From Metellina segmentata (lineage: Eukaryota; Arthropoda; Arachnida; Araneae; Tetragnathidae): 64,000 nt of DNA. Positions within the stretch are counted from its first letter, which is position 1. The number at the start of each line of letters is the position of its first letter. A program made the translations under genes and the position numbers. The DNA lies in NCBI GenBank assembly GCA_947359465.1, contig OX375872.1:125376337-125440336 (forward strand), read 5' to 3'. Below the pieces are notes generated by a model that saw nothing but the letters and a program-made list of their open reading frames with translations, was not told where the DNA came from and made no database searches. Shown here piece after piece: positions 1 to 64,000 of the stretch.

Positions 1-1335
1 AGATATCGATGAAGATATTTAAGACCGAAAACATAATGTATTATTGAGTGTTCTTTTGTTTGCTATTCAGCCCAAATTGCGCTACTATGTATCTGCAATA
101 CATCCTTAAAATGTTTATTTATTCAAATTAATTTACGCGTTTTTTTTTTAAGTCTTATTCCTCAATAGCCTATTTCATCTGTTTAGCTTATAATAGTCAG
201 GTTTTTAACGGCAGTCTTTTAATTAATCCATACAATCGATTTAAACTGTCAAGTAATATCTAATAAACACTTTAAAAAAATGCAATTATGCTAAGAGTAC
301 TTTTATTTTTTCTTCAGCATATTTTGTATCTACGCTGAAAATGTTGATTAGTTCAAAATTAATTTCTATCTAATTATTATCGCATTTGCATGTCTACTCC
401 CTTAGTGTTTATGTCTATTTGTTAAGCCCCTTATAGTCCGGTTTTTAACGCACTGTTATGATAAATCCGGACTATGAATTCAAACTGTCAAAGAAAATCT
501 TGAAAAAACTGAAAAGCACAATATCGTATGAGGGTTCTTTTATTGCTATCCAGCATATTACGAATATTTTGTATCCACTGCAATACATTCTGAAAATGTT
601 GATTGGTTCTAAATTAATTGGTTCTGCGATTTGTATATCTATTCCTTAAGTGCTTATGTATATTTGTTTGGCCCTTACAAACAGGTATTTAACGCCTTAT
701 TGCGATGTATCAGGACTATCGATTCCAACTGTCTAAAATGTAAAATAAAAACCGGAAAAAATACAATATCGTATGAGGGCTCTAGGCTATTTCCTATCTA
801 GCAAACTACGTTGTCTCTGCAATACATACTGAAAATATCGATTGGTTCTGAATTAATTGTTATCCGATTTGTGTGTCTATTCCTCAAGGACCTTTATCTA
901 TCTATTAAACCTATTGCATTCGTGTTTTTCTTGTGATTAATCCAGCCAATCAATTCAAACTGTCAAGAAAGCAAATAAAAAATGAAATATCTAATTATGA
1001 AAAAATTAGTAGCCCGTCCCCGAGGAAACTTTTCTTAAGCATATTTTGTATCTGCAATACAACCTGAAAATGTTGATTGGTTCTAAATTAATTGTTATCC
1101 GATATCCAGATCTATTCCTTAAGTGCTTATGTCTATCGGTAAAGCCCCTTACAGTCAGGTTTTTAACACATTCTAATGGACATCCACACGAACGATTCCA
1201 ACTGTCAAAGAAAATCTAAAAAACTGAAAACAAATACAATATCGCATGAGGGTTCTTTTATTGCTATCCGGCATATTGCGAATACTTTGTATCCCCTGAA
1301 ATACATTCTGAAAATGTGATTGGACCTAATTTCCC
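1..1335. repeat. Tandem satellite, about 240-bp unit, about 5.5 copies
   Basis: The landmark GTTTTTAACG and its variants recur near 201, 441, 686, 921 and 1158, a spacing of about 237-243 bases. Each unit also carries an AACTGTCAA block, a GAGGGTTCTTTTATTGC block and a CTGAAAATGTTGATTGGTTC block in the same order. Units are diverged (one is badly degraded near 920-1020). The array runs off the left edge of the window and stops near 1335, where unrelated sequence begins. No coding potential: the 63-residue frame at 458-649 is just one unit read through. Confidence 0.85.
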
Positions 1336-2139
1336 TGAGATGGAAATTTTTATAACATTTCCGTTTCCGTGCCACTCCATTCTGAATGAATGACCCGTCG
1401 CTCTCCTGGTAACTATGGTAACGCGATCCCCTTCCCAAATAATGATCCTCCATTTATCCGGTCCAACGTCTTACTTAGAGTGCCGGACAAAGATGGGTCC
1501 AGGCGCTATTTATTTGATGAAGTCTATTTATAAGGAAAGCATCCTTGTCCGTCATACCAAGATCCTGTGTGTGAGGAGAAAAGTCTTAAGTCATCGACTA
1601 TATCAATCTGTATGAGAGTGTATTTAAATGCGTAGGTTGCATTGGGAAGTATTTAAAAGGGCAAACGTGTGAAAATGTATTTCTTCAGGTACCTTTGGTT
1701 TTGCTTATTTCTTCGCGGTATATTAAGGGTATTTTAACAAAGCATCGAAATTTATTGAAAATACCTCATATTTTTTGTCATTGTTGGGCAATGTTTATTC
1801 TGACTAAAGATTTAAAACTGAAGAATAAAAAAATTATCATGACTAAGAGCAGCGATTGATTGGTTTTAGTCCTTGGACTTTCATGGGTTCTCCAAGTCGG
1901 CAAGTAAATGTGGGCCAGCTTTCTCCAAGACATTTTTGAAAAGCATTTGAATCACCTGTGATTGGGAAACTATTAGCCCAGTTCGAATAAAAGTTCCTCA
2001 GGTCTAACCACCTGCCCACACAAATCGGATTGGGATAAATCTAGATTTGAAGTAGAGGATTAGATCAGTCACATTCTGGGGGTCTTGTCTGTCTATAAGG
2101 CAACGAAACCTGCCTATTCAAATCGGATTGGGTTGATGT
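1336..2139. other. Intergenic or intronic sequence, nothing recognised
   Basis: Unique-looking AT-rich sequence. Short open frames at 1205-1453 (-) and 1415-1615 (+) overlap each other, match nothing I know and begin inside or at the edge of the satellite, so I do not call a gene. Confidence 0.5.
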
Positions 2140-2350
2140 CACCACTTTTTTATGGTCACAAGACATGCAAATTCATACACCTACTCTGTCATAAGTTGTT
2201 ATATCACCAAACAAGGCAATAAGAGGCCAAATCAGATAAATAAGTTAATTTTTCGCATAGCAGTCACTTGACTACTAGTCGACATGTGGAGATCTTTTGA
2301 AGATCTCTCAATAGTAATGCTCACTCTTACTTACATTTCACGCCTATGGT
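2140..2350. repeat. Dispersed repeat, copy 1 (partner at 35565-35795)
   Basis: Aligns by eye with 35565-35795 in the same orientation. Shared blocks include a cacacctaccctgtcat-like stretch, a CCAAACAAGG stretch, CAGTCACTTGAC and CTCTCAATAG. The family is unidentified; no termini or target-site duplication were found. Confidence 0.6.
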
Positions 2351-2807
2351 TGCTAGCGCAGTGGCCAAATCCACAGAGCTTAGCTGGTGCGGAGTAAATA
2401 TAACCCTTGTGTGAACAGTAAAAACAACTAATCTCCACAGGGGCACAAAAATAAATAACTGGGCAGATCTGTAAAGTATATTCTTTCGCATTTGCTATAC
2501 AGAATTACGCTTCACAGTATCGAGAGAAAAACAAATTTTGCGTTCTTCGAGACGTTTTGAACTTCTATGCATCGATTTGAAAAAGAGGCGTATTGATCAC
2601 GTACAGTTTCTTTCTCACGCTAAGTCAACTCGCCTGCCCGAAAAAGTAAATTTAAGCAAAAAGTTTCTCGCATGATAGATGACATTCGAAATCCTCAAGG
2701 ACCTAAATCCTGAGGATTTTTCAACCTGTCTTATGAAAAATATCGCCTTACTTGTGAAGTCACGAATACCTTTTTTGCTTGCGTCTTTTTAATATGCGGC
2801 CGCGATG
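2351..2807. other. Unassigned sequence
   Basis: No gene, repeat family or RNA recognised. No frame longer than about 60 codons. Confidence 0.4.
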
Positions 2808-2951
2808 ACCCGGTTGGAAGCCTCGTCATCTGACCGTGGTTCAAAATTACGTGGTGTTGTCCTCGAATATTTCCCTTCGGAGTTGATCCCAGACCGTCTC
2901 CAAACCCCCGTTAAGCTGCTCCATTGCGACGTTAATTAACTACCTACTAAT
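2808..2951 (+). mobile_element. SINE fragment, internally deleted
   Basis: About a dozen bases of a tRNA-like head (CCCGGTTGGAAG) are joined directly to the 3' part of the SINE body found throughout the window: TCGTCATCTGACCGTGGTTC, the GTGGTGTTGTCCTCG block, the GACCGTC block and the terminal GCGACGTTAATTAACTACC. The middle of the element is missing. No clear target-site duplication. Confidence 0.8.
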
Positions 2952-3560
2952 AGAATTCTGTGGGTTTTATTGTAGTATTTGCTTTTTGTTACATTCCGGA
3001 AGCGACGTAACTCGTCGTGTTATTCCAACGCGATTTCATAATGTCTCTTACGAGGATGATTTTCAAGCTCCATTGAATACAGTCTTGGTTTAGAGGTCTG
3101 TACACATGGAACCGTGTCTAACGCGTGTTGGATGTCATTAACCAACGCGCATTTGTAAGAGTACGGCGAATTGCTCAGAAGCGCACATGCAAACTCGCGT
3201 TAATGTATTGCACGCCGAAACAATTCCACATATCGCTCACTTCTTTCACAACGTCATGTCTCAAAAAAACGTGATTTTTCAGGAGAGTGATTTTGAAGTT
3301 TTAAAGTCGATTTAAATGTATTAAAAATAAATATTACTTCTGCTCTCAAGCTGCTAAATATTGAGCGGTGAGATGTGACGGTCTTGCTATAATGGTACAC
3401 TACTCTTTCAGGGCATTCTGAAAACAGGCATAACTAAAAATCGCCGATTTTTGAGATATGACGTTGTTGAAAGGAGTGAGCTATATATACTTTACTAACG
3501 AGCGTTTGTTAATGATATCTAACGAAATTTAATTGGTCTATTTAGTTGTGTTTCATGGCA
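2952..3560. other. Unassigned sequence
   Basis: Slightly richer in G+C than the surroundings (2980-3240), without an open frame or a recognised repeat. Confidence 0.4.
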
Positions 3561-3579
3561 CACAAGGGTCGTTTGGCTA

Positions 3580-3893
3580 AGCTGTATTTCGTCCTTCTAG
3601 ATCCGACGAATTTTGCTTATGACGAGATATCTCGTATCAAAGTCTTGCCGATTTTTTTATGACGTCGAGCTCAAGATCTAGCTATATTTCTCTTAATGAT
3701 GAGATAGCTCGTCCACATCAAGATAAGACCAATTTTGCTATTGACGAGACGGCTCGTCATCAAGATATTGGCGATGTTTTTATCACGAGCTCCAGATCTG
3801 GTTACATTTCTCTTAGTGACGAGGTATCTCGTCCATCAAGGTCTCGTCAATAATCACGATACCTTGACGAGACAACAACCAGAAGGGTTGAAC
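3580..3893. mobile_element. TTAA-type palindromic MITE, copy A, internally duplicated
   Basis: Belongs to the family best seen at 55499-55697. It contains repeated imperfect palindromes of the type GACGAGATATCTCGTC near 3620, 3700, 3740 and 3825. A unit of about 125 bases (CGAGCTCAAGATCT to GGCGATTTTT) occurs twice in tandem (about 3660-3780 and 3781-3845). The right end, CAACCAGAAGGGTTGA, matches the family terminus with a mutated TTAA. The left end is unclear. The frame 3659-3853 is a translation of this repeat. Confidence 0.65.
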
Positions 3894-4400
3894 CACATTC
3901 ACGTGATATCCCACTACAGTAACCAGACCGAGACGGCTTGCTCCTTGGTGACCCACCCTGTAGATTCATGTGCATAGCAGGGTCGATAAAAGCCTCAAAT
4001 CTCTAGATGGAATCAGACTTGGACCTTGCTTCCTCGCAAGCCTCCAACTGTGGTGGAGGGGAGGGTTGGATTAAGTGCCACCTTGCGTGAGTTGTAAATA
4101 GACAATCAGAGACCAGTAGGGAGGTCTACGTAGGAAAAATGGTGGAGAGCTGGTGAAGGAGACAGTGCTTTGTCTTGTGTGGGGAGATTCTTTCCCGATC
4201 CTGTGTGGGGGACGAGTCACTCCGGAGGGTCTCGGGGATCGTGCAGATGACGACAAGACTACCTTATTGCGACTCCCCATTCATCTTTACAAAAGGGATG
4301 AGAATACAGTGTAGTGGAGGTGCAGATATTTATTTAACTCTTCATGTGTGTCTTTCGGGGGATCGCACATGGGGGTCTTGATGCTGAATTTTTACGATTG
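3894..4400. other. Unassigned G+C-richer insert between two MITE copies
   Basis: Higher in G+C than its surroundings. Three overlapping short frames (3735-3977 +, 4071-4280 -, 4175-4381 +) compete and none resembles a known protein. The end (4330-4390) holds the CTCTTCATGTGTGTCTTTCG module that recurs at 4824-5165. Confidence 0.35.
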
Positions 4401-4404
4401 AGTC

Positions 4405-4658
4405 TTGGTATTCTTACGTTATATCTCGTCTCGAGATATTGCCCATTTTTGAAGCTCTCGAGCTCAAGATCTGTTCTCTAAATGACGAGGTATCTCGTCC
4501 AACAAGATCTGACTAATCAAGACATTGTCGATTTTTTTTTTATGAAAACGCGATCTCACTTTAAAAAAATCGTCAATATCTTGGTGACGAGATATTTCGT
4601 CGCCATTGATCGGATCTTTATGGACGAGTTTTCTCGTCGAAATCACTTGGAGGGCTAA
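4405..4658. mobile_element. TTAA-type palindromic MITE, copy B
   Basis: Palindromic blocks (TATCTCGTC and its complement) near 4424, 4483, 4585 and 4625. The right terminus is CACTTGGAGGGCTAA, a one-base variant of the family end GGAGGGTTAA. The left terminus is eroded. Confidence 0.6.
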
Positions 4659-4661
4659 AGG

Positions 4662-5170
4662 GGTTTGTGCTGAAAATTTCTGTTTTGTTGAAAGCTATGT
4701 GACTACAGTTATTACGTATGATTATAACACTGACGTAAATTCTATCTGAAAAGAAAATTTGTTTTCATTTTATATTGACTTTAATAACAATAATTCTTCA
4801 GCAAAAAGAAAGATTAATTGTTATTAAACTCTCCATAGTGTCTTTCGGTAGAATGCATTATATTAAACTCTTCATATGAATCTTCCTTCGGATTGCACAT
4901 GTACGGGGTCTTAAGGGACTCTCTACTGAAATTTCTATTTTATTCAAAGCTAACTGACTAGTTTTTACAAATAGTTATAACATTCTAACAGAAAATAAAA
5001 TAATTTTTGTCGTACACTGACTTATACTGAAGAATTATTGAAGAAGTACTCATTTATAAGAGAAGTTATTTTACTGAAGAGGGTTATTAAACTCTCCGGT
5101 GTGTCTTTCGGAAGATTGCATTTTATTAAACTCTTCATATGTGTCTTTCGGTAGATTGCATTTTAATCAT
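4662..5170. repeat. Diverged tandem duplication (about 255-bp unit) with a short submodule
   Basis: 4669-4920 and 4925-5170 align in the same order: the GAAATTTCT-TTTT-TT-AAAGCTA block, the TATAACA block, the GACTTTAATA/GACTTATACT block, then copies of a module of about 38 bases (ATTAAACTCTTCATATGTGTC followed by TTTCGGTAGATTGCA). The module occurs near 4333, 4824, 4861, 5087 and 5126. Confidence 0.6.
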
Positions 5171-5720
5171 AAAGTGTATTGTAGCATAAAAGCAAACTTC
5201 ATGCTCGAAAATCTTGTGACGCTCTAAGGGTTAGTTTCTAAGACTTGAAAAATGTATCGTTTATTATATAAATTATCTATAATGTCGGCGCAAAGTTTAG
5301 AATGATGGCTCCAACTTGTTTTTTCTGGTGCTAGAGCCCTTTAGTCTATAAAGCTTGGCGCATTGTGTGTGACTTTATTTGTTTTTAGCGCACTATCTTT
5401 ACATGCATTTGCATTTGGTGCGGATAGCAGATGTTTTTAAGCAATTTTTTATTTAAGCCTATTCTTTGAGTACACGCGCCTGTTTCAACAAAGCCTTTGT
5501 TCGAAAGTTCAATGTCTGGACGCTTCGATTTGCTCAGTCCTTGTAGAAGAGTTACGAGACTTTCTGTTAGTGAGTCGTGATGTGGTATTAACAGTGCTGC
5601 CAAGTATAAAGATTTCTGAAATGTGATTGTAGTCTGCACCTGTAAAAGTATACCGTTCCTAAAAACTTGTCATTGCTATAGTTCAATGCTCTTTTAGATG
5701 GGTATCTTCCCTCTATCTGC
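5171..5720. other. Unassigned sequence
   Basis: No repeat or gene recognised. The 84-residue minus-strand frame at 5385-5639 has no recognisable motif and no supporting splice or codon evidence. Confidence 0.4.
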
Positions 5721-5729
5721 TCGAATTTA

Positions 5730-6050
5730 TTTTCATCCGGAGTATTATGGTCTGAATTAGTTTACATCAATGGTAATATAGTATCTGATTCCTTGCTCTA
5801 TGAAAAACTACATTAGAATTATGCGTGTTGCTGCACTTGTTTTTTTTTTAATCGAATTCTTATGCGTCTGAATTAATTTGTAGCAGCGGTAATATGGTAT
5901 CCGATTCCTTGATATATGTAAAACAGTGTTTAGAGCTGGTGTTGCCATAATTATTTATTTTTATCCATAGTCTTATACTCTGGATTAATTTTTAACGGTA
6001 ATGTAGTATCCAATTCCTTGGTCTCTGCACAACTTACATCATTTTCTTGA
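5730..6050. repeat. Tandem repeat, about 117-bp unit, three copies
   Basis: The landmark TCTGAATTAGTTT with GGTAATATAGTATCTGATTC recurs near 5750, 5867 and 5980, each followed by CCTTGNTNTNTG. Confidence 0.65.
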
Positions 6051-7205
6051 ATTTGAAAACATTAATGGCAATGCATTTTAAGTATTTACATTAAAACTGG
6101 CGGAAAATGACGGGAAGATACTTGCGTCTACAACAGTGAAAATTTCACATGGATAAAATCTTTATACAATAGAAACGTACGTAGTCTAAGAATATGAATT
6201 GGAATAGAAAATATCGTAGTTTCCGTATAGGAAAATACTATCTCGGAATCTAGTAGTATTTTTATGTTTTCCAAAGTATCATAAAATTGCTAAATGATAG
6301 GAAACGCGTCTAAAGTTTATTTCGACAACAAGCTGTAAAGTAACCATTCGATCACTTTAAATTTGAAAACATTGATTGCAATGCATTTTTTAATATTTAC
6401 CGGTGGGAAAGGACGGGAAAATACTAGCGCCTATGATGACTGAATATTTCACATTCAAGGAATTAATTTAATAGAAACGTACATGTAGTCCGAAAAAATA
6501 AAATCGTGAATCGTAGAAAACCCCGAAGTAGAAAATACTACCTACCCGTTTCCGTGTAGAAAATACGATCTCGGAATCTAGCTGTCTTTTATGTAATCCA
6601 AAAATTACCAAATGAAAGAGACGCGTTCAAAGTTTACCTTAACAACAATGCATTTTTCAGTGTTGACGTTAAAACCGGCTCAATAAGACAGGAAAATATT
6701 TGGCCTATGACGACGGTGAAAATTTCGCTTAGAAGTAATCTATCATAAAAAAAAAAAAAAAACGTACGTAGTATCAGAAAATGAATCGTAAATCACACAG
6801 AAAACCCCGAAATAGAAAATACTACCTAGCCGTTTCGTGTAGAATATACGATCTCAGAATCTAGCTATATTTTTATGTAATCCAAAGCAACAAAAAATTG
6901 CTAAATGAAACAGACGCGTTCGAAGTTTATCTTAACAACAACTGTAGAATAATCAGTCCATCATTGTCTTGTATTTGAAAATGTTGATTGCAATGCATTT
7001 TTAAATATTAACGTTAAAACCGGTGGAAAAGGACTGGATAATACTTGCACCCATGACGACAGTGTGAAAGTTTTACATTCAAGGAATCTCTCTAATAGAA
7101 ACGTACATGTGTTCTGAGAAAATGAATCGCAGGAAAACTTCGAAATAGAAAATACTCTGGATTCCGTTTCCGTGTAGAAAATACTTTGTCGGAGATAGCT
7201 GAGCT
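6050..7205. repeat. Tandem repeat, about 300-bp unit, about four copies
   Basis: The sequence TTGAAAACATTGATTGCAATG recurs near 6053, 6363, 6645 (partly deleted) and 6977. Each unit continues with AAAACCGG, GAAACGTACGTAGTC, TAGAAAATACTA and a GACGCGTTCAAAGTTTA block. The spacing varies from about 290 to 330 because of small indels. A minus-strand frame (6961-7287) runs through the last unit and is not a gene. Confidence 0.75.
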
Positions 7206-8044
7206 CTGCTTTACACGAAAACAATGTATCAGGGTCTTCTGTGCCATACATCATTTTGTTGGAGGATATTGAACCTGTAGATAGCATTTTTTGTTCCTGC
7301 CGAAGATATTGATGTGTTCTTTTTCGAGTGTGGAGAAATTGAATTCAGCTATCCATGGGGCATTTTGAATTGAGTAGACAAAGGAAGCTCACGAAGGATC
7401 AGTACGTGCTTCTACATTGGCTGAGGGAAACGCAGTCCTGAACTGGAAACTGAATTTCATGCAATAAGAATACAATAAAACATTTTAAGATCAATGATCT
7501 GTTCTTGTTTTTAATTGGATCTCCCGATTTCGAAAGAATGGTTCTATAAAGCAATATAAATCTAATTAAACAACAGCTATTTTAAAACACATAGTACTTT
7601 GAATTGATATTTCAAAATAGTGTACCTTAAATCTAAACTTACTTTTTTTAGTAACAATGCAAAATTTAATGTGATTGAACTATTGTATAACAATTGTAAA
7701 AAAAGTTATACCCGAATAGCTTATTAACACAGTAATTTGTCAAACTTAGTTTGATTGGTTGAGTTTTATGGCGCTAGGCCAAGCTGCACCAAACACAAGA
7801 CAGGCAGTTTGAAATAATAAGCATGCACACAGCAACGAAAGTTTTACAGACACAGAAGAGAAAAATGCATTCAGTTTAAGTTGTTGAACTTAGGAACGAG
7901 TCAACGAATTAATGATCGACTTAACATTTGTTTGTGACTACAGAGTACATTTCTTCTTCGAGATTGAAGGGTAGATTTAGCTATGACTAACGATATAGCC
8001 TATTGACTAAGTCAGTATACTTTTAAACTAAGTAGCATTTTAAA
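7206..8044. other. Unassigned sequence with a fragment of a dispersed repeat at 7755-7850
   Basis: The stretch GAGTTTTATGGCGCTAGG with CCAAGCTGCACCAAACACAAG belongs to a dispersed repeat also seen at 29063-29160, 39500-39580 and 60377-60411. The rest is not recognised. Confidence 0.5.
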
Positions 8045-8045
8045 C

Positions 8046-9020
8046 TAACTGATATTTCTTTAAAGCTAAAGAAATGAAAGAAAGAAAGTAAATTAGAGAA
8101 CTGAACAAATTAGCCTGCAAAAAGTGCTACTGCTCTTTTAAAAGTGACATTTCTTAAAACTACGGAATTGAGAGAGAAAAGTAAATTGAATGGAGTAGCA
8201 TAGTTGTACAAAGTAGCTACTGTGCTATTTTGCGACTGACATTTCTTAAACTAAAGAATTGAGAGAAAGAAAAAGTAAATTAGAGAATTGAACAAAGTAG
8301 CCTGCAAAAAGTGCTACTTCTCTTTTACAGATGACATTTCTTAAAACCAAAGAATTGAAAGAAAAATAAATTACGAAAATTGAACGAAGTAGCATAGTTG
8401 TACAAAGTTACTACTGCCATTTTATGACTGACATTTCTTAAAACAGAGAATTGAGAGAAAGGACGTAAATTAGAGAATTGAACGGAGTAGGATAATTCTA
8501 GAGTAGCTACTGCTATTTTTGCGACTGACATTTATTAAAACTAAAGAATTGAGAGAACGGAAAAGTAAATTCGAGAATTCAACAGAGTAGCCTGCAAAAA
8601 GTGCTACTGCTCTTTTACAACTGACATTTCTCAAAACTGAGAGAGAAAAGTAAATTATGAGAATTGAACGGAGTAGCATAATTGTACAAAGTAGCTATAG
8701 TTATTTCTTAAAACTAAAAAATTGAGAGAAGCAAAAAGTAAAGAAGAGAACTGAATAAAGTAGTCTGTAAAAAGTGCTACTGCTCTTTTACAAATGAAAT
8801 TTCTTAAAACTAAGGAATTGAGAGAGAAAACTAATTTAAGGGAATTGAACAGAGGGAGTGGTATAATTGTACAAAGTAGGTACTGATATTTTACGACTGA
8901 CGTTTATTAAAACTGAGAAAATTGAGAGAAAGAAAGGAAATTAGAAAATTGAGCAAGTAGCATGCAAAAAGTGCTGTCTTTTATGACTGACATTTCTTAA
9001 AGTTAGAGAATTGAGAGGAG
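8046..9020. repeat. Satellite of two alternating unit types, about 94 bp each, ten units
   Basis: Units share ACATTTCTTAAAACTAAAG, AATTGAGAGAAAG and AAATTAGAGAATTGAAC, but differ at the end. Type A has GCCTGCAAAAAGTGCTAC (near 8113, 8300, 8590, 8764, 8960). Type B has GTAGCATAGTTGTACAAAG (near 8197, 8388, 8488, 8672, 8858). The order is A-B-A-B-B-A-B-A-B-A, so the basic period is about 188 bases with one extra B. Frames on the minus strand here (8325-8679) are repeat translations. Confidence 0.85.
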
Positions 9021-9494
9021 CGTATATAAAAAACTTAGTAATTTGAAAAACCTTATAAAACCGGTGTATGACTTAAGACTACCTAGAAGTACTGTTTTAA
9101 ACGAATCGTAGAAAATCTCGAACAATACTTACTTTATCTAGGTTTCTCCCAGAAGCATTTTCTCTTCGCTAAGTTCCATCATTAAAAATAAAAAAGCGCT
9201 TTAATCGCCCCAAAAGTTTTCTTTGATTAAGTGTCATTGCTCCCCTTATTTCTCTGCGGAACACATTCAGTAGTTGGAGAAAAATGCCCCGTTTCCCATT
9301 CTCATAAATTGTGTCGTTTTCAAAGTACCCGGAGCTTTGGGAAAAACAAAAATTATAAATGATAAACGAGTGAGTTTCTCCCAACTTTTCCAAATGCAAC
9401 TTTTTATATGCGAACTTTGCCATAAAAAAAAGATTGCATGGGAAGATGCCGTTGTTTTATTTATAACCCAAACGGATGCAAAGTATTTGCATTT
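9021..9494. other. Unassigned sequence
   Basis: AT-rich, without a supported gene. Both-strand open frames between 9169 and 9764 overlap one another and run into repeats. Confidence 0.35.
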
Positions 9495-9690
9495 AGGGGC
9501 ATTTTTCCATGTATTTTTTGTATTTTTTTTTTTTTTTGTGGATACTTTTTTGCCTTTTATGGAATTCGCATATTTAATGATGATTCCAAGTAGTAATAAA
9601 ACCGAAAAAAAACTTTCCAGTTGTGCTGAGATTTTGCTGTTATAATACACAATGTAACTTGAAAATTCTGCATGTCCCCTCGATACAGGG
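9495..9690. repeat. Dispersed repeat, copy 1 (second copy 11030-11215)
   Basis: Aligns with 11030-11215: GGAATTCGCATATTTAATGA, TTCCAAGTAGTAA-AACCGAA, a TTATGCTGTGATTTTACTGTT-like block, and an ending ACAGGG / ATAGGGG. A third, shorter relative is at 9945-9990. The family is unidentified. Confidence 0.6.
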
Positions 9691-9839
9691 TGTTGACGTG
9701 TAGTGGAAGCTTCGAGAGTGGGGTGACCGTGGTTCAAAATTGCGTGGTGTTGCCCTTGAATCATTCCCTTGGGAATTGATCTCGGACCGTCGCCAATAGC
9801 CTGTTGTGTTGCTTCAGTGCGACATTAAAACTACTTACC
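9691..9839 (+). mobile_element. SINE fragment, 5'-truncated
   Basis: Carries the SINE body from the TGGAAGCTTCGAGAGTGGGG block through CCGTGGTTCAAAATTGCGTG to the 3' end TTGCTTCAGTGCGACATTAA. The tRNA-like head is absent. Confidence 0.8.
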
Positions 9840-10050
9840 ATACTGGGGGATTCCGAACTAATGGGACAAACTTCAAGGGTAGTGTTAGAACTCAATAAGA
9901 CAATCATTTTTTGTATAATTATGTATAGGATCAAGTGACGGATGAAAAATATTTGCATTAAGGAGAATTTTTCATTCATTTTGTTTCGGCTTTTTTCATA
10001 AACTAGAGGGCTCCGCTCGCCAACCCCGACAGGTTATCATTGAAATGCCA

Positions 10051-10300
10051 TCATCGACATCCAGATGGGGAAATCACCAATCTCATTTTTTGTATTCTTT
10101 GTATCACCTTCTCGTACACTGACGTAATGTAGTTCTTTCTGAGTGTCGATTCATGAGGAATTTCTTTACCACTGTACTTCTTCAACAAGGCTCTATAAAG
10201 TCCATTCTCCAACTTATAAAGAGCAATATTAGATTTCAACATTGCCTTGATCTTGGTACATCTCGTTCTTCTCCTAAGATTGGAACACTGACTCAAACTT
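10051..10300 (-). pseudogene. Fragment of a hAT-type (CGGBP1-like) transposase
   Basis: The minus-strand frame encodes a segment with the order LYKLENGLYRALLKKYSGK, then ESTLRKNYITSVYEK. In arthropod hAT-like and CGGBP1-like transposases I recall a linker of the type LYKLNN...FLEKYT...ESTLRKNY, so this looks like that region. The frame stops shortly after (10051) and no other part of such a protein can be joined with confidence, although 10320-10770 could hold its decayed N-terminal part on the same strand. No terminal repeats were found. The assignment rests on pattern memory only and could be wrong. Confidence 0.35.
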
Positions 10301-11029
10301 TTGACGCGATGAAAAGGCTAATAAATATTCTTATCTTTTTGCACCTTTTCCACTTTTTGTTTGTAAGTTGTAGTTGATATGAATTTGATTGCTTCTGAAA
10401 ACTTTCCTTCCAAACGCGCTAAGCAAAGTTCTTTGAGGGGAAAAAATGTTTTTTGTAAAAATAGAGAAAAATTGTCCAAATATGCACAAAACATGCAAAA
10501 AAAACCCAAAATTGCAAAATGGTCCCAAATATGCAAAATATTTTTTTTTGTTGCAAATTGCTAAAAAATCACTCAATACGGATTTCTATCAACATTAGGG
10601 ACTAAAAAAAAGATATGCAAAATCCGAGCTCTGGTAATAAGATATAGATGTGTTATTTTAACAAAAAAGTAACGAAAATGTCCCGATTTTAACCCAATTT
10701 CAAAAAAAAAATTGTAAGGAACCAAATTGAAATTTTTACAAAAACTCGACGAGCTGCAAAATTTCACGTTTAGACGTACTCTAAAAAAAACTCACGGCTG
10801 AAGATTAAAAATATGTATGTGTTTTGCTCACTCGCGTTTGAAATTTCGCTTTATTCGACTTTGGCACTTAATGCACCCTAAACAAATAGCCGCATCGGAA
10901 AAAAGTATTCTCCGTCTTGTTCCCTGTATAATTTTGATAAAACCTTGTTAATTTCGTAATTTTCGCATCCATACTTTCTCGGGAAACCATCTAAGAATCG
11001 AGCGAAAAAAAGCGAGTTTTCAATCCTGT

Positions 11030-11215
11030 GACGGCGGCGGTAACTTTTTTTTAATATATAGAGAGATTTTCTTTTCTGGGAATTCGTGTTTTTAATGATG
11101 ATTCCAAGTAGTAAGAACCGAAGAAAAACTTTTAACTTATGCTGTGATTTTACTGTTAAATATTCGCTATAACTATACAATAAATTCTACATTTCTACTC
11201 TATATAGGGGAAAGG
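11030..11215. repeat. Dispersed repeat, copy 2
   Basis: Second copy of the repeat at 9495-9690, in the same orientation, ending at TATAGGGG next to the pogo-like remnant. Confidence 0.6.
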
Positions 11216-11990
11216 AGGGTAAGCGTACGGACCTAGTGGTTTTTTATTTATAAAAAGTAAAGTAATTAAGATGTTGGCTTCAAAATTTTACCCAGTGTAC
11301 TTTATTCAACTGTAAATCGATAAACCCAGGCTACATGATTTTATCTCTTATCATTTAAGTAAGAAAATAATAAAATAAAAAAATGAAAATTGCGTACCCT
11401 TTCCCTACGTGGAGGGTAAGAGTACACATGTAGTGTGGACAAGAGTACGCACTGGATCTGTTTTAAAAATAGTCCCAGACAAAAGACCCATTGCCTTCGT
11501 ATGCATTGCAATCCTCGTGCTACCAATCTTTGCACAATCCACATTGAATCCAGTCTTCGTCATAAGAATTGTCACATCCTGGGCAAATAACTAAAGAATC
11601 ATCATCTTCATCAGAAAACATAGGCTGGGCTGATCTCGTTGATGGATGATGACCGTCATAAGAAAAAGTCAATCCTTTTTTTATGTTTTGTTTCTTTTTG
11701 GTTCGTTTTATATTTACCCTCTCACTTCCCTTTTCAGATTTGTTAAAAATCTTTGCCCTTTGCGTTTTTTCTTTATCTTCCAAAAGGGCTTTAATAGGCG
11801 AAGATGTCGTGATTTCAGACTTAAGTGCATGTCTCTTTTTTTTACTGGTACACATTTTTGTTTTGCTTTTGCTTTGGAAGCGATAAAATTGAATGAATGC
11901 TAACATTAATTTTACTGCAGGTAGAATTTTCTGCAGGCCTAGGCGTAGCTTCTTGTTCTGACAGCGTTTCGCCTGCTTCCGCACTTGGGT
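11208..11990 (-). pseudogene. Pogo/Tigger-like transposon remnant with C-terminal zinc finger
   Basis: A minus-strand frame (11984 to 11520) encodes a Lys/Ser-rich tail followed by a finger, CPGCDNSYDEDWIQCGLCKDW. The frame hits a stop where a second Trp is expected and then continues in frame with HEDCNAYEGN. The Cys/Trp/His spacing is that of the PHD-like finger at the C-terminus of many arthropod pogo/Tigger transposases (family knowledge). The catalytic domain is absent from the window. Left of it, GGAGGGTAAGCGTACGG (11214) and GGAGGGTAAGAGTACAC (11411) resemble terminal or subterminal repeats of such elements. A nonsense codon near 11518 and the missing domain make it dead. Confidence 0.5.
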
Positions 11991-13154
11991 TTACAGATCC
12001 AGTTGAAATTTTATTCTGGGTTTTTTTCACTTATTCACTTTTCAATTATTTTATTGCTTTTGCAAGAAAAATAAATTAAGTAAAAGTTAACGTAAGCTTA
12101 TGGAAGCTAAGAGTTCGCAAAAAGTTCCTTTAAAAAAATTTATTCCTATTTATATATCTGCTATTTTACCATTGCAAACTCAAAATTCCCACGGGGAGAG
12201 GTTAGATTCAATTTTTTTTCCTTCAAAAATTGCAAATAATCCGAAATGACCGAGGTCCGGATGATTCCGCATTTGTGACTTAGTACTGTAAATATACTCG
12301 TATTATAGATGCCTTCGTGTTGTTTTGCTACTCTTCCGTAAGTCTCAGTGAATCTATCTGGCCCTAGGTCTTAACAAGTGTGCTTCCCTGCTTTTGAGGG
12401 TTCATTTATTTTAGACAAGGTCCGCCCTTGATGCCAAGGTCATTTCAGTTCGTGCAGCCGAAAATAGTTACACTAGCAGTCAATTTGGAAACTTGATTTG
12501 TGATCTCCGTGTCGGGCAAAACCAAATATTCTCCGAGTCTCCACTATAACCTTGAGTAAGCACTGTAATGAGTGCTGGAATCTAATTTGAAAGCTATTGT
12601 AGTTACTCTTGTTCAGAGGGCTTCTACATACAATCCTTGATAGTCCTTAAAACTACTTGAATACTATTTTTGTAACGGGAGGTCCTAGATAATTCTTGAA
12701 AAATGTAAAAAATTTATCTGGTCTTTAAAATATAATTGAATTTAGTTTTTTTAACTTGGGAAGTTTGAAAAATACCAAACTTTCGTCTAGTCTTAAAAAA
12801 GTACTTTAGTTGTATTTTTGTACCTCGAGGTCCAGGAACTACCATTCTATCGATGTAATATTAATACTGTATACAAGCAAAAGTCTCCAATTGTGTTAGT
12901 CTTAGCTATATATTCTATAAAAATGGAATCTGCAACGCGAATAGTCTTTATTTTTTTAATTCCTAATTTTCAGCTCAGATAGTTTCAAAAAACGTTTATC
13001 AAAAACATTAGCCTGCAAAACATGGCCAGCCAGCAAAACATGGATGTAATAAAAATACTCTGTACAGAAAAAAAATTAACTTTTTTTTTGTCTTTGCTTT
13101 ATTTTCTATTTATATATTTTCTGTGATAAATAGTCTCAATTTTTTCAAATTCTT
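11991..13154. other. Mostly unassigned; diverged tandem repeat at 12590-12850
   Basis: Within 12590-12850 a block of the form AGTCCTTAAAACTACTTGAAT plus TTTTTGTAAC and GAGGTCC occurs about three times at spacings of about 79 and 69 bases, poorly conserved. The rest shows nothing I recognise. Confidence 0.4.
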
Positions 13155-13262
13155 GTTAAAAATTACGAGGTGTTGTTCTCAGATCTTTACCCTTCAGGAT
13201 TGATCCCCGACTGTCTCCAATAGCCCGTTGTGTTGCTTCAGTGCTATGTAAATTTAACTATC
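13155..13262 (+). mobile_element. SINE 3' fragment
   Basis: Matches the SINE body from AAAATTACGAGGTGTTGTTC through CCCGTTGTGTTGCTTCAGTG; both ends are eroded. Confidence 0.75.
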
Positions 13263-13890
13263 ATATCTCAATTTGTGCTTTTCAGCTCAGTTAAATAGCT
13301 AACTCTTTATGTACGAAAAATACTTCCACTTAAAAATACCTTCCAAGAAACTGACTACACTAACTAATATCTATGTAACAAGATTTCCTCTTTAAGTGCA
13401 AAATAAAAATTGGTGATAGTCCATTTTTATGTACTCTGCAGTGTTAATGGTGTGTGGGGGGGGCACATTTTATTTAAAATTCTGTTGACACTACTTCAAA
13501 TGTGTAACCTTTATTAAAATGCCGTATTACGTACTGCTTGAATTACATAGCTCTCATTCCTACCCTGTATTGACTTAAATCAAAAAATTACTATCATCAG
13601 TATTTGTTCTAGAGAACTTTTTAACGATCATTTTATGGCAGTTTTATGTCTCCGAGAGTGTAAAACGTAATCTTTTATTTTCTACTTATTTGGATCTAGT
13701 TGTAGCATGTCATTATTTCTGGATTGATAATTTATCTTGAGCACGTGTTTCCTCCTTTTATAATGCTTGCGGTGTAATTTATGGTTACTCTCTGGAGAAC
13801 GGTAAAAATGAATCAAGTTTTCTCTTTTGTTTTCCATTAGCACTCGTTTATTATGTTTCTTGCTTATTTTATTAGCTATTTGAGAAATTG
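13263..13890. other. Unassigned AT-rich sequence
   Basis: No gene or repeat family recognised. A poly-G run (TGTGTGGGGGGGGC) lies near 13452. Confidence 0.4.
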
Positions 13891-13891
13891 C

Positions 13892-14084
13892 TGTTGTCCT
13901 GGTCGGGATCAGGTGGCGTTCGCATGAAACTGTTGGACTGCTATTCTTTTGAACACGGGACCTATTTTTCTCCTAATTTCAATCAATATGTTGTCCTGGT
14001 TGGGAACAGGGGGCGATTGCATGAAACTGTTGGACGGTTATATTTTTGAACACAGGGCATATTTTTCTCCTAGTTTCAATCAAT
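13892..14084. repeat. Two-copy tandem duplication, 97-bp unit
   Basis: Unit starts at TGTTGTCCTGGTCGGGATC (13892) and TGTTGTCCTGGTTGGGAAC (13989). Both contain GCATGAAACTGTTGGAC and end in TTTCAATCAAT. The copies are about 90 percent alike, so the duplication is fairly recent. Confidence 0.85.
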
Positions 14085-14319
14085 TTCTCATTCTCTTCGA
14101 CTGCACATTTGCAAGTCCAAACATCGGACTGCCCTGTCTCCTGTAAATTTGGGAGATCTCGACTGGACCATTAATTACATCACAGATTACTTCTGTAAAA
14201 TGTACATTTTAATTCTACATTCAACAAATTTTTTAATTTTAATTAACTTCTTTGACTTGACCACATCTCTAATATTTTAATTTTAAATCGCTTATGCATG
14301 AATGCCTTTGGCACAGATG

Positions 14320-14425
14320 TCGACGCCCCTTCCTGTCGACCGCCAAATTGAAGCAACTTCGGTCGCGGTCAGTACTTGGGAGGGTGACCACTTGTTGTTA
14401 CAGCCTTGAGTGCTGTCTCGGATCG
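14320..14425 (+). rRNA. 5S rRNA-derived pseudogene or 5S-headed SINE fragment
   Basis: About 85-100 bases resemble the middle and 3' half of 5S rRNA. GAAGCAACTTCGGTCGCGGTC followed by AGTACTTGGGAGGGTGACC corresponds to the internal control region including the C box, and the following ACAGCCTTGAGTGCTGT occupies the place of the 3' stem. The first third of 5S is not recognisable. It is therefore not a functional 5S gene; it could be a decayed gene copy or the head of a SINE3-type element. No tail or target-site duplication was identified. Confidence 0.6.
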
Positions 14426-14614
14426 AGGGCGTGTTAAAAAACTGTGCCTCCGCTCATTAATTAAGCTATCTCGCCGATTTCACCTATTTTTTTTTTAATT
14501 TATGTATATTGTTTTCTACTATTTTTCTCTTATTATGGTGGGGGTGTGCTCCGTTAGTGATATGTCCATTCAGATACTTAACTATCTAAAAAACGTACCG
14601 TATTTTATCTAAGT

Positions 14615-14712
14615 CAGTGGTTTCCAAGTTGTGGTCCGCGTACCTCCAGAGGTACACGTGAAACGTTTAATGTTTCACAGCCAAAATAATATAAAAAAAA
14701 TAATAATGATTA
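14615..14712. mobile_element. hAT element terminal fragment
   Basis: Starts CAGTGGTTTCCAAGTTGTGG and continues with GTCCGCG...GGTACACGTG, the same kind of end as the hAT element at 57617 (CAGTGGTTCCCAAAGTGGG). The other end is missing; the next element begins at 14713. Confidence 0.55.
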
Positions 14713-14716
14713 TTAA

Positions 14717-14929
14717 TCCTCTTGGTAGTCTATCTTCGCGTCGAAAACTGCCCTGTAGTGGCCAGCCTCTGGTGCAAACCCCTGTTGCAAGCTGTCACCA
14801 ATTCTGGTCAAGGATCCTACTTGGATATCCTCCTTAGAGTAATATGGCAGTTTTGGCTCTTCGAGAAATTTCGTCTTTAGCAAAACTAACTAGATTTTGG
14901 ACGAGATCTCTTCGAAGCTTCTTGAAGGG
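14717..14929. mobile_element. TTAA-flanked MITE, subfamily 2, copy 1
   Basis: Flanked on both sides by TTAA (14713-14716 and 14930-14933). The ends are TCCTCTTGGTAGTCTATC and, reversed, CCCTTCAAGAAGCTTCG. The middle carries CTGCCCTGTAGTGGCCAGCC. It aligns over its length with 23129-23352. TTAA target sites and CCCT-like ends suggest mobilisation by a piggyBac-type transposase (family knowledge). Confidence 0.7.
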
Positions 14930-15200
14930 TTAATAATGCCTGTTATATGTTCTGAAATGGAGCAACTGAACTTGCAGATCTGGGAATATTTTCGAGTGAT
15001 TGCAAGCGATATCTCTCCCCTGGCTGGAATATCGCCATAACTCAGAAATTAGTTTCTGTAGTGCTTCAGAACTTTAAATTTTCATCACTAAATATCCATA
15101 TTTAGAATGTTACGTATCTTTATGAGCTTAGTCCTAGTGGACTGAACAATTTTAGCTAGTCAATAATTTTTATTTGCGGGAGCCAGCGAATAGAGATATA

Positions 15201-15858
15201 CAGGGGTATTCAAAATGAATCATCCGATTTCAAAATTCCATTTTATTAAAAAATAAATCACGCCGAATGATAAGTAATACATGAATACAAAGGGAAAATA
15301 TAGAAATTTTGTATTGTGAAGAATAGATGGCACTCGTGTGTTCGTTGTGAAGATATTTCACGAAAGCTGTTTTTTGCGGAAAAAACAGTCACTGGTGGTA
15401 CCTATTTGGATATGTTGCAAATCTGGTTTTATCCCCAGACATAAAGGAAGATCTCTCCAACTTCTTTTTCCAACAAGATGGGGCACCACCTCACTGGGCT
15501 ACAGAGGTTCGTCGTTACCTTAACACTGAGCTACCTCGCAGTTGGATCGGTCGCAGTGGACTATATGACTTGATGTTACACAGCTAGCCACCTAGGTCAC
15601 CTGATATGACCCCATGCGATTTCTTCCTTTGAAGAGTTTGTAAAAGATAAAGTGTATGTGCTACCATCACCCACAAATTTATGTGAACTTAAACAACGGA
15701 TTTCTGCTGCTGTACAAATAATTACCACTGACCCTTTACAACGTGTTTGACAGGAATTTACATTCCGTCTTGACATTATACGTGTAACTAAAGGAAGCTA
15801 TATCGGACATTTGTAAAAAAAACTTCCATATTTTTCCTTTGTATTCATGTATTACTAA
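15201..15858 (+). pseudogene. Decayed mariner-type element with transposase C-terminal half
   Basis: The left terminus CAGGGGTATTCAAAATGAATC follows TA. A subterminal block near 15273-15300 (AATACATGAATACAAAGGG) recurs inverted at about 15831-15858, showing the right inverted repeat; the outer part of the right end is gone. In the third + frame, from about 15390, one can read FFFQQDGAPPHWATEV, then YLNTELPRSWIGR and, after a stop, PPRSPDMTPCDFF. These are the second and third catalytic-aspartate motifs of DD(x)D mariner transposases. The N-terminal half is deleted, and stops and a frame change follow. The element is non-functional. Confidence 0.7.
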
Positions 15859-16114
15859 TACAAAGAATCAAGTTTTTTAACCACATTTCTACTAGGGCAT
15901 TCGTTCCTTAAATGGCAGCCTATACTCACTAGTAATTAGAGATCTATAGTTACCCATGTGAATGTGGACTCTGGAATTAGAAATTTAAATTAGTTAGACC
16001 CCAAAACAAATTCTATGTTTTGTTTTTACTCCAGGTGTCCGTAACTTTAACTAGTACAGTGTATGCCTCTTTACTTTGCTATGCTTCTTTGAGAATGTGT
16101 TCGTACCTTGACTG

Positions 16115-16136
16115 ATTTTTGCCTCTTCTCATCCAG
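16115..16136 (+). promoter_or_regulatory. Splice acceptor of the ANKRD50 terminal exon
   Basis: Pyrimidine tract ATTTTTGCCTCTTCTCATCC directly followed by AG. The start of homology to ANKRD50 coincides with this junction. The open frame upstream of it (from 16119) is intronic. Confidence 0.8.
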
Positions 16137-17555
16137 GTCCAATTACTTATAAACAACGCAGCCGACCTGAACTACAAAGACGCGGATGGACGGTCCACGC
16201 TTTACTTACTGGCCCTCGAGAATCGCACCGACATGGCGGAGTTCTTACTGGCACAAGGTGCGGATGTCGAGGCCCGTGACTTGGAAGGCCGCACTGCCCT
16301 CCATGTCTCCGCATGGCAAGGACATACTGACATGGTTGAGCTCCTGTTGAACCACAGAGCAGACGTGAACGCCGTTGACAACGACTACCGCACAGCCCTG
16401 CAGTCCGCTGCATGGCAGGGCCATGTCTCAGTAGTCCGGCTTCTGCTAGAAAGAAGTGCTGTTGTAGACCACGTGTGCAATCAAGGTGCCACTGCTCTCT
16501 GCATCGCAGCTCAAGAAGGTCACCTGGAGGTCGTGAAAGTGCTGCTGGAGTATGGAGCCGACCCCAGCCACGCTGACCAGTTTGGGCGGAATCCGATTCG
16601 AGTCGCTACCAAGGGTGGACACAACAGTGTGATTCGCCTTCTCGAAGAATACATGGCCCACCTCCAGGAAACCGGGAACGCCAACAATTTCTCTGGCAGC
16701 GTCAGCACCACATCCCTAACATCCGCCTCCACGGCCGAGACCAAGCCCTGCAGTGCCATACTGTGCCAGCCGAGCGTGGTGGCACCGTCGCCCGTCGAGT
16801 CCCCCGAGTCAACGGTCGACAAGAGGCGGTCGTTCATCTCGAATCAGTCGTCATCCAAATCGTCTAGCAATCTGACTAACTCCACCAATAAGTCAACCTC
16901 CAAAAACCATCCTCAACCCCAGCAACAGACCCAACTAGCGAATCAAGAGACCAATCTAAATTCCACCATCATCACCCAGAATGGGAAGGGAACTTCGCCA
17001 ATGACTTTCACCCAGCAGCTCCAGCAGTGCACGAGGAACCGAAACCGCATCAGTCGATTGCTTTCCCCATTGAGTGAGCCACACAGCCCTGTGCCAAGCC
17101 CACCCCAAAGCCCACTAAGCGACGTGCAAGGGCAAAGACTGTCTCCTGTTCAAGTGACGAGTCCCCTTGGCGGAGGTACCAATACTGGCCCCTTTGCGCC
17201 TTACTCGACTCATGTCCCCATCGTGATACCCTCTGTTGTTCATGAGTCAACCAACAACAGCAAACAATCTCACTTGCCTAGACGCACATCTGGGAGCAAT
17301 ATTCCTGTTGACTCCAGTCATCCGATTCCAAGGCCAACTGAACCACGTATACGCCGAAATGGAATTGTTACCAACCCAAACTACAAAGGTAACAATATAA
17401 TTTCTGCAGTACCCGTGAAGAGCAGTCCTGTGAAGCAGGCTACCAATATGTCAATGAACAATCACTCCGGACAGCTGAAAAATAAGCATATTTCTCAATA
17501 CGAAGAATCTCTCAAAGCTAATGCCCTGCCTTTCAAGAAAGAGACCCACTTATGA
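16137..17555 (+). CDS. ANKRD50: ANKRD50 orthologue, terminal coding exon (partial gene)
   Basis: The exon encodes the last 472 residues of an ankyrin-repeat protein. The acceptor is a pyrimidine-rich tract ending ATCCAG at 16131-16136; the first codon (GTC) is whole, so the intron is in phase 0. Five ankyrin repeats occupy about residues 10-175 ([65 protein letters not shown]). They are followed by a Ser/Thr/Gln/Pro-rich disordered tail containing [12 protein letters not shown], a late [11 protein letters not shown] block and the end FKKETHL. The repeat order and these tail motifs match vertebrate ANKRD50 as I recall it. In vertebrates ANKRD50 takes part in SNX27-retromer-dependent endosomal recycling; that role is transferred, not seen. 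Reading frame and codon use are clean, so this is a live gene. No upstream exon is visible in the window. Confidence 0.9.
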
Positions 17556-20500
17556 TAAGAGAAACGAGAAGCTCAGTCGGCAGAATCGATATAAAAATTG
17601 CTTTACAACAGACGCTTAGCTTGTTATGTGTCTTATTTATATACTGCATGTAATAATGATGTCCTGATACAAAGTTGGAAACTGGAAAACTATGTTTTAT
17701 ACCTGTCAGTAGCAGCAATAGCGGAAAAGAAACAGAAGGAGCCCGTAAATTTGCTTTTAAATTTCAAACAATGTTAGATGTGTTTATTGAATTTATGAAA
17801 TGAAAACCGAGAGATTTCTCGAATGTCTTAAGTACCCTACTAGCTGCAATCTATAGCCTGTTTCACTTTTAGAAGATTCCATTGTGGGTTAAATGTATGA
17901 TCTACATAATTTTCATTTTAAAAATGACAAAAAACGATAAAAATGTAGTTTTTCAGTATTTTTTTTTAATGTAAAAATTGTCCTACATGTTTGATAACAT
18001 TTCGTCGTTTTACTATCAAAACCTCGTAAATCTTGAAATCACAATTTTTCAACTAAATTTGCTCATTCATTTATAAAAACTAGATACCAAATTGTAGACC
18101 ATCTCTATGAGATATGAGTTTTAAAAATTCTGATAAAGGGATTTATAACCGATGTATACTTAGGAGCTTTAGAAACAAGTTTAGTAAAAATATTTATAGC
18201 CAAATAATGTTAAAACTCCATAAGCCGAAAAATTGGACTTATCGAGGTTTGGGTAGTAAAACGACGACTTTCTCCGGTCAATTTTTCAATTGAAGTCATA
18301 AAATGAAGTTTAAGTGAGGCATATTTGGAATACTTATGAATCTCAAGCAGTTTCGATTTGCTTATAACAATTTGTTTTTCTTACCCCAATGATCGCTAAA
18401 CTTAAAGAGTGCTAATTTTATAAATTAATTCTTTTGGGATGTGTGGCTGGAAATTGTAAATACATAAATTTGTCTCTTTTTCAATTTAATTTAAAATCTC
18501 TTTAAATGAAGGTTAGAATTCCGGTAATCACAAACCTGCTATATGGCCTAATATTTGACAAGTCCAAAATTTGAAATCATGGTTAATTTTACTATCAAAT
18601 AAAAAGCAAGTTTTCATTGCCAAATTCAAATTACTGAACATTATTAGCAAACGAAGAAAAATAAGTAAGATGTAAAATTCTGACTGCGATATTTTTTTTT
18701 AATTTAAGAAGTTGCCACAAAATTGACCAATGTAACGAGAAGTCTTGGTACCGAATAGAATCATCTCAATTCAAATGTTAACCATTGTTGCTTTATCAAA
18801 GCTTGCTAGATTTAATGGTATCTTCAAAAGATGAAACAATATAGATGAAATGTAATATTACAGTAACACTATTTAGTCTTGGCTTGTGATACCATGTTTT
18901 AGTCATTCTAACACTCTGAGCAATGTAGCCCCTATAATGTTTTCGAGGGAAACGTTTACCTGTACATGAAAGAAGTGTTTTCTAAGGTGAAAGAGAGAAG
19001 TATACTGCACGGGATACCCTTAACAAAATATAAAGATGATGCAAATCTCTCTTATTTAGCATAAAAGAGCTTATTACTTTGGTAATAGTTTCCCTATAAG
19101 ATATATTTCGCAATTTTTTTCATTTTTAATTTTTTGCATGCACACTACCATCCATAAGTACTGCCCAGTATTCTTGAGTTCAAATACACGCTATTGTACA
19201 ACATTCAATGGGAAATAGCGTAATTATGCCTGTAATGTGTCTAAGGGATTGTCTTCATATCAAATTCGGCTTAAACTTCATAATTTCCTATAACACTCAA
19301 TTTTGAGGCCAAATTTCCCGCATCTAATATCAAACTTAACCTCGGATATCAAAGTTTCATATCATTTAGTTCAGCTGTTTCTTGATTATGAGTATGGAAG
19401 ATTTGGAACCCTTATGTTAAATTCACCTACTTTTATTCCCTTTTGTAACTAATACTGAAGAAAATAATATTTCTCTGATTTTTCTTAAGGGTTAAGAATT
19501 TTCCCAAAGGACGCCAAATTGGAAGTTTTGGTATCAAATTGCAGCAAACATGAAAGAAAAACTACTGCTAGAGAGAGATTGTCGACGAAAAAACCTTTTT
19601 AGAAAAAAAAATGTATTTAAATTTCTTGGCGACATTTTCTATGTCTGTTCCATACTTAACCTTTTGACTTGGGCTATATTTGCAGCTGGAGCCATTCTTT
19701 AACTTTCAAGGTACAACTACTGTACTGGCCGTGGTCTAAAGGTTAATCAGCAGATTTTGTGTTGTCCTATTCATTTTGTATCTGAGCTACTAAAATAGGG
19801 TTTGAGAGGAGACATGTTTTGCTACAATTTTTTAAGAATTTATGTTACTAATACTACTCTGTCGCAAGTAATTTGGCTGTGGTATAGCTTTGAACAAATT
19901 AAAAACAAAACCCTTTAGGAGGATCAAAACGATTTTAAATTGAAAGAATGGTTAATACTTGAAATTGAAATAAGATAACATGATCTCTTGAACAGTGGAT
20001 AAACCGTTGTAATTTTTTAAAACTCGAAAATTGCTAGACTGAAAATTTTGAAAAGTGGCTTATCACTATGTTGCCCTGAGCCCTTCAATTGTAATATCAG
20101 TTACGAAAATGCTATCCGAAACAATAATAAATTGCAATTTTCAAATATTTTGATGAAAATTGGGACTGGAATTTTTAGATGGGAAAAATAGAAATTTAGA
20201 AAATTTCAACCCGTTTCTTCGGGTTGTGTTTTCACTGTAATAAATATAGTATTTACTACTGAACCTTTTTTTTTTCCACAAAAAGAAATTACTAATATCT
20301 ATACAGAATCATAGATAGCCTACTTGAACATGCTCAAAATAAAACTGATTACTACATTAGACGCATGTTTATCTTTCATAATTCTTTGCTAATATTAGGT
20401 CTCTTTTTGAGCATTCGAAGCGTTATTCATAATGAAATATCTTTTCCTTGGAAGTGGAAGTGAACTTATTATACAAAAGTAATATGCAAGCAGCTTTTTT

Positions 20501-20783
20501 TTTATTTATAAAAATAAGAAAAAGTTTTAAAGGACAAACCGGTTGTACGGAAACTAAAATCTGTGTCATCGAAATATGTAGTTTTTAATATTTTTGCCTG
20601 GTCAGATCTGGCCCTTGCGCCATGGAAACATAGCCAACATATTTAACATAAAATTTCTGAAAGGTAAAAAAGCGTTTGAAGTAATCATTTTCATTAGTGC
20701 ATTTTCAAAAAACAGTCAATCTAATACTTTTATTTGAATAAAAAAAGTTAAGATTTCTGCAGTAACAGGTCTATCCCCTAAAG
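17556..20783 (+). other. 3' flank of ANKRD50: probable 3' UTR, then unassigned AT-rich DNA
   Basis: No coding frame or clear transposon. The first AATAAA on + after the stop is at 18598-18603; others are at about 20239 and 20338, so the 3' UTR could be about 1 kb or longer. A pair of inverted blocks, CGTCGTTTTACTATCAAAAC (18006) and its near-complement around 18245-18270, may mark a small unidentified inverted-repeat element. Confidence 0.45.
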
Positions 20784-21274
20784 CAGCTATTTTCAACCGG
20801 TGTGCCTCAAGTATAGCACCTGCTTACCTTACGAATGGTTTAAATTGTATATTTATTTGATTTTACGATTTACTTTTGAACTTTTGGCAGGCGTGTTCTA
20901 AATAATTTCAAGTCATACCCGTGTAAATAATCTTGAATATTACTTTTTTCTAACAAAGTATCAAAAATGAATCGTTTAAAAATTCCACTTTGGAGTAAAA
21001 AAGGTAGATAATTACTATTTTTTGTAAATCAATCAAAATTGTAACTTTTTATGTCATATTGGCAAAAAAATATGTATTTTTGATGTGTCACATAATTATA
21101 TTAATCGGCTAATGTTTACCACGAGAGCAAAAATAGTAGTTAATTACAATGACTTTTTTGTTAATCAATCAAACTTTCTTTTTGTCGTATCGCAAAAAAC
21201 ATGGTACATTTTTTGTGGTGTGCTGAAGAATTTTATGTGAGCCATGAGGGGGTTAAAAAGGTTGACAATCTCTG
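20784..21274. mobile_element. hAT-type MITE, 491 bp
   Basis: Starts CAGCTATTTTCAACCGG and ends GGTTGACAATCTCTG, an imperfect terminal inverted repeat with the CAG start usual for hAT elements. Inside each end are GTGTGCC and its complement-like GTGAGCC. Flanks CCCTAAAG (20776-20783) and ATCTAAAG (21275-21282) agree at 6 of 8 bases, fitting an aged 8-bp target-site duplication. No coding sequence. Confidence 0.75.
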
Positions 21275-21819
21275 ATCTAAAGCAAATAAAAAGATGGGCA
21301 TGTATTTATGGAGTATAGTACAGTACGTTTTGGTTATATGGCTGTTTTCATGTTGCTTGAATATTACCTAGGAAAATTTCTAGCATATACAAAGAACAAA
21401 AGTCATTCAAAGGTATGTTAGAGCAAATTTTACAGGGCTCTTCAAATCTCTTAAGACCCAGTTCCTACAAATTATTGAGATATATACCACATGCATTGTA
21501 AAGAATACGAAAAAAACATCATATACTTCTCTCCAAAAATCAGCTGGATATGGTGTATTCTAATGCGAAACTTCAGTCAAATTAATTGTGTGAATGTTGT
21601 GGCAAGGTTAGTCATTTTTTTTTGCATACTTAAAATCTATTTTATTCGAAATTTGTTTTTCAAGAAAAACTGCTGCCTAGAGTAAAAGAAGAAATTGCGC
21701 TGTTACAAAATTTGTCAGCCGCGTACTCACCAGACAATTATAACATGTAAAACATCATGTTATGTAATCAGTTTCACTCGTGTGGACACCTATGTTTTGC
21801 TTCAAGCTGTACCATCGGT
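21275..21819. other. Unassigned sequence
   Basis: AT-rich. The 64-residue frame at 21491-21685 has no recognisable motif. Confidence 0.35.
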
Positions 21820-22375
21820 TGCCGATTTTGGGGGCAAACATAAAGGGGATCACAATAAGAGACACTGTTGATACGAGCTGTTTGCTACTGTATGTTGCGT
21901 CGAAGCAAGCATCCCTTTCTACACAATACAGCACTCTTGATTAGTCTGATCGCAGTGTATTCCACCCCGTGAGGTATGTTACATGGCGACTGAGAACGTA
22001 TAGCACAAAGGGGATTGCAGTAAGATAGTGAGCTTTGGTGAAAGCTGTGTGCGTTACCTCGAAGCAAACATCCTTTTCTACACAATACAGCACTCTTGAT
22101 TACTCTGCTCAGGCAGTCTGATCGCTGTAGGATCCACAGTTTGAGGCATGTTACAAGGCAATTGAGAACGGGAAACACTGGATCCCAGTACCGCGATTGT
22201 GTACGCTAAAAAGAGCTATCTACTGCTGTTTTCGTTGCCTAAAAGCGAGTATACCTTTCTATACAATGCAGCTCTATTAGTCTGCTCACGCAGTCTGATC
22301 GCTGTGGATTCGACAACTTTACGACAAGTTACGAGGCGACTGGCCGTACTGTCAACATCTAAAGCTGATCACATT
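21820..22375. repeat. Tandem repeat, about 160-180-bp unit, three copies
   Basis: TTTCTACACAATACAGCACTC, preceded by GAAGCAAGCATCC, recurs at about 21903, 22062 and, more diverged, 22242. Each is followed by CAGTCTGATCGC and a GTTAC-GGCGACTG block. Short frames on both strands here (21885-22178, 22199-22570) are repeat translations. Confidence 0.7.
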
Positions 22376-23124
22376 ACGTGTCACAATTCCCTAGTGAGTA
22401 CGTGGCTTTATGTTATTCCAGATTTGGGCCACTTTGTTAGCTATTCCAAAATCATACTTCAGCTGATTGTTGTGAGAGTTACTGATTTGTACCTTAGAAG
22501 AAACCTAGTCTGTGTTTTGCTATTCCACTACTATAGACCCACCTGTTGCTTTGTATATTGTAAATCTTAACTGTATTGATTGCCTGGTTTCCATCAGTAC
22601 GCCATAGGACATCCGAATTATCTAAGCAATACGTTTGATGGATAAATAGTGTGATGATGAGTTGTCGAAACAAACTGTCAAAGGAAGTTGAATATTTTAT
22701 ATCTGGAATATGTTTTCTTAGTTCATTTCAGCATTATTAAGGCACTATAAGTGTCATGGATCAAAGTCTTATTGATGTGGCTTTGCGTCCTAGAAATCTA
22801 ATTTTTTTACGTACAATATTTACTTAATGTTTAGTTATACCACGGTTGTTCCATCAGTCTTAACCATTCCAAATACTTTTCTGAATCAGTAGTTTTCTTT
22901 CTTTCAAAATGATAGAGGCAGAACTCGGAAGCCTTAGCTAAGATAACCGAGATTAATTTTGTTTGAAGCTTGTGTATAGAAAAGGTCTTTCTAACACAGT
23001 AAAATCTTGGTAAGTGGGCAATTTTCGTCATTCCCATCTAGCTCTCATGGACAATGTCATTAAACCCTCGTTCACTCGTTGAGAATTCAAATGCTATCCC
23101 GGATAACTTGTAACTAGATAAGAC
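22376..23124. other. Unassigned sequence
   Basis: No feature that I can support. Confidence 0.35.
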
Positions 23125-23128
23125 TTAA

Positions 23129-23352
23129 CCCTCCTGGTGGTTTATATTCGCTTCGTAAACTGCCCTGTAGTGGCCAGCCTCCGTGCAAATACCTACTCCA
23201 AACTGTCATCCGTTCTGGCAAAAATCTGTTTTTCCTACTTGGATCTCCATTCCCTCTTGGAATTATAGGGCAGTTTTGTCTCGACTAGCTATCTCGCCTT
23301 TAGAAAATTAGACAGATCTTGGACTGGATACCTGATCGAAATACTTGGAAGG
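23129..23352. mobile_element. TTAA-flanked MITE, subfamily 2, copy 2
   Basis: TTAA at 23125-23128, then CCCTCCTGGTGGTTTATATT. It shares CTGCCCTGTAGTGGCCAGCC and the later ATAGGGCAGTTTTG-like and AGATCTTGGAC blocks with the copy at 14717-14929. The right TTAA has decayed to TTGG after ACTTGGAAGG. Confidence 0.7.
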
Positions 23353-23699
23353 TTGGACACATGCTCAGGGTTTGTATCTAATGTAAAGCAAAAGGAAGTC
23401 GAAATTGAGGACTGACCCTGATTCTTTACTGATTTCAATTTGTTTGAAATCATCAACGAAGGTGGATGCACTATTCCTAGCATAAATTACTACTTAGATA
23501 TCGATAACAATGTTACAGTATGTTTTCAAGCGACCCTAAGAGATTTAACTACGGAATCTTTAGAAGTAAATGGGAAAATAAAGAAATTCTTTCGCCGACT
23601 AAATAAAACACCAGTTCTGAAAGCCTTAGAAATTACCTTAAGTCAGTTCGAGTAACTAAATTTACAAGGTTACGAATACCGTGATAAATTTTAAATGTA

Positions 23700-24790
23700 C
23701 AGTCGCGGAAAAAAACGAATCATCTCCTTTATTTCGAGCACTATTTATACTAGAGCACATTCAAAGGTATTCAATAGGGTATAACATCCTCTACAAATCC
23801 AAAACAATTCCATAAGGGGACGTTTTTTTATCAAATTTTGCACAAACAACGAAATTTCTTTTGAAGCCATAATCAGATTATGCATCGTTAATTAGTCTAA
23901 ATATGAAATTTTATGTTTTACTACCTTTATATAATGAGATATTCAATCCTAAAGTTAGTATTAATTTCAGGGACCATCTCGACATAGAAGTCTATTTGTA
24001 CATCGAGATTAATTGTAGTTATAGGTAACCGAATTTCAAATTCAATACTATATCAAGGTATTTTTTAGCGATCCGAGAATTATTACACTAGTGGAAACGA
24101 TTTTAGAATTACATTATCATATATACTATGCAAGTGCAAACGATCCTAGAATTATTATCCAAGGTTTGTCGGAAGTTTTTTAAACTTTTGGTTTCCTCCT
24201 AAATTCGCAATAATGAGAAAACTTAATGTAGCTCGAAAACTAATCAGAATGAGCTGAAATTTCGCATGGTTATACCAGAAGTCCTTAATCGATTCCTCTA
24301 CAAATATAATAAGGTCCTAGTTCATTATGTTTTCGAACATTAATTTAATAATTATTGAACACTAAAAACTCTTTTTTTAAATAAAATATTAGGCGAATTT
24401 TGTTTGAGTTGTTTAACAGTAACGTAGTTCAAAATATCAGTGCTGTAGAAATATTATTTAGCAAGATGTACATAAAAATGTAAGAAACGAATTTTAACCA
24501 TTAGGAGCTCTAATCTTTCTGTGCTCATAACTTCGAAACGGTAAGACCTAATGACATGCAATTTGATCTCTGAAGTTAAATATAGATTCGACATTGAGTG
24601 TTGAAATAGGAGGTTCACATTGGAAATTATAAAGTTGGTGCTCAATTCAATATCAAGATGGCCCCTTATGCAAATTTTATTAACTTGAATTTACAGAAGA
24701 ACGTTAGGTTCCTGCCAAACGCCATTTTTGAATTTTATCTACTGTTAGAATTGCTCAAATGAAGAGGTATAGGTTTCTTTTCCGCGACTT
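23700..24790. mobile_element. Tc1-type non-autonomous element, 1.09 kb
   Basis: Left end CAGTCGCGGAAAAAAACGAAT after TA (23698-23699). The right end is the inverted form, TTTCTTTTCCGCGACT, followed by TA (24791-24792). The inverted repeats are short (about 20 bases, imperfect). No transposase motif was found in any frame inside. The CAGTCGCGG-type end with a TA target is common in arthropod Tc1 elements. Confidence 0.7.
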
Positions 24791-24846
24791 TACATGGGTA
24801 TTACAACAATGCAAATTGAGTACATTCTGTGGCACTTTTTCCCTCC

Positions 24847-24990
24847 AAATGGTTTTGACGAAATTTCTCGTCCATCAAGATCTGACCGGTTTTCTATTAT
24901 AACGAGATATCTCGTCTTTCAACATCTGGGCAGTTTTCTGGTAACGAGACATTTCTTCGAGACACCCACCAGGAGAGTTTCGTGGTCAAA
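24847..24990. mobile_element. TTAA-type palindromic MITE, copy C (eroded)
   Basis: TTTTGACGAAATTTCTCGTC (24862), ACGAGATATCTCGTC (24902) and ACGAGACATTTCTTCGAGAC (24943), ending in CACCCACCAGGAGAGTTTC; the TTAA sites are lost. Confidence 0.55.
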
Positions 24991-25690
24991 AATTTTTGGT
25001 TCCTTCAATGACGACTTATCAAGGTTTTACTGAATTTTGATTTCTAAGCGAAGAGCATGGGAAAGAAAGATTAAGACACGACCTAGTGTGAAGTTCATTG
25101 CTGCATGAAACCCACCTCGACATTGGTTGTTACTACACCATAGCGCATATCCATTAGTTGTAGGATTTTTACACCTCTCACATTTTATTCCCAATTCTTT
25201 TCCGAAACCTCTTTATTACGACGAAGCTATTTGAACACAACTTAAATTTGCGCGAGAGTATTTTTATACTCTTAATAACTTCCACACTTTTTACGCATTG
25301 TTATTCGAACGCTTTTACACGGTCGCTTAATATACTTTGTACGAGGATATACCTTTTTCTAAAAGCCAGTTTTACGACTTTGTATTCTCTCTTGTACCCT
25401 TCCCAACTAGAAGTTTTTTCTAGGTTGTGAGGGAAATATTGGGGCTAGAGTTGTGCGTACGGCTGTCCTCTGGACTCTTACATCGACACCTACATAGTAC
25501 ACTTTTGCAGAAGTACACGCAAGTCTATCTCGTGGATTCCATATGCTCCTCCCCATTGCAGCAATGGCATGATCTTGTTTGTTTGAAACACTTCAGAAAA
25601 TCGTTGGCCCGTGCACCGGCTTGTTCGTGTATAAAATTTAGTTGAAATTGTCTTTGAGATCTATGCTGTGCAGATAGCCTACCCTACCAT
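24991..25690. other. Unassigned sequence
   Basis: Frames 25248-25430 and 25427-25645 (+) are short, unrelated to anything known and unsupported. Confidence 0.35.
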
Positions 25691-25694
25691 ACCA

Positions 25695-26475
25695 CTATTC
25701 CACCAAATGCCACGTTGCAAATGTTTATGGAGTCTCTTGTGCTAAGGTGCGAGACTTGCACTAGGATTCTTGATTTTATCGTGTTTCAAGGTTATCTTTT
25801 TTGCGGGTAAATTCCTATGGTTCAAACATCAGCCGGTTGCAAAAGTTTTTGGGGTCTCGTGTGCGAGACTTGCACTAGTATTTTTTTTTATCCTAGTTCA
25901 CGCGGTTCTCTTGGTTGCGGGTAGAATCCTATGGTTCCAACATCAGCCTGCATGTTGCAGAGAAAATGTAGCCTGCACGCTGCAAATGTTTTTGGAGACT
26001 CTTGTGCAGAGGTGCAAAACTTTCACTAAGATTCTTGATTTGGGTCCTGGTTCAAGCGATTCCCTTATTTGTGGGTATAATCCTGAGGTTCAAACATCAG
26101 CCTGCGTATTGCAGAGAATATGAATCCTACAACTTAGAAATGCTTATGGGAACTCTTGTGCTAAAAGGTGCGAGACTTGCACTAGGATTCTTGATTTAGA
26201 TCTTCGATCAAGAGACTCCGTTGTTTGCTGGTAAAATCCCATGATTGGAACTGCATTTCACGTATATCAAGGGATGCAAAACTAATATCCGAGCCTTCAC
26301 CAAGATTCGTGGTTTGGATCCTCGATCAAGATTCATAAAACAACCTTGTTTTCTGGTATTCTATAATTCGAACATCAGCCTGTGTGTTACAGGGAATACA
26401 CGTTGCGAATGTTTATAGGACTCTAGTGCTAAGGTATGAGACTTGCACTAAGATTCTTAGTTTACATCCTAAGCA
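25695..26475. repeat. Tandem repeat, about 110-155-bp unit, six copies
   Basis: GTGCGAGACTTGCACTAGG and variants recur near 25752, 25865, 26014, 26170, 26307 and 26437. They alternate with a GGTTCAAACATCAGCCTG block and a TTGCAAATGTTTATGG block. Units differ by indels. Open frames across it come from the repeat. Confidence 0.75.
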
Positions 26476-26870
26476 AGTTCGCTGTTCAATTTTTATCCTT
26501 ACGTGCTTAGGGTTTTGGCAGGTACTCAAGAGTCCGATTTATCGGCACCAAAAATTTTCCTTTAGGGGAATGGAAATCCGAGCTGATAGTAGTGGATCAC
26601 TTGCGTATACTTTACCTTTTACTGGTTAAAGCACCCAAAGCAATGAAATGTGTGGCAGGAAAAATACTGCCCTGACTGTCAGGATAACAGCATGGCTAGT
26701 TCTGACCTCGTACAGCAGTGTTTCGGAATGACATGGAGGGATATGCATGCTGATCAGACATCTTTTAGATATTTTATATCAGGAAGGACATCACATAGAA
26801 GTGATATAATTTTGATCAGGGATAAGGAAAAAAGGTGCCTATAGTGCCTACCGCTACTGCGAACGCTTCC
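26476..26870. other. Unassigned sequence
   Basis: Nothing recognised. Confidence 0.35.
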
Positions 26871-26879
26871 ATTTAAAAA

Positions 26880-27200
26880 CGACCATTTTTCGCACCAGTG
26901 ATCAAAATCTTACCACCTGCGTACACTTTGGTTTGAATTGGTGTAAGAACGGGACATTTTTCCACGTGCCAGTATAATGAATGATCACCTGCATGCCATT
27001 GTTTTAGTTTTGGCTCAACAACAGAAGACACTTCTGAAGTCAGTAGTCGGTATCTGATCACCTACATGGTAGTTAAGTTTAGGAACAAGGGACATTTCTC
27101 GCGTCAGTAATCGAACCTGGTCACCTGCATGGTTGTTAAGTTTGGTTTATGAACAATGAACATATTTAGCGCGCCAGGTAATCGGAATCTGATCATCTGT
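26880..27200. repeat. Tandem repeat, about 75-bp unit, about four to five copies
   Basis: A block of the form GGGACATTT-TCGCG-CAGTAATCG, then TGATCACCTGCATGG and GTTAAGTTT, recurs near 26880, 26955, 27028, 27085 and 27160, with small indels. Confidence 0.65.
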
Positions 27201-27901
27201 ATACACTTAAATTCATATTGGTAAAAAAGAATAAAAATACACCAATCTAAAAAAACTACGTCTGATGGTTTCAAACACGAATTGGAATTTATTGTTGACA
27301 ACTTATGTTACAAGCATCTCAGACTTAAATATATATAGTGACAAGAAAATTCGTGAACAGTCTCTGTTAACATCACAACTTTTTACCCTTTCTTACAAGG
27401 TTAGTATGTAGACAATATGCTGATTTATGTGTATATCGTAGCTTGATGGCATATTAATGTTTTAAAAATTAGTCACATCAGTTGAAAATCAGTGCCGGAA
27501 ACCAGGCAATTCCTTTTGTATCATGCATTATTTAAATTCGTTAGAAAACCAATATGGTCATTGTTTTTCTACGGAGAATCGAAATATAGGTAGCGATATG
27601 ATGTAATCATTCTGATTGTCACATGCTTTGTAAATTGTGGGACGTGTAAGAACTACTACATGTAACTTTTTGTAACTTTGAGACTGAAACCTCTATGTTT
27701 AAAATTTATGAATTGCATTTCAATCAGATTCTAGACATCTGCTATTGTAAGTCAGGTATAATACTCATTAAAAACAGCGCAGAACAGAATTGTAATTGTG
27801 GATACTTTGTTAATAAAGCTACTATTTAGTTTTTGTAATGATATGGAGTTATTCTTTGTTCAAATCTTTTTATTACATGCTCATTATCGATTACTTTTAT
27901 A
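27201..27901. other. Unassigned AT-rich sequence
   Basis: No supported feature. Confidence 0.35.
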
Positions 27902-28170
27902 CAGGGTTATTCGGAAATCATGCGACAAGCGTCAAGGGGTGTTAGCGCACACTAAAAGAATGCTTTTTTTTTTGTATAGCAATGAATGGGCGTAAATGAC
28001 ATGTTTGGGCGCAAACACAAGAAATGTGCAGAAAATGAAATAAAACGTTAATGCACACCATTGTTTTACAATAACTGCTCAAAGGTGCCACCACCATTAT
28101 TAATGCAAGTTTGGCAGCGGCCATGCATGTATTGGTGGATTTTATGACCGTTAGAGTGCACTGTTTGGTG
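27902..28170 (-). pseudogene. Tc1/mariner remnant: transposase C-terminus plus one end
   Basis: Left end CAGGGTTATTCGGAAATCATG after TA. On the minus strand, ending near 28073, one frame reads CQTCINNGGGTFEQLL and then a stop, which resembles the last residues of many mariner-family transposases (C-I-x-x-x-G-G-x-F-x-x-L-L). No catalytic motif and no right end were found. Weakly supported. Confidence 0.4.
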
Positions 28171-28817
28171 TGGCGAGCTTGAACATCCTTCCTATGCTGG
28201 ACTTCGGCGGTTGAAAGGCGGGTTGCTCAAATAGACTTCGTTGCTAACATATACTTCGTCGCGACTCCAACATGAGAGTTAAATCTTACCTTCTAAGCAA
28301 TCTTCCGACCACAGAACCCAAACCCCTCACCAGCTTCCCCAATTCAATATCAATATGTCCCCCCTCTAAGGGACAGGACTACTACTTGACGATTATTAAA
28401 AGCGCATAAACTGCGCTCAAATAGACTTTCTTCTAATCCGGCGGATTTTGAGTGACAGTAGTTATTATAAAAGGAAGTCCCCACCACGACGTATAGGGGA
28501 GCAACATAAATAACAAGGGACTTTTTGGAATCTTTTCCAAAAGTGGCTTTATTAGGATCTAGTTCGGTTTTTGTGGATCAGATCTGTCGCGGCGATAAAG
28601 GAAGAGGGGAACTTTTTTGGCGTCTGCATGCCTCGCTTAAAATTTGACATGAGCGAAATATGTTGAGTCACAATTTAAAACTTGTGTGTGAAGACTGGGG
28701 CGAGGGGGAATTTTGCGCATGCGTTCGGGATCGTCTCCTGCGGGCCAATGATTTCCAACATTTGTGCTTGCATTTCATGGGGGGGTTCTTTTCAGGTATT
28801 GGCACATTTTGATGGGC
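28171..28817. other. Unassigned sequence
   Basis: Slightly G+C-richer than its surroundings; no gene, repeat or RNA recognised. Confidence 0.35.
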
Positions 28818-28853
28818 GTACCACGTAATTTTGAACCACGGTCAGATGACGAG
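28818..28853 (-). mobile_element. SINE body fragment (minus)
   Basis: ACCACGTAATTTTGAACCACG and GTCAGATGACGAGG are the reverse complement of the common SINE body; the rest of this copy is missing. Confidence 0.7.
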
Positions 28854-28856
28854 GAA

Positions 28857-29050
28857 GAGCAACGGCTTAGCAACCGAAGGATTGCGAGTTCGAAACGGTC
28901 CAGCAAAGGACGACCGTCGTGAACACGGGGGGATGGTGCGCGTTAAATATGTCGTGGTTCAAATGTCCACGTTGGCTTGGTGTGGACGTTAGGAGAGTGG
29001 GTTGTCAGCTCAAGTGTTAACCTCATCATCTCACCGCGATTCAAAATTAT
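28857..29050 (+). mobile_element. SINE, head type II, 3'-incomplete
   Basis: The tRNA-like head portion TTAGCAACCGAAGGATTGCG, with B-box-like GAGTTCGAAAC, is followed by the body blocks GTTAAATATGTCGTGG, TCAAATGTCCACGTTGG and TCATCTCACCGCG. It ends at about 29050, where an unrelated dispersed repeat begins. Confidence 0.75.
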
Positions 29051-29059
29051 GAAGCGTTG

Positions 29060-29212
29060 TTTGGGGTTTTATGGCGCAAGGACCATATTTGGCTATGCTA
29101 CACAAGACATAATAGACATACACTTGGTGAGAGAAATACACCTAAGCAGGTATCGCACCTAGCGCCACGAACTTGGTAGGGAGTTTCGATGCACACAAAC
29201 TAGACCTGGCTA
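29060..29212. repeat. Dispersed repeat (GTTTTATGGCGCAAGGACC family)
   Basis: GGGTTTTATGGCGCAAGGACC then ATATTTGGCTATGCTACAC. The same start occurs at 60381-60411 (broken by the BEL LTR) and, more diverged, at 7760 and 39510. The nature of the family is unknown; the short frame at 28977-29162 runs into it. Confidence 0.55.
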
Positions 29213-29538
29213 GGTAGATAGTTAATTAACGTCGCACTGGAGCAACACAACAGGATAGTGGCGATTCGGGACGAATAGATACGTGATCGATCCCGAAAAA
29301 AAAGATCCAAAGACCAGGCCTCGTAATGTTAAACCATGCTCAGATGACGAGGTCAACACCTGAGCTGGCACCCCACTCTCCAAGCTTCCACGCCACGTCA
29401 ACTTCAGGACATTCGAGGCCATGACATATTTAACGTACACCAGCCGCCATGTACACTACGCTCTTAGGTTGGATCTAGTTTTGAACTCGCAACCCTTCGG
29501 TTGCTAGTCCGCTACTCTTTCAACTGGGCTACCGCGGG
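29213..29538 (-). mobile_element. SINE, head type II, near full length
   Basis: On the minus strand it reads head to tail from GTAGCCCAGTTG and AGCAACCGAAGGGTTGCG (about 29535-29475), with GAGTTCAAAAC as B-box-like, through the body to GCGACGTTAATTAAC (29220). A small insertion with a run of A lies near 29300. Confidence 0.8.
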
Positions 29539-31299
29539 GGGACAGTTACTGTATAACCATGTAATAGAATGATATTTTTCTGATATTCGCAAGTCAGAGA
29601 ATCATTTTGGGACAATAAAAGGAATTTTATTGCCACCATATAAAGAGGGCTTACTATATTAGCATACGCATTGCATCTATTAAATTCATAGGAATATATT
29701 CGAATATATCGCACATCCATTTGTCATTAGAATTCCTTGTGGTTTTCGCAAAATATTCCTTCTAAAATTTGTTTGCATTTTCCACAGCTGGTCGTGTATG
29801 GAATATAACGATATGTTCCCAAAATGACTTCTCTTTCCGTGCTAAACAAGATGTTATATTTTTAAGACATTTATTCCTGCTTACTTGTATGGTGGAAAAA
29901 ATGATAATTCAAAATAAAATTGCAGAATAGAAAGAGCTGGAACTAATGTCCGGTAAAGATTTATTGGTCGATCCAGCTAGTAATAAAAAAGAGGAGCCTG
30001 TGAGTCGGAGTGTTTCAATGTTTGCCTTGAAAATTCTACGATTATCGTATTTTCGAGGGTTTTTATGGATGCTACATGACTAATTATATATATATATGCT
30101 GTTGCACATAGCTTTCCAAGGCACTCTGCAGATTGGAAATGACCGATAGGATTTATGTCTGAGTTTCTGACACATCCCACCACTTTAGGTCTGTAATTGG
30201 CATATAACCCCACCAAAACGACATTAAAAAGTCAGCGAACCCATTGTAGGTGTAGTCGGGGGGGCCAACTGGGTCGGAGAGTGTTTACAAAACAAAGCAG
30301 TAAAAATGCCATTGCACGCATCTTCTTCCCCTCTGAAGCAGCAGGCAGAGAAGAAGGAACTTCTAAACTCCGTCAGAATCACGGGAAAATAGCTTCGGAG
30401 AGAATTAAGAAGGAGGTGGTTACTTCAACATGTCTCAATAGAGTGTGGATTTAAATGACGGATTTTTGAAAACTCTCTCTGACACTCACTAAATCTCGCA
30501 GTGTGCATGTTAGAGGCTTTTCCAGAAAAAGCTGCAAGGACACGAAGTCCGGCTCAACAGACGTAAATGTGATGAATCCCGATATGCCGTCGCCCTTTCA
30601 AAATCTCATGCAATATAATCTAGCGGTTTATCGCGTATCAACGGCACATCTCATCCAATACACCAGGACGATATTAATACATTTAGAAATAATTGCACAA
30701 GCAAAGGATTCTCCAACCTTTAAAGGAAGATACTATTAGTACTTTCCTTAGATTAGAATCCTATTGAACGATTCCGCAGCTCATTTCCTTGGCATAGAAT
30801 TCTTTGGAGACTAGTCCTATTGGTCATCCTTGAATATTCTACGACTATCATATTTTCGAGGATGTTTACGGATGCTAGACGACTAATACATTTAGAACCA
30901 ACTGCTCATGTATTGGTCATTAGTTAACAACGGACTTTTGCTGGCTCTTTGATAAATACCTTGCGTAGTAAAACATAACCATAAAGCGACAAGTCAACCC
31001 TTTCTAAAAAAAATACAGCATTTATAGTTGAAATTTTTGTATTCATTCTATGTAGGAACGTTTAATTGACCCTAGAACACGCTTAACCCAACTTGTACCC
31101 AAGATTAACCCTTCGAGATATCCGAACGGTGTAGCATTGCTTTTACCTCACAACAACACTTAATGACTAAATAGCCACATCGTTGAGTAAACAGGGATTC
31201 TTCAAGCTTTGGAAGGATTCTATTGATCCTTTCCTTGGATTTAAATCCTTTGTAACGATTCTTGGAAATATTTTATTAAACTTTCCTCCCCATAGGGTA
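29539..31299. other. Mostly unassigned; contains a direct duplication and CCTTTCCTTAG-type motifs
   Basis: About 65 bases at 30020-30085 (ATTCTACGATTATCGTATTTT, then CGAGGGTTTTTATGGATGCTA) recur at 30832-30895 in the same orientation. Near 30745-30825 and 31205-31275 there are copies of a short motif (TTTCCTTGGATTTAAATCC, ACGATTCT) also seen at 32850-33150 and, inverted, at 55910-56150. Frames at 30197-30454 and 30503-30739 show nothing recognisable. Confidence 0.4.
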
Positions 31300-32940
31300 G
31301 TTCTCAAAAGGTGGGAACAAGACACATTTTATAACTTTAAGCTTTGACAGCAAATAAATTTAATTCTTAAAATCAGGTTTTTTTCTCAATGTGTTTTTAG
31401 TTCTGTTCAGAGACAAGAATTAGCATTATTTATTACAATAGTTTGGTGTGTAAATATCCTTAAAATTAAAATCTTTAGTTAAAAATGTCGGATTTTGGAC
31501 ATTTATAATGTTAACTGAAACAGTACATCACCAAGAAAATAAATTCTAGTGTGTTTTCCAGAATTGCAGAAAAAAATAAGAAATGAATAGAGCATAAGGA
31601 TAGTTTGTTTACTATTTTGATCAGTAGATGGCATCATTAGTTTAAAATTTTGAAGAAGAAACAATACTAAAGCCATCCATCATGTTTCGCGATGTCCAAA
31701 AGTAACAATCGAAATAGCTTTATACCTGAAGCAAAAATGTATTGGTAAGTACTTTAAACTGCATTTATATGTCTTTAAAAAAAAAATTTTAAATTTTTTA
31801 AATGCTTTAAGACTTTTTTATGTGTTTTTGTGCATTTTCTATGTCGTAAATATACTTTTCTTATTTTAATAATGCGATGTTAAAATTGCGTAACGATCGG
31901 ATTGCCAATTTTTTTACAGAATTAATTTGTGTTACGAAGGTGTCGATGTCCCAAAACATAAAGAAAAATACAATTACAATCTCTTTTCATCAGATTAATA
32001 GTTTTTTTTATCGAAAACTAAAGTGAATTTAGCAGATGCAATATTAATACCACATTACTAGGCACATGTCCAGCAAACGTGTACGATCGATGTCAAATGG
32101 CGACGGCGTCGATCGTAACTCGAATTTGGACGTGATGCAGCAACAAACTCAATTCGATTGTAAAGAATTTCGTTTTTTTTTTTTTAATGATATTTTTTTT
32201 TTCTGCTTTATGGCTGTAATGAGGTTTTGAATAAATTTTTAAGATGAAACTTAGATTTTTACACCGGTTTTTTTCCTGATTAATTCTACAGGAATCATAA
32301 CTTTTCCAGGAGTTTTCAAGGATAAAGTTAATTTTTTTGTAATCATGTTTTCCTTTTTGTAATATATATTATTTAAAAGATCACAAAAATCAACCAAGCC
32401 CAAAATGTTTGGAATTAGTAATAAAACTTTACAGAATTACACAAATCCATGATTTGAAAATCTGGAAAAACAAAATTCATATTTTAGAATATATTCAAAT
32501 CTAATCTAATATTAAAGCGTTGACAGTTTGTAACTAATTTATTCTTAGTCATTAGACTTGGGAAATGCCAAAGTTGTGTAACGTACAGGCCAGCAATGTC
32601 CAAAATCTGTAATCTACAGGAAAGCAATGTCAAAAATCTGTAACCTACAGATATTGTACTTAAATGTTTTAATTAGTAATTTTGCATAACAGTTCCTGTC
32701 TTTGAATGATTGTATATTGTATTCTAGGCCTATAAAAATACAGCAAAAAAGTATTGATGTTAAATTTCAAAATTTTAAAAATTATTTAGTGTTTCCACAT
32801 TTTGAGAATATCCCTATAATAATTCTTTGGAAATTTTTTTTTTAATTTCCTTAGGTTCGAATCCTTTCGAAAGATTCTCTCTTTATTGAAGTTTCCTTAG
32901 AATCTATCCAAAGTAATCTAACCCAAGGAAAAGGTTAAAA
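31300..32940. other. Unassigned AT-rich sequence with a short tandem repeat at 32570-32655
   Basis: At 32570-32655 a unit of about 30 bases (AGCAATGTCAAAAATCTGTAA plus CCTACAG) occurs nearly three times. No gene recognised. Confidence 0.4.
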
Positions 32941-32971
32941 AGAGTAGTGTTTTGGGTTATAATATTCTTCT

Positions 32972-33024
<53 letters not shown>
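32972..33024. repeat. (CT)n microsatellite
   Basis: About 53 bases of CT dinucleotides with a single A interruption near 32995. Confidence 0.95.
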
Positions 33025-34140
33025 AATAAAATTTTCTTAAGTTGAAATTCTCTGAAAAAAATTCTATTGCGCCCTTTCCTTAGAATAAAAAATTCCTTTG
33101 AAACTATTATATTGCTCCTTTCTTTAGAAAGTTTATATTGGTCAAGGTCGAGATTGGTTATGTAAATACAGGGAAGACTAGGTGGAATTATGCGAGTGCA
33201 ACTCTCAGTGGGTTTGGTTTTGCCAGTTCAAATCTCGCTGTGCATCAGAGTTTGGACCCTTCATGGCAGGTCTCGACTTAAAAATAAACGACCTGGAGAG
33301 CTAAGCTCACGTGGTGGCGAATTCTAGGCAAGGCACCACTGCGGAATATATTTTCTGCTGGCAATTTCTTCAAAAAGTTTCAGAATAATACAGAGAAATT
33401 CTCTTTTCTTTGAATCACTTTCCTTTACAAGTTCTCTGTATTACACTACCACGGAACCCTTTCCTGTCGCTGCAGTTTCAATTACCACAAGCATAATAAG
33501 CAGCCTTCCAAAATCCATAAAAACGAAATACATAACATACGAATTTTATTTTCCTAAATTAAAATGAAATTACTCCTCGATTCTTTCGCATAACTGCCCT
33601 TGAAAAGCTTTCTCGTATCATTAAACAAAAAAAGGCGCCTAATTAAGTTTACCAGTGCAGTGAGTTGTCGATACACTTGTGCAACAAAGGGAAAAGCAAT
33701 TTGGAATGAAACGATCGCGTTGCGTGAGTTTGCGAGCACATGATGAAGCAAGCTCATCGCGAGAAATGAAAAATAAAGTTCCGTACAAAGCTCAGAAAAT
33801 AAAGCGACAGGGAATTGATTGAAACCATTTTCTTCGACCTCTTTGTTACTTTAACAAAGAGTCCAAGTGCCGCAGCCGCTGAGGAAGGAATTATTTCCAT
33901 TCGGTTATTTTACTCCGCCAGATCAAAAAACTCATCATTGGTTAATATGACTGGTTTTTTTGATAATGAAAAGATTTACAATTGCACAATGGAAAAATTA
34001 ATTTCATTATTTACGCTGTCGACTGATGTGCTTTTAATTTGTACTGGCTATCTCGTAACATCAAATGTAGTCAGTCTGTGCAATATGCTGATCTGTTGAA
34101 TAAGAATTCAAATATGCTTTTCGTCTGAATATCGTTGGTG
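33025..34140. other. Unassigned sequence; possible decayed SINE-like head near 33190-33260
   Basis: GCCAGTTCAAATCTCGCTG near 33220 has a B-box-like core but no partner body. Frames at 33554-33757 and 33815-34099 are not recognisable. Confidence 0.3.
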
Positions 34141-34144
34141 CAGC

Positions 34145-34405
34145 GGCAACCCGTTAAGTAGACTCGCGGATTAGCAACCGGACGGTTGGGAAACTCGATC
34201 CATCCAAAGACTGTCGTGTACATGTGGGCTAGTGCCCATTAAACCTGTCGCGGCCTCAAATGTCCTCACGTTGGAGGGGTGTGGGAGTTTGGAAAGGGGT
34301 ACCAGCTCAGGTGGGGTTACCTCGGCTACTGCACTTTACATCTGTTGTAGTCTCATTTGTACTCAGATGGACGTAGCGTGGCAGCTTGGGAAGTGGAGTG
34401 CCTTC
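34145..34405 (+). mobile_element. SINE, head type II, with partially repeated body
   Basis: The head TTAGCAACCGGACGGTTGGG is followed by the body blocks GGGCTAGTGCCCATTAAACC and TCAAATGTCCTCACGTTGG and a CAGCTCAGGT block ending near 34325. A second copy of the middle of the body (CTGTTGTAGTCTCATTTGTA to AGTGGAGTGCC) follows at about 34332-34405, so two fragments lie side by side. Confidence 0.7.
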
Positions 34406-34640
34406 ACAGGGTCGAGCTAACTTGACCCTACACAGTACTCTTCATACAGCCCCCACCCTACTGAATACCCTACATAGAGGAAAAAAGTCTCATGAGTGCA
34501 ATTGCTACGCTCTGATTTGCCAATAGACGAATCCTTCACTGTGACGTAGTCGGGCGAGTGGTGTGCCAATAAACACCACGACACAGCCAAATTTACAATT
34601 AAACTATCTGTTTAGTTGAAATATACATATTTACATTCAG

Positions 34641-34923
34641 GGATTTGTTTCCCTTGGTCGTGTACGCAGCAGACGATCTTAAGGGATCTACTCAAACGGC
34701 CGTCTCGAACGAGCAGCAAGAAACACCTCTGCTCAACTCGAGCTCTGCAATTCTGTTCTCTAGTCCCGACAATTTCACTGGGAAAACCAGGGAGTCGTCG
34801 TGCACCCCGGAAGACCATCTGTACACCAAGGAGATTGCCATAGAAGACCACCCCGATATGTGTTTCGGGATTTACGGCCGGAGGTCAGTGGTGTTGTCCT
34901 CTGATACCGAGCTGATACTATGA
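34641..34923 (+). CDS. Candidate terminal exon of an unrecognised protein-coding gene
   Basis: An acceptor-like TTTACATTCAG ends at 34640. The open frame that follows (one base completes a split codon, then GAT TTG TTT) gives a 93-residue C-terminal tail ending SSDTELIL and TGA at 34921-34923. It is richer in G+C, with many C- or G-ending codons, unlike its AT-rich surroundings and like the ANKRD50 exon. Two AATAAA hexamers lie at 34999-35010, a natural distance for a short 3' UTR. The peptide is hydrophilic (ETPLLNSSS, SSCTPEDH, KEIAIEDHPD), with no domain I recognise; it could be the cytoplasmic tail of a membrane protein, but that is a guess. No upstream exon was found. It may also be chance. 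Confidence 0.45.
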
Positions 34924-34998
34924 ACATTAGAGGCACTGCATACGTCAGACGCGCGAGTGTTTTTATTCGTTGAAAGTATTGTGACGTCACTTTCAATG

Positions 34999-35010
34999 AA
35001 TAAAAATAAA
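34999..35010 (+). terminator. Candidate poly(A) signals after the unrecognised exon
   Basis: Two overlapping AATAAA hexamers about 75-85 bases past the stop codon at 34923. AATAAA is common by chance in such AT-rich DNA, so this is only supportive. Confidence 0.35.
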
Positions 35011-35289
35011 ATTACATTGAAACGATGAAAAATAGTTATTCGAAATAAATATTCAGTATTTCCAATTTCCATTCAAAATTTTATTCTGCATTCATTTACT
35101 CTATAAGATAAATTTTCTAATACAAATACGTAAATTCAAGTTAAGTTAACCTCAAGTACATGCTTTGTATTTACGAGACGTCTACATAAGATTTCAACCA
35201 TACAGGAAATATAACAATAGAGCGAGCAATGCTAACCCATTTGTGTGCCAAGTACTTAACAATCACGTGACCAAAACTAGTAGTAACGT

Positions 35290-35530
35290 GACCCTTAGAC
35301 TACTTTCGTTTTCGAAGACTCATCATTTGATTGGTCCACGGTACGGGTGAAGACACCCATTCATAAATTCATCATATGATTGATTTGGCATAATAGTAGA
35401 TTTCTCAAAGTGACCATTTTCGTCTGCTGGGTGGAACCTAACATTCATCATGTGATTGGTCCACGAGATGGGAGTAGACGCCCATCCATTAATTCATCAT
35501 CTAATTGGTCCATTGATAGATTGTCTGACT
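35290..35530. repeat. Short tandem repeat around TTCATCATNTGATTGGTCCA
   Basis: The motif CATCATTTGATTGGTCCACG and variants occur near 35322, 35368, 35446 and 35493, separated by GGTGAAGACACCCATTCAT-like spacers; about four degenerate units. Confidence 0.6.
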
Positions 35531-35564
35531 GCAGTAGACTTCGCGATTTCACAGCTTTTGTCGC

Positions 35565-35795
35565 CACTATAGAAATGCGTATTCACACACCTACCCTGTC
35601 ATATGATGTTATACGGCCAAACAAGGAGGAAAGGATGTCACCCAACGAAGAGATATCAAATAGGCAAACCAGTCAATTTCTCACAGAACAGTCACTTGAC
35701 AACCAGTCAACATGTTGGTTATTTTCTGAAGCTCTTCTCAATAGCAATATGATCAATCAACTCATATTCCTCATCTATGGCTTCAACCTAATATA
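35565..35795. repeat. Dispersed repeat, copy 2 (partner at 2140-2350)
   Basis: Same blocks in the same order as at 2140-2350. The frame at 35380-35796 crosses this repeat and the preceding tandem repeat, so it is not supported as a gene. Confidence 0.6.
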
Positions 35796-36074
35796 AAAGC
35801 GAATAGAAATAAACTTATTTTCATTAATTTTAGAATATGGGTATTCCTAAGGGATAGTTGATACTTATATTGAATTAAAACCTCATTTTTAAAAAATTGG
35901 AAGGCGCTGATCGAGAACTTTTAATTTGTTTTTTAAGTAATGAATTCAATTTCTAATGTGTTATTGTACTTGCGTGTTTATCATCGTATAAGGCTTCAAA
36001 ATAGAAAAGCTTATAGAAACAAAATGTTAGTTTTATTAATTTGAGGGTACTGGTCTTTAAGGAATTGTGGGTCC
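35796..36074. other. Unassigned AT-rich sequence
   Basis: Nothing recognised. Confidence 0.35.
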
Positions 36075-36078
36075 TTAA

Positions 36079-36515
36079 CCCTCTGACTGCTCAATTTGTA
36101 AACCGAAATCGTTTCAAAAATCGTGTTTTTTTGTTGTTGTTTTTTTGCATATTAAAAATCTATATATATATTGGAGAATTGAAATATGCATTTTTTTCTT
36201 TCTAGAAAAGACTTTTTATATAGATTTTTATCATGAGAAACTAAATTGTCAGAAGTTATTGTTAGCTATATGCACAGTAATTCCCGGATTTCCACGAAAA
36301 GGAACTGGAGGAGGAGGAATATTCTTCATATCAATTTTGCACCACTGCCTAACGCTTTGCAAGTTTATTGAATCATGGTCAGATTCATCGCTATCTGAGG
36401 AGCAGTCCGAAAAATCTATATCACTATCACTATCAAAACTAAAATCACTTTCAGAATATGATAAATCATCAGGAATATATACTCTGTCAATCGCTCAACG
36501 TTTTCTAGCAGCCAT
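36079..36515 (-). pseudogene. piggyBac-type transposase N-terminal fragment with one element end
   Basis: On the minus strand from 36515: M-A-A-R-K-R, then a stop, then in the same frame an acidic Ser/Asp stretch (DSDSDIDFSDCSSDSDESD) and RQWCKIDMKNIPPPP followed by PFRGNPGITV, ending at a stop near 36246. An acidic leader, then W-C, then P-P-x-P-x-F-x-G-x-x-G-I is the usual N-terminus of piggyBac transposases (family knowledge). The catalytic domain is missing. About 170 bases further left is TTAA (36075-36078) followed by CCCTCTGACTGCTCA, a plausible piggyBac end, so this is probably an internally deleted copy. The right end was not found. Confidence 0.55.
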
Positions 36516-36784
36516 TTCTGATTAGAAAAAGGCGCCAAACAAAGGCGCGAAGTTAGAGCGGTAAATACAAAGTACCTTCAAATGCCGCAATTTAGTAGAC
36601 GACTAGCGACAACTGTTGACCAAAATCTAAATTTAACGTCTAACACTGTATGTTATTTATTTCATTGGTTAAACGGTGAAAAAGCGGGATGAGCTCCTCA
36701 ATAAAGATAGAAAAACACCTGCCCGCGAAAATCGCGGGATGAGCAAATTTTGCTACATTTGAGTAATGAAGTTAATCTTGAAGG
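36516..36784. other. Unassigned; possible remainder of the piggyBac element
   Basis: Contains a short perfect hairpin CCCGCGAAAATCGCGGG (36722) and TGAGCAAATTTTGC. No terminal TTAA with a CCC/GGG end could be identified. Confidence 0.3.
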
Positions 36785-37114
36785 TAATGTAATGGTATTT
36801 TTTTTAGTTAACGTCATACTAGAGCAACACAACGAGCTATTGACGATGTCCGGGATAAATTCCTTAATTGATCCGAAGACAACACCACGTAATTTTTGAG
36901 TCACTGTCAGATGACGAGGCAAACCTGAGCTGGCACCCCACTCTCCAAACTTCTACACCAACCCTACATGAGGACTTTCGGCCGCGACAGATTTAAGGTG
37001 CACCAGCCGCCTCTACACCATACACTTACAAATATCCATGCACCTACCCAGATTCGAACCAGGAACCTTCCGATCTAGAGGCTAACACCTTAACCACCAG
37101 ACCGGTTGGTCGGC
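36785..37114 (-). mobile_element. SINE, head type I, full length, with target-site duplication
   Basis: On the minus strand it starts CCGACCAACCGGTCTGGTGG, with AGCCTCTAGATCGGAAGG and B-box GGTTCGAATC, then the body, and ends AGTTAACTAAAA-ATACCATTAC. Flanks GAAGTTAATCTTGAAGG (36768-36784) and GAAGTTCTTGAAGG (37115-37128) are a target-site duplication that has gained or lost AAT. Confidence 0.9.
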
Positions 37115-37208
37115 GAAGTTCTTGAAGGAGAAATGTATTCGATTTCCATTCTGTTTTCGTCGTAGGGTTGTACTACAGAAAAAATAATAGAAAGAAAACG
37201 TTATTATA

Positions 37209-37915
37209 CACTGAGTGCCATAAAAAATTGCGCACCAAGAAAAAGACGTCAAAATGAAACGAAATTTTACACATTTAAGTACTATGATATAAGTAAGTAA
37301 TTAGAAAATCAAAGAAAAAGGATCATTTTTATTGCAGAAAAAAGTACAAATGAACGGAAGTTTTAGTACTCTGTTGGACCCCCTCTAGCGCGAATGCACG
37401 ATGCGATACGAGCGGGCATTGAGGCATACAAGTTCCGTATGATATCCTGAGACATCTCGTTCCACAGTTGCTGTAAACGAGCATCTAGTTCGACCAAACT
37501 CGTAGGGTGTCCAACTTGCCGTTCCAAAGGATCTCAGATATGCTCGATTGGTGACAAATCTGAGGATCGAACAGGCCAGGGAAGGGTGGTAATGTGGCGG
37601 AGGCAGTCTTGTGACATCCTTGCTGTGTGTGGCCGAGCATTGTCGTGTTGAAAAATGGCTCCTGGGAGCCCTGCCATGAGTGGCATCACATGTGGCTGAA
37701 GGATGTCATGGACGTACCGCTGGGCTGTCATTGTGCCATGGATCAATATTAGGGGTGACCGCGTATCGTAAGCAATGGCACCCCATACCATCACACCAGC
37801 TGTGGGAGCGGTGTGTCGCTGTAAAGCGAAGGCAGGATTGAGGCGTTCACTACGGGGCCTCCACACACGAACACGATTGTCCATTCCGTTCCATTCCGTT
37901 GCAGCCAAATTGCCC
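37209..37915 (-). pseudogene. Tc1 element, copy 1 (5' part of transposase missing)
   Basis: Left end CACTGAGTGCCATAAAAAATT after TA (37207-37208). The minus-strand frame 37917-37534 encodes the second half of a Tc1-type transposase: MVWGAIAYDTRSPL, FQHDNARPHTARMSQ (second catalytic Asp), then SDLSPIEHI (catalytic Glu) and an in-frame stop. The part coding for the N-terminal DNA-binding domain and first catalytic Asp is gone; compared with the copy at 53987-55380 a piece of about 50 bases is also missing near 37880. It is closely similar to that copy. Confidence 0.85.
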
Positions 37916-38559
37916 ACTTTTGCATTTTTTTAGTATTTTAGGAACAAGAACAACTATTAAAGTCTGTACTTATATCCGACAATGAAAGTGGGTGAAATTT
38001 ATTTACCAAAATTTAATAATAAAAAAATGCATGAGTGAAAAGAAAGCACATTTAATGTCTTACTTTCCTTATTTAATATTTCTTTCAATTAATTTATTCC
38101 ATTATTTTTTTATTGACCTTTGAATCAGCTTTATTTTGAGTTTTTTTAATGAACAAGATTCTTTGGATGGTCCTGGTTTAGTTTGAATAGTTTAATTCTT
38201 ACTTCGTTTAATTTTCAAGTGTAATTTCATTACATTTCAATGCTTACATTCTTACCATAATGAATAGTTTCGTTACTTCTATTTCAGATTTAAAATGGCA
38301 ATTTTAACAAAAAAGAAAGATAAACGGGCTTTAATTTCAGTCAGGGTTACTTACATAACAATTACGACTGTCCCGCATGTTTAGAAAATTTCCCTTTTTA
38401 AATATTTACATAGAAATATTTAGTTAATTTTCGGCAAATAGTGGGAAATACTATCATAGCGTACTTTCATTAGGCTTCAATGCATAGATTATTAGACTAA
38501 TTAATTATTGTTTCGTTACTTTTGTTTTATATTTAAAAGGACAATTTTATTCGGCCTTC

Positions 38560-38915
38560 CACGTAGTTTGGACAAAATATCTAGTCCATCAACATCTAAG
38601 CAATTTCACTAATGACGAGATTTCTCGTCATTAGGATGTAGCTGATTTTTTTAATATGACGAGATCAAAATCTGGTCAGTTTTCTACTAATGACGAGATA
38701 TCTGGTCCATCTGTATTTTCTAATGGTTTTACTAATGACGAGATATCTGGTCCATCAAGATTTCCTAATGGTTTTACTAATGACGAGATATATGGTCCAT
38801 CAAGAATTGATTGTGGTTTTACTAATGACGATATATCTGGTCCTCATCAAGATTTGATAAGGGTTTTGTTAAGGACGAGATACCTCGCGGAGACAACCAT
38901 CAGGAGGTTTAATAG
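38560..38915. mobile_element. TTAA-type palindromic MITE, copy D, with 48-bp internal expansion
   Basis: It has the palindromic blocks of the family. From 38690 a unit of about 48 bases (ACTAATGACGAGATATCTGG, then TCCATCAAGATTTCCTAATG and GTTTT) is repeated about four times to 38850. The right end, GACAACCATCAGGAGGTTTA, is the family terminus with a decayed TTAA. Confidence 0.7.
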
Positions 38916-39119
38916 GAAATGGAGACCTCAAAAAAACTTTAGAAGGTGCAGATCAAGAACCTTCTAAACTCTTGAGGGAGAAATGAATTCAATTTCGAAT
39001 CTATTTTTGGCGTATCAAAACAAAGCGTTTGATCGCCAAAAATAATTCAATTCCCCATCTTCTCTGTTCGAGTTCGATATGAAATATTTGACATTTCCTC
39101 TTAAACTCGAATTCAACGT

Positions 39120-39500
39120 TCGAAGCGAAAGAGTTTGAACTTTTACTCAGAGTTGGAAGACACCAAACAAAATACCGAAACGGAAAGAAAGCGTTTAAGA
39201 ATTGTTTGTAATGGAAAAATATTTCGTAGTGAAAAACCGCGCAGACATCGTCTCGAAATAAAGAATTTAAAAGAATGGAGAGTCGGGGAACATTGTTTCG
39301 GCTGGAAACATCACGAAAATATTGAAAATTCGATTACCCAAAAACTTTCATCTTGTCCTTACTTCAAATATTTCCGATTTCTGGTTCCCTATTTAAAGCA
39401 AATTAGGAATAGGAACTCACCTTTACATTGGAGAGGATCGATCAAAAATTGCACGATTTGCCTTGAGGTTTCATGACTAAGAAACAATGCATTCATAATA
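39120..39500. other. Unassigned sequence in the foldback spacer
   Basis: A 113-residue frame (39135-39476, +) is rich in Lys/Arg/Glu (ETERKRLRIVCNGK) but has no domain I know and no splice evidence. Listed as a possible decayed gene or element. Confidence 0.25.
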
Positions 39501-40346
39501 GGTTGGTTGGTTTGGTGTTCGGCCAAGCAACGCCAAGTAAATAGACATATCTAGACATTCATTGGGGTACAAATATGTACATCGAAGCCTAATGGGTAAT
39601 ACAATACTATGGGAAAATATTTCCGAATATTTTCCGAAAATTAATCAAATATTTCTGTGCAAATATTTAAAACGGGAAATTTTCTGAACATGCGAGACAA
39701 TTATAATTTTTATTTAATCATCTCCAAATTGACCCCCTCCCCTACTTATCCTTCCTTTGTTAAAATTGTCCTTTTAAATCTGAAACAGAACTAACGAAAC
39801 TATTCATTAAGTTAAGAAGTATGCATTGAAATTTAATGAAAATACTCGTGAAAATGAAAACGAAAAGTTATTAGAAGTCTATGAAAAGTTACTGGAAATC
39901 AAACGAAATCTAAAGTATTTATAATCGTAAGACAATCCAGATAATCTTGTTCTTTTAAAATTAAGAACTGCATATAAAGCAGACTCCAAGGTCAATGAAA
40001 ATAAACAATGGAATAAATTGACTGAAAGAATGTTGAATGAGGAAAGTCACAGACATCGACTGTTTGCTTTCTTTTCACTCATGAATTTACTCGATCATTA
40101 AATTTGTTAAGTTAAGAATTGTCACCCACGTTCATCGTCGGATATAAGTGCATATTTTAATATATTCAAGGTTCAAGGAAGAAAAAAACTAATAAATTCA
40201 TTTAAAATGTTCTCGAATTTGAAATTCGGACTGGACATACAATTCACAAAAATTAGGACTACCTGTGTGCCAAATTTCACTATCATAAAAAAGAAAACCG
40301 ATAACGCTCACCAATCCCGGTGATTGCTACGCAATTCCAAAAACGA

Positions 40347-40398
40347 TCTCAATAGCCCATTGTGTTGGTCCGGTGCGACGTTAATTAAATACCTACGA
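40347..40398 (+). mobile_element. SINE 3'-end fragment
   Basis: CAATAGCCCATTGTGTTGG followed by GTGCGACGTTAATTAAATAC is the last 50 bases of the SINE; nothing of the rest. Confidence 0.7.
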
Positions 40399-40770
40399 AA
40401 ACCAACCGCGAAGACGATTCCAAAGGATGTAAAAATCGTGGAATCATTGTCTAATGCAGCCATGATCGTGTTGCAAAAATAAAAAAGTTGCAATTGAAAA
40501 GTTATTTATTTAAAGAAAATCAAATGTAAGGTTTGATGTAAAATTTTCCGCAGATTTCAAATTCGTTGAACGATCCCGATTTTACAAAAACGAAATAACA
40601 ATGGCAGTCAAAAAATATGTTATTTGTTTTGCTATCCTTCGCTCGAATCGTTTGAGCGCAGGAAATGAATCTGTGATCACTCGATCGCGAAGCGTGACGT
40701 TACAATGTCTTGCGAAAATATAAAAGATATTCAATTGAAAAGTTATTTTTTAAAAGAAAATCAACTGTAC
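40399..40770. other. Unassigned sequence
   Basis: Two blocks GAAAAGTTATTTATTTAAAG (40497) and GAAAAGTTATTTTTTAAAAG (40737), each followed by AAAATCAA-TGTA, form a direct duplication about 240 bases apart. Confidence 0.45.
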
Positions 40771-40774
40771 ACTC

Positions 40775-42075
40775 ACTGACAAAAGTTAAGCAAGAAGAGG
40801 AAAATGTTAATTTCCAGAAGCCAATCTGAATTTCAGAGGCTGCAATTTGCTGCAGGGGTAGTTGGAAGTATGCAATTGTGTTATGTAACAGCAAATCACG
40901 GTTTCGAGTCAACAAATATGCAAAAAGGCAGTCATATAAGAAGCCAGCATTGTGAAGGGATAGAGGAGTTTCATGTAAGTGCTAATAAAAGTGTTTAGAA
41001 CTTTCGTACGATTAGTTATCAAGACAGACGTGTTTCTATGACCTCCAGATGACGAATGGCAGATTTTCAGCGCTGGCGTTCTGGCGGTCGCCTTGAAGCA
41101 GGGCGATCAATCAATGATGTTGCTCTTTTCTTTGGCGTTCATCATTCCGTCATTTCACGATTATGGAAACAATTCCGAACAAGGCAAACAATTATTCAAA
41201 GACCTGTGGCCGGTAGCCCAAGGATTACGACCCCCGCGGAATATCAATATATTGCTGTGGTAGGGAAGCGGAATCGAATAGCACCCTCCACACGTGTGAC
41301 ATCTATGGTTGAAGCGTCCATTGGTAAGACGATATCTGCCACTACTGTTCGCCGAAGGCTACACATGAATGGACTGTACGCCCGCGTACCACGAGTTTGT
41401 ATTCCTCTATCCGTCCAATCTAGAGGGACACGATTAAAGTGGTGTCGTCAACATGTGAATTGGACTGTGTCTCATTGGGCTAACGTTATGTTCACGGATG
41501 ATGAGTCTAGATTTGCCCTGGAGCCAGATGACAAACGTGTCAGGTTTTGGAGAAACAAGGCACACGCAATCCACCCCAGAACATCATCGAGCATCACGCA
41601 TTCCGAGGTGAAAGCATCATGAAGTGGGCCGGTATTTCGTTGGGATATCGCACCGACCTGCACATCTATAGATGGGGTTCTGGGACGACTGTCCGGTATC
41701 GGGATGAAGTCCTAGAACCCACTGTGAGATTTTACGCTGCAGCAGTTGGTGTTTCTTTCGTTTTAATGGATGAAAATGCGCGTCCCCATAGAGCTGGCAT
41801 CGTCGACGACTACCTGGAGAGTGAGGGGGATTGCGCGTATGGTTTGGCCGGCGTACTCGCCCGACCTTAATCCCATTAAAATGGGATGCCCTCGGCCGTG
41901 CTGTGTCTGCACGTTTCCCACCCCCAGTTACTCTCAGTTTCAAACTGCTCTACAGGAGGAATGGCGATTACTTGACTCTGGGGTGGTTGATCACCTCACA
42001 TCATGGAAAGCATGGTCCCGCGCTGTAAACTTTGTATGAGGATAGGGTGGTCACATACCCTATTACTGTCGGTTT
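40775..42075 (+). pseudogene. Tc1-type transposase gene, frameshifted
   Basis: Left terminal sequence CACTCACTGACAAAAGTTAAG follows TA near 40773. The gene starts MADFQRW at 41056. The helix-turn-helix part (RSINDVALFFGVHHSVISRL) and first catalytic Asp (VMFTDDESRF) are in frame 1. A frameshift near 41545 leads to KQGTRNPPQNIIEHHAFRG and the second Asp, FVLMDENARPHRAGIV. Another near 41830 leads to WPAYSPDLNPI, after which the catalytic Glu has been lost by a small deletion; the DALGRAVS block follows in yet another frame. At least three frameshifts make it inactive. The matching right end was not identified; a palindrome GTCACATTAATGTGAC at 42333 may belong to a different Tc1 terminus. Confidence 0.9.
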
Positions 42076-42600
42076 TGTTTATTTGTTTTGGATTTAAACA
42101 TCATTTTGTTAATGACTCCAATATGAGATCATCTTATAATTTAAGAAAGTTCAATATTGTTTTCATCTTTGTATTTAATTCTTTGTTTTGTTTCGTTTCA
42201 TGCATAAACCTATTTGCTACTTTCCTGCCGCATTTCGTGTTAATCAAAGTTGTACTTGTCGTCCACTGCAATGTGCTGCCACCTACCTTTTGTGATTGGT
42301 TATTTCACGTTGACGTCGAAAGTAGGTGGTGGTCACATTAATGTGACTGGACTGTGTATACACCTTTGTAACGTTTATATACATTGAGTACTTATACATC
42401 TAGCCTTTAACGTTTCGAGGAGGAAGGAACCATTCCATTTCATCTCTCCAGAAAAAAGCAACTCTGATATACAGAGATTACACTTTTTTATGTTGGACGC
42501 CCAGAAGGGCAGCGCGTAGTGTGGGGTAGCTTTTACCCCAGCTTTTACCAATTTAATGACTAAATAGCCACATCTTTCTGAAGAATTCCATGACTTTTTC
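42076..42600. other. Unassigned; possible foreign Tc1 terminus near 42318-42350
   Basis: GGTGGTCACATTAATGTGAC then TGGACTG is a palindrome-containing block that resembles an inverted-repeat end; its partner is not in the window. The rest is AT-rich without features. Confidence 0.35.
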
Positions 42601-42619
42601 AACTTTTAGAATGATTTCA

Positions 42620-44360
42620 TTGATCCTCTCGTTATTCCCTGGGGCGTCGTTATCTTCTGCGACGTCGCTTGTCTCGGTCCAGGGGATCGTTATCTTCTAA
42701 GACGAAGCTTGTCTTGGTCCGGGGTGTCACTTATATCGGTCCAGATAATCGGGTTTTTTTTTGGACGTCGAAAGTCTCGGTCTGGGAGACGTTATCTTTA
42801 GGGACGAGACTTGTATTGATCCGGGTGGTCGTTATCTTCTATGACGTCGCTTGTCTTGGTCCAGGGCGTCGCTTTTCTCGGTCCGAGGTGTCGTTATCGT
42901 CTTAGACGCCGTTTGTTTTTGTCTGTTACGTCGTTATCGTATGGTTTGTTGTTTGTCTTGGTCCAGGGCGTCGTTATCATCCTAAAGCTTGTCTTGGTCC
43001 AGGGTGTCGTTATCATCCTAAAGCTTGTCTTGGTCCAGAGCGTAACTTGTTTCGATTGGTGTGTCAGTAGCCACGGTCCAGAGGTTGTTATTTTCTTGGA
43101 CGTCGCATGTCTCGGTCTTATCTTCGGTGACGAGGCTTGTCTTGGTCTGGGGGAGTTGTTATTTTCTGGGACGTCTCTTGTCTTAACTCGGATGGTCGTT
43201 ATCATCTGGGACGTCGCTTGTCTTGGTCCGAGGCATCGTTATCGTCTTAGACGCCGCTTGTCTTTGTCCGGGCGTCGTTATCGTTTGGTTCGTTGTTTGT
43301 CTTGTTCCGGGGTGTCGTTATCTTCTGAAAGCTTGTATTGGTTCAGAGCGTCACTTTTCTTGGTTGGAGTGTCAATTTACACGGTCCAGAGATTTGTTAT
43401 TTTCTGGTACACCGCTTGTCTCGGTACGGGAGGTGGTTATCGCCTGGGAAGTCAATTGTCTTGAACGTCTCTTGTCTTAACTCGAGTGGTCATCATCTTC
43501 TGGGTCGCCGCTTGTCTTGGACTGGGGCTTCGGTATCGTGTGGGTTTCCACTTGTCTTTATTCGAGGCGTCATTACCTTCTGGTACGTCGCTTGTCTCGG
43601 TCCAGGAGGGGGTTTTCGTCTGGGACGTCGTTTCTTTTGGTCCTGGGGTCTTTATCTTCTAAGATGTCGCATGTGTTGATCTGGGGGGTCGTTATTTATA
43701 GGACATTACTTGTCTTTGTCCGGGACATCGCTATCTTGTGGGAAGTCACTTGTCTCGGTTCGGGGGTCGTTATTTTCTGGGACGAAGCTAGTCTTGTCCA
43801 GGGAGTTGCTTGTCTCCTCCCGGGCGTCGTTATCTTCTGGGATGGTGCGTATATTGGTCCGGGAGTCGTTATCTTCCGGGACGTCGATTGTTTTAATCTG
43901 GGGTCGGGTATCTTGGTCCGGGAGGTCGTTAATTTTCTAGGACGTCACTTTCTTCTTTCGGAGCGGCATTATCTTCTGGATCGTCGTTTGTTTTGGTCTG
44001 AGGGTCGTTATCATCTGAAACAAAGCTTGTCTTTGTCAGGGGGTCGTACTTTTTTGGGACGTTGCTGGTCTCGGTCCGGGAGGTGGTTATCGTTTGGGAC
44101 GTCGCTTGTCTTGATCCGAGTGTCGTTATCTCTTGGGACGTCGATTGTTTTGATTCGGGGGTCGTTATATTCTGGGACAAAGCTTGTCTGAGTTAGGGAC
44201 GTCGTTCTCGTCTGGGATGTCGCTTATCTTGATCCGGGGATCGTTATCTTCTGGGAACGTCGCTTGTCTTGGTCCGGGGGTCGTTATCTTCTGGGGTATT
44301 GCCTGTCTCGGTCCAGGGCGTTGCTTGTCTCACTCCGAGGTATAGCTTGTCCTGGTCATT
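42620..44360. repeat. Minisatellite, about 40-bp unit, about 40 or more copies (1.7 kb)
   Basis: The consensus unit reads approximately GGTCGTTATCTTCTGGGACG followed by TCGCTTGTCTTGGTCCGGG. Units are diverged, and half-units (TCGCTTGTCTTGGTCCAGGG alone) are interspersed. Strongly strand-asymmetric: the + strand is rich in G and T, poor in A. Because the unit rarely makes a stop, long frames arise in several phases (42841-43464 and 43517-44191 on +); these are not genes. Confidence 0.9.
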
Positions 44361-44455
44361 GGCTTGAGATTTCTCATCATTAGCGAAATTGGTCAGATCT
44401 TGATATATCTAGAAGATAGTTGATATATCTCGTCAAAACCACTTGGAGAATTAAG
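44361..44455. mobile_element. TTAA-type palindromic MITE, right end only, abutting the minisatellite
   Basis: TTGAGATTTCTCATCATTAG, GATATATCTCGTCAAAACC and the terminus CACTTGGAGAATTAA. The minisatellite lies directly to the left where the rest of the MITE would be. Confidence 0.55.
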
Positions 44456-44667
44456 TGTGTTATGAAGTATGAGCAATACTACACTTCTCGAAAATCGCAA
44501 AACCTTTAGAGGGTTAAAAGAAGGCACAATTTTGAAAAACCATGTACACTAATGACCGCGTTACATAACAGAATCCAGTTCAATCTGAATCCAGTTGATA
44601 CAAATTAAGGAAGATACAAGTGTATTGAATCAAAACCCTTCTGATTCAGGCAATGTGGAAGTCTTTT
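44456..44667. other. Unassigned sequence
   Basis: Nothing recognised; short interval between two MITE copies. Confidence 0.35.
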
Positions 44668-44671
44668 ACCC

Positions 44672-44874
44672 TCCTGTTGGTTATTTCAACGTGGTATCTG
44701 GGCATTAGCAAAACTGACCAGATCTTGATAACGAGATATCTCGTCAGGCTGACCAGGTCATGATCTTGTCACCATAAAAATTCAACGATATCTTCATGAC
44801 GAGAATTATCGTCATTGGCAAAATCAGTACGATTTGATAGACGAGATATATTGATGAAACCACTTGGAAGATTA
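44672..44874. mobile_element. TTAA-type palindromic MITE, copy F
   Basis: Left end (TTTA)CCCTCCTGTTGGTTATTTC, right end (reversed) TTAATCTTCCAAGTGGTTTC. It contains ACGAGATATCTCGTC (44730), GACGAGAATTATCGTC (44799) and AGACGAGATATATTG (44839). About the same length as the best copy at 55499. Confidence 0.7.
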
Positions 44875-45007
44875 AGGCGAACAAGCTACTACTAGAAGCT
44901 GTTCTCTCGAATCTTCGCCATTTAGTTTCTATAAGATTCAGATTGATCCAGATTCTGATGGTGTAAAGTGACCCTCAAGAAGAATTTGTTTTTATTTCTT
45001 GGAAGTA

Positions 45008-45544
45008 TTGGGTTGATGCAAAAGTTCATCCCGTTTTTGGCGCTAGATGGCTTGGCATCGCAAAAATGTGAAATGTTATCTACTTCACACGTGTAAAGTT
45101 TTGATATTGTTTGAATAAAGGAATTTCCGCCGCAAGTACTTGAGAAAACATTGTGTTAATTGTTTTTGCTTTTTAAATTTTAGTAAACGTTAAAAATGCC
45201 AGAAAATAGGAAGCACTCTCGACGTATGCTTTTTTTTATTTCGGATAAGGCAATAATCCTTGCAGACGCAAAAGAAGGTATGTGTCGTCTAGGGTGAGGG
45301 TGCCGTTGACGATTCCACGTGCCGTAAGTGGTTCCGAAAGCTTCGTCACGTGGATCAGTTCTCTAGCCAGAAACCTCGATACTTCTATAAGCGCGGGAGG
45401 ATTCAGCTACCAGACAGATGGAGAAAGGGCATCGAACAGAACGGCACATACTCTAAACTGAATTAAATGTAATTTTTAGTAAATAATATAATTTTTTCTT
45501 CAATTTTCGTCAAAGAAACAGGACGAACCTATGCATCAACCCAA
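45008..45544 (+). pseudogene. Internally deleted mariner element, TA-flanked
   Basis: Ends TTGGGTTGATGCAAAAGTTC (after TA, 45006-45007) and, inverted, TTGGGTTGATGCATAGGTTC (ending 45544 before TA). The inside holds decayed pieces of a mariner transposase: a start near 45196 with MPENRKHSRRM and a LFFISDKA-like segment, a WFRKL-like segment, and a C-terminal LPDRWRKGIEQNGTY before a stop. The catalytic core is deleted, leaving 537 bases. Confidence 0.8.
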
Positions 45545-46011
45545 TACAATACACAGAAGCAAAGCAAACACGTATATAAAAATTAAACAAAATCTCTTCC
45601 TCAATTGTAACAGTCCAAACAGATAGATAACGGAAGGAACTTAGTGAAGTATTGAATCTCCCTTTTCACACAAATTCCCTTCCCCAAAAATAGAATATAT
45701 ATATTCAAGAGAATTTGTATTTTATTGGAGGGTTTCGTGCAGGGAAGTCACCCCGGCGGACACAAAAATTGCATTCACCATACTTTCCCTTTCGATTTTA
45801 ATATTTGATCACTTGTTTGTTTTTATTGAAAGGGAGGAGTCGCTACTTTTTCAAGTCTAGAAGAAAAGTAGTATGGAAGAGGGGGAACCAGAGGTGGGAT
45901 TTTCGCGTGAAAGGTCTTAAGGGGTCGTATAGAAATGAGATTTCCACAAAAGTAGGTTTTCTCTGTTCCGTTTTAGTAACGAAAGGGGTTCCGGAATCCA
46001 AGCCCATAGAC
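45545..46011. other. Unassigned sequence
   Basis: No supported feature; the frame 45805-46068 (+) runs into the following hAT and SINE sequence. Confidence 0.35.
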
Positions 46012-46037
46012 CAGGGGTTCCCAAATTCACTGGGCCG
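46012..46037. mobile_element. hAT terminal fragment interrupted by a SINE
   Basis: CAGGGGTTCCCAAATTCACTG is a typical hAT-type end. It is broken by the SINE that follows and possibly resumes at about 46345 (AACTGGGTCACCGGGAGC). The other end was not found. Confidence 0.45.
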
Positions 46038-46345
46038 GTGTAGCCCGGTTGGAAGAGTGACGGATTAGCAACCGGGAAGGTTGCGATTTCAAATCCAAAC
46101 AAAACCGGCGTGTATAAAGGGAGATGGTGCATAATAAAATCTGTCTTGGCCTCAAAGGTCCTCACTTTGACGTGGTGTGGAAGTTTGGAAAGTGGGGTGC
46201 CAGCTCAGATGCTGCCTTGTCATCTGACCATGGTTCAAAATTACACGGTGTTGTCCTCGAATCTTTCGCTTTGGGATTGATCCCGGATCTTCGTCAATAA
46301 CTCGCTGTGCTGCTCCAGTACGGCGTTAATTAAAATACCTACTAA
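46038..46345 (+). mobile_element. SINE, head type II, full length
   Basis: TGTAGCCCGGTTGGAAGAGTG, ATTAGCAACCGGGAAGGTTG, then the whole body through TCGTCAATAACTCGC and GCTCCAGTACGGCGTTAATT to about 46345. Flanks CACTGGGCCGG and AACTGGGTCACCGG are similar and may be the target-site duplication, but not exactly. Confidence 0.85.
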
Positions 46346-46880
46346 CTGGGTCACCGGGAGCACTTAAAATTCAGGAATAAGGCAACAATTCTTTCCCCTG
46401 CGTCCTTACACCGCAGTGTCTTCAAAAAGCAACTAGAACAATGTGTCCAACCAAACGGTTTTTTTTTTCTTTCGACCACCGGAGTCGCAGGATGAAGTTC
46501 TATTCAAAGAGCGCCCCTACAGTTACTTCCTGAATTCTGGGCTCACTCGACGAAAACAAACAGCACTTCAGGCTGCAAGGTAAACAGAGAGGTACTTCAT
46601 TCGAAAACCCCGGAAAATCGGTTCGCTACAAATTTGGCCAATTAGCGATACAAAGAGCGGGTTCCAAGCTTTTTGCAACCTGCTTCATTTTTCTTTTCTG
46701 GGATTTGATGAAAGTTCGGACTGTAATTGGATTATAGGGGCGTCTATATTAAATTCCTTTAACCTAAGGGGGTTCCGTTGCCTTTGTAGCGTCATTACTG
46801 AGCGACGAAGTGATCGTGAAGTATATTTCGTTAGTGATTTTACTTATTGGTTTATAGATATTTGGCTTTATTGCGCATGT
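46346..46880. other. Unassigned sequence
   Basis: No gene; may include the remainder of the hAT element whose start is at 46012. Confidence 0.3.
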
Positions 46881-46884
46881 TGAA

Positions 46885-46955
46885 ACCGATTGGAGAGTCT
46901 GTTGCCAGCTCAGGTGTTGCCTTTTCATCTGACCGCTGTTCAAATTGACGTTTAC
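46885..46955 (+). mobile_element. SINE body fragment
   Basis: GGAGAGTCTGTTGCCAGCTC through GGTGTTGCCTTTTCATCTGA and CCGCTGTTCAAATTG. Confidence 0.65.
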
Positions 46956-47170
46956 ACTTGATAGATACCTTATACATTTGATTTTCTTTTAATAAATAAT
47001 TTTTCAACTAAATATTATATTTTCGCAAGAGAGTGTGACGTCACGTCAATTGGATCTCTTCGCAATTCGAAGTTGACCGAAGTTGACAGTGAGCGTTGCC
47101 ACCAACACAACGAGCAACGCCGTTATGGCTGTTATCCAATAGGTTACGAATTCCCGGTGGTTAGCGAGCA

Positions 47171-50100
47171 GTGGACACTAGGGTGGTATTCAACACGAAT
47201 TTCGGAAATTGAAAACGCCTATGGTGGGAATAGTTGGGGACTAACATGCTTAGTAATAATGCAAAATATGAGCTAAATCAATTAATATCTTCAAGTGCCA
47301 AAATCACTTTGAAATTTCGAAATTTTACCAATTTCTGCACAAAAACAATAATATCGCATTTAAAAAATTTAATGCATCTTATTTAAAGCCATGGGTGGGT
47401 GAAATGAACTTCCCTGCTTCTAAAAAAAGTGTTACACCTAACATTATCCCAGAAATTAATAAATTTCCTCTTTTTTTAGAGCGCTATATCACGCACGTCT
47501 CCACTCCTCTCAATAGACACGTCATTGCGTTCCTCGCTAGTAGGGGGTGCACGGGCGCTTCCCTTTCTTCGCTTGTTTATAATGGATAAATAACTTGTAT
47601 TTCACCACATGGAGTGGAGGTGTCTGGGTTTCTTTACATACCCGCCCACTTTTTTTGTAAATATCTAGTAGGTGCATGCTCCTGCAATTGCCCTACCGAT
47701 CTAGACTATTGAGGAAAACTAAGTCTTTTGTTCAAATTTATTCGCTTTCGTTTCTTGGTGCGTATTTTACTGTTTATTTTTACTTATTTTAGATATTTTT
47801 TTATATAGAATTTTAATCTTTAAGTTAGTTTTGTTTGGGTTTGGATAGGATTTTTGTTTGTTAAGGATACACGGTTCTGTGAATTAGTCGAAATGCCTAG
47901 GACACGATCAGTAGATGTATGTCCCGTGTTTGGAATGGTTGAAATAATGAAGCCTAACATGCTTCTAACATATGCAGATGTTATGAAGTATTATCTTTAC
48001 ATACAGAAAGATTACAAAATATATGCTAGTATGTGGCTGATGTATGTTCAATTTTAATTAAAGAGCTTAAAGGATTATGGGGGAAAAGTTCGATTCCAAC
48101 TGTAACAAACCAACAAATAATATATATGCTGAAAAAATGCCATAAAGCATATAGAAATATTAAGAAACTATTAAAAAATACTGGCGAACTAGATTTCTCG
48201 AAAAAGGTTGTGTCCTTCAGGTAATCAGCAGAAGAAAAAAAAATCTATTTGATATTAGCATATGTAAATGTAAGAACTTTCTCAGTTGTACTTTCAAAAT
48301 GAAAGTACCTATTGCTGAAAGAGCTTTTTTAACAAATCAAAGGACATTTTGAAAAATGGTCATTGGAAATGTCGACATTAAAACCAGCAGAATGCTTGAA
48401 GAAAAGATTGCAGAGGAAAGAAAGAGAAGCATAGAGCCAAAACGTTCAGCTCAAAGATTGTAAAGGAAAACAATCCCAAATACTTTCGCCCTCTATTACG
48501 AGAACTACTTTGAGTTTTAATTTGATTAAGAATTATAAAGACACTACAAACACAATCATTGATAATATTCCTCCTTCAACTTCACAAACGATGACTAAAC
48601 TTCCAATGTAGCTCAGGCTTGTGACAGAACTGGTGTTTCCGATAGATCGGCCGCAATTTTAACAAATGCTACTTTGAAGGATATGGGGAAAATTTCCAAG
48701 GATGATTCCTTAAACATAGTTGATCGTAGTAAAATTGGAAGAGAAAGGACAAAGACCCGCAGCTACCTGAAAAGAAAAAATGAGGAAACTATCTCTTTAT
48801 CAGAATATGGAATATACTTTGATGAGCAAAAGAATTAAACTTTACTAATGATTAAAGAAAGAGAAAGGATTGCTAGAAAGAGGGTAACAGAAGAACATAT
48901 CGTTCTAATACTAGTACCAGGATCAAAATATATGGGCATGTCACTCCTACAGCTGGCTCTTCTCAAAATATTAAAACAAGTATTTTAATTTTTTTGGAGA
49001 AAAATATCGATCTTTCTAAGATGCAAGTGGTTGGTTGTGATGGTACAGTGGTAAATACAAGTTTGAAAAATGGAGTCATTCGACATATCGAGCTCTTTTT
49101 AGGACGTCCTGTTGATTGGTTTATTTGTTTTTTCATACAAATGAGCTACCCAGCTAACTTTAAGTCATTTGTTGCAACATTTAGAAGGGAAAACCACTGG
49201 ACCAAAAGGATACAGCGGAGAAATTGGAAAAATGTTAGAATCTTGTGAAAAATTGCCTCTAACAAACTTTGAAAAGATAGAAGTAACTTTGCCAGATATT
49301 GTCTTAGAGGATCTTAGCACTGATCAATGATACCTTTACAAAATGTGCACAGGGATATCAAATAAATATATATATTCCATTAAGTTTTTCACAAAAATAT
49401 CCAGGAAAATTGAATCATTCCAGATGGTTGACGACGACAAATAGAATTTTAAGGTTATATGTTTCAACAGAAGATCCAACCCATAACTTGAAAATATTAA
49501 CAATGTTGTGAAAGTACACTCATATGTGTGATTTAAAATTAAAAGTCAGTCATCATGTCGGTACGAGAGTCTTCATTTTTACAATATTTTCAATAAATCG
49601 AGATTTTTGCCTGAGGATTTAAAAATTGTAGTAGATATAACTTTGCAAAGAAATGCTTATTATGCCCATCCAGAAAATGTTATTTTGGCAATTTTAGCTG
49701 ATGATTGAAAACACGTCAGAGAATTAAGCCTTAGAATAATTTAAAATTAAGACAAAAAAATAAAGTTGCAAAGAATATTCGAGAGTTCAAAATTCCCAAG
49801 TTAAACTTCGAAGCAGACGATTATATAAATCTAATTGAATGGCAATCAAATTCCATTACAGATCCACCACTTACAGTATCTCTTTCTGATGATCAACTCA
49901 AGTCTATGATTCTTGACATTCCAATCAATAGTAACATATTTAACTTTCCATGCCATTCACAAGCAGTAGAACGTTGCGTTAAATTAGAAACTGAAGCATA
50001 TAGTACAGTATGTGGTACAGAGGCACGAGACGGATTTATTCGGTCAAGAATTGCTTCTAGACTTGCTTTACCCAGATTTGAAACCAAAAGCCAATATCAA

Positions 50101-50663
50101 CCACTTGCCAGAAACTTCAGTTTAATTTTTTGGGGTAAGCTAGTAACTTAAATTGAAATTTTTAGGGGGTGGGGGGGTGGGGGGGGTGGAACTCGATATG
50201 CAGCCAGTTCTGATGAGTTCTGGGTTGTTTTCATAACGCAAAAACAGCGAAGAGCTGCAAGGGGAAGCGACCGTGTAAACGCGTGGTCGCAATGATGAGT
50301 CTATTGAGAGGAGTGGAGACGCGCGTGAAAGTGCTCTAAAAAAAGAGGAAATTTTTTATTTTCCGGAATAATGTTAGGTGTAACACTTTTTTTTACACGC
50401 AGGGAAGTTCATTTCACCCACCCATGACTTTAAATAAGATGTATTAAATTTTTTTAAATGTGTTATTATTGTTTTTGTGAAGAAATTGGCAAAATTTCGA
50501 AATTTCAAAGTGATTTTGGCACCTGAAGATATTAATTGTTGAAGATATTATTGATTCAGCTCATATTTTGTATTATTAATAAGCATGTTAGTCCACAACT
50601 ATTCCCACCATAGGCGTTTTCAATTTCCTAAATTCATGTTTTTCGCTCCACCTTAGTGGACAC
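47171..50663 (+). mobile_element. 3.5-kb DNA transposon with about 430-bp terminal inverted repeats, superfamily not named
   Basis: The left arm (47171-47580) and the reverse complement of the right arm (50236-50663) align nearly throughout: GTGGACACTAGGGTGG versus GTGTCCACTAAGGTGG at the tips, then GAAATTGAAAACGCCTATGG, CACTTTGAAATTTCGAAATT, CATGGGTGGGTGAAATGAAC, GTGTTACACCTAACATTAT, TCTCCACTCCTCTCAATAGA and GGTCGCTTCCC-like. Arms are about 90 percent alike. Between them is one broken gene on +. No convincing target-site duplication is visible at the tips I chose (AGCGAGCA versus ACTTGACC). Confidence 0.8.
47893..50151 (+). pseudogene. Broken gene of the long-TIR element (unclassified transposase-like protein)
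   Basis: It starts MPRTRSVDVCPVFG at 47893. In-order pieces in shifting frames are LTYADVMKYYLYIQKDYK; ELKGLWGKSSIPTVTNQQ (48060); KKNLFDISICKCKNF (48234) with VPIAERAFLTNQR and MVIGNVD; QVVGCDGTVVNTSLKNGVIR (49000) then ELFLGRPVDWF; TKRIQRRNWKN, and in another frame GPKGYSGEIGKMLESCE; LPDIVLEDLSTDQ; LQRNAYYAHPENVILAILAD; FEADDYINLIEWQS (49805); and FNFPCHSQAVERCVKLETEA, then RDGFIRSRI (50030), ending at 50151. I recall many uncharacterised arthropod and Hydra proteins with this series of motifs but no agreed family name. Lying exactly between inverted repeats, it is presumably the transposase. At least six frameshifts or stops. Confidence 0.65.
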
Positions 50664-50885
50664 ACTTGACCCCACGATAAGATCTGTCACGGGCAATGCC
50701 GTGCTGGCCGTGCATTGTCTAGTTATATAATGAAATGCAAAAGAGTAGTGAAGACATATTTTATTTGAAAGTGCATTTAAAAACACCTGGTCTTTATGAT
50801 CTTGCATTTCGTATCCTATTTTTTACTAAAATGTATCCAAGTGAACCATATTTCGAAGAAATATCATTTCTGTACGACCCCTGAA
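50664..50885. other. Unassigned sequence
   Basis: Nothing recognised. Confidence 0.35.
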
Positions 50886-50887
50886 CT

Positions 50888-51000
50888 GTCCAAATTCTTT
50901 GATGAGATATCTTGTCTCTAAAATCTGGACAATCTTCCTAAGGACGAGATATCTCGTAGACACAAAACTGCCTTACAACTTACTCCAAGGGCAATGAGGC
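50888..51000. mobile_element. TTAA-type palindromic MITE, copy G (partial)
   Basis: TTTGATGAGATATCTTGTCTC (50897) and AGGACGAGATATCTCGTAGAC (50940), followed by a decayed end ACTTACTCCAAGGGCAA. Confidence 0.5.
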
Positions 51001-51009
51001 TCCTAGAAG

Positions 51010-51141
51010 GAGATTGCCTCGTCATCTAAACGTGGTTCAAAATTACGTGGTGCTGTTCTCTGATATTTCCCTTAGGGAATTGATCCCGCACCATCGTCAA
51101 TAGACCTTTGTGTTGCTCTAGTACAACGTTAAATAAAATTA
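51010..51141 (+). mobile_element. SINE 3' fragment
   Basis: CCTCGTCATCTAAACGTGG through GTGGTGCTGTTCTCTG and TTGCTCTAGTACAACGTTAA. Confidence 0.75.
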
Positions 51142-51351
51142 CAATTAGCAAGTAGGAAAAACAAATTGCGCCCTGCACAGAACTGGCGACAGTTTAAAGC
51201 AGGTGTTTGCAACAGAAGCTGGACACTACAAGGCTTTTTTCGAGGTAGGTATTTTATTAACGTCGCACTGGAGCAACACAGCGGGCTATTGACGACGGTC
51301 CGGGATCAATCCCAATGAGGACAACACCGCGTAATTTTGAACCATGGTCAG

Positions 51352-51825
51352 GTAATTGGTAATTTTAGTTAACGTCGTACTAGAGCAACACTAACAGGAA
51401 TCGAACCTGCACCGCCAACAACTCGAACTCGTAACACTCCGGTTGATAACCCGCTACCCTACCAACCGGGCTACTTGTATCTTTCCCATCAGAATGGTAA
51501 TGGTAATTTTAGTTAACGTCGTACTAGAGCAACACATCGGGCTATTGACGACGGTCCGGGATCAGTCCCTTAAGGGAAAGATCCGAGGACAACACTTCGT
51601 AATTTTGAACCACGGTCAGATGACGAAACAACATCTGAGCTGGCACCCCACTCTCCAAACTTCCACGCCAACCCAACGTGAGGACTTTCGGCCACGACAG
51701 ATTTAAGGTGCACCAGCCGCCTCTACACCATACGTTTACAAACATCCATGCCCGGACCCGGATTCGAACCAGGAACCTTCCGATCTAGAGGCTAACATCT
51801 TAACCACTATACCGGTTGGTCGGCG
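51352..51825 (-). mobile_element. Composite (dimer-like) SINE insertion
   Basis: On the minus strand there is a full head-type-I SINE (51825 to about 51493), a linker of about 20 bases, then a short SINE made of a type-II head (GCCCGGTTGGTAGGGTAGCG, with B-box GGTTCGATTCC) joined straight to the SINE 3' end (GTGTTGCTCTAGTACGACG). The whole is bounded by GAACCATGGTCAG (51339-51351) and GAACCACGGTCAG (51826-51838). No separate duplication flanks the inner SINE, so the pair may have been inserted as one transcript. Confidence 0.65.
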
Positions 51826-52004
51826 GAACCACGGTCAGATAACGAAGCAATTTCCTTCTGAGCTGGCTCTCCACTCTCCAAACATATAAACCACACAATG
51901 CTAACGTGCGGACATTTCAAACCACGACAGATTTACGTGCACCAGTCCCTTTTGTACACGAACGTCTTTGGTCGGAATTTGAACTCGCAACCATCCGGTT
52001 ACTA

Positions 52005-52341
52005 GCCGACCAACCGGTATAGTGGTTAAGGTGTTAGCCTCTAGATCGGAAGGTTCCTGGTTCGAATCCGGGTCCGGGCATGGATGATTGTAAGCGTATG
52101 GTGTAGAGGCGGCTGGTGCACCTTAAATCTGTCGTGGCCGAAAGTCCTCACGTTGGGTTGGCGTGGAAGTTTGGAGAGTGGGGTGCCAGCTCAGGTGTTG
52201 CTTCGTCATCTGACCGTGGTTCAAAATTACGAGGTGTTGTCCTCGGATCTTTCTCTGAAGGGACTGATAGCCCTTAGCTGTCGTTAATAGCCCATTGTGT
52301 TCCTCTAGTACGACGTTAACTAAAATAACCAAAATAACCAT
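52005..52341 (+). mobile_element. SINE, head type I, full length, young
   Basis: GCCGACCAACCGGTATAGTG (A box in TAGTGGTTAAGG), B box GGTTCGAATCC, body, 3' end TAGTACGACGTTAACTAAAA and a tail of AATAACC/ATAACC units. Perfect 16-bp target-site duplication AACCATCCGGTTACTA at 51989-52004 and 52342-52357. The frame at 52084-52287 is SINE body, not a gene. Confidence 0.95.
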
Positions 52342-52393
52342 AACCATCCGGTTACTAATTCGGTACTATTTCAACCTTGCTCTGGAGGAGCAA

Positions 52394-52680
52394 CTGGGTA
52401 GCAACCGGAATGTTGCGAGTTCAAAAGTCGGTCCAGTCAAAGACTCGTGCATGCGGGGGCTAATGCACGTTAAATCTATCGTTGCCTCAAATGTCCTCAC
52501 GTTGGCGTGGTGTTGATGTTTGGAGAGTGGGGTGACAGATCATATGTTCACCTCGTCATCTGATAGTGGTTCAAAATTAAGAGGTGGTGTCCATGAATCT
52601 TTCCCTTTGGGATTGATCTGGGACCGTCATCAATAGCCCGATGTGTTGCAACAGTGCGACCTTAATTCACTCCCTACCTA
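52394..52680 (+). mobile_element. SINE, head type II, older copy
   Basis: AGCAACCGGAATGTTGCGAG, then GTGCATGCGGGGGCTAATGC, GTTAAATCTATCGTTGCC and CTCACGTTGGCGTGGTG, to the 3' end ACAGTGCGACCTTAATTCAC. More diverged than its neighbours. Confidence 0.85.
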
Positions 52681-52700
52681 CATTACTCCTAAAATTTAGG

Positions 52701-53026
52701 CTGGTTAAGGTGTTAGCCTCTAGATCGGAAGGTTCCTGGTTCGAATCCGGGTCCGGGCATGGATGTTTGTAAGCGTATGGTGTAGAGGCGGCTGGTGCAC
52801 CTTAAATCTGTCGTGGCCGAAAGTCCTCACGTTGGGTTGGTGTGGAAGTTTGGAGAGTGGGGTGCCAGCTCAGATGTTGCTTCATCATCTGACCGTGGTT
52901 CATAATTACGAGGTGTTGTCCTCGGATCTTTCCCTTAAGGGACTGATCCCGGACCGTCGTCAATAGCCCGTTGTGTTGCTCTAGTACGACGTTAACTAAA
53001 ATTACCATTACCATTACCTAAAATTT
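52701..53026 (+). mobile_element. SINE, head type I, slightly 5'-truncated, young
   Basis: Begins CTGGTTAAGGTGTTAGCC, lacking about 17 bases of the head, then nearly identical to 52005-52341 through the tail (ATTACC)n. Perfect 13-bp target-site duplication CCTAAAATTTAGG at 52688-52700 and 53027-53039. Confidence 0.95.
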
Positions 53027-53134
53027 AGGGCCCCTCCACATCAACAGAATAATCTTAATCCGGCAGGAACTGTCTAACCCATATTTGGTAGCTTTGGAGC
53101 GGAATTTTGAGATCTATGTTAAATACGTAGATAG

Positions 53135-53871
53135 TAGGGATGCGACATCGATGTACTGGAGCCGATGTTTGTTTAACATCGATGTTTTTACATTGTCGAT
53201 GTTTTTACGTCATCTATGTTTTATCTTTGAATAAAAACAGTACCATTGTAAAAATTAAAAAAAAAAAAAAAAAACGTGCAACTAAGTATTTGTCAGAGAT
53301 GGCGACATTCGTCCCATCAGAAAGAGCTTTTTCCCTAACTGATGGGACAGTTAGTGACAAAAAAAATCGGCTTAAGGGGGAGAAAGTTAAACTTCTTTTT
53401 TTACAAACTGCAACAAATATTGGGGCATACAATAATTATAGGCCACAATATTTTTTATTTGCAAGTCATTTCAAATAAGTTTATGTTTCCCCACATAAGT
53501 TGATAAATAATTAATAATAACTAACAATAATTATTGTTATGTTCCTACCTACTTATATTTATAGTTAGTAGTACCTATTTCAAATTGTTCTAAATATTAT
53601 TTTCTTTTGTATCATTCAATTTGAAAACAAAAGATTTGTTAATTGTTCTCATTAATTTTATCGACTTTGTTTTTACACTTCAAACAAAAATTAGTTATAA
53701 ATTAAAAAACACGGCAAATGACTAGCATTAATGAATCCGGGCTAACATTAATGTTAGAGGTTACTAATATAATTTTTAAAAAAATTGGAAAATAGTTTAA
53801 ATACATCGACGATTTTGGGGTAATGTATTAACATCGATGTTTTAATATTGAACATCGATGTCGCATCCCTA
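53135..53871 (+). mobile_element. hAT element, internally deleted, with dimerisation-domain remnant
   Basis: Ends TAGGGATGCGACATCGATG and, inverted, TAGGGATGCGACATCGATG again (53853-53871), bounded by TAGATAG on both sides (53128-53134, 53872-53878). CATCGATG recurs as subterminal repeats. Inside, a + frame reads MATFVPSERAFSLTDGTVSD followed by KKNRLKGEKVKLLFL (about 53298-53405), which is the C-terminal dimerisation region of hAT transposases (S-E-R-x-F-S...N-R-L...V..L-x-F-L). The catalytic part is deleted. There is an 18-A run near 53257. Confidence 0.85.
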
Positions 53872-53986
53872 TAGATAGTCCTGACATAAAATACACAGGA
53901 AGGACTCTAAAACTCTTTGTTATCAATTAAAACGTGTGTGTGTATTCAAATCTCTTAATTATAGAATTAAAAACATCAAATATATC

Positions 53987-55380
53987 CACTCATTGCCATA
54001 AAAATTTGTGCACCAAGAAAAAGTCAAAATGAAACGAAATTTTACACACGTAAGTACTACTTTGATATACGTAAGTGATTAGGAAATCAAAGAAAAAGGA
54101 TCTTTTATTGCAGAAAAAAAGAACAAATGAACGAAAGTTTTAGTACTCTGATGGACCCCCTCTAGCGCGAATGCACGATGCGATACGAGCGGGCATTGAG
54201 GCATACAAGTTCCATATGATGTCCTGAGACATCTCGTTCCACAGTTGCTGTTAACGCGCCTCTAGTTCGACCAAACTCGTAGGGTGTCCAACTTGCCGTC
54301 CCAAATAAGCTCGATTGGTGAAAAATCTGGTTATCGAGCAGGCCAGGGAAGGGTGGTAATGTGGCAGAGGCAGTCTTGTGACATTCTTGCTGTGTGTGGT
54401 CGAGCATTGTCTTGTTGAAAAATGGCTCCTGGGAGCCCAGCCATGAGTGGCATCACATGTGGCTGAAGGATGTCATGGACGTACTGCTGGGCTGTCATTG
54501 TGCCATGGATCAATATTAGGGGTGACCGTGTATCGTAAGCAATGGCACCCCATACCATCAAACCAGCTGTGGGAGCGGTGTGTCGCTATAAAGCGAAGGC
54601 AGGATTGAGGCGTTCACCACGGGGCCTCCACACACGAACACAATTGTCATCGCTGCTCAAATTGAATCTAGATTCGTAGCTGAAGACGACCTGGTTCCAT
54701 TCCGTTGCAGTCCAATCCCGTCGTTCGCGACACCACTCCAAACGGAGGCGTCGGTGTCATTGGCAGCACACGTAATGGGGCGCCGCGATACCATATGACC
54801 TTCAGCTAGGCGCCTTGCGATGGTTCGGGAAGACACAGGGGCCCGTACTGGAGGTGCTGCCTGTGTATGGATAGCGGCCAATGAGGCAGTTTTCTCTACG
54901 CGTGCGTATCGTATGATGTGACGGTCTTCTCGATGACTGGTCTGTCGAGGGCGTTCTGAGCCTGGTCGCCGTGTAAATGACGTCTCTTCTGTCCACTGGT
55001 CCCACCACCTCCTCACAGTAAAATCAGAACGGCCTACTTGAAGAGCTACTCGCCGAGCTGACTACCCAGATTCCATCATCCCGATGATTCTTCCCCTCTC
55101 GAACTCTGACAGCTGCTCATATTGTCTTCGATGGCGGCGTAACGGCATGTCTACCTCAGCGTTTCCTTTGCAAAAGATTAAGTACACTCAAACAAGCTCT
55201 GCTTACCTGTTTTATACTCCAAGGAGAACGAAGTTCAACGCCCTCGAGTGGCATTACGCAAAGCGCAATCACGATGCATTTCTAATCATTTGCATATCTG
55301 GCCGACATGTACCTTCATGCCAAGTTGCGTTACGATCCCACAATTATTTCGTGGTGCGCAAATTTTTATGGCAATGAGTG
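53987..55380 (-). mobile_element. Tc1 element, copy 2, complete length (1.39 kb)
   Basis: Ends CACTCATTGCCATAAAAATTTG and, inverted, CACTCATTGCCATAAAAATTTG at the right (55359-55380, followed by TA). Close relative of 37209-37915. Confidence 0.9.
54140..55148 (-). pseudogene. Tc1-type transposase of copy 2, disrupted
   Basis: Starts at 55148 with MPLRRHRRQYEQLSEFERG and hits a stop about 28 codons in, but continues in frame (VALQVGRSDFTVRRWWDQW, the helix-turn-helix part). A frameshift near 54655 follows; then MMVWGAIAYDTRSPL, FQQDNARPHTARMSQD (second catalytic Asp) and WPAR followed by a stop and PDFSPIE, where a short deletion follows. The frame resumes to the end at 54140. Tc1 family DD34E transposase; cut-and-paste mobility is inferred from the family. 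Inactive now. Confidence 0.9.
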
Positions 55381-55498
55381 TAATTTAATCTTAATGTGAA
55401 ATATTGAAACTGCGTTATAGCAATTAGTCAATTAGCAAATGTTTCAACATCTGAAGGTCGGTTCACACAACCCTTCACCTAACTCGATAATCTCTTAA

Positions 55499-55697
55499 CC
55501 CCCCAGGTGGTATTGTCGAGATATCTCGTTCATCAAGATCCGACCTATTTTGCTAACGACGAAATATCTCGTCATCAAGATATTGCAGATTTCATGATTA
55601 TGAGATCAAGATATGTTCATTTTTCTTCTAATGACGAGATATCTCGTCCATCATAATATGGTCACGAGATAACTCGTCGAGACAACCACCAGCAGGG
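55499..55697. mobile_element. TTAA-type palindromic MITE, reference copy (199 bp)
   Basis: TTAA at 55495-55498 and 55698-55701. The ends CCCCCCAGGTGGTATTGTCG and, reversed, CCCTGCTGGTGGTTGTCTCG are terminal inverted repeats of about 20 bases leading into GAGATATCTCGT and its partner. Internal palindromes occur at 55560 (ACGAAATATCTCGT), 55634 (GACGAGATATCTCGTC) and 55662. No coding sequence. TTAA target plus CCC/GGG ends is the piggyBac signature; the driving transposase is inferred. Confidence 0.8.
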
Positions 55698-55701
55698 TTA
55701 A

Positions 55702-56254
55702 CTCATTAACCCATGTGTAAAAGGCTGCCAGCCTGCTAGACCCCAAAACTAAAATGCAGCGAATGATGTGCCACATTACTGATGAGTCTATGTCGCTCAA
55801 TTTTGTAACAATAAGCTACAACTTAAAATTTAACCCCCTAGTGGTTTTACACGCATTTCACCTTGAAAAATGCAGTTTTTCCTGTATTACTTCTCGACAA
55901 TTTTGACTTTGTCCAATAGAACCTTTCTAAAGGATTTTATTCTATTCTACTCGAAGGAAATAAGCGGTAGAATCTTTCTAAATAATTCTTTTATAAGGAG
56001 ATATGAGCAATAGAGAATATTCCTAAAAAATTACATCATGAGGAGATAAGAGCAATATCATTTTTCGAAAGATTCGGTACTAAGGAAATCATCAATAAAA
56101 TATTTCTAAAGGTTTCTGATCTAGTGGAAGGAACAATAGAATCTTTCTAATGGGTTCTTGGTCAAAACTACACTAGGAAATCTCGCGACGCTCAAAGGGT
56201 GAAAACGATGTAATGCAGTATTTTTAGACAAGATCAATACAATTGCTATCTTTT
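55702..56254. other. Unassigned; repeated AATAGAATCTTTCTAA motifs at 55910-56160
   Basis: Short blocks such as AATAGAACCTTTCTAAAGG, GGTAGAATCTTTCTAAATA and AATAGAATCTTTCTAATGG recur at about 40-70-base spacing, the reverse complement of the GAAAGATTCTATTG motif at 31210 and 32860. Confidence 0.45.
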
Positions 56255-56268
56255 GCTATATTTCACGA

Positions 56269-56444
56269 GGGTAAGGGTAGTTTTGGTTAACGTCGTGCTA
56301 GAGCAACACAACGGGCTATTGAAGACGTTCCGGGATCAGTCCCTTAAGGGAAAGATCCGAGGACAACAACTCGTAATTTTGAACCACGGTCAGATGACGA
56401 AGCACCACCTGAGCTGTCACCCCACTCTCCAAACTTCCACGCCA
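56269..56444 (-). mobile_element. SINE, 5'-truncated, with 14-bp target-site duplication
   Basis: The minus strand reads from TGGCGTGGAAGTTTGGAGAG to AACGTCGTGCTAG-complement and a tail of (CTACCC)-like units. Flanked by GCTATATTTCACGA at 56255-56268 and 56445-56458. Close to the young copies at 52.0 and 52.7 kb. Confidence 0.95.
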
Positions 56445-56458
56445 GCTATATTTCACGA

Positions 56459-57568
56459 ACATAATAACGAATTAAATTTTTATTTTAATTGATTGGTGAA
56501 TACTTTTTTGATTAAATATGAAAATTAAAAATTGTTTTGAAATTTGTGTGGTGGAAATCGTAAGATCTTTTCAAAAAAAGTTTTCCCAAGTAAATTTTGA
56601 AAACCAGTTGCAACCACCTTTGGAAACAATTGGTTTGTTGTGTCAGACATCTTTGGTTTCTTTTAATTTAAATGGTGTGTGTGTTCTTGGTTTTCATTTT
56701 TGCCTCTACATATCCAGAGACAAGATAAAGAACGAAAATACTTAACGAAACGTACTTCGTCGTACTTAAATCGTCTTTCAACTTATAGCACGTAGTGCCA
56801 TCTAGAGGGAGATTTGAAAAACATTAGTTTTTGATATGCCTTTATCTGAGGTCAGGTTCAATTCTTTTTAATTTTAGAATAACTCCTGAAAATTATTTCA
56901 GATAGTTATTTTAATTCTTACGGTCCTTTTAATTATATATTGTGTAATTAATAGAATTCTTTAAGGGAATTATAATTATACATATTTATATGCAATGTAT
57001 TTACAATTAAAATAATTCTTTACAAAGCTACAAAACACGATTTATAGTTTTTAACCATGCTTTGTAAAATAAATTATATCTATCACTACTTTTAGCATAC
57101 TTTAATCAGTTTTTTTTTTTTTTTTTTGTGTTTCAAAATATTTTAGGGTAGTTTTTGAAAGGTTTGGAAATGCTGATAACTCAATTGCTCAATCTTTCCT
57201 TCCAAGAAATACTTTGGAAATTAAATATTGACACGAACCCCTTGAGTTTATAAAATCAGAGGAGATATGCATACCTGTTGAATGAGACCATAATGGTCCT
57301 AATATTTCACCGTAATATATATTTGAAAAAATTATATCTACGCTAAAAGGGCACAATGCCTTTAAAACTTTTAAGATAAACGATTTTTCAATTTCGATGA
57401 ATTTAGAAAGACTAAAATGTTCCGATTCTAGCTTCTAAAAAACAAAACAAAAATTAGCATTAGTTCGTTTACACAATTTCGATTTTTCTGATACCTTAAT
57501 TCAATGTTAATCCTTTCAGTACTTTTCTCAGAATACGAATTTTCTCCACACAAACTATTAAACTCAGA
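56459..57568. other. Unassigned AT-rich sequence
   Basis: No supported feature. A run of 18 T lies near 57110. The frame 56518-56745 is not recognisable. Confidence 0.35.
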
Positions 57569-57904
57569 GACTTGAAATTGGATAGTTGGGAATTTTTAAT
57601 TAACGTTGTACTAGAGCAGTGGTTCCCAAAGTGGGTTCCGCGGAACCCTGGGGTTCCACGAAAAAATTTAGGGGTTCCGCGTGACAAATTTTATTTCATT
57701 AAAAAAATAAGAATGGCGTCTAATATATTCACATTTTCCTTGGAAAGTATACAATCGACCAACGCATTAAATTTAAAATTTTAAATAAGGCGACTGAAAA
57801 AAAATCACCCAACAAATAAAGGCAAAGATATTTCTTTTTTTAAGAAGAAAACTTGAAAACCATAATAAAAGCAAGAGTTTTATGATAAAAAATTTCAAAA
57901 CAAT

Positions 57905-59660
57905 AATCAAAAGATAACGGAAGCGTCGTATAAAGTATCTTGCCGTATTGCTCTTGCAGGCGAGGCACATGTTATTGGTGAATCACTTATTAAACCTTGC
58001 GTTCAAGACATCGTTTCGTGTGTATTCGGCGAAGGGTATAGCAAACAAATTGAAAGTTTGTCTCTTTCTAACAATACTGTAAAAAGGCGTATTAACGATA
58101 TTGTCGGTGACATTTAAATAGAACTTATTTCATGGTTACAGGCGTGTGACGCTTATGTATTTACAACTAGATGAGCTCACAGACGTTGCTAGATTAGCAA
58201 TTTTGCTTGTTTTCATTCGGAATTATTTTAATAAAAAAATTGAAGAAGATTTGCTTTTATATGATAGTGTGAACATTAACACCACGGGGGAAAATATATT
58301 TAACTGCATTGATAATTTTATGACAACGCATGAAATTAACTGGGAAAAATGTATTGAAGTATGCAGCGATGCAGCAAAAGCAATGACAGGAAAAGTGGGT
58401 GGTGCTGTAGCACGGATTAAAAATGTTGCAAAAAACTGTAACAGTACTCATTGCATTCTTCACAGATATGCATTAGTAACAAAAAGGATTTCGGTGACAT
58501 TTAAATCTGTTCTAGACGAAGCAGTGAAGATTATTAATTTTATCAAAAGTAAACCATTGCAATCACGTATTTTCAAAGACATTTGCGAAGATATGGGTAG
58601 TCTTCACATCACTTTTCTTCTTCATACGGATGTTAGATGGTTATCGCGAGGTAGAATGCTTGTGCGAATATTTGAATTGCGCCGACCAACCGGTATAGTG
58701 GTTAAGGTGTTAGCCTCTAGATCGGAAGGTCCCCGGTTCGAATCCGGGTTCGGGCATGGATGTTTGTAAGCGTATACCAGCTCAGGTGTTGCTTCGTCAT
58801 CTGAACATAGTTCAAAATTACGAAGTATAAGTTGTTAGGGGCAATGATGGTCCTCCCACTGGGTGCTCCTTCACAAGTGGCCATCACTTCCGGCTTTGTA
58901 GTGGCCAATGATTTAGGTCAAATGTGACCGCCATTAGAAAAAAAAAATTTGAATTGCGAAAGGAACTGATGGCGAATTACATTGGTCATAAATTTGAATT
59001 ATCAGACAGGATTAAATAATATCACTTGCTATCTACACTTGCATACCTTGCTGACATATTTGGAAAATTGAACGTATTATGTTTGGTTCTGCAAGGAAAA
59101 CAAGTCAACATATTCCAAACAAAAGATAAATTGGTTGCCTTTTCAAGGAAAATACAATATTGGATTTCAGCTGCGGAGCAAAACAACTTCGAGTGTTTCC
59201 AGACGCTTAGTGATTTTCTCTAAGAATCTGAAGTGAATTTAGATATGGAAATCCACGATGGTATAAAAACATATCTCTCCAGTTTACAGCAATCACTCAG
59301 TGATTACTTTCCAAACCTAGAGAATCAAGATAATTACTGGGTACAAAATCCTTTCAAAATAAAAGAAAAACCAAAAGGATTTCATTCCATGGATTATGAA
59401 AAATTGATTGAATTGAGTTCGGATACACAATTAGAAACCAAATTTAGAACAGTTTCGTTAACAATATTCTGGTCAGATGTATTCGATGAATATCCAAATT
59501 TATCAAAACATGGTATTCGAATTCTATTGCCGTTTACTACGTTTTTATTTGTGTGAAGCTGGGTTTTAAAAATATGTTGCGACAAAAACCAAATATTGTA
59601 ACAAACTTGATGCTGCACCAGATATGCGAGTTCAGTTATCAAACACATAACGCCCAATTT
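57905..59660 (+). pseudogene. hAT transposase (ZBED5/FAM200-like group), disrupted
   Basis: From about 57905 one reads ASYKVSCRIALAGEAHVIGE, LIKPCVQDIVSCVFGEGY and LSNNTVKRRINDIVGDI, then a stop (58115). After a frameshift near 58145 come LQLDELTDVARLAILLVFIR (catalytic-core start) and WEKCIEVCSDAAKAMTGKVGG, then CILHRYALVTKR and HTDVRWLSRGRMLVRIFELR (58680). A SINE interrupts here; the protein resumes at 58950 with FELRKELMANYIGHKFELSD, then LADIFGKLNVLCLVLQGKQ, stops at 59221, and ends near LPFTTFLFV with further shifts into the dimerisation region. These motifs are those of the ZBED5/FAM200 hAT group. Clearly dead: several stops and shifts besides the SINE. Confidence 0.9.
58682..58946 (+). 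mobile_element. SINE, head type I with a different 3' tail, inside the hAT gene
   Basis: Head CCGACCAACCGGTATAGTGG, B box GGTTCGAATCC, a shortened body ending near 58825, then a 3' region of about 110 bases not seen in the other copies (GTTGTTAGGGGCAATGATGG ... GTGACCGCCATTAG) and a run of A. Perfect 12-bp target-site duplication ATTTGAATTGCG at 58670-58681 and 58947-58958. Confidence 0.95.
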
Positions 59661-60013
59661 TAAGAGAATCATGGAATCAAAGAAGCAGGTGCATTCTTCA
59701 CATTAAAGTTTTTTCATTTATTTTAGTTGATGTTTTGTATTTTTATTAATTATTTCTATAATAATTTTTTTTTTAGTTTCGTTTAATTCAATAAAATCCG
59801 AAATACCAAAATAATTCTTGTTTCATTTAATATCAGATATTAAATTTTGAAAAGTCGTTATATAAAAAATATTCAGGGTTCCGCGATTATTGGCAACAAA
59901 TTTGGGGGTTCCTCGACCAAAATACTTTGGGAAACACTGTACTAGAGCAACACAATGGGCTATTGACGGCAGTCCGGAATCAATCCCTTAAGAGAAAGAT
60001 CCGACTTGAAATT

Positions 60014-60215
60014 TGAATGACATTATATTGTAATTAGAACTTCAAAATAAAACCAAAATTTAGAACACTAGCAAGAGCATTTAAAAAAGTAATATAATAA
60101 TACGAGAGAAATTTTGCTAAAATTCAATTGAGTCAAACATTAATTGATTAATTGATTTTTGTGTTACATGATTATTAATTTTTTTTATAATCCAGATGTA
60201 TTTGTTTTTTACTAA
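60014..60215. other. Unassigned AT-rich sequence
   Basis: Nothing recognised. Confidence 0.35.
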
Positions 60216-60219
60216 CCAA

Positions 60220-60376
60220 GTCGTATCGACCCATTTTGCAACTGACAAGGTATCTCGTTATTAAGATAGTGCACATTTTTTATGTGATAACGTGATAACT
60301 CGCCTTCTAGTGACGAGATAACCCGCCTATCCAGATCTGCTAATAGTCGAGGAACTGTCGATGAAAGTTACTGGCT
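60220..60376. mobile_element. TTAA-type palindromic MITE, copy I (eroded)
   Basis: GACAAGGTATCTCGTTATTAAG (60243), a GATAACTCGCC block and GTGACGAGATAACCCGCC (60309) in the family order; both ends are unclear. Confidence 0.45.
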
Positions 60377-60411
60377 CTTTCTGGGTTTTATGGCTCAAGG
60401 ACCATATTCGG
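60377..60411. repeat. Dispersed repeat fragment, target of the BEL insertion
   Basis: TGGGTTTTATGGCTCAAGGAC then CATATTCGG matches 29063-29098 and stops exactly where the LTR begins. Confidence 0.6.
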
Positions 60412-60791
60412 TGTTAGAAATAACACCTATTCATCTAAATTAGCCACCGGCTAATAAAACACACTCCCCAAGCTCGTCTCCAAGAGAAAGAAGCTACACA
60501 TACCTTTATAGAATCCTTTTATTCTAATGGTAACTAACTACGCAGTTTTCACAACAGCATAAAAAAGCATATTTACACACAAGAAATGAAAGAGAGCTAT
60601 TTTGTTCATTTGTAGAGGATGCAATGGTTTCAAGTCTTGTTCATACGTTTTACATGAAATTTCACAAAAGCCGTTCTTTTCTTTAAAAAATTTAATTATT
60701 TGATTTTATCAATAACTACTGTTTAGTGCTCTGGCTTTACAAATTGCTTCTACCACACCTGCTCCTTTTAATTTAACTCAAAGTCACAACA
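60412..60791 (-). repeat. 3' LTR of the BEL/Pao element (380 bp)
   Basis: On the minus strand the LTR starts TGTTGTGACTTTGAG and ends TTATTTCTAACA, the TG...CA form. It is placed directly after the pol stop and a purine-rich tract, and its other edge coincides with the break in the dispersed repeat. A TATA-like TATAAA is at 60505-60510 (minus). The sister LTR lies beyond the right edge of the window, so identity between the two cannot be read. Confidence 0.8.
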
Positions 60792-60812
60792 TTCTCCCAC
60801 CTTTTTTAATGT
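60792..60812 (-). promoter_or_regulatory. Polypurine tract of the BEL/Pao element
   Basis: On the minus strand, AAAAAAGGTGGGAGAA ends immediately before the LTR start, the usual position of the plus-strand primer. Confidence 0.7.
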
Positions 60813-60819
60813 TGCACAA

Positions 60820-63800
60820 TTAAAAAACTTCCAGTGGGTATAGCTTTCGCACTGGACGGGTGAGTATGCCGTGACGTGTCTTTACTTTCACTACTCTTAC
60901 CCGCCCATCTCTGCCCGGGCACAATTCCTGGACACGTGCAATGGGCCAGTTGATGCGTTTGGTATTCTCCGCACCAACCAACACCATGTCCCCCACTTGT
61001 ATGTCGCAGTTTTCACGTCCGGACCTCTGGACAAGTTGTGCCAGGTACTCCTTTCGGAATCGGCTGCGAAGTTCTTCTCGTAGTTCCTGGCACATTCGTT
61101 GACGAACAAGGAGCTTGTTCCCATCGATGGAATCTAAGTCCGCTGTTCCGGACACTTTGATGTCTTGCATGAACATCGAGGGTGTTAGCGGAGACAAGTC
61201 GTCGAGGTCGTTGGAAACATAGGTGAGGGGCCGGGAGTTGAAGACGGCCTCCACATCGCAAAGGATGGTGAGTAGCTCCTCGTAGTTCACCGAAGCTTGA
61301 CCAAGGACTCTCACCAATAGACCTTTCGTGGATCGGATCAGTCGCTCCCACCATCCGCCCCACCAAGCCGCACTGGGAGGAATGAACTTCCAGATGATGG
61401 GACGCATCGTATCCTGGGTTACAACCTTTTCCCAGTCAACTTTCCTCGGGGCTGATGCCGTACCAACAAAATTCGTACCGTTGTCAGAGTAGATGATAGA
61501 TGGTCTACCTCTTCTCGCTATGAATCGACGGAGAGCTTGAATGAAGTACTCGGTGCTTATGGCAGTAACAAGTTCCAAATGCACACATCTATAGACAGCA
61601 CAAGTGAACAAAACCACCCAAGTTTTGGTTTTGTTTCGAAGGACCAACGGACCGCATAAATCGACGCCCGTAACTTCGAAGGTGTTAGCGTCTCTGACTC
61701 TGTCCAATGGCAGATGAATCGGCAATGTCTCTGGTGGTTTTGACGCAAACCTTTTGCATCGCACACACTGTCGCACAACGGATCTGACAGTTCGCCTGAA
61801 GGAGAGAATCCAATATTCCTCTCGAAGCATGGTATTTAGGGCTTGAACACCAGCGTGACTGTTTTTAAGATGGAATTCCCTAACTAGAGCTTGGACAATA
61901 AAATGCTTTGCCGGCAGTAAAATTGGGTACCGGAAGGCGTATGAGTCGTCTCTCTCAACAATCTTGGTTTTTACTCTAATTAAATCAGTTTCATCTCGCA
62001 CAGTTGCGAGATCATTAACCGAATCTCCGGTCTGTGCAAAACTCTCCCTTTGAACGAGCAAAAGAAGTGTGTTTCTAGATTTCTGAATCTCAATAGTATT
62101 CAAAAAAGGTTCTTTAATAACATTTTGCTTACGGGAATTAGCAATAAATCTTTTAACCCAGCCCAAAATCTTTACCATTTTTGAGAATGTAGAATATCTT
62201 TTGTACCATTTAGGCTCACTATCTATATCTACACTAACGTTACTACATGAGTTTACTCCCTTTTTCATTTCTGAGTAAACCAAACTTTCATTTGGCTCAA
62301 TAACTAATTCGGGCCAATACTCACTGGGACCTTTCAGCCAAACAGGTCCATTTACCCAATTAGATTGGATAAACCGCAAAGGGGAGCAGCCGCGGGAAGG
62401 AAGATCAGCCGGATTCAAATCACTTGGAACATATGACCACTGATTTTGGTCCGTGAGAGCACAAATTTCCCTCACACGGTTACCCACAAAAGTTCCCCAA
62501 AGATTATTTCTTTTTATCCATGATAAAGCTGTAGTCGAATCGGTCCAAAAATATTTCGAGTTGCACTCCAATGAAAGGGCTTCAGTAACATACTTGGACA
62601 AACGAGCACCTAGAACGCAAGCCATTAGTTCTAAACGAGGAATTGTGAACCCTTTTAATGGGGCTACCCTGGATTTTGCTGCAACCAAATTTATGAATAC
62701 TTCTCCGTTGTCCACGCATCTAAGGAATATTACAACTGCATATGCGTGTTGGCTTGCATCACAAAAAACATGAAGGGACCAATTACTTTTATCGTCAAAC
62801 CCGATGCGTCGTGGCAACTTAAAATCAGTAAGCCTTTCCAAATTATTGTACCACTTTAAAAATTTCTCCTCTATTTCATCTGGTAATGGGGCATCCCAAT
62901 CTGCCTTTATTACCCAAATTTCTTGCAGCAATAGTTTCGCCGGTAACATAATGGGAGTCAAGAATCTCATAGGGTCAAAAACAGACTGTGTCAACGACAA
63001 AATTTCCCTTTTTGACAAGGTTTTCGAAAGTGTTACAGGTTTTATATTAATAGACAGACTGTCTTCATTCCTATTCCACAAAACCCCTAAAACCGACTGT
63101 GTGTAGTCTACAGTTTCTGAATTTAAATCTTTTATCCTTAAGTCTACATTCTCCTTTATTGGCCCACTCATCCACATCCTCAAATCCATCTTTGCACTAG
63201 CTAGAATATTTGTAGAATTTTCTATGAAATTCTCAAGTTCAATTTCATTATCAACAGAGGTGACACAATTATAGACATATAGGGATCGAGCTAACTTTTG
63301 AGCCGTTACTCTCTCTTCATCCGAGAGCTGGGACAAATGATATGTAATAACCGCTCCCAACAGAAACGGACTGGAAGTTACTCCAAATACGACCCTTGAA
63401 TGGCGGAAAACCTTTACAACACTATTCCTCTCCCACCATAGGAACCTCAAATAATCCCTATCTTCTTTTCTTATTTCTATTTGTAAAAAGGCGCGCTTAA
63501 TATCAGACGTAACCCATATACACTTTTCTCGAAATCTTAACAAAACTGAAGGGATCTCTTCAATTAAGTTCGGCCCTTTAAATAAACAATCATTAAGTGA
63601 GGGTGATCTGCCAACTTTACAACTGGCATCAAAAACCGGCCTTATTTTTGTAGTTAGACTATCTGGTTTAAATACGGGATGATGGGGCAAGTAGTGTCCC
63701 TCTTTATCAAGTTCACTATCCGGCACCTCCTCAATAATACCCTCATCCCTCCATTCTTCAAAAATTTTACTGTAATCATCATACTTACCGAGTGATTCTA

Positions 63801-64000
63801 ATTTTCTGGTGACACTAAATAGTCTCTTTTCGACTACATGACGATTTGAAGGCAACTCCACATTTTGTCCTAACCAAGGCAAGCCCACACAATAACGACC
63901 CTCATGGCTTCTAGAGAGAGAGTGCAAAAATTGTTCCCTGGCCATTTCCTCTTCAGCCTTTTTAGTTAAACCCTGTTGACTATCCAGTATACCAATTGTC
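60820..64000 (-). CDS. pol: BEL/Pao retrotransposon pol, partial (runs off the window)
   Basis: An uninterrupted minus-strand frame from the window edge (at least 1059 codons) to TAA at 60820-60822. Counting from the Met at 63945: reverse transcriptase about 85-290 (DIKRAFLQIEI at 148, FGVTSSPF at 187, active-site motif at 223-226); RNase H about 390-520 (FCDAS, RLEL, WTDS, NPADLPSRG); integrase zinc-binding HLKNSHAG with CVRC (692-730); integrase core with Asp762 (GVDLCGP), Asp821 (YSDNGTNF) and Glu867; and a C-terminal DUF5641-like domain (DIQVGDMVLVG) to 1041. The order is that of BEL/Pao. Gag and protease would lie further right. The reverse-transcriptase motif reads YVYN where an acidic residue is expected at the third position, so the encoded enzyme is probably inactive although the frame is open. 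Confidence 0.95.
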   Translation of the reverse strand, partial: TIGILDSQQGLTKKAEEEMAREQFLHSLSRSHEGRYCVGLPWLGQNVELPSNRHVVEKRLFSVTRKLESLGKYDDYSKIFEEWRDEGIIEEVPDSELDKEGHYLPHHPVFKPDSLTTKIRPVFDASCKVGRSPSLNDCLFKGPNLIEEIPSVLLRFREKCIWVTSDIKRAFLQIEIRKEDRDYLRFLWWERNSVVKVFRHSRVVFGVTSSPFLLGAVITYHLSQLSDEERVTAQKLARSLYVYNCVTSVDNEIELENFIENSTNILASAKMDLRMWMSGPIKENVDLRIKDLNSETVDYTQSVLGVLWNRNEDSLSINIKPVTLSKTLSKREILSLTQSVFDPMRFLTPIMLPAKLLLQEIWVIKADWDAPLPDEIEEKFLKWYNNLERLTDFKLPRRIGFDDKSNWSLHVFCDASQHAYAVVIFLRCVDNGEVFINLVAAKSRVAPLKGFTIPRLELMACVLGARLSKYVTEALSLECNSKYFWTDSTTALSWIKRNNLWGTFVGNRVREICALTDQNQWSYVPSDLNPADLPSRGCSPLRFIQSNWVNGPVWLKGPSEYWPELVIEPNESLVYSEMKKGVNSCSNVSVDIDSEPKWYKRYSTFSKMVKILGWVKRFIANSRKQNVIKEPFLNTIEIQKSRNTLLLLVQRESFAQTGDSVNDLATVRDETDLIRVKTKIVERDDSYAFRYPILLPAKHFIVQALVREFHLKNSHAGVQALNTMLREEYWILSFRRTVRSVVRQCVRCKRFASKPPETLPIHLPLDRVRDANTFEVTGVDLCGPLVLRNKTKTWVVLFTCAVYRCVHLELVTAISTEYFIQALRRFIARRGRPSIIYSDNGTNFVGTASAPRKVDWEKVVTQDTMRPIIWKFIPPSAAWWGGWWERLIRSTKGLLVRVLGQASVNYEELLTILCDVEAVFNSRPLTYVSNDLDDLSPLTPSMFMQDIKVSGTADLDSIDGNKLLVRQRMCQELREELRSRFRKEYLAQLVQRSGRENCDIQVGDMVLVGAENTKRINWPIARVQELCPGRDGRVRVVKVKTRHGILTRPVRKLYPLEVF

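What the first reader, a model, noticed from the sequence alone, without database searches (positions are those of the whole stretch)
47171..50663. Long-TIR DNA transposon with a transposase-like gene of no superfamily I can name
Seen: arms of about 410-430 bp in inverted orientation, about 3.5 kb apart, bracketing a single decayed + strand gene. The protein pieces (VGCDGTVVN, GYSGEIGK, YYAHPENV, PCHSQAVERCVKL, RDGFIRSRI) resemble, from memory, a large set of uncharacterised arthropod and cnidarian proteins. None of the standard signatures (Tc1 DD34E, hAT RW and dimerisation, piggyBac, pogo, Merlin) is present. Inference: this conserved orphan protein family is the transposase of a superfamily defined by long inverted repeats, and the C-D-G-T motif may hold one catalytic acid.
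Basis: partly seen in the sequence, partly recalled or inferred. Interest (0 to 1): 0.78.

Follow-up and report, generated by a model that had tools for sequence, protein, structure and literature searches.

The report
Long-armed hATm-type jumping gene
This is a decayed copy of a common cut-and-paste jumping gene whose unusually long mirror-image ends hid the fact that it belongs with the known hAT transposons, most likely the described hATm branch.

Summary
A 3,477-bp element (47179-50655) has inverted arms of about 350 bp and one broken plus-strand gene. The given coordinates already include a perfect 8-bp target-site duplication, GTGGACAC.

Published hATm has this anatomy: TAGGGTG ends, 8/9-bp duplications, 417- and 575-bp TIRs (PMC6004678). 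Its transposase could not be compared here. No Pfam model fits the protein. Verdict: a new member of a known kind.

The parts
47171..47178 (.). left target-site duplication GTGGACAC
47179..50655 (+). whole hAT-type (probably hATm) element, 3,477 bp, decayed
47179..47529 (+). left long TIR, begins TAGGGTGG; 88% identical to the right arm over 355 columns
47893..50106 (+). broken transposase gene (MPRTRSV... to ...KSQYQPL), in pieces in three frames
48263..48277 (+). CKCKN: first half of the N-terminal C-x-C-x5-C-x-C cluster (all four Cys in 115 of 116 relatives, a gap in the other)
48815..48832 (+). YFDEQK: remnant of YFDGRKD, probable first catalytic Asp (D306 of P0027, first strand of the RNase H fold)
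   Evidence: catalytic role inferred
49033..49047 (+). GCDGT: probable second catalytic Asp (D379 of P0027, just after strand 375-378)
   Evidence: catalytic role inferred
49117..49151 (+). WFIC.../HTNELP: the CxxH motif, split here by a frame change
   Evidence: meaning of CxxH from passages of PMC4763223
49416..49430 (+). HSRWL: invariant Arg-Trp of the family (R503, W504 of P0027), the hAT-like RW
   Evidence: equivalence with hAT RW inferred
49963..49977 (+). AVERC: probable catalytic Glu (E687 of P0027, helix 684-699; Glu in 115 of 116 relatives)
   Evidence: assignment inferred
50288..50655 (-). right long TIR (read on the minus strand begins TAAGGTGG)
50656..50663 (.). right target-site duplication GTGGACAC

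Best explanation
A decayed copy of a cut-and-paste DNA transposon of the hAT superfamily, most likely of its hATm branch. Shown: long TIRs, ends that in 52 of 56 cases begin TAGGGTG, an 8-bp duplication with T at position 2 and A at position 7, a family of dispersed copies, copies with a long open frame, and a transposase predicted to fold most like Hermes. Inferred from Hermes and Kat1: the transposase binds both TIRs, uses D306/D379/E687 (numbers of P0027) with metal ions to nick at the element end, makes a hairpin on the flanking DNA with help from CxxH and the RW tryptophan, and joins the freed ends 8 bp apart at a target resembling [A/C]TGTACA[G/T]. The copy in the window is broken and should no longer make the protein.
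Confidence: 0.82

Rival explanations
1. A separate superfamily, sister to hAT: same RNase H core with helical insertion and 8-bp target, but its own N-terminal DNA-binding region and long TIRs. Works like a hAT without being one.
For: No BED or PF05699 match; C-x-C-x5-C-x-C cluster instead, in 115 of 116; Z to Hermes 17.4 against 24.7 for a Buster; no sequence match to Hermes and no hhalign signal with Ac-type hATs.
Against: TAGGGTG termini, duplication size and arm length are those of hATm, which its authors place in hAT; E 8e-6 profile match to Buster-type hATs.
Confidence: 0.13
2. A P-superfamily element with long TIRs, like Galileo, moving by the P mechanism.
For: P element is Foldseek rank 2, E 1.3e-4; Galileo shows that long TIRs occur there (abstract of PMC3688188).
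Against: Hermes scores better; the P chain is not among the 50 entries listed by VIA-align (inconclusive); no THAP match in 11 of 11 proteins; termini and target differ from the P pattern as I recall it.
Confidence: 0.03
3. A Mutator-like (MULE) element, the classic long-TIR group.
For: Long TIRs; CxxH; ISCth4 (IS256 family; kinship with MULEs recalled) is Foldseek rank 3.
Confidence: 0.02

Closest known systems
hATm family of hAT (PMC6004678; hATm-6_RP of Rhodnius prolixus, hATm-6_CV of Cotesia vestalis)
   Same: TAGGGTG...CACCCTA ends, 8-bp duplication, very long TIRs (417 and 575 bp there, 336-472 here), described as divergent from Ac, Buster and Tip.
   Different: The paper reports PF05699 in hATm-6; no such match here. 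Transposases not compared.
Hermes (hAT)
   Same: RNase H fold with helical insertion, DDE, CxxH, nTnnnnAn target (passages of PMC10368747 and PMC4763223).
   Different: 17-bp TIRs and an N-terminal BED in Hermes; here about 350 bp and no BED match.
AeBuster/ZBED5-type hATs (P0259 and alignment A3)
   Same: Second Asp and CxxH align by profile.
   Different: Local match of 73 columns only; BED-like C75, C78, H95, H100 invariant or nearly so there (reading as BED recalled).
Galileo (P superfamily)
   Same: Long TIRs where relatives have short ones (abstract).
   Different: THAP domain; tandem repeats within its TIR, none notable here.

Membership tests
hAT superfamily | 8-bp target-site duplication | tested here: met
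   exact in 11 of 14 distinct elements
hAT superfamily | target nTnnnnAn (as given for Hermes in PMC10368747) | tested here: met
   T2 in 48 and A7 in 52 of 56 flanks, both in 45
hAT superfamily | DDE RNase H fold with helical insertion, nearest to Hermes | tested here: met
hAT superfamily | CxxH after the second Asp | tested here: met
   C408 and H411 each in 115 of 116; aligned to the hAT CxxH
hAT superfamily | C-terminal dimerisation domain PF05699 | tested here: inconclusive
   no Pfam match in 11 of 11 long proteins, but the Hermes alignment runs to Hermes 609; divergence can hide it
hAT superfamily | N-terminal BED finger (PMC10368747 says all hATs) | tested here: inconclusive
   no Pfam match in 11 of 11; model N-terminus mainly helical; another Cys cluster conserved
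hAT superfamily (usual, not defining: hATm has 417-575 bp) | short TIRs, 10-25 bp (PMC3942097) | tested here: not met
   340-472 columns in 11 of 11 copies; 336 bp in L062
hATm family | TAGGGTG / CACCCTA termini | tested here: met
   52 of 56 ends; L062 both ends; the window's right end has one change (TAAGGTG)
hATm family | 8- or 9-bp duplication | tested here: met
   8 bp in 11 of 14
hATm family | transposase groups with hATm in a tree | not testable with these tools
   no hATm sequence on hand
hATm family | PF05699 in the transposase, as reported for hATm-6 | tested here: inconclusive
   no Pfam match in 11 of 11
P superfamily | THAP domain (recalled as typical) | tested here: not met
   no Pfam match in 11 of 11
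MULE | MULE transposase domain in Pfam | tested here: not met
   no Pfam match in 11 of 11

The most novel reading that the evidence does not exclude
A transposase family so large that one capped search already returned 685 relatives, yet without a Pfam model, forms a lineage beside classical hAT: same cut-and-hairpin core and 8-bp target, but the BED finger replaced by a helical N-terminus with a conserved C-x-C-x5-C-x-C cluster that reads long inverted repeats.
Probability: 0.2. Interest if true: 0.45.

Novelty: new member of a known kind. Interest (0 to 1): 0.27.

Why it matters
It gives an orphan protein family, named 'uncharacterized' or 'hypothetical' in the insect records seen, a likely identity: a hAT-type transposase, which annotators could then mask as a transposon. 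It also shows that long TIRs do not exclude hAT, and points to an N-terminus without a BED match whose DNA binding could be tested.

Tried and rejected
Pfam alone: no useful match. The one DDE hit, PF13843 in 1 of 58 (E 3.2e-4), is P0118, residues 681-747 only and below the curated cut-off; it looks like a fused gene model and was set aside. PF16095 COR-A in 5 of 58 (best E 5.5e-4) and an HMG-box hit in P0052 (E 0.0039, below cut-off) were not followed.

PDB by sequence: nothing; with the A1 profile two hits that I take as chance, at E 0.65 and 5.1. Viral contigs and prokaryote genome contigs: no relatives confirmed. Plasmids: none. Internal repeats in the TIR as transposase sites: 6 near-repeat pairs against a shuffle mean of 2.0 and maximum of 9: nothing.

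Papers: searches. The literal termini and CTGTACAG with hAT led to no description of this element in the rows shown (15 of 196). hATm came up in the listings and was then read; (19 rows) showed nothing further of use. What I saw of each paper: PMC6004678 section 6 whole and passages; passages of PMC8721813, PMC10368747, PMC4763223, PMC7780238 and PMC3942097; abstract and outline of PMC3688188; the rest listings only. The claim that relatives occur in cnidarians was not tested: the organism names I saw were insects, plus one Capsicum record.

Rows dropped: alignment A1 uses 116 of the 120 relatives listed (P0077, P0120, P0131, P0141 left out); A2 58 of those; A3 40 of 120 listed hATs; five end matches dropped.

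Full report
What is there. Window 47171-50663 holds a transposon copy. The element runs from 47179 to 50655 (3,477 bp) and is flanked by the exact 8-bp repeat GTGGACAC (47171-47178 and 50656-50663), which the stated coordinates include. The inverted arms align from 47192-47529 to 50288-50640 at 87.9% with gaps, and the outermost bases continue the likeness to the ends. So the arms are about 350-370 bp rather than 410-430. Between them is a coding remnant that starts with MPRTRSV at 47893 and ends near 50106; it is spread over three plus-strand frames.

It is one of many. In the same genome (1.67 Gb, 173 contigs, no name given) the left TIR gave 40 matches, 91-100% identical, from the 40 candidates scored of 1,581 in the first look. 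The C-terminal piece gave 150 matches from the 150 scored of 2,733. By the tool's own statement these are lower bounds. I took 14 stretches, one of them the window's own. Seven of the 11 elements compared, L039-L043, L048 and L051, are 96-98% identical to each other; the window copy is 88.7-91.9% identical to the other 10, so it is an older copy or from another subfamily. L039 keeps a 705-aa open frame.

Ends and target. In 11 elements with both ends traced, 8 have an exact 8-bp duplication; L039, L042 (left end lost) and L045 do not. Three further distinct elements, L034, L062 and L065, are exact, making 11 of 14; L066 has ends that I placed only by eye and is left out (11 of 15 if it counts as a miss). 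The bases outside 56 distinct ends show [A/C]TGTACA[G/T]: T at position 2 in 48, A at position 7 in 52, both in 45, with no comparable preference further out. Five end matches that did not begin at base 1 were dropped, and some elements count twice, once per end. 52 of the 56 ends begin TAGGGTG; the commonest start is TAGGGTGGAGCGAAAAACAC. A passage of PMC10368747 gives 5'-nTnnnnAn-3' as the target of Hermes.

A second family. A search with a relative from Amyelois (P0087) scored 61 of 6,331 candidates and found C7:38855667-38857943 (L062), an 813-aa open frame. Its protein is 42% identical to that of L039 and its element has 336-bp arms 93% identical to each other. Both ends read TAGGGTGGGCCGAAAAACAC, with the exact duplication ATGATGAG; inside the arms only short stretches resemble the first family. 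So long arms, TAGGGTG ends and an 8-bp duplication go together in two lineages, though both are in one genome and only one element of the second was examined.

The protein. A long query returned 685 relatives at E <= 1e-3 out of 7,991 scored candidates; 120 were listed, and the named ones were insects (the shorter query also listed one Capsicum record). No Pfam model covers them. In an alignment of 116 relatives, D306, D379, R503 and W504 (numbers of P0027) are invariant, and so are E588 and D597; E687 is Glu in 115 and Asn in one; C408 and H411 stand in 115 of 116, and C125, C127, C133 and C135 in 115 with a gap in the other. AlphaFold2 gave mean pLDDT 90.2. The order of strands and helices (strands 302-316, 323-337, 341-346, 375-378, 404-407; helix 684-699) is that of an RNase H fold broken by a long helical insertion. 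D306 lies on the first strand, D379 follows the fourth, E687 sits on a helix near the end. I infer these three to be the catalytic triad; E588, on helix 587-595 in the insertion, is the alternative third acid.

Known kind. PMC6004678, of which I read section 6 whole and passages elsewhere, proposes hATm as a fourth hAT family: ends TAGGGTG and CACCCTA, 8- or 9-bp duplications, more than 74 entries in Repbase, and TIRs of 417 and 575 bp for the elements of Rhodnius prolixus and Cotesia vestalis. Ends, duplication and arm length all fit. The paper also says that hATm-6 carries the dimerisation domain PF05699, which I do not find by Pfam in any of 11 proteins scanned one by one. I had no hATm sequence to compare. 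I therefore file it as hAT, probably hATm, with the protein comparison open.

Verdict. What remains of interest is a large transposase family invisible to Pfam, with an N-terminus that does not match BED.

Noticed in passing
window 57869-59556 (+): Remnant of another hAT, of the ZBED5/AeBuster kind (CSDAAKAM, HCILHR, TDVRWLSRG); used as source of the hAT comparison.
   Followed up: partly
window 51026-51394: Cluster of three inverted-repeat pairs (arms 35-62 nt, 82-92% complementary) within 370 bp just outside the element, MITE-like.
   Followed up: no
window 37534-37929 (-), 41053-41622 (+), 54657-55061 (-): Open pieces that look, from recalled motifs, like Tc1/mariner transposases.
   Followed up: no
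window 16116-17555 (+): 479-aa open frame beginning with ankyrin-like repeats, probably an exon of a host gene (reading by eye).
   Followed up: no
window 44002-44295: Tandem array of a 39-40 bp unit, about 7 copies; searched only from 44000 on, so it may start earlier.
   Followed up: no
L049 1386-2462 (-): 359-aa open frame resembling a non-LTR reverse transcriptase, lying inside the L049 element (822-4399) (reading by eye).
   Followed up: no
L062 1357-3795 (+): 813-aa open frame of a second lineage of the same transposase, with 93% identical arms and an exact 8-bp duplication.
   Followed up: partly
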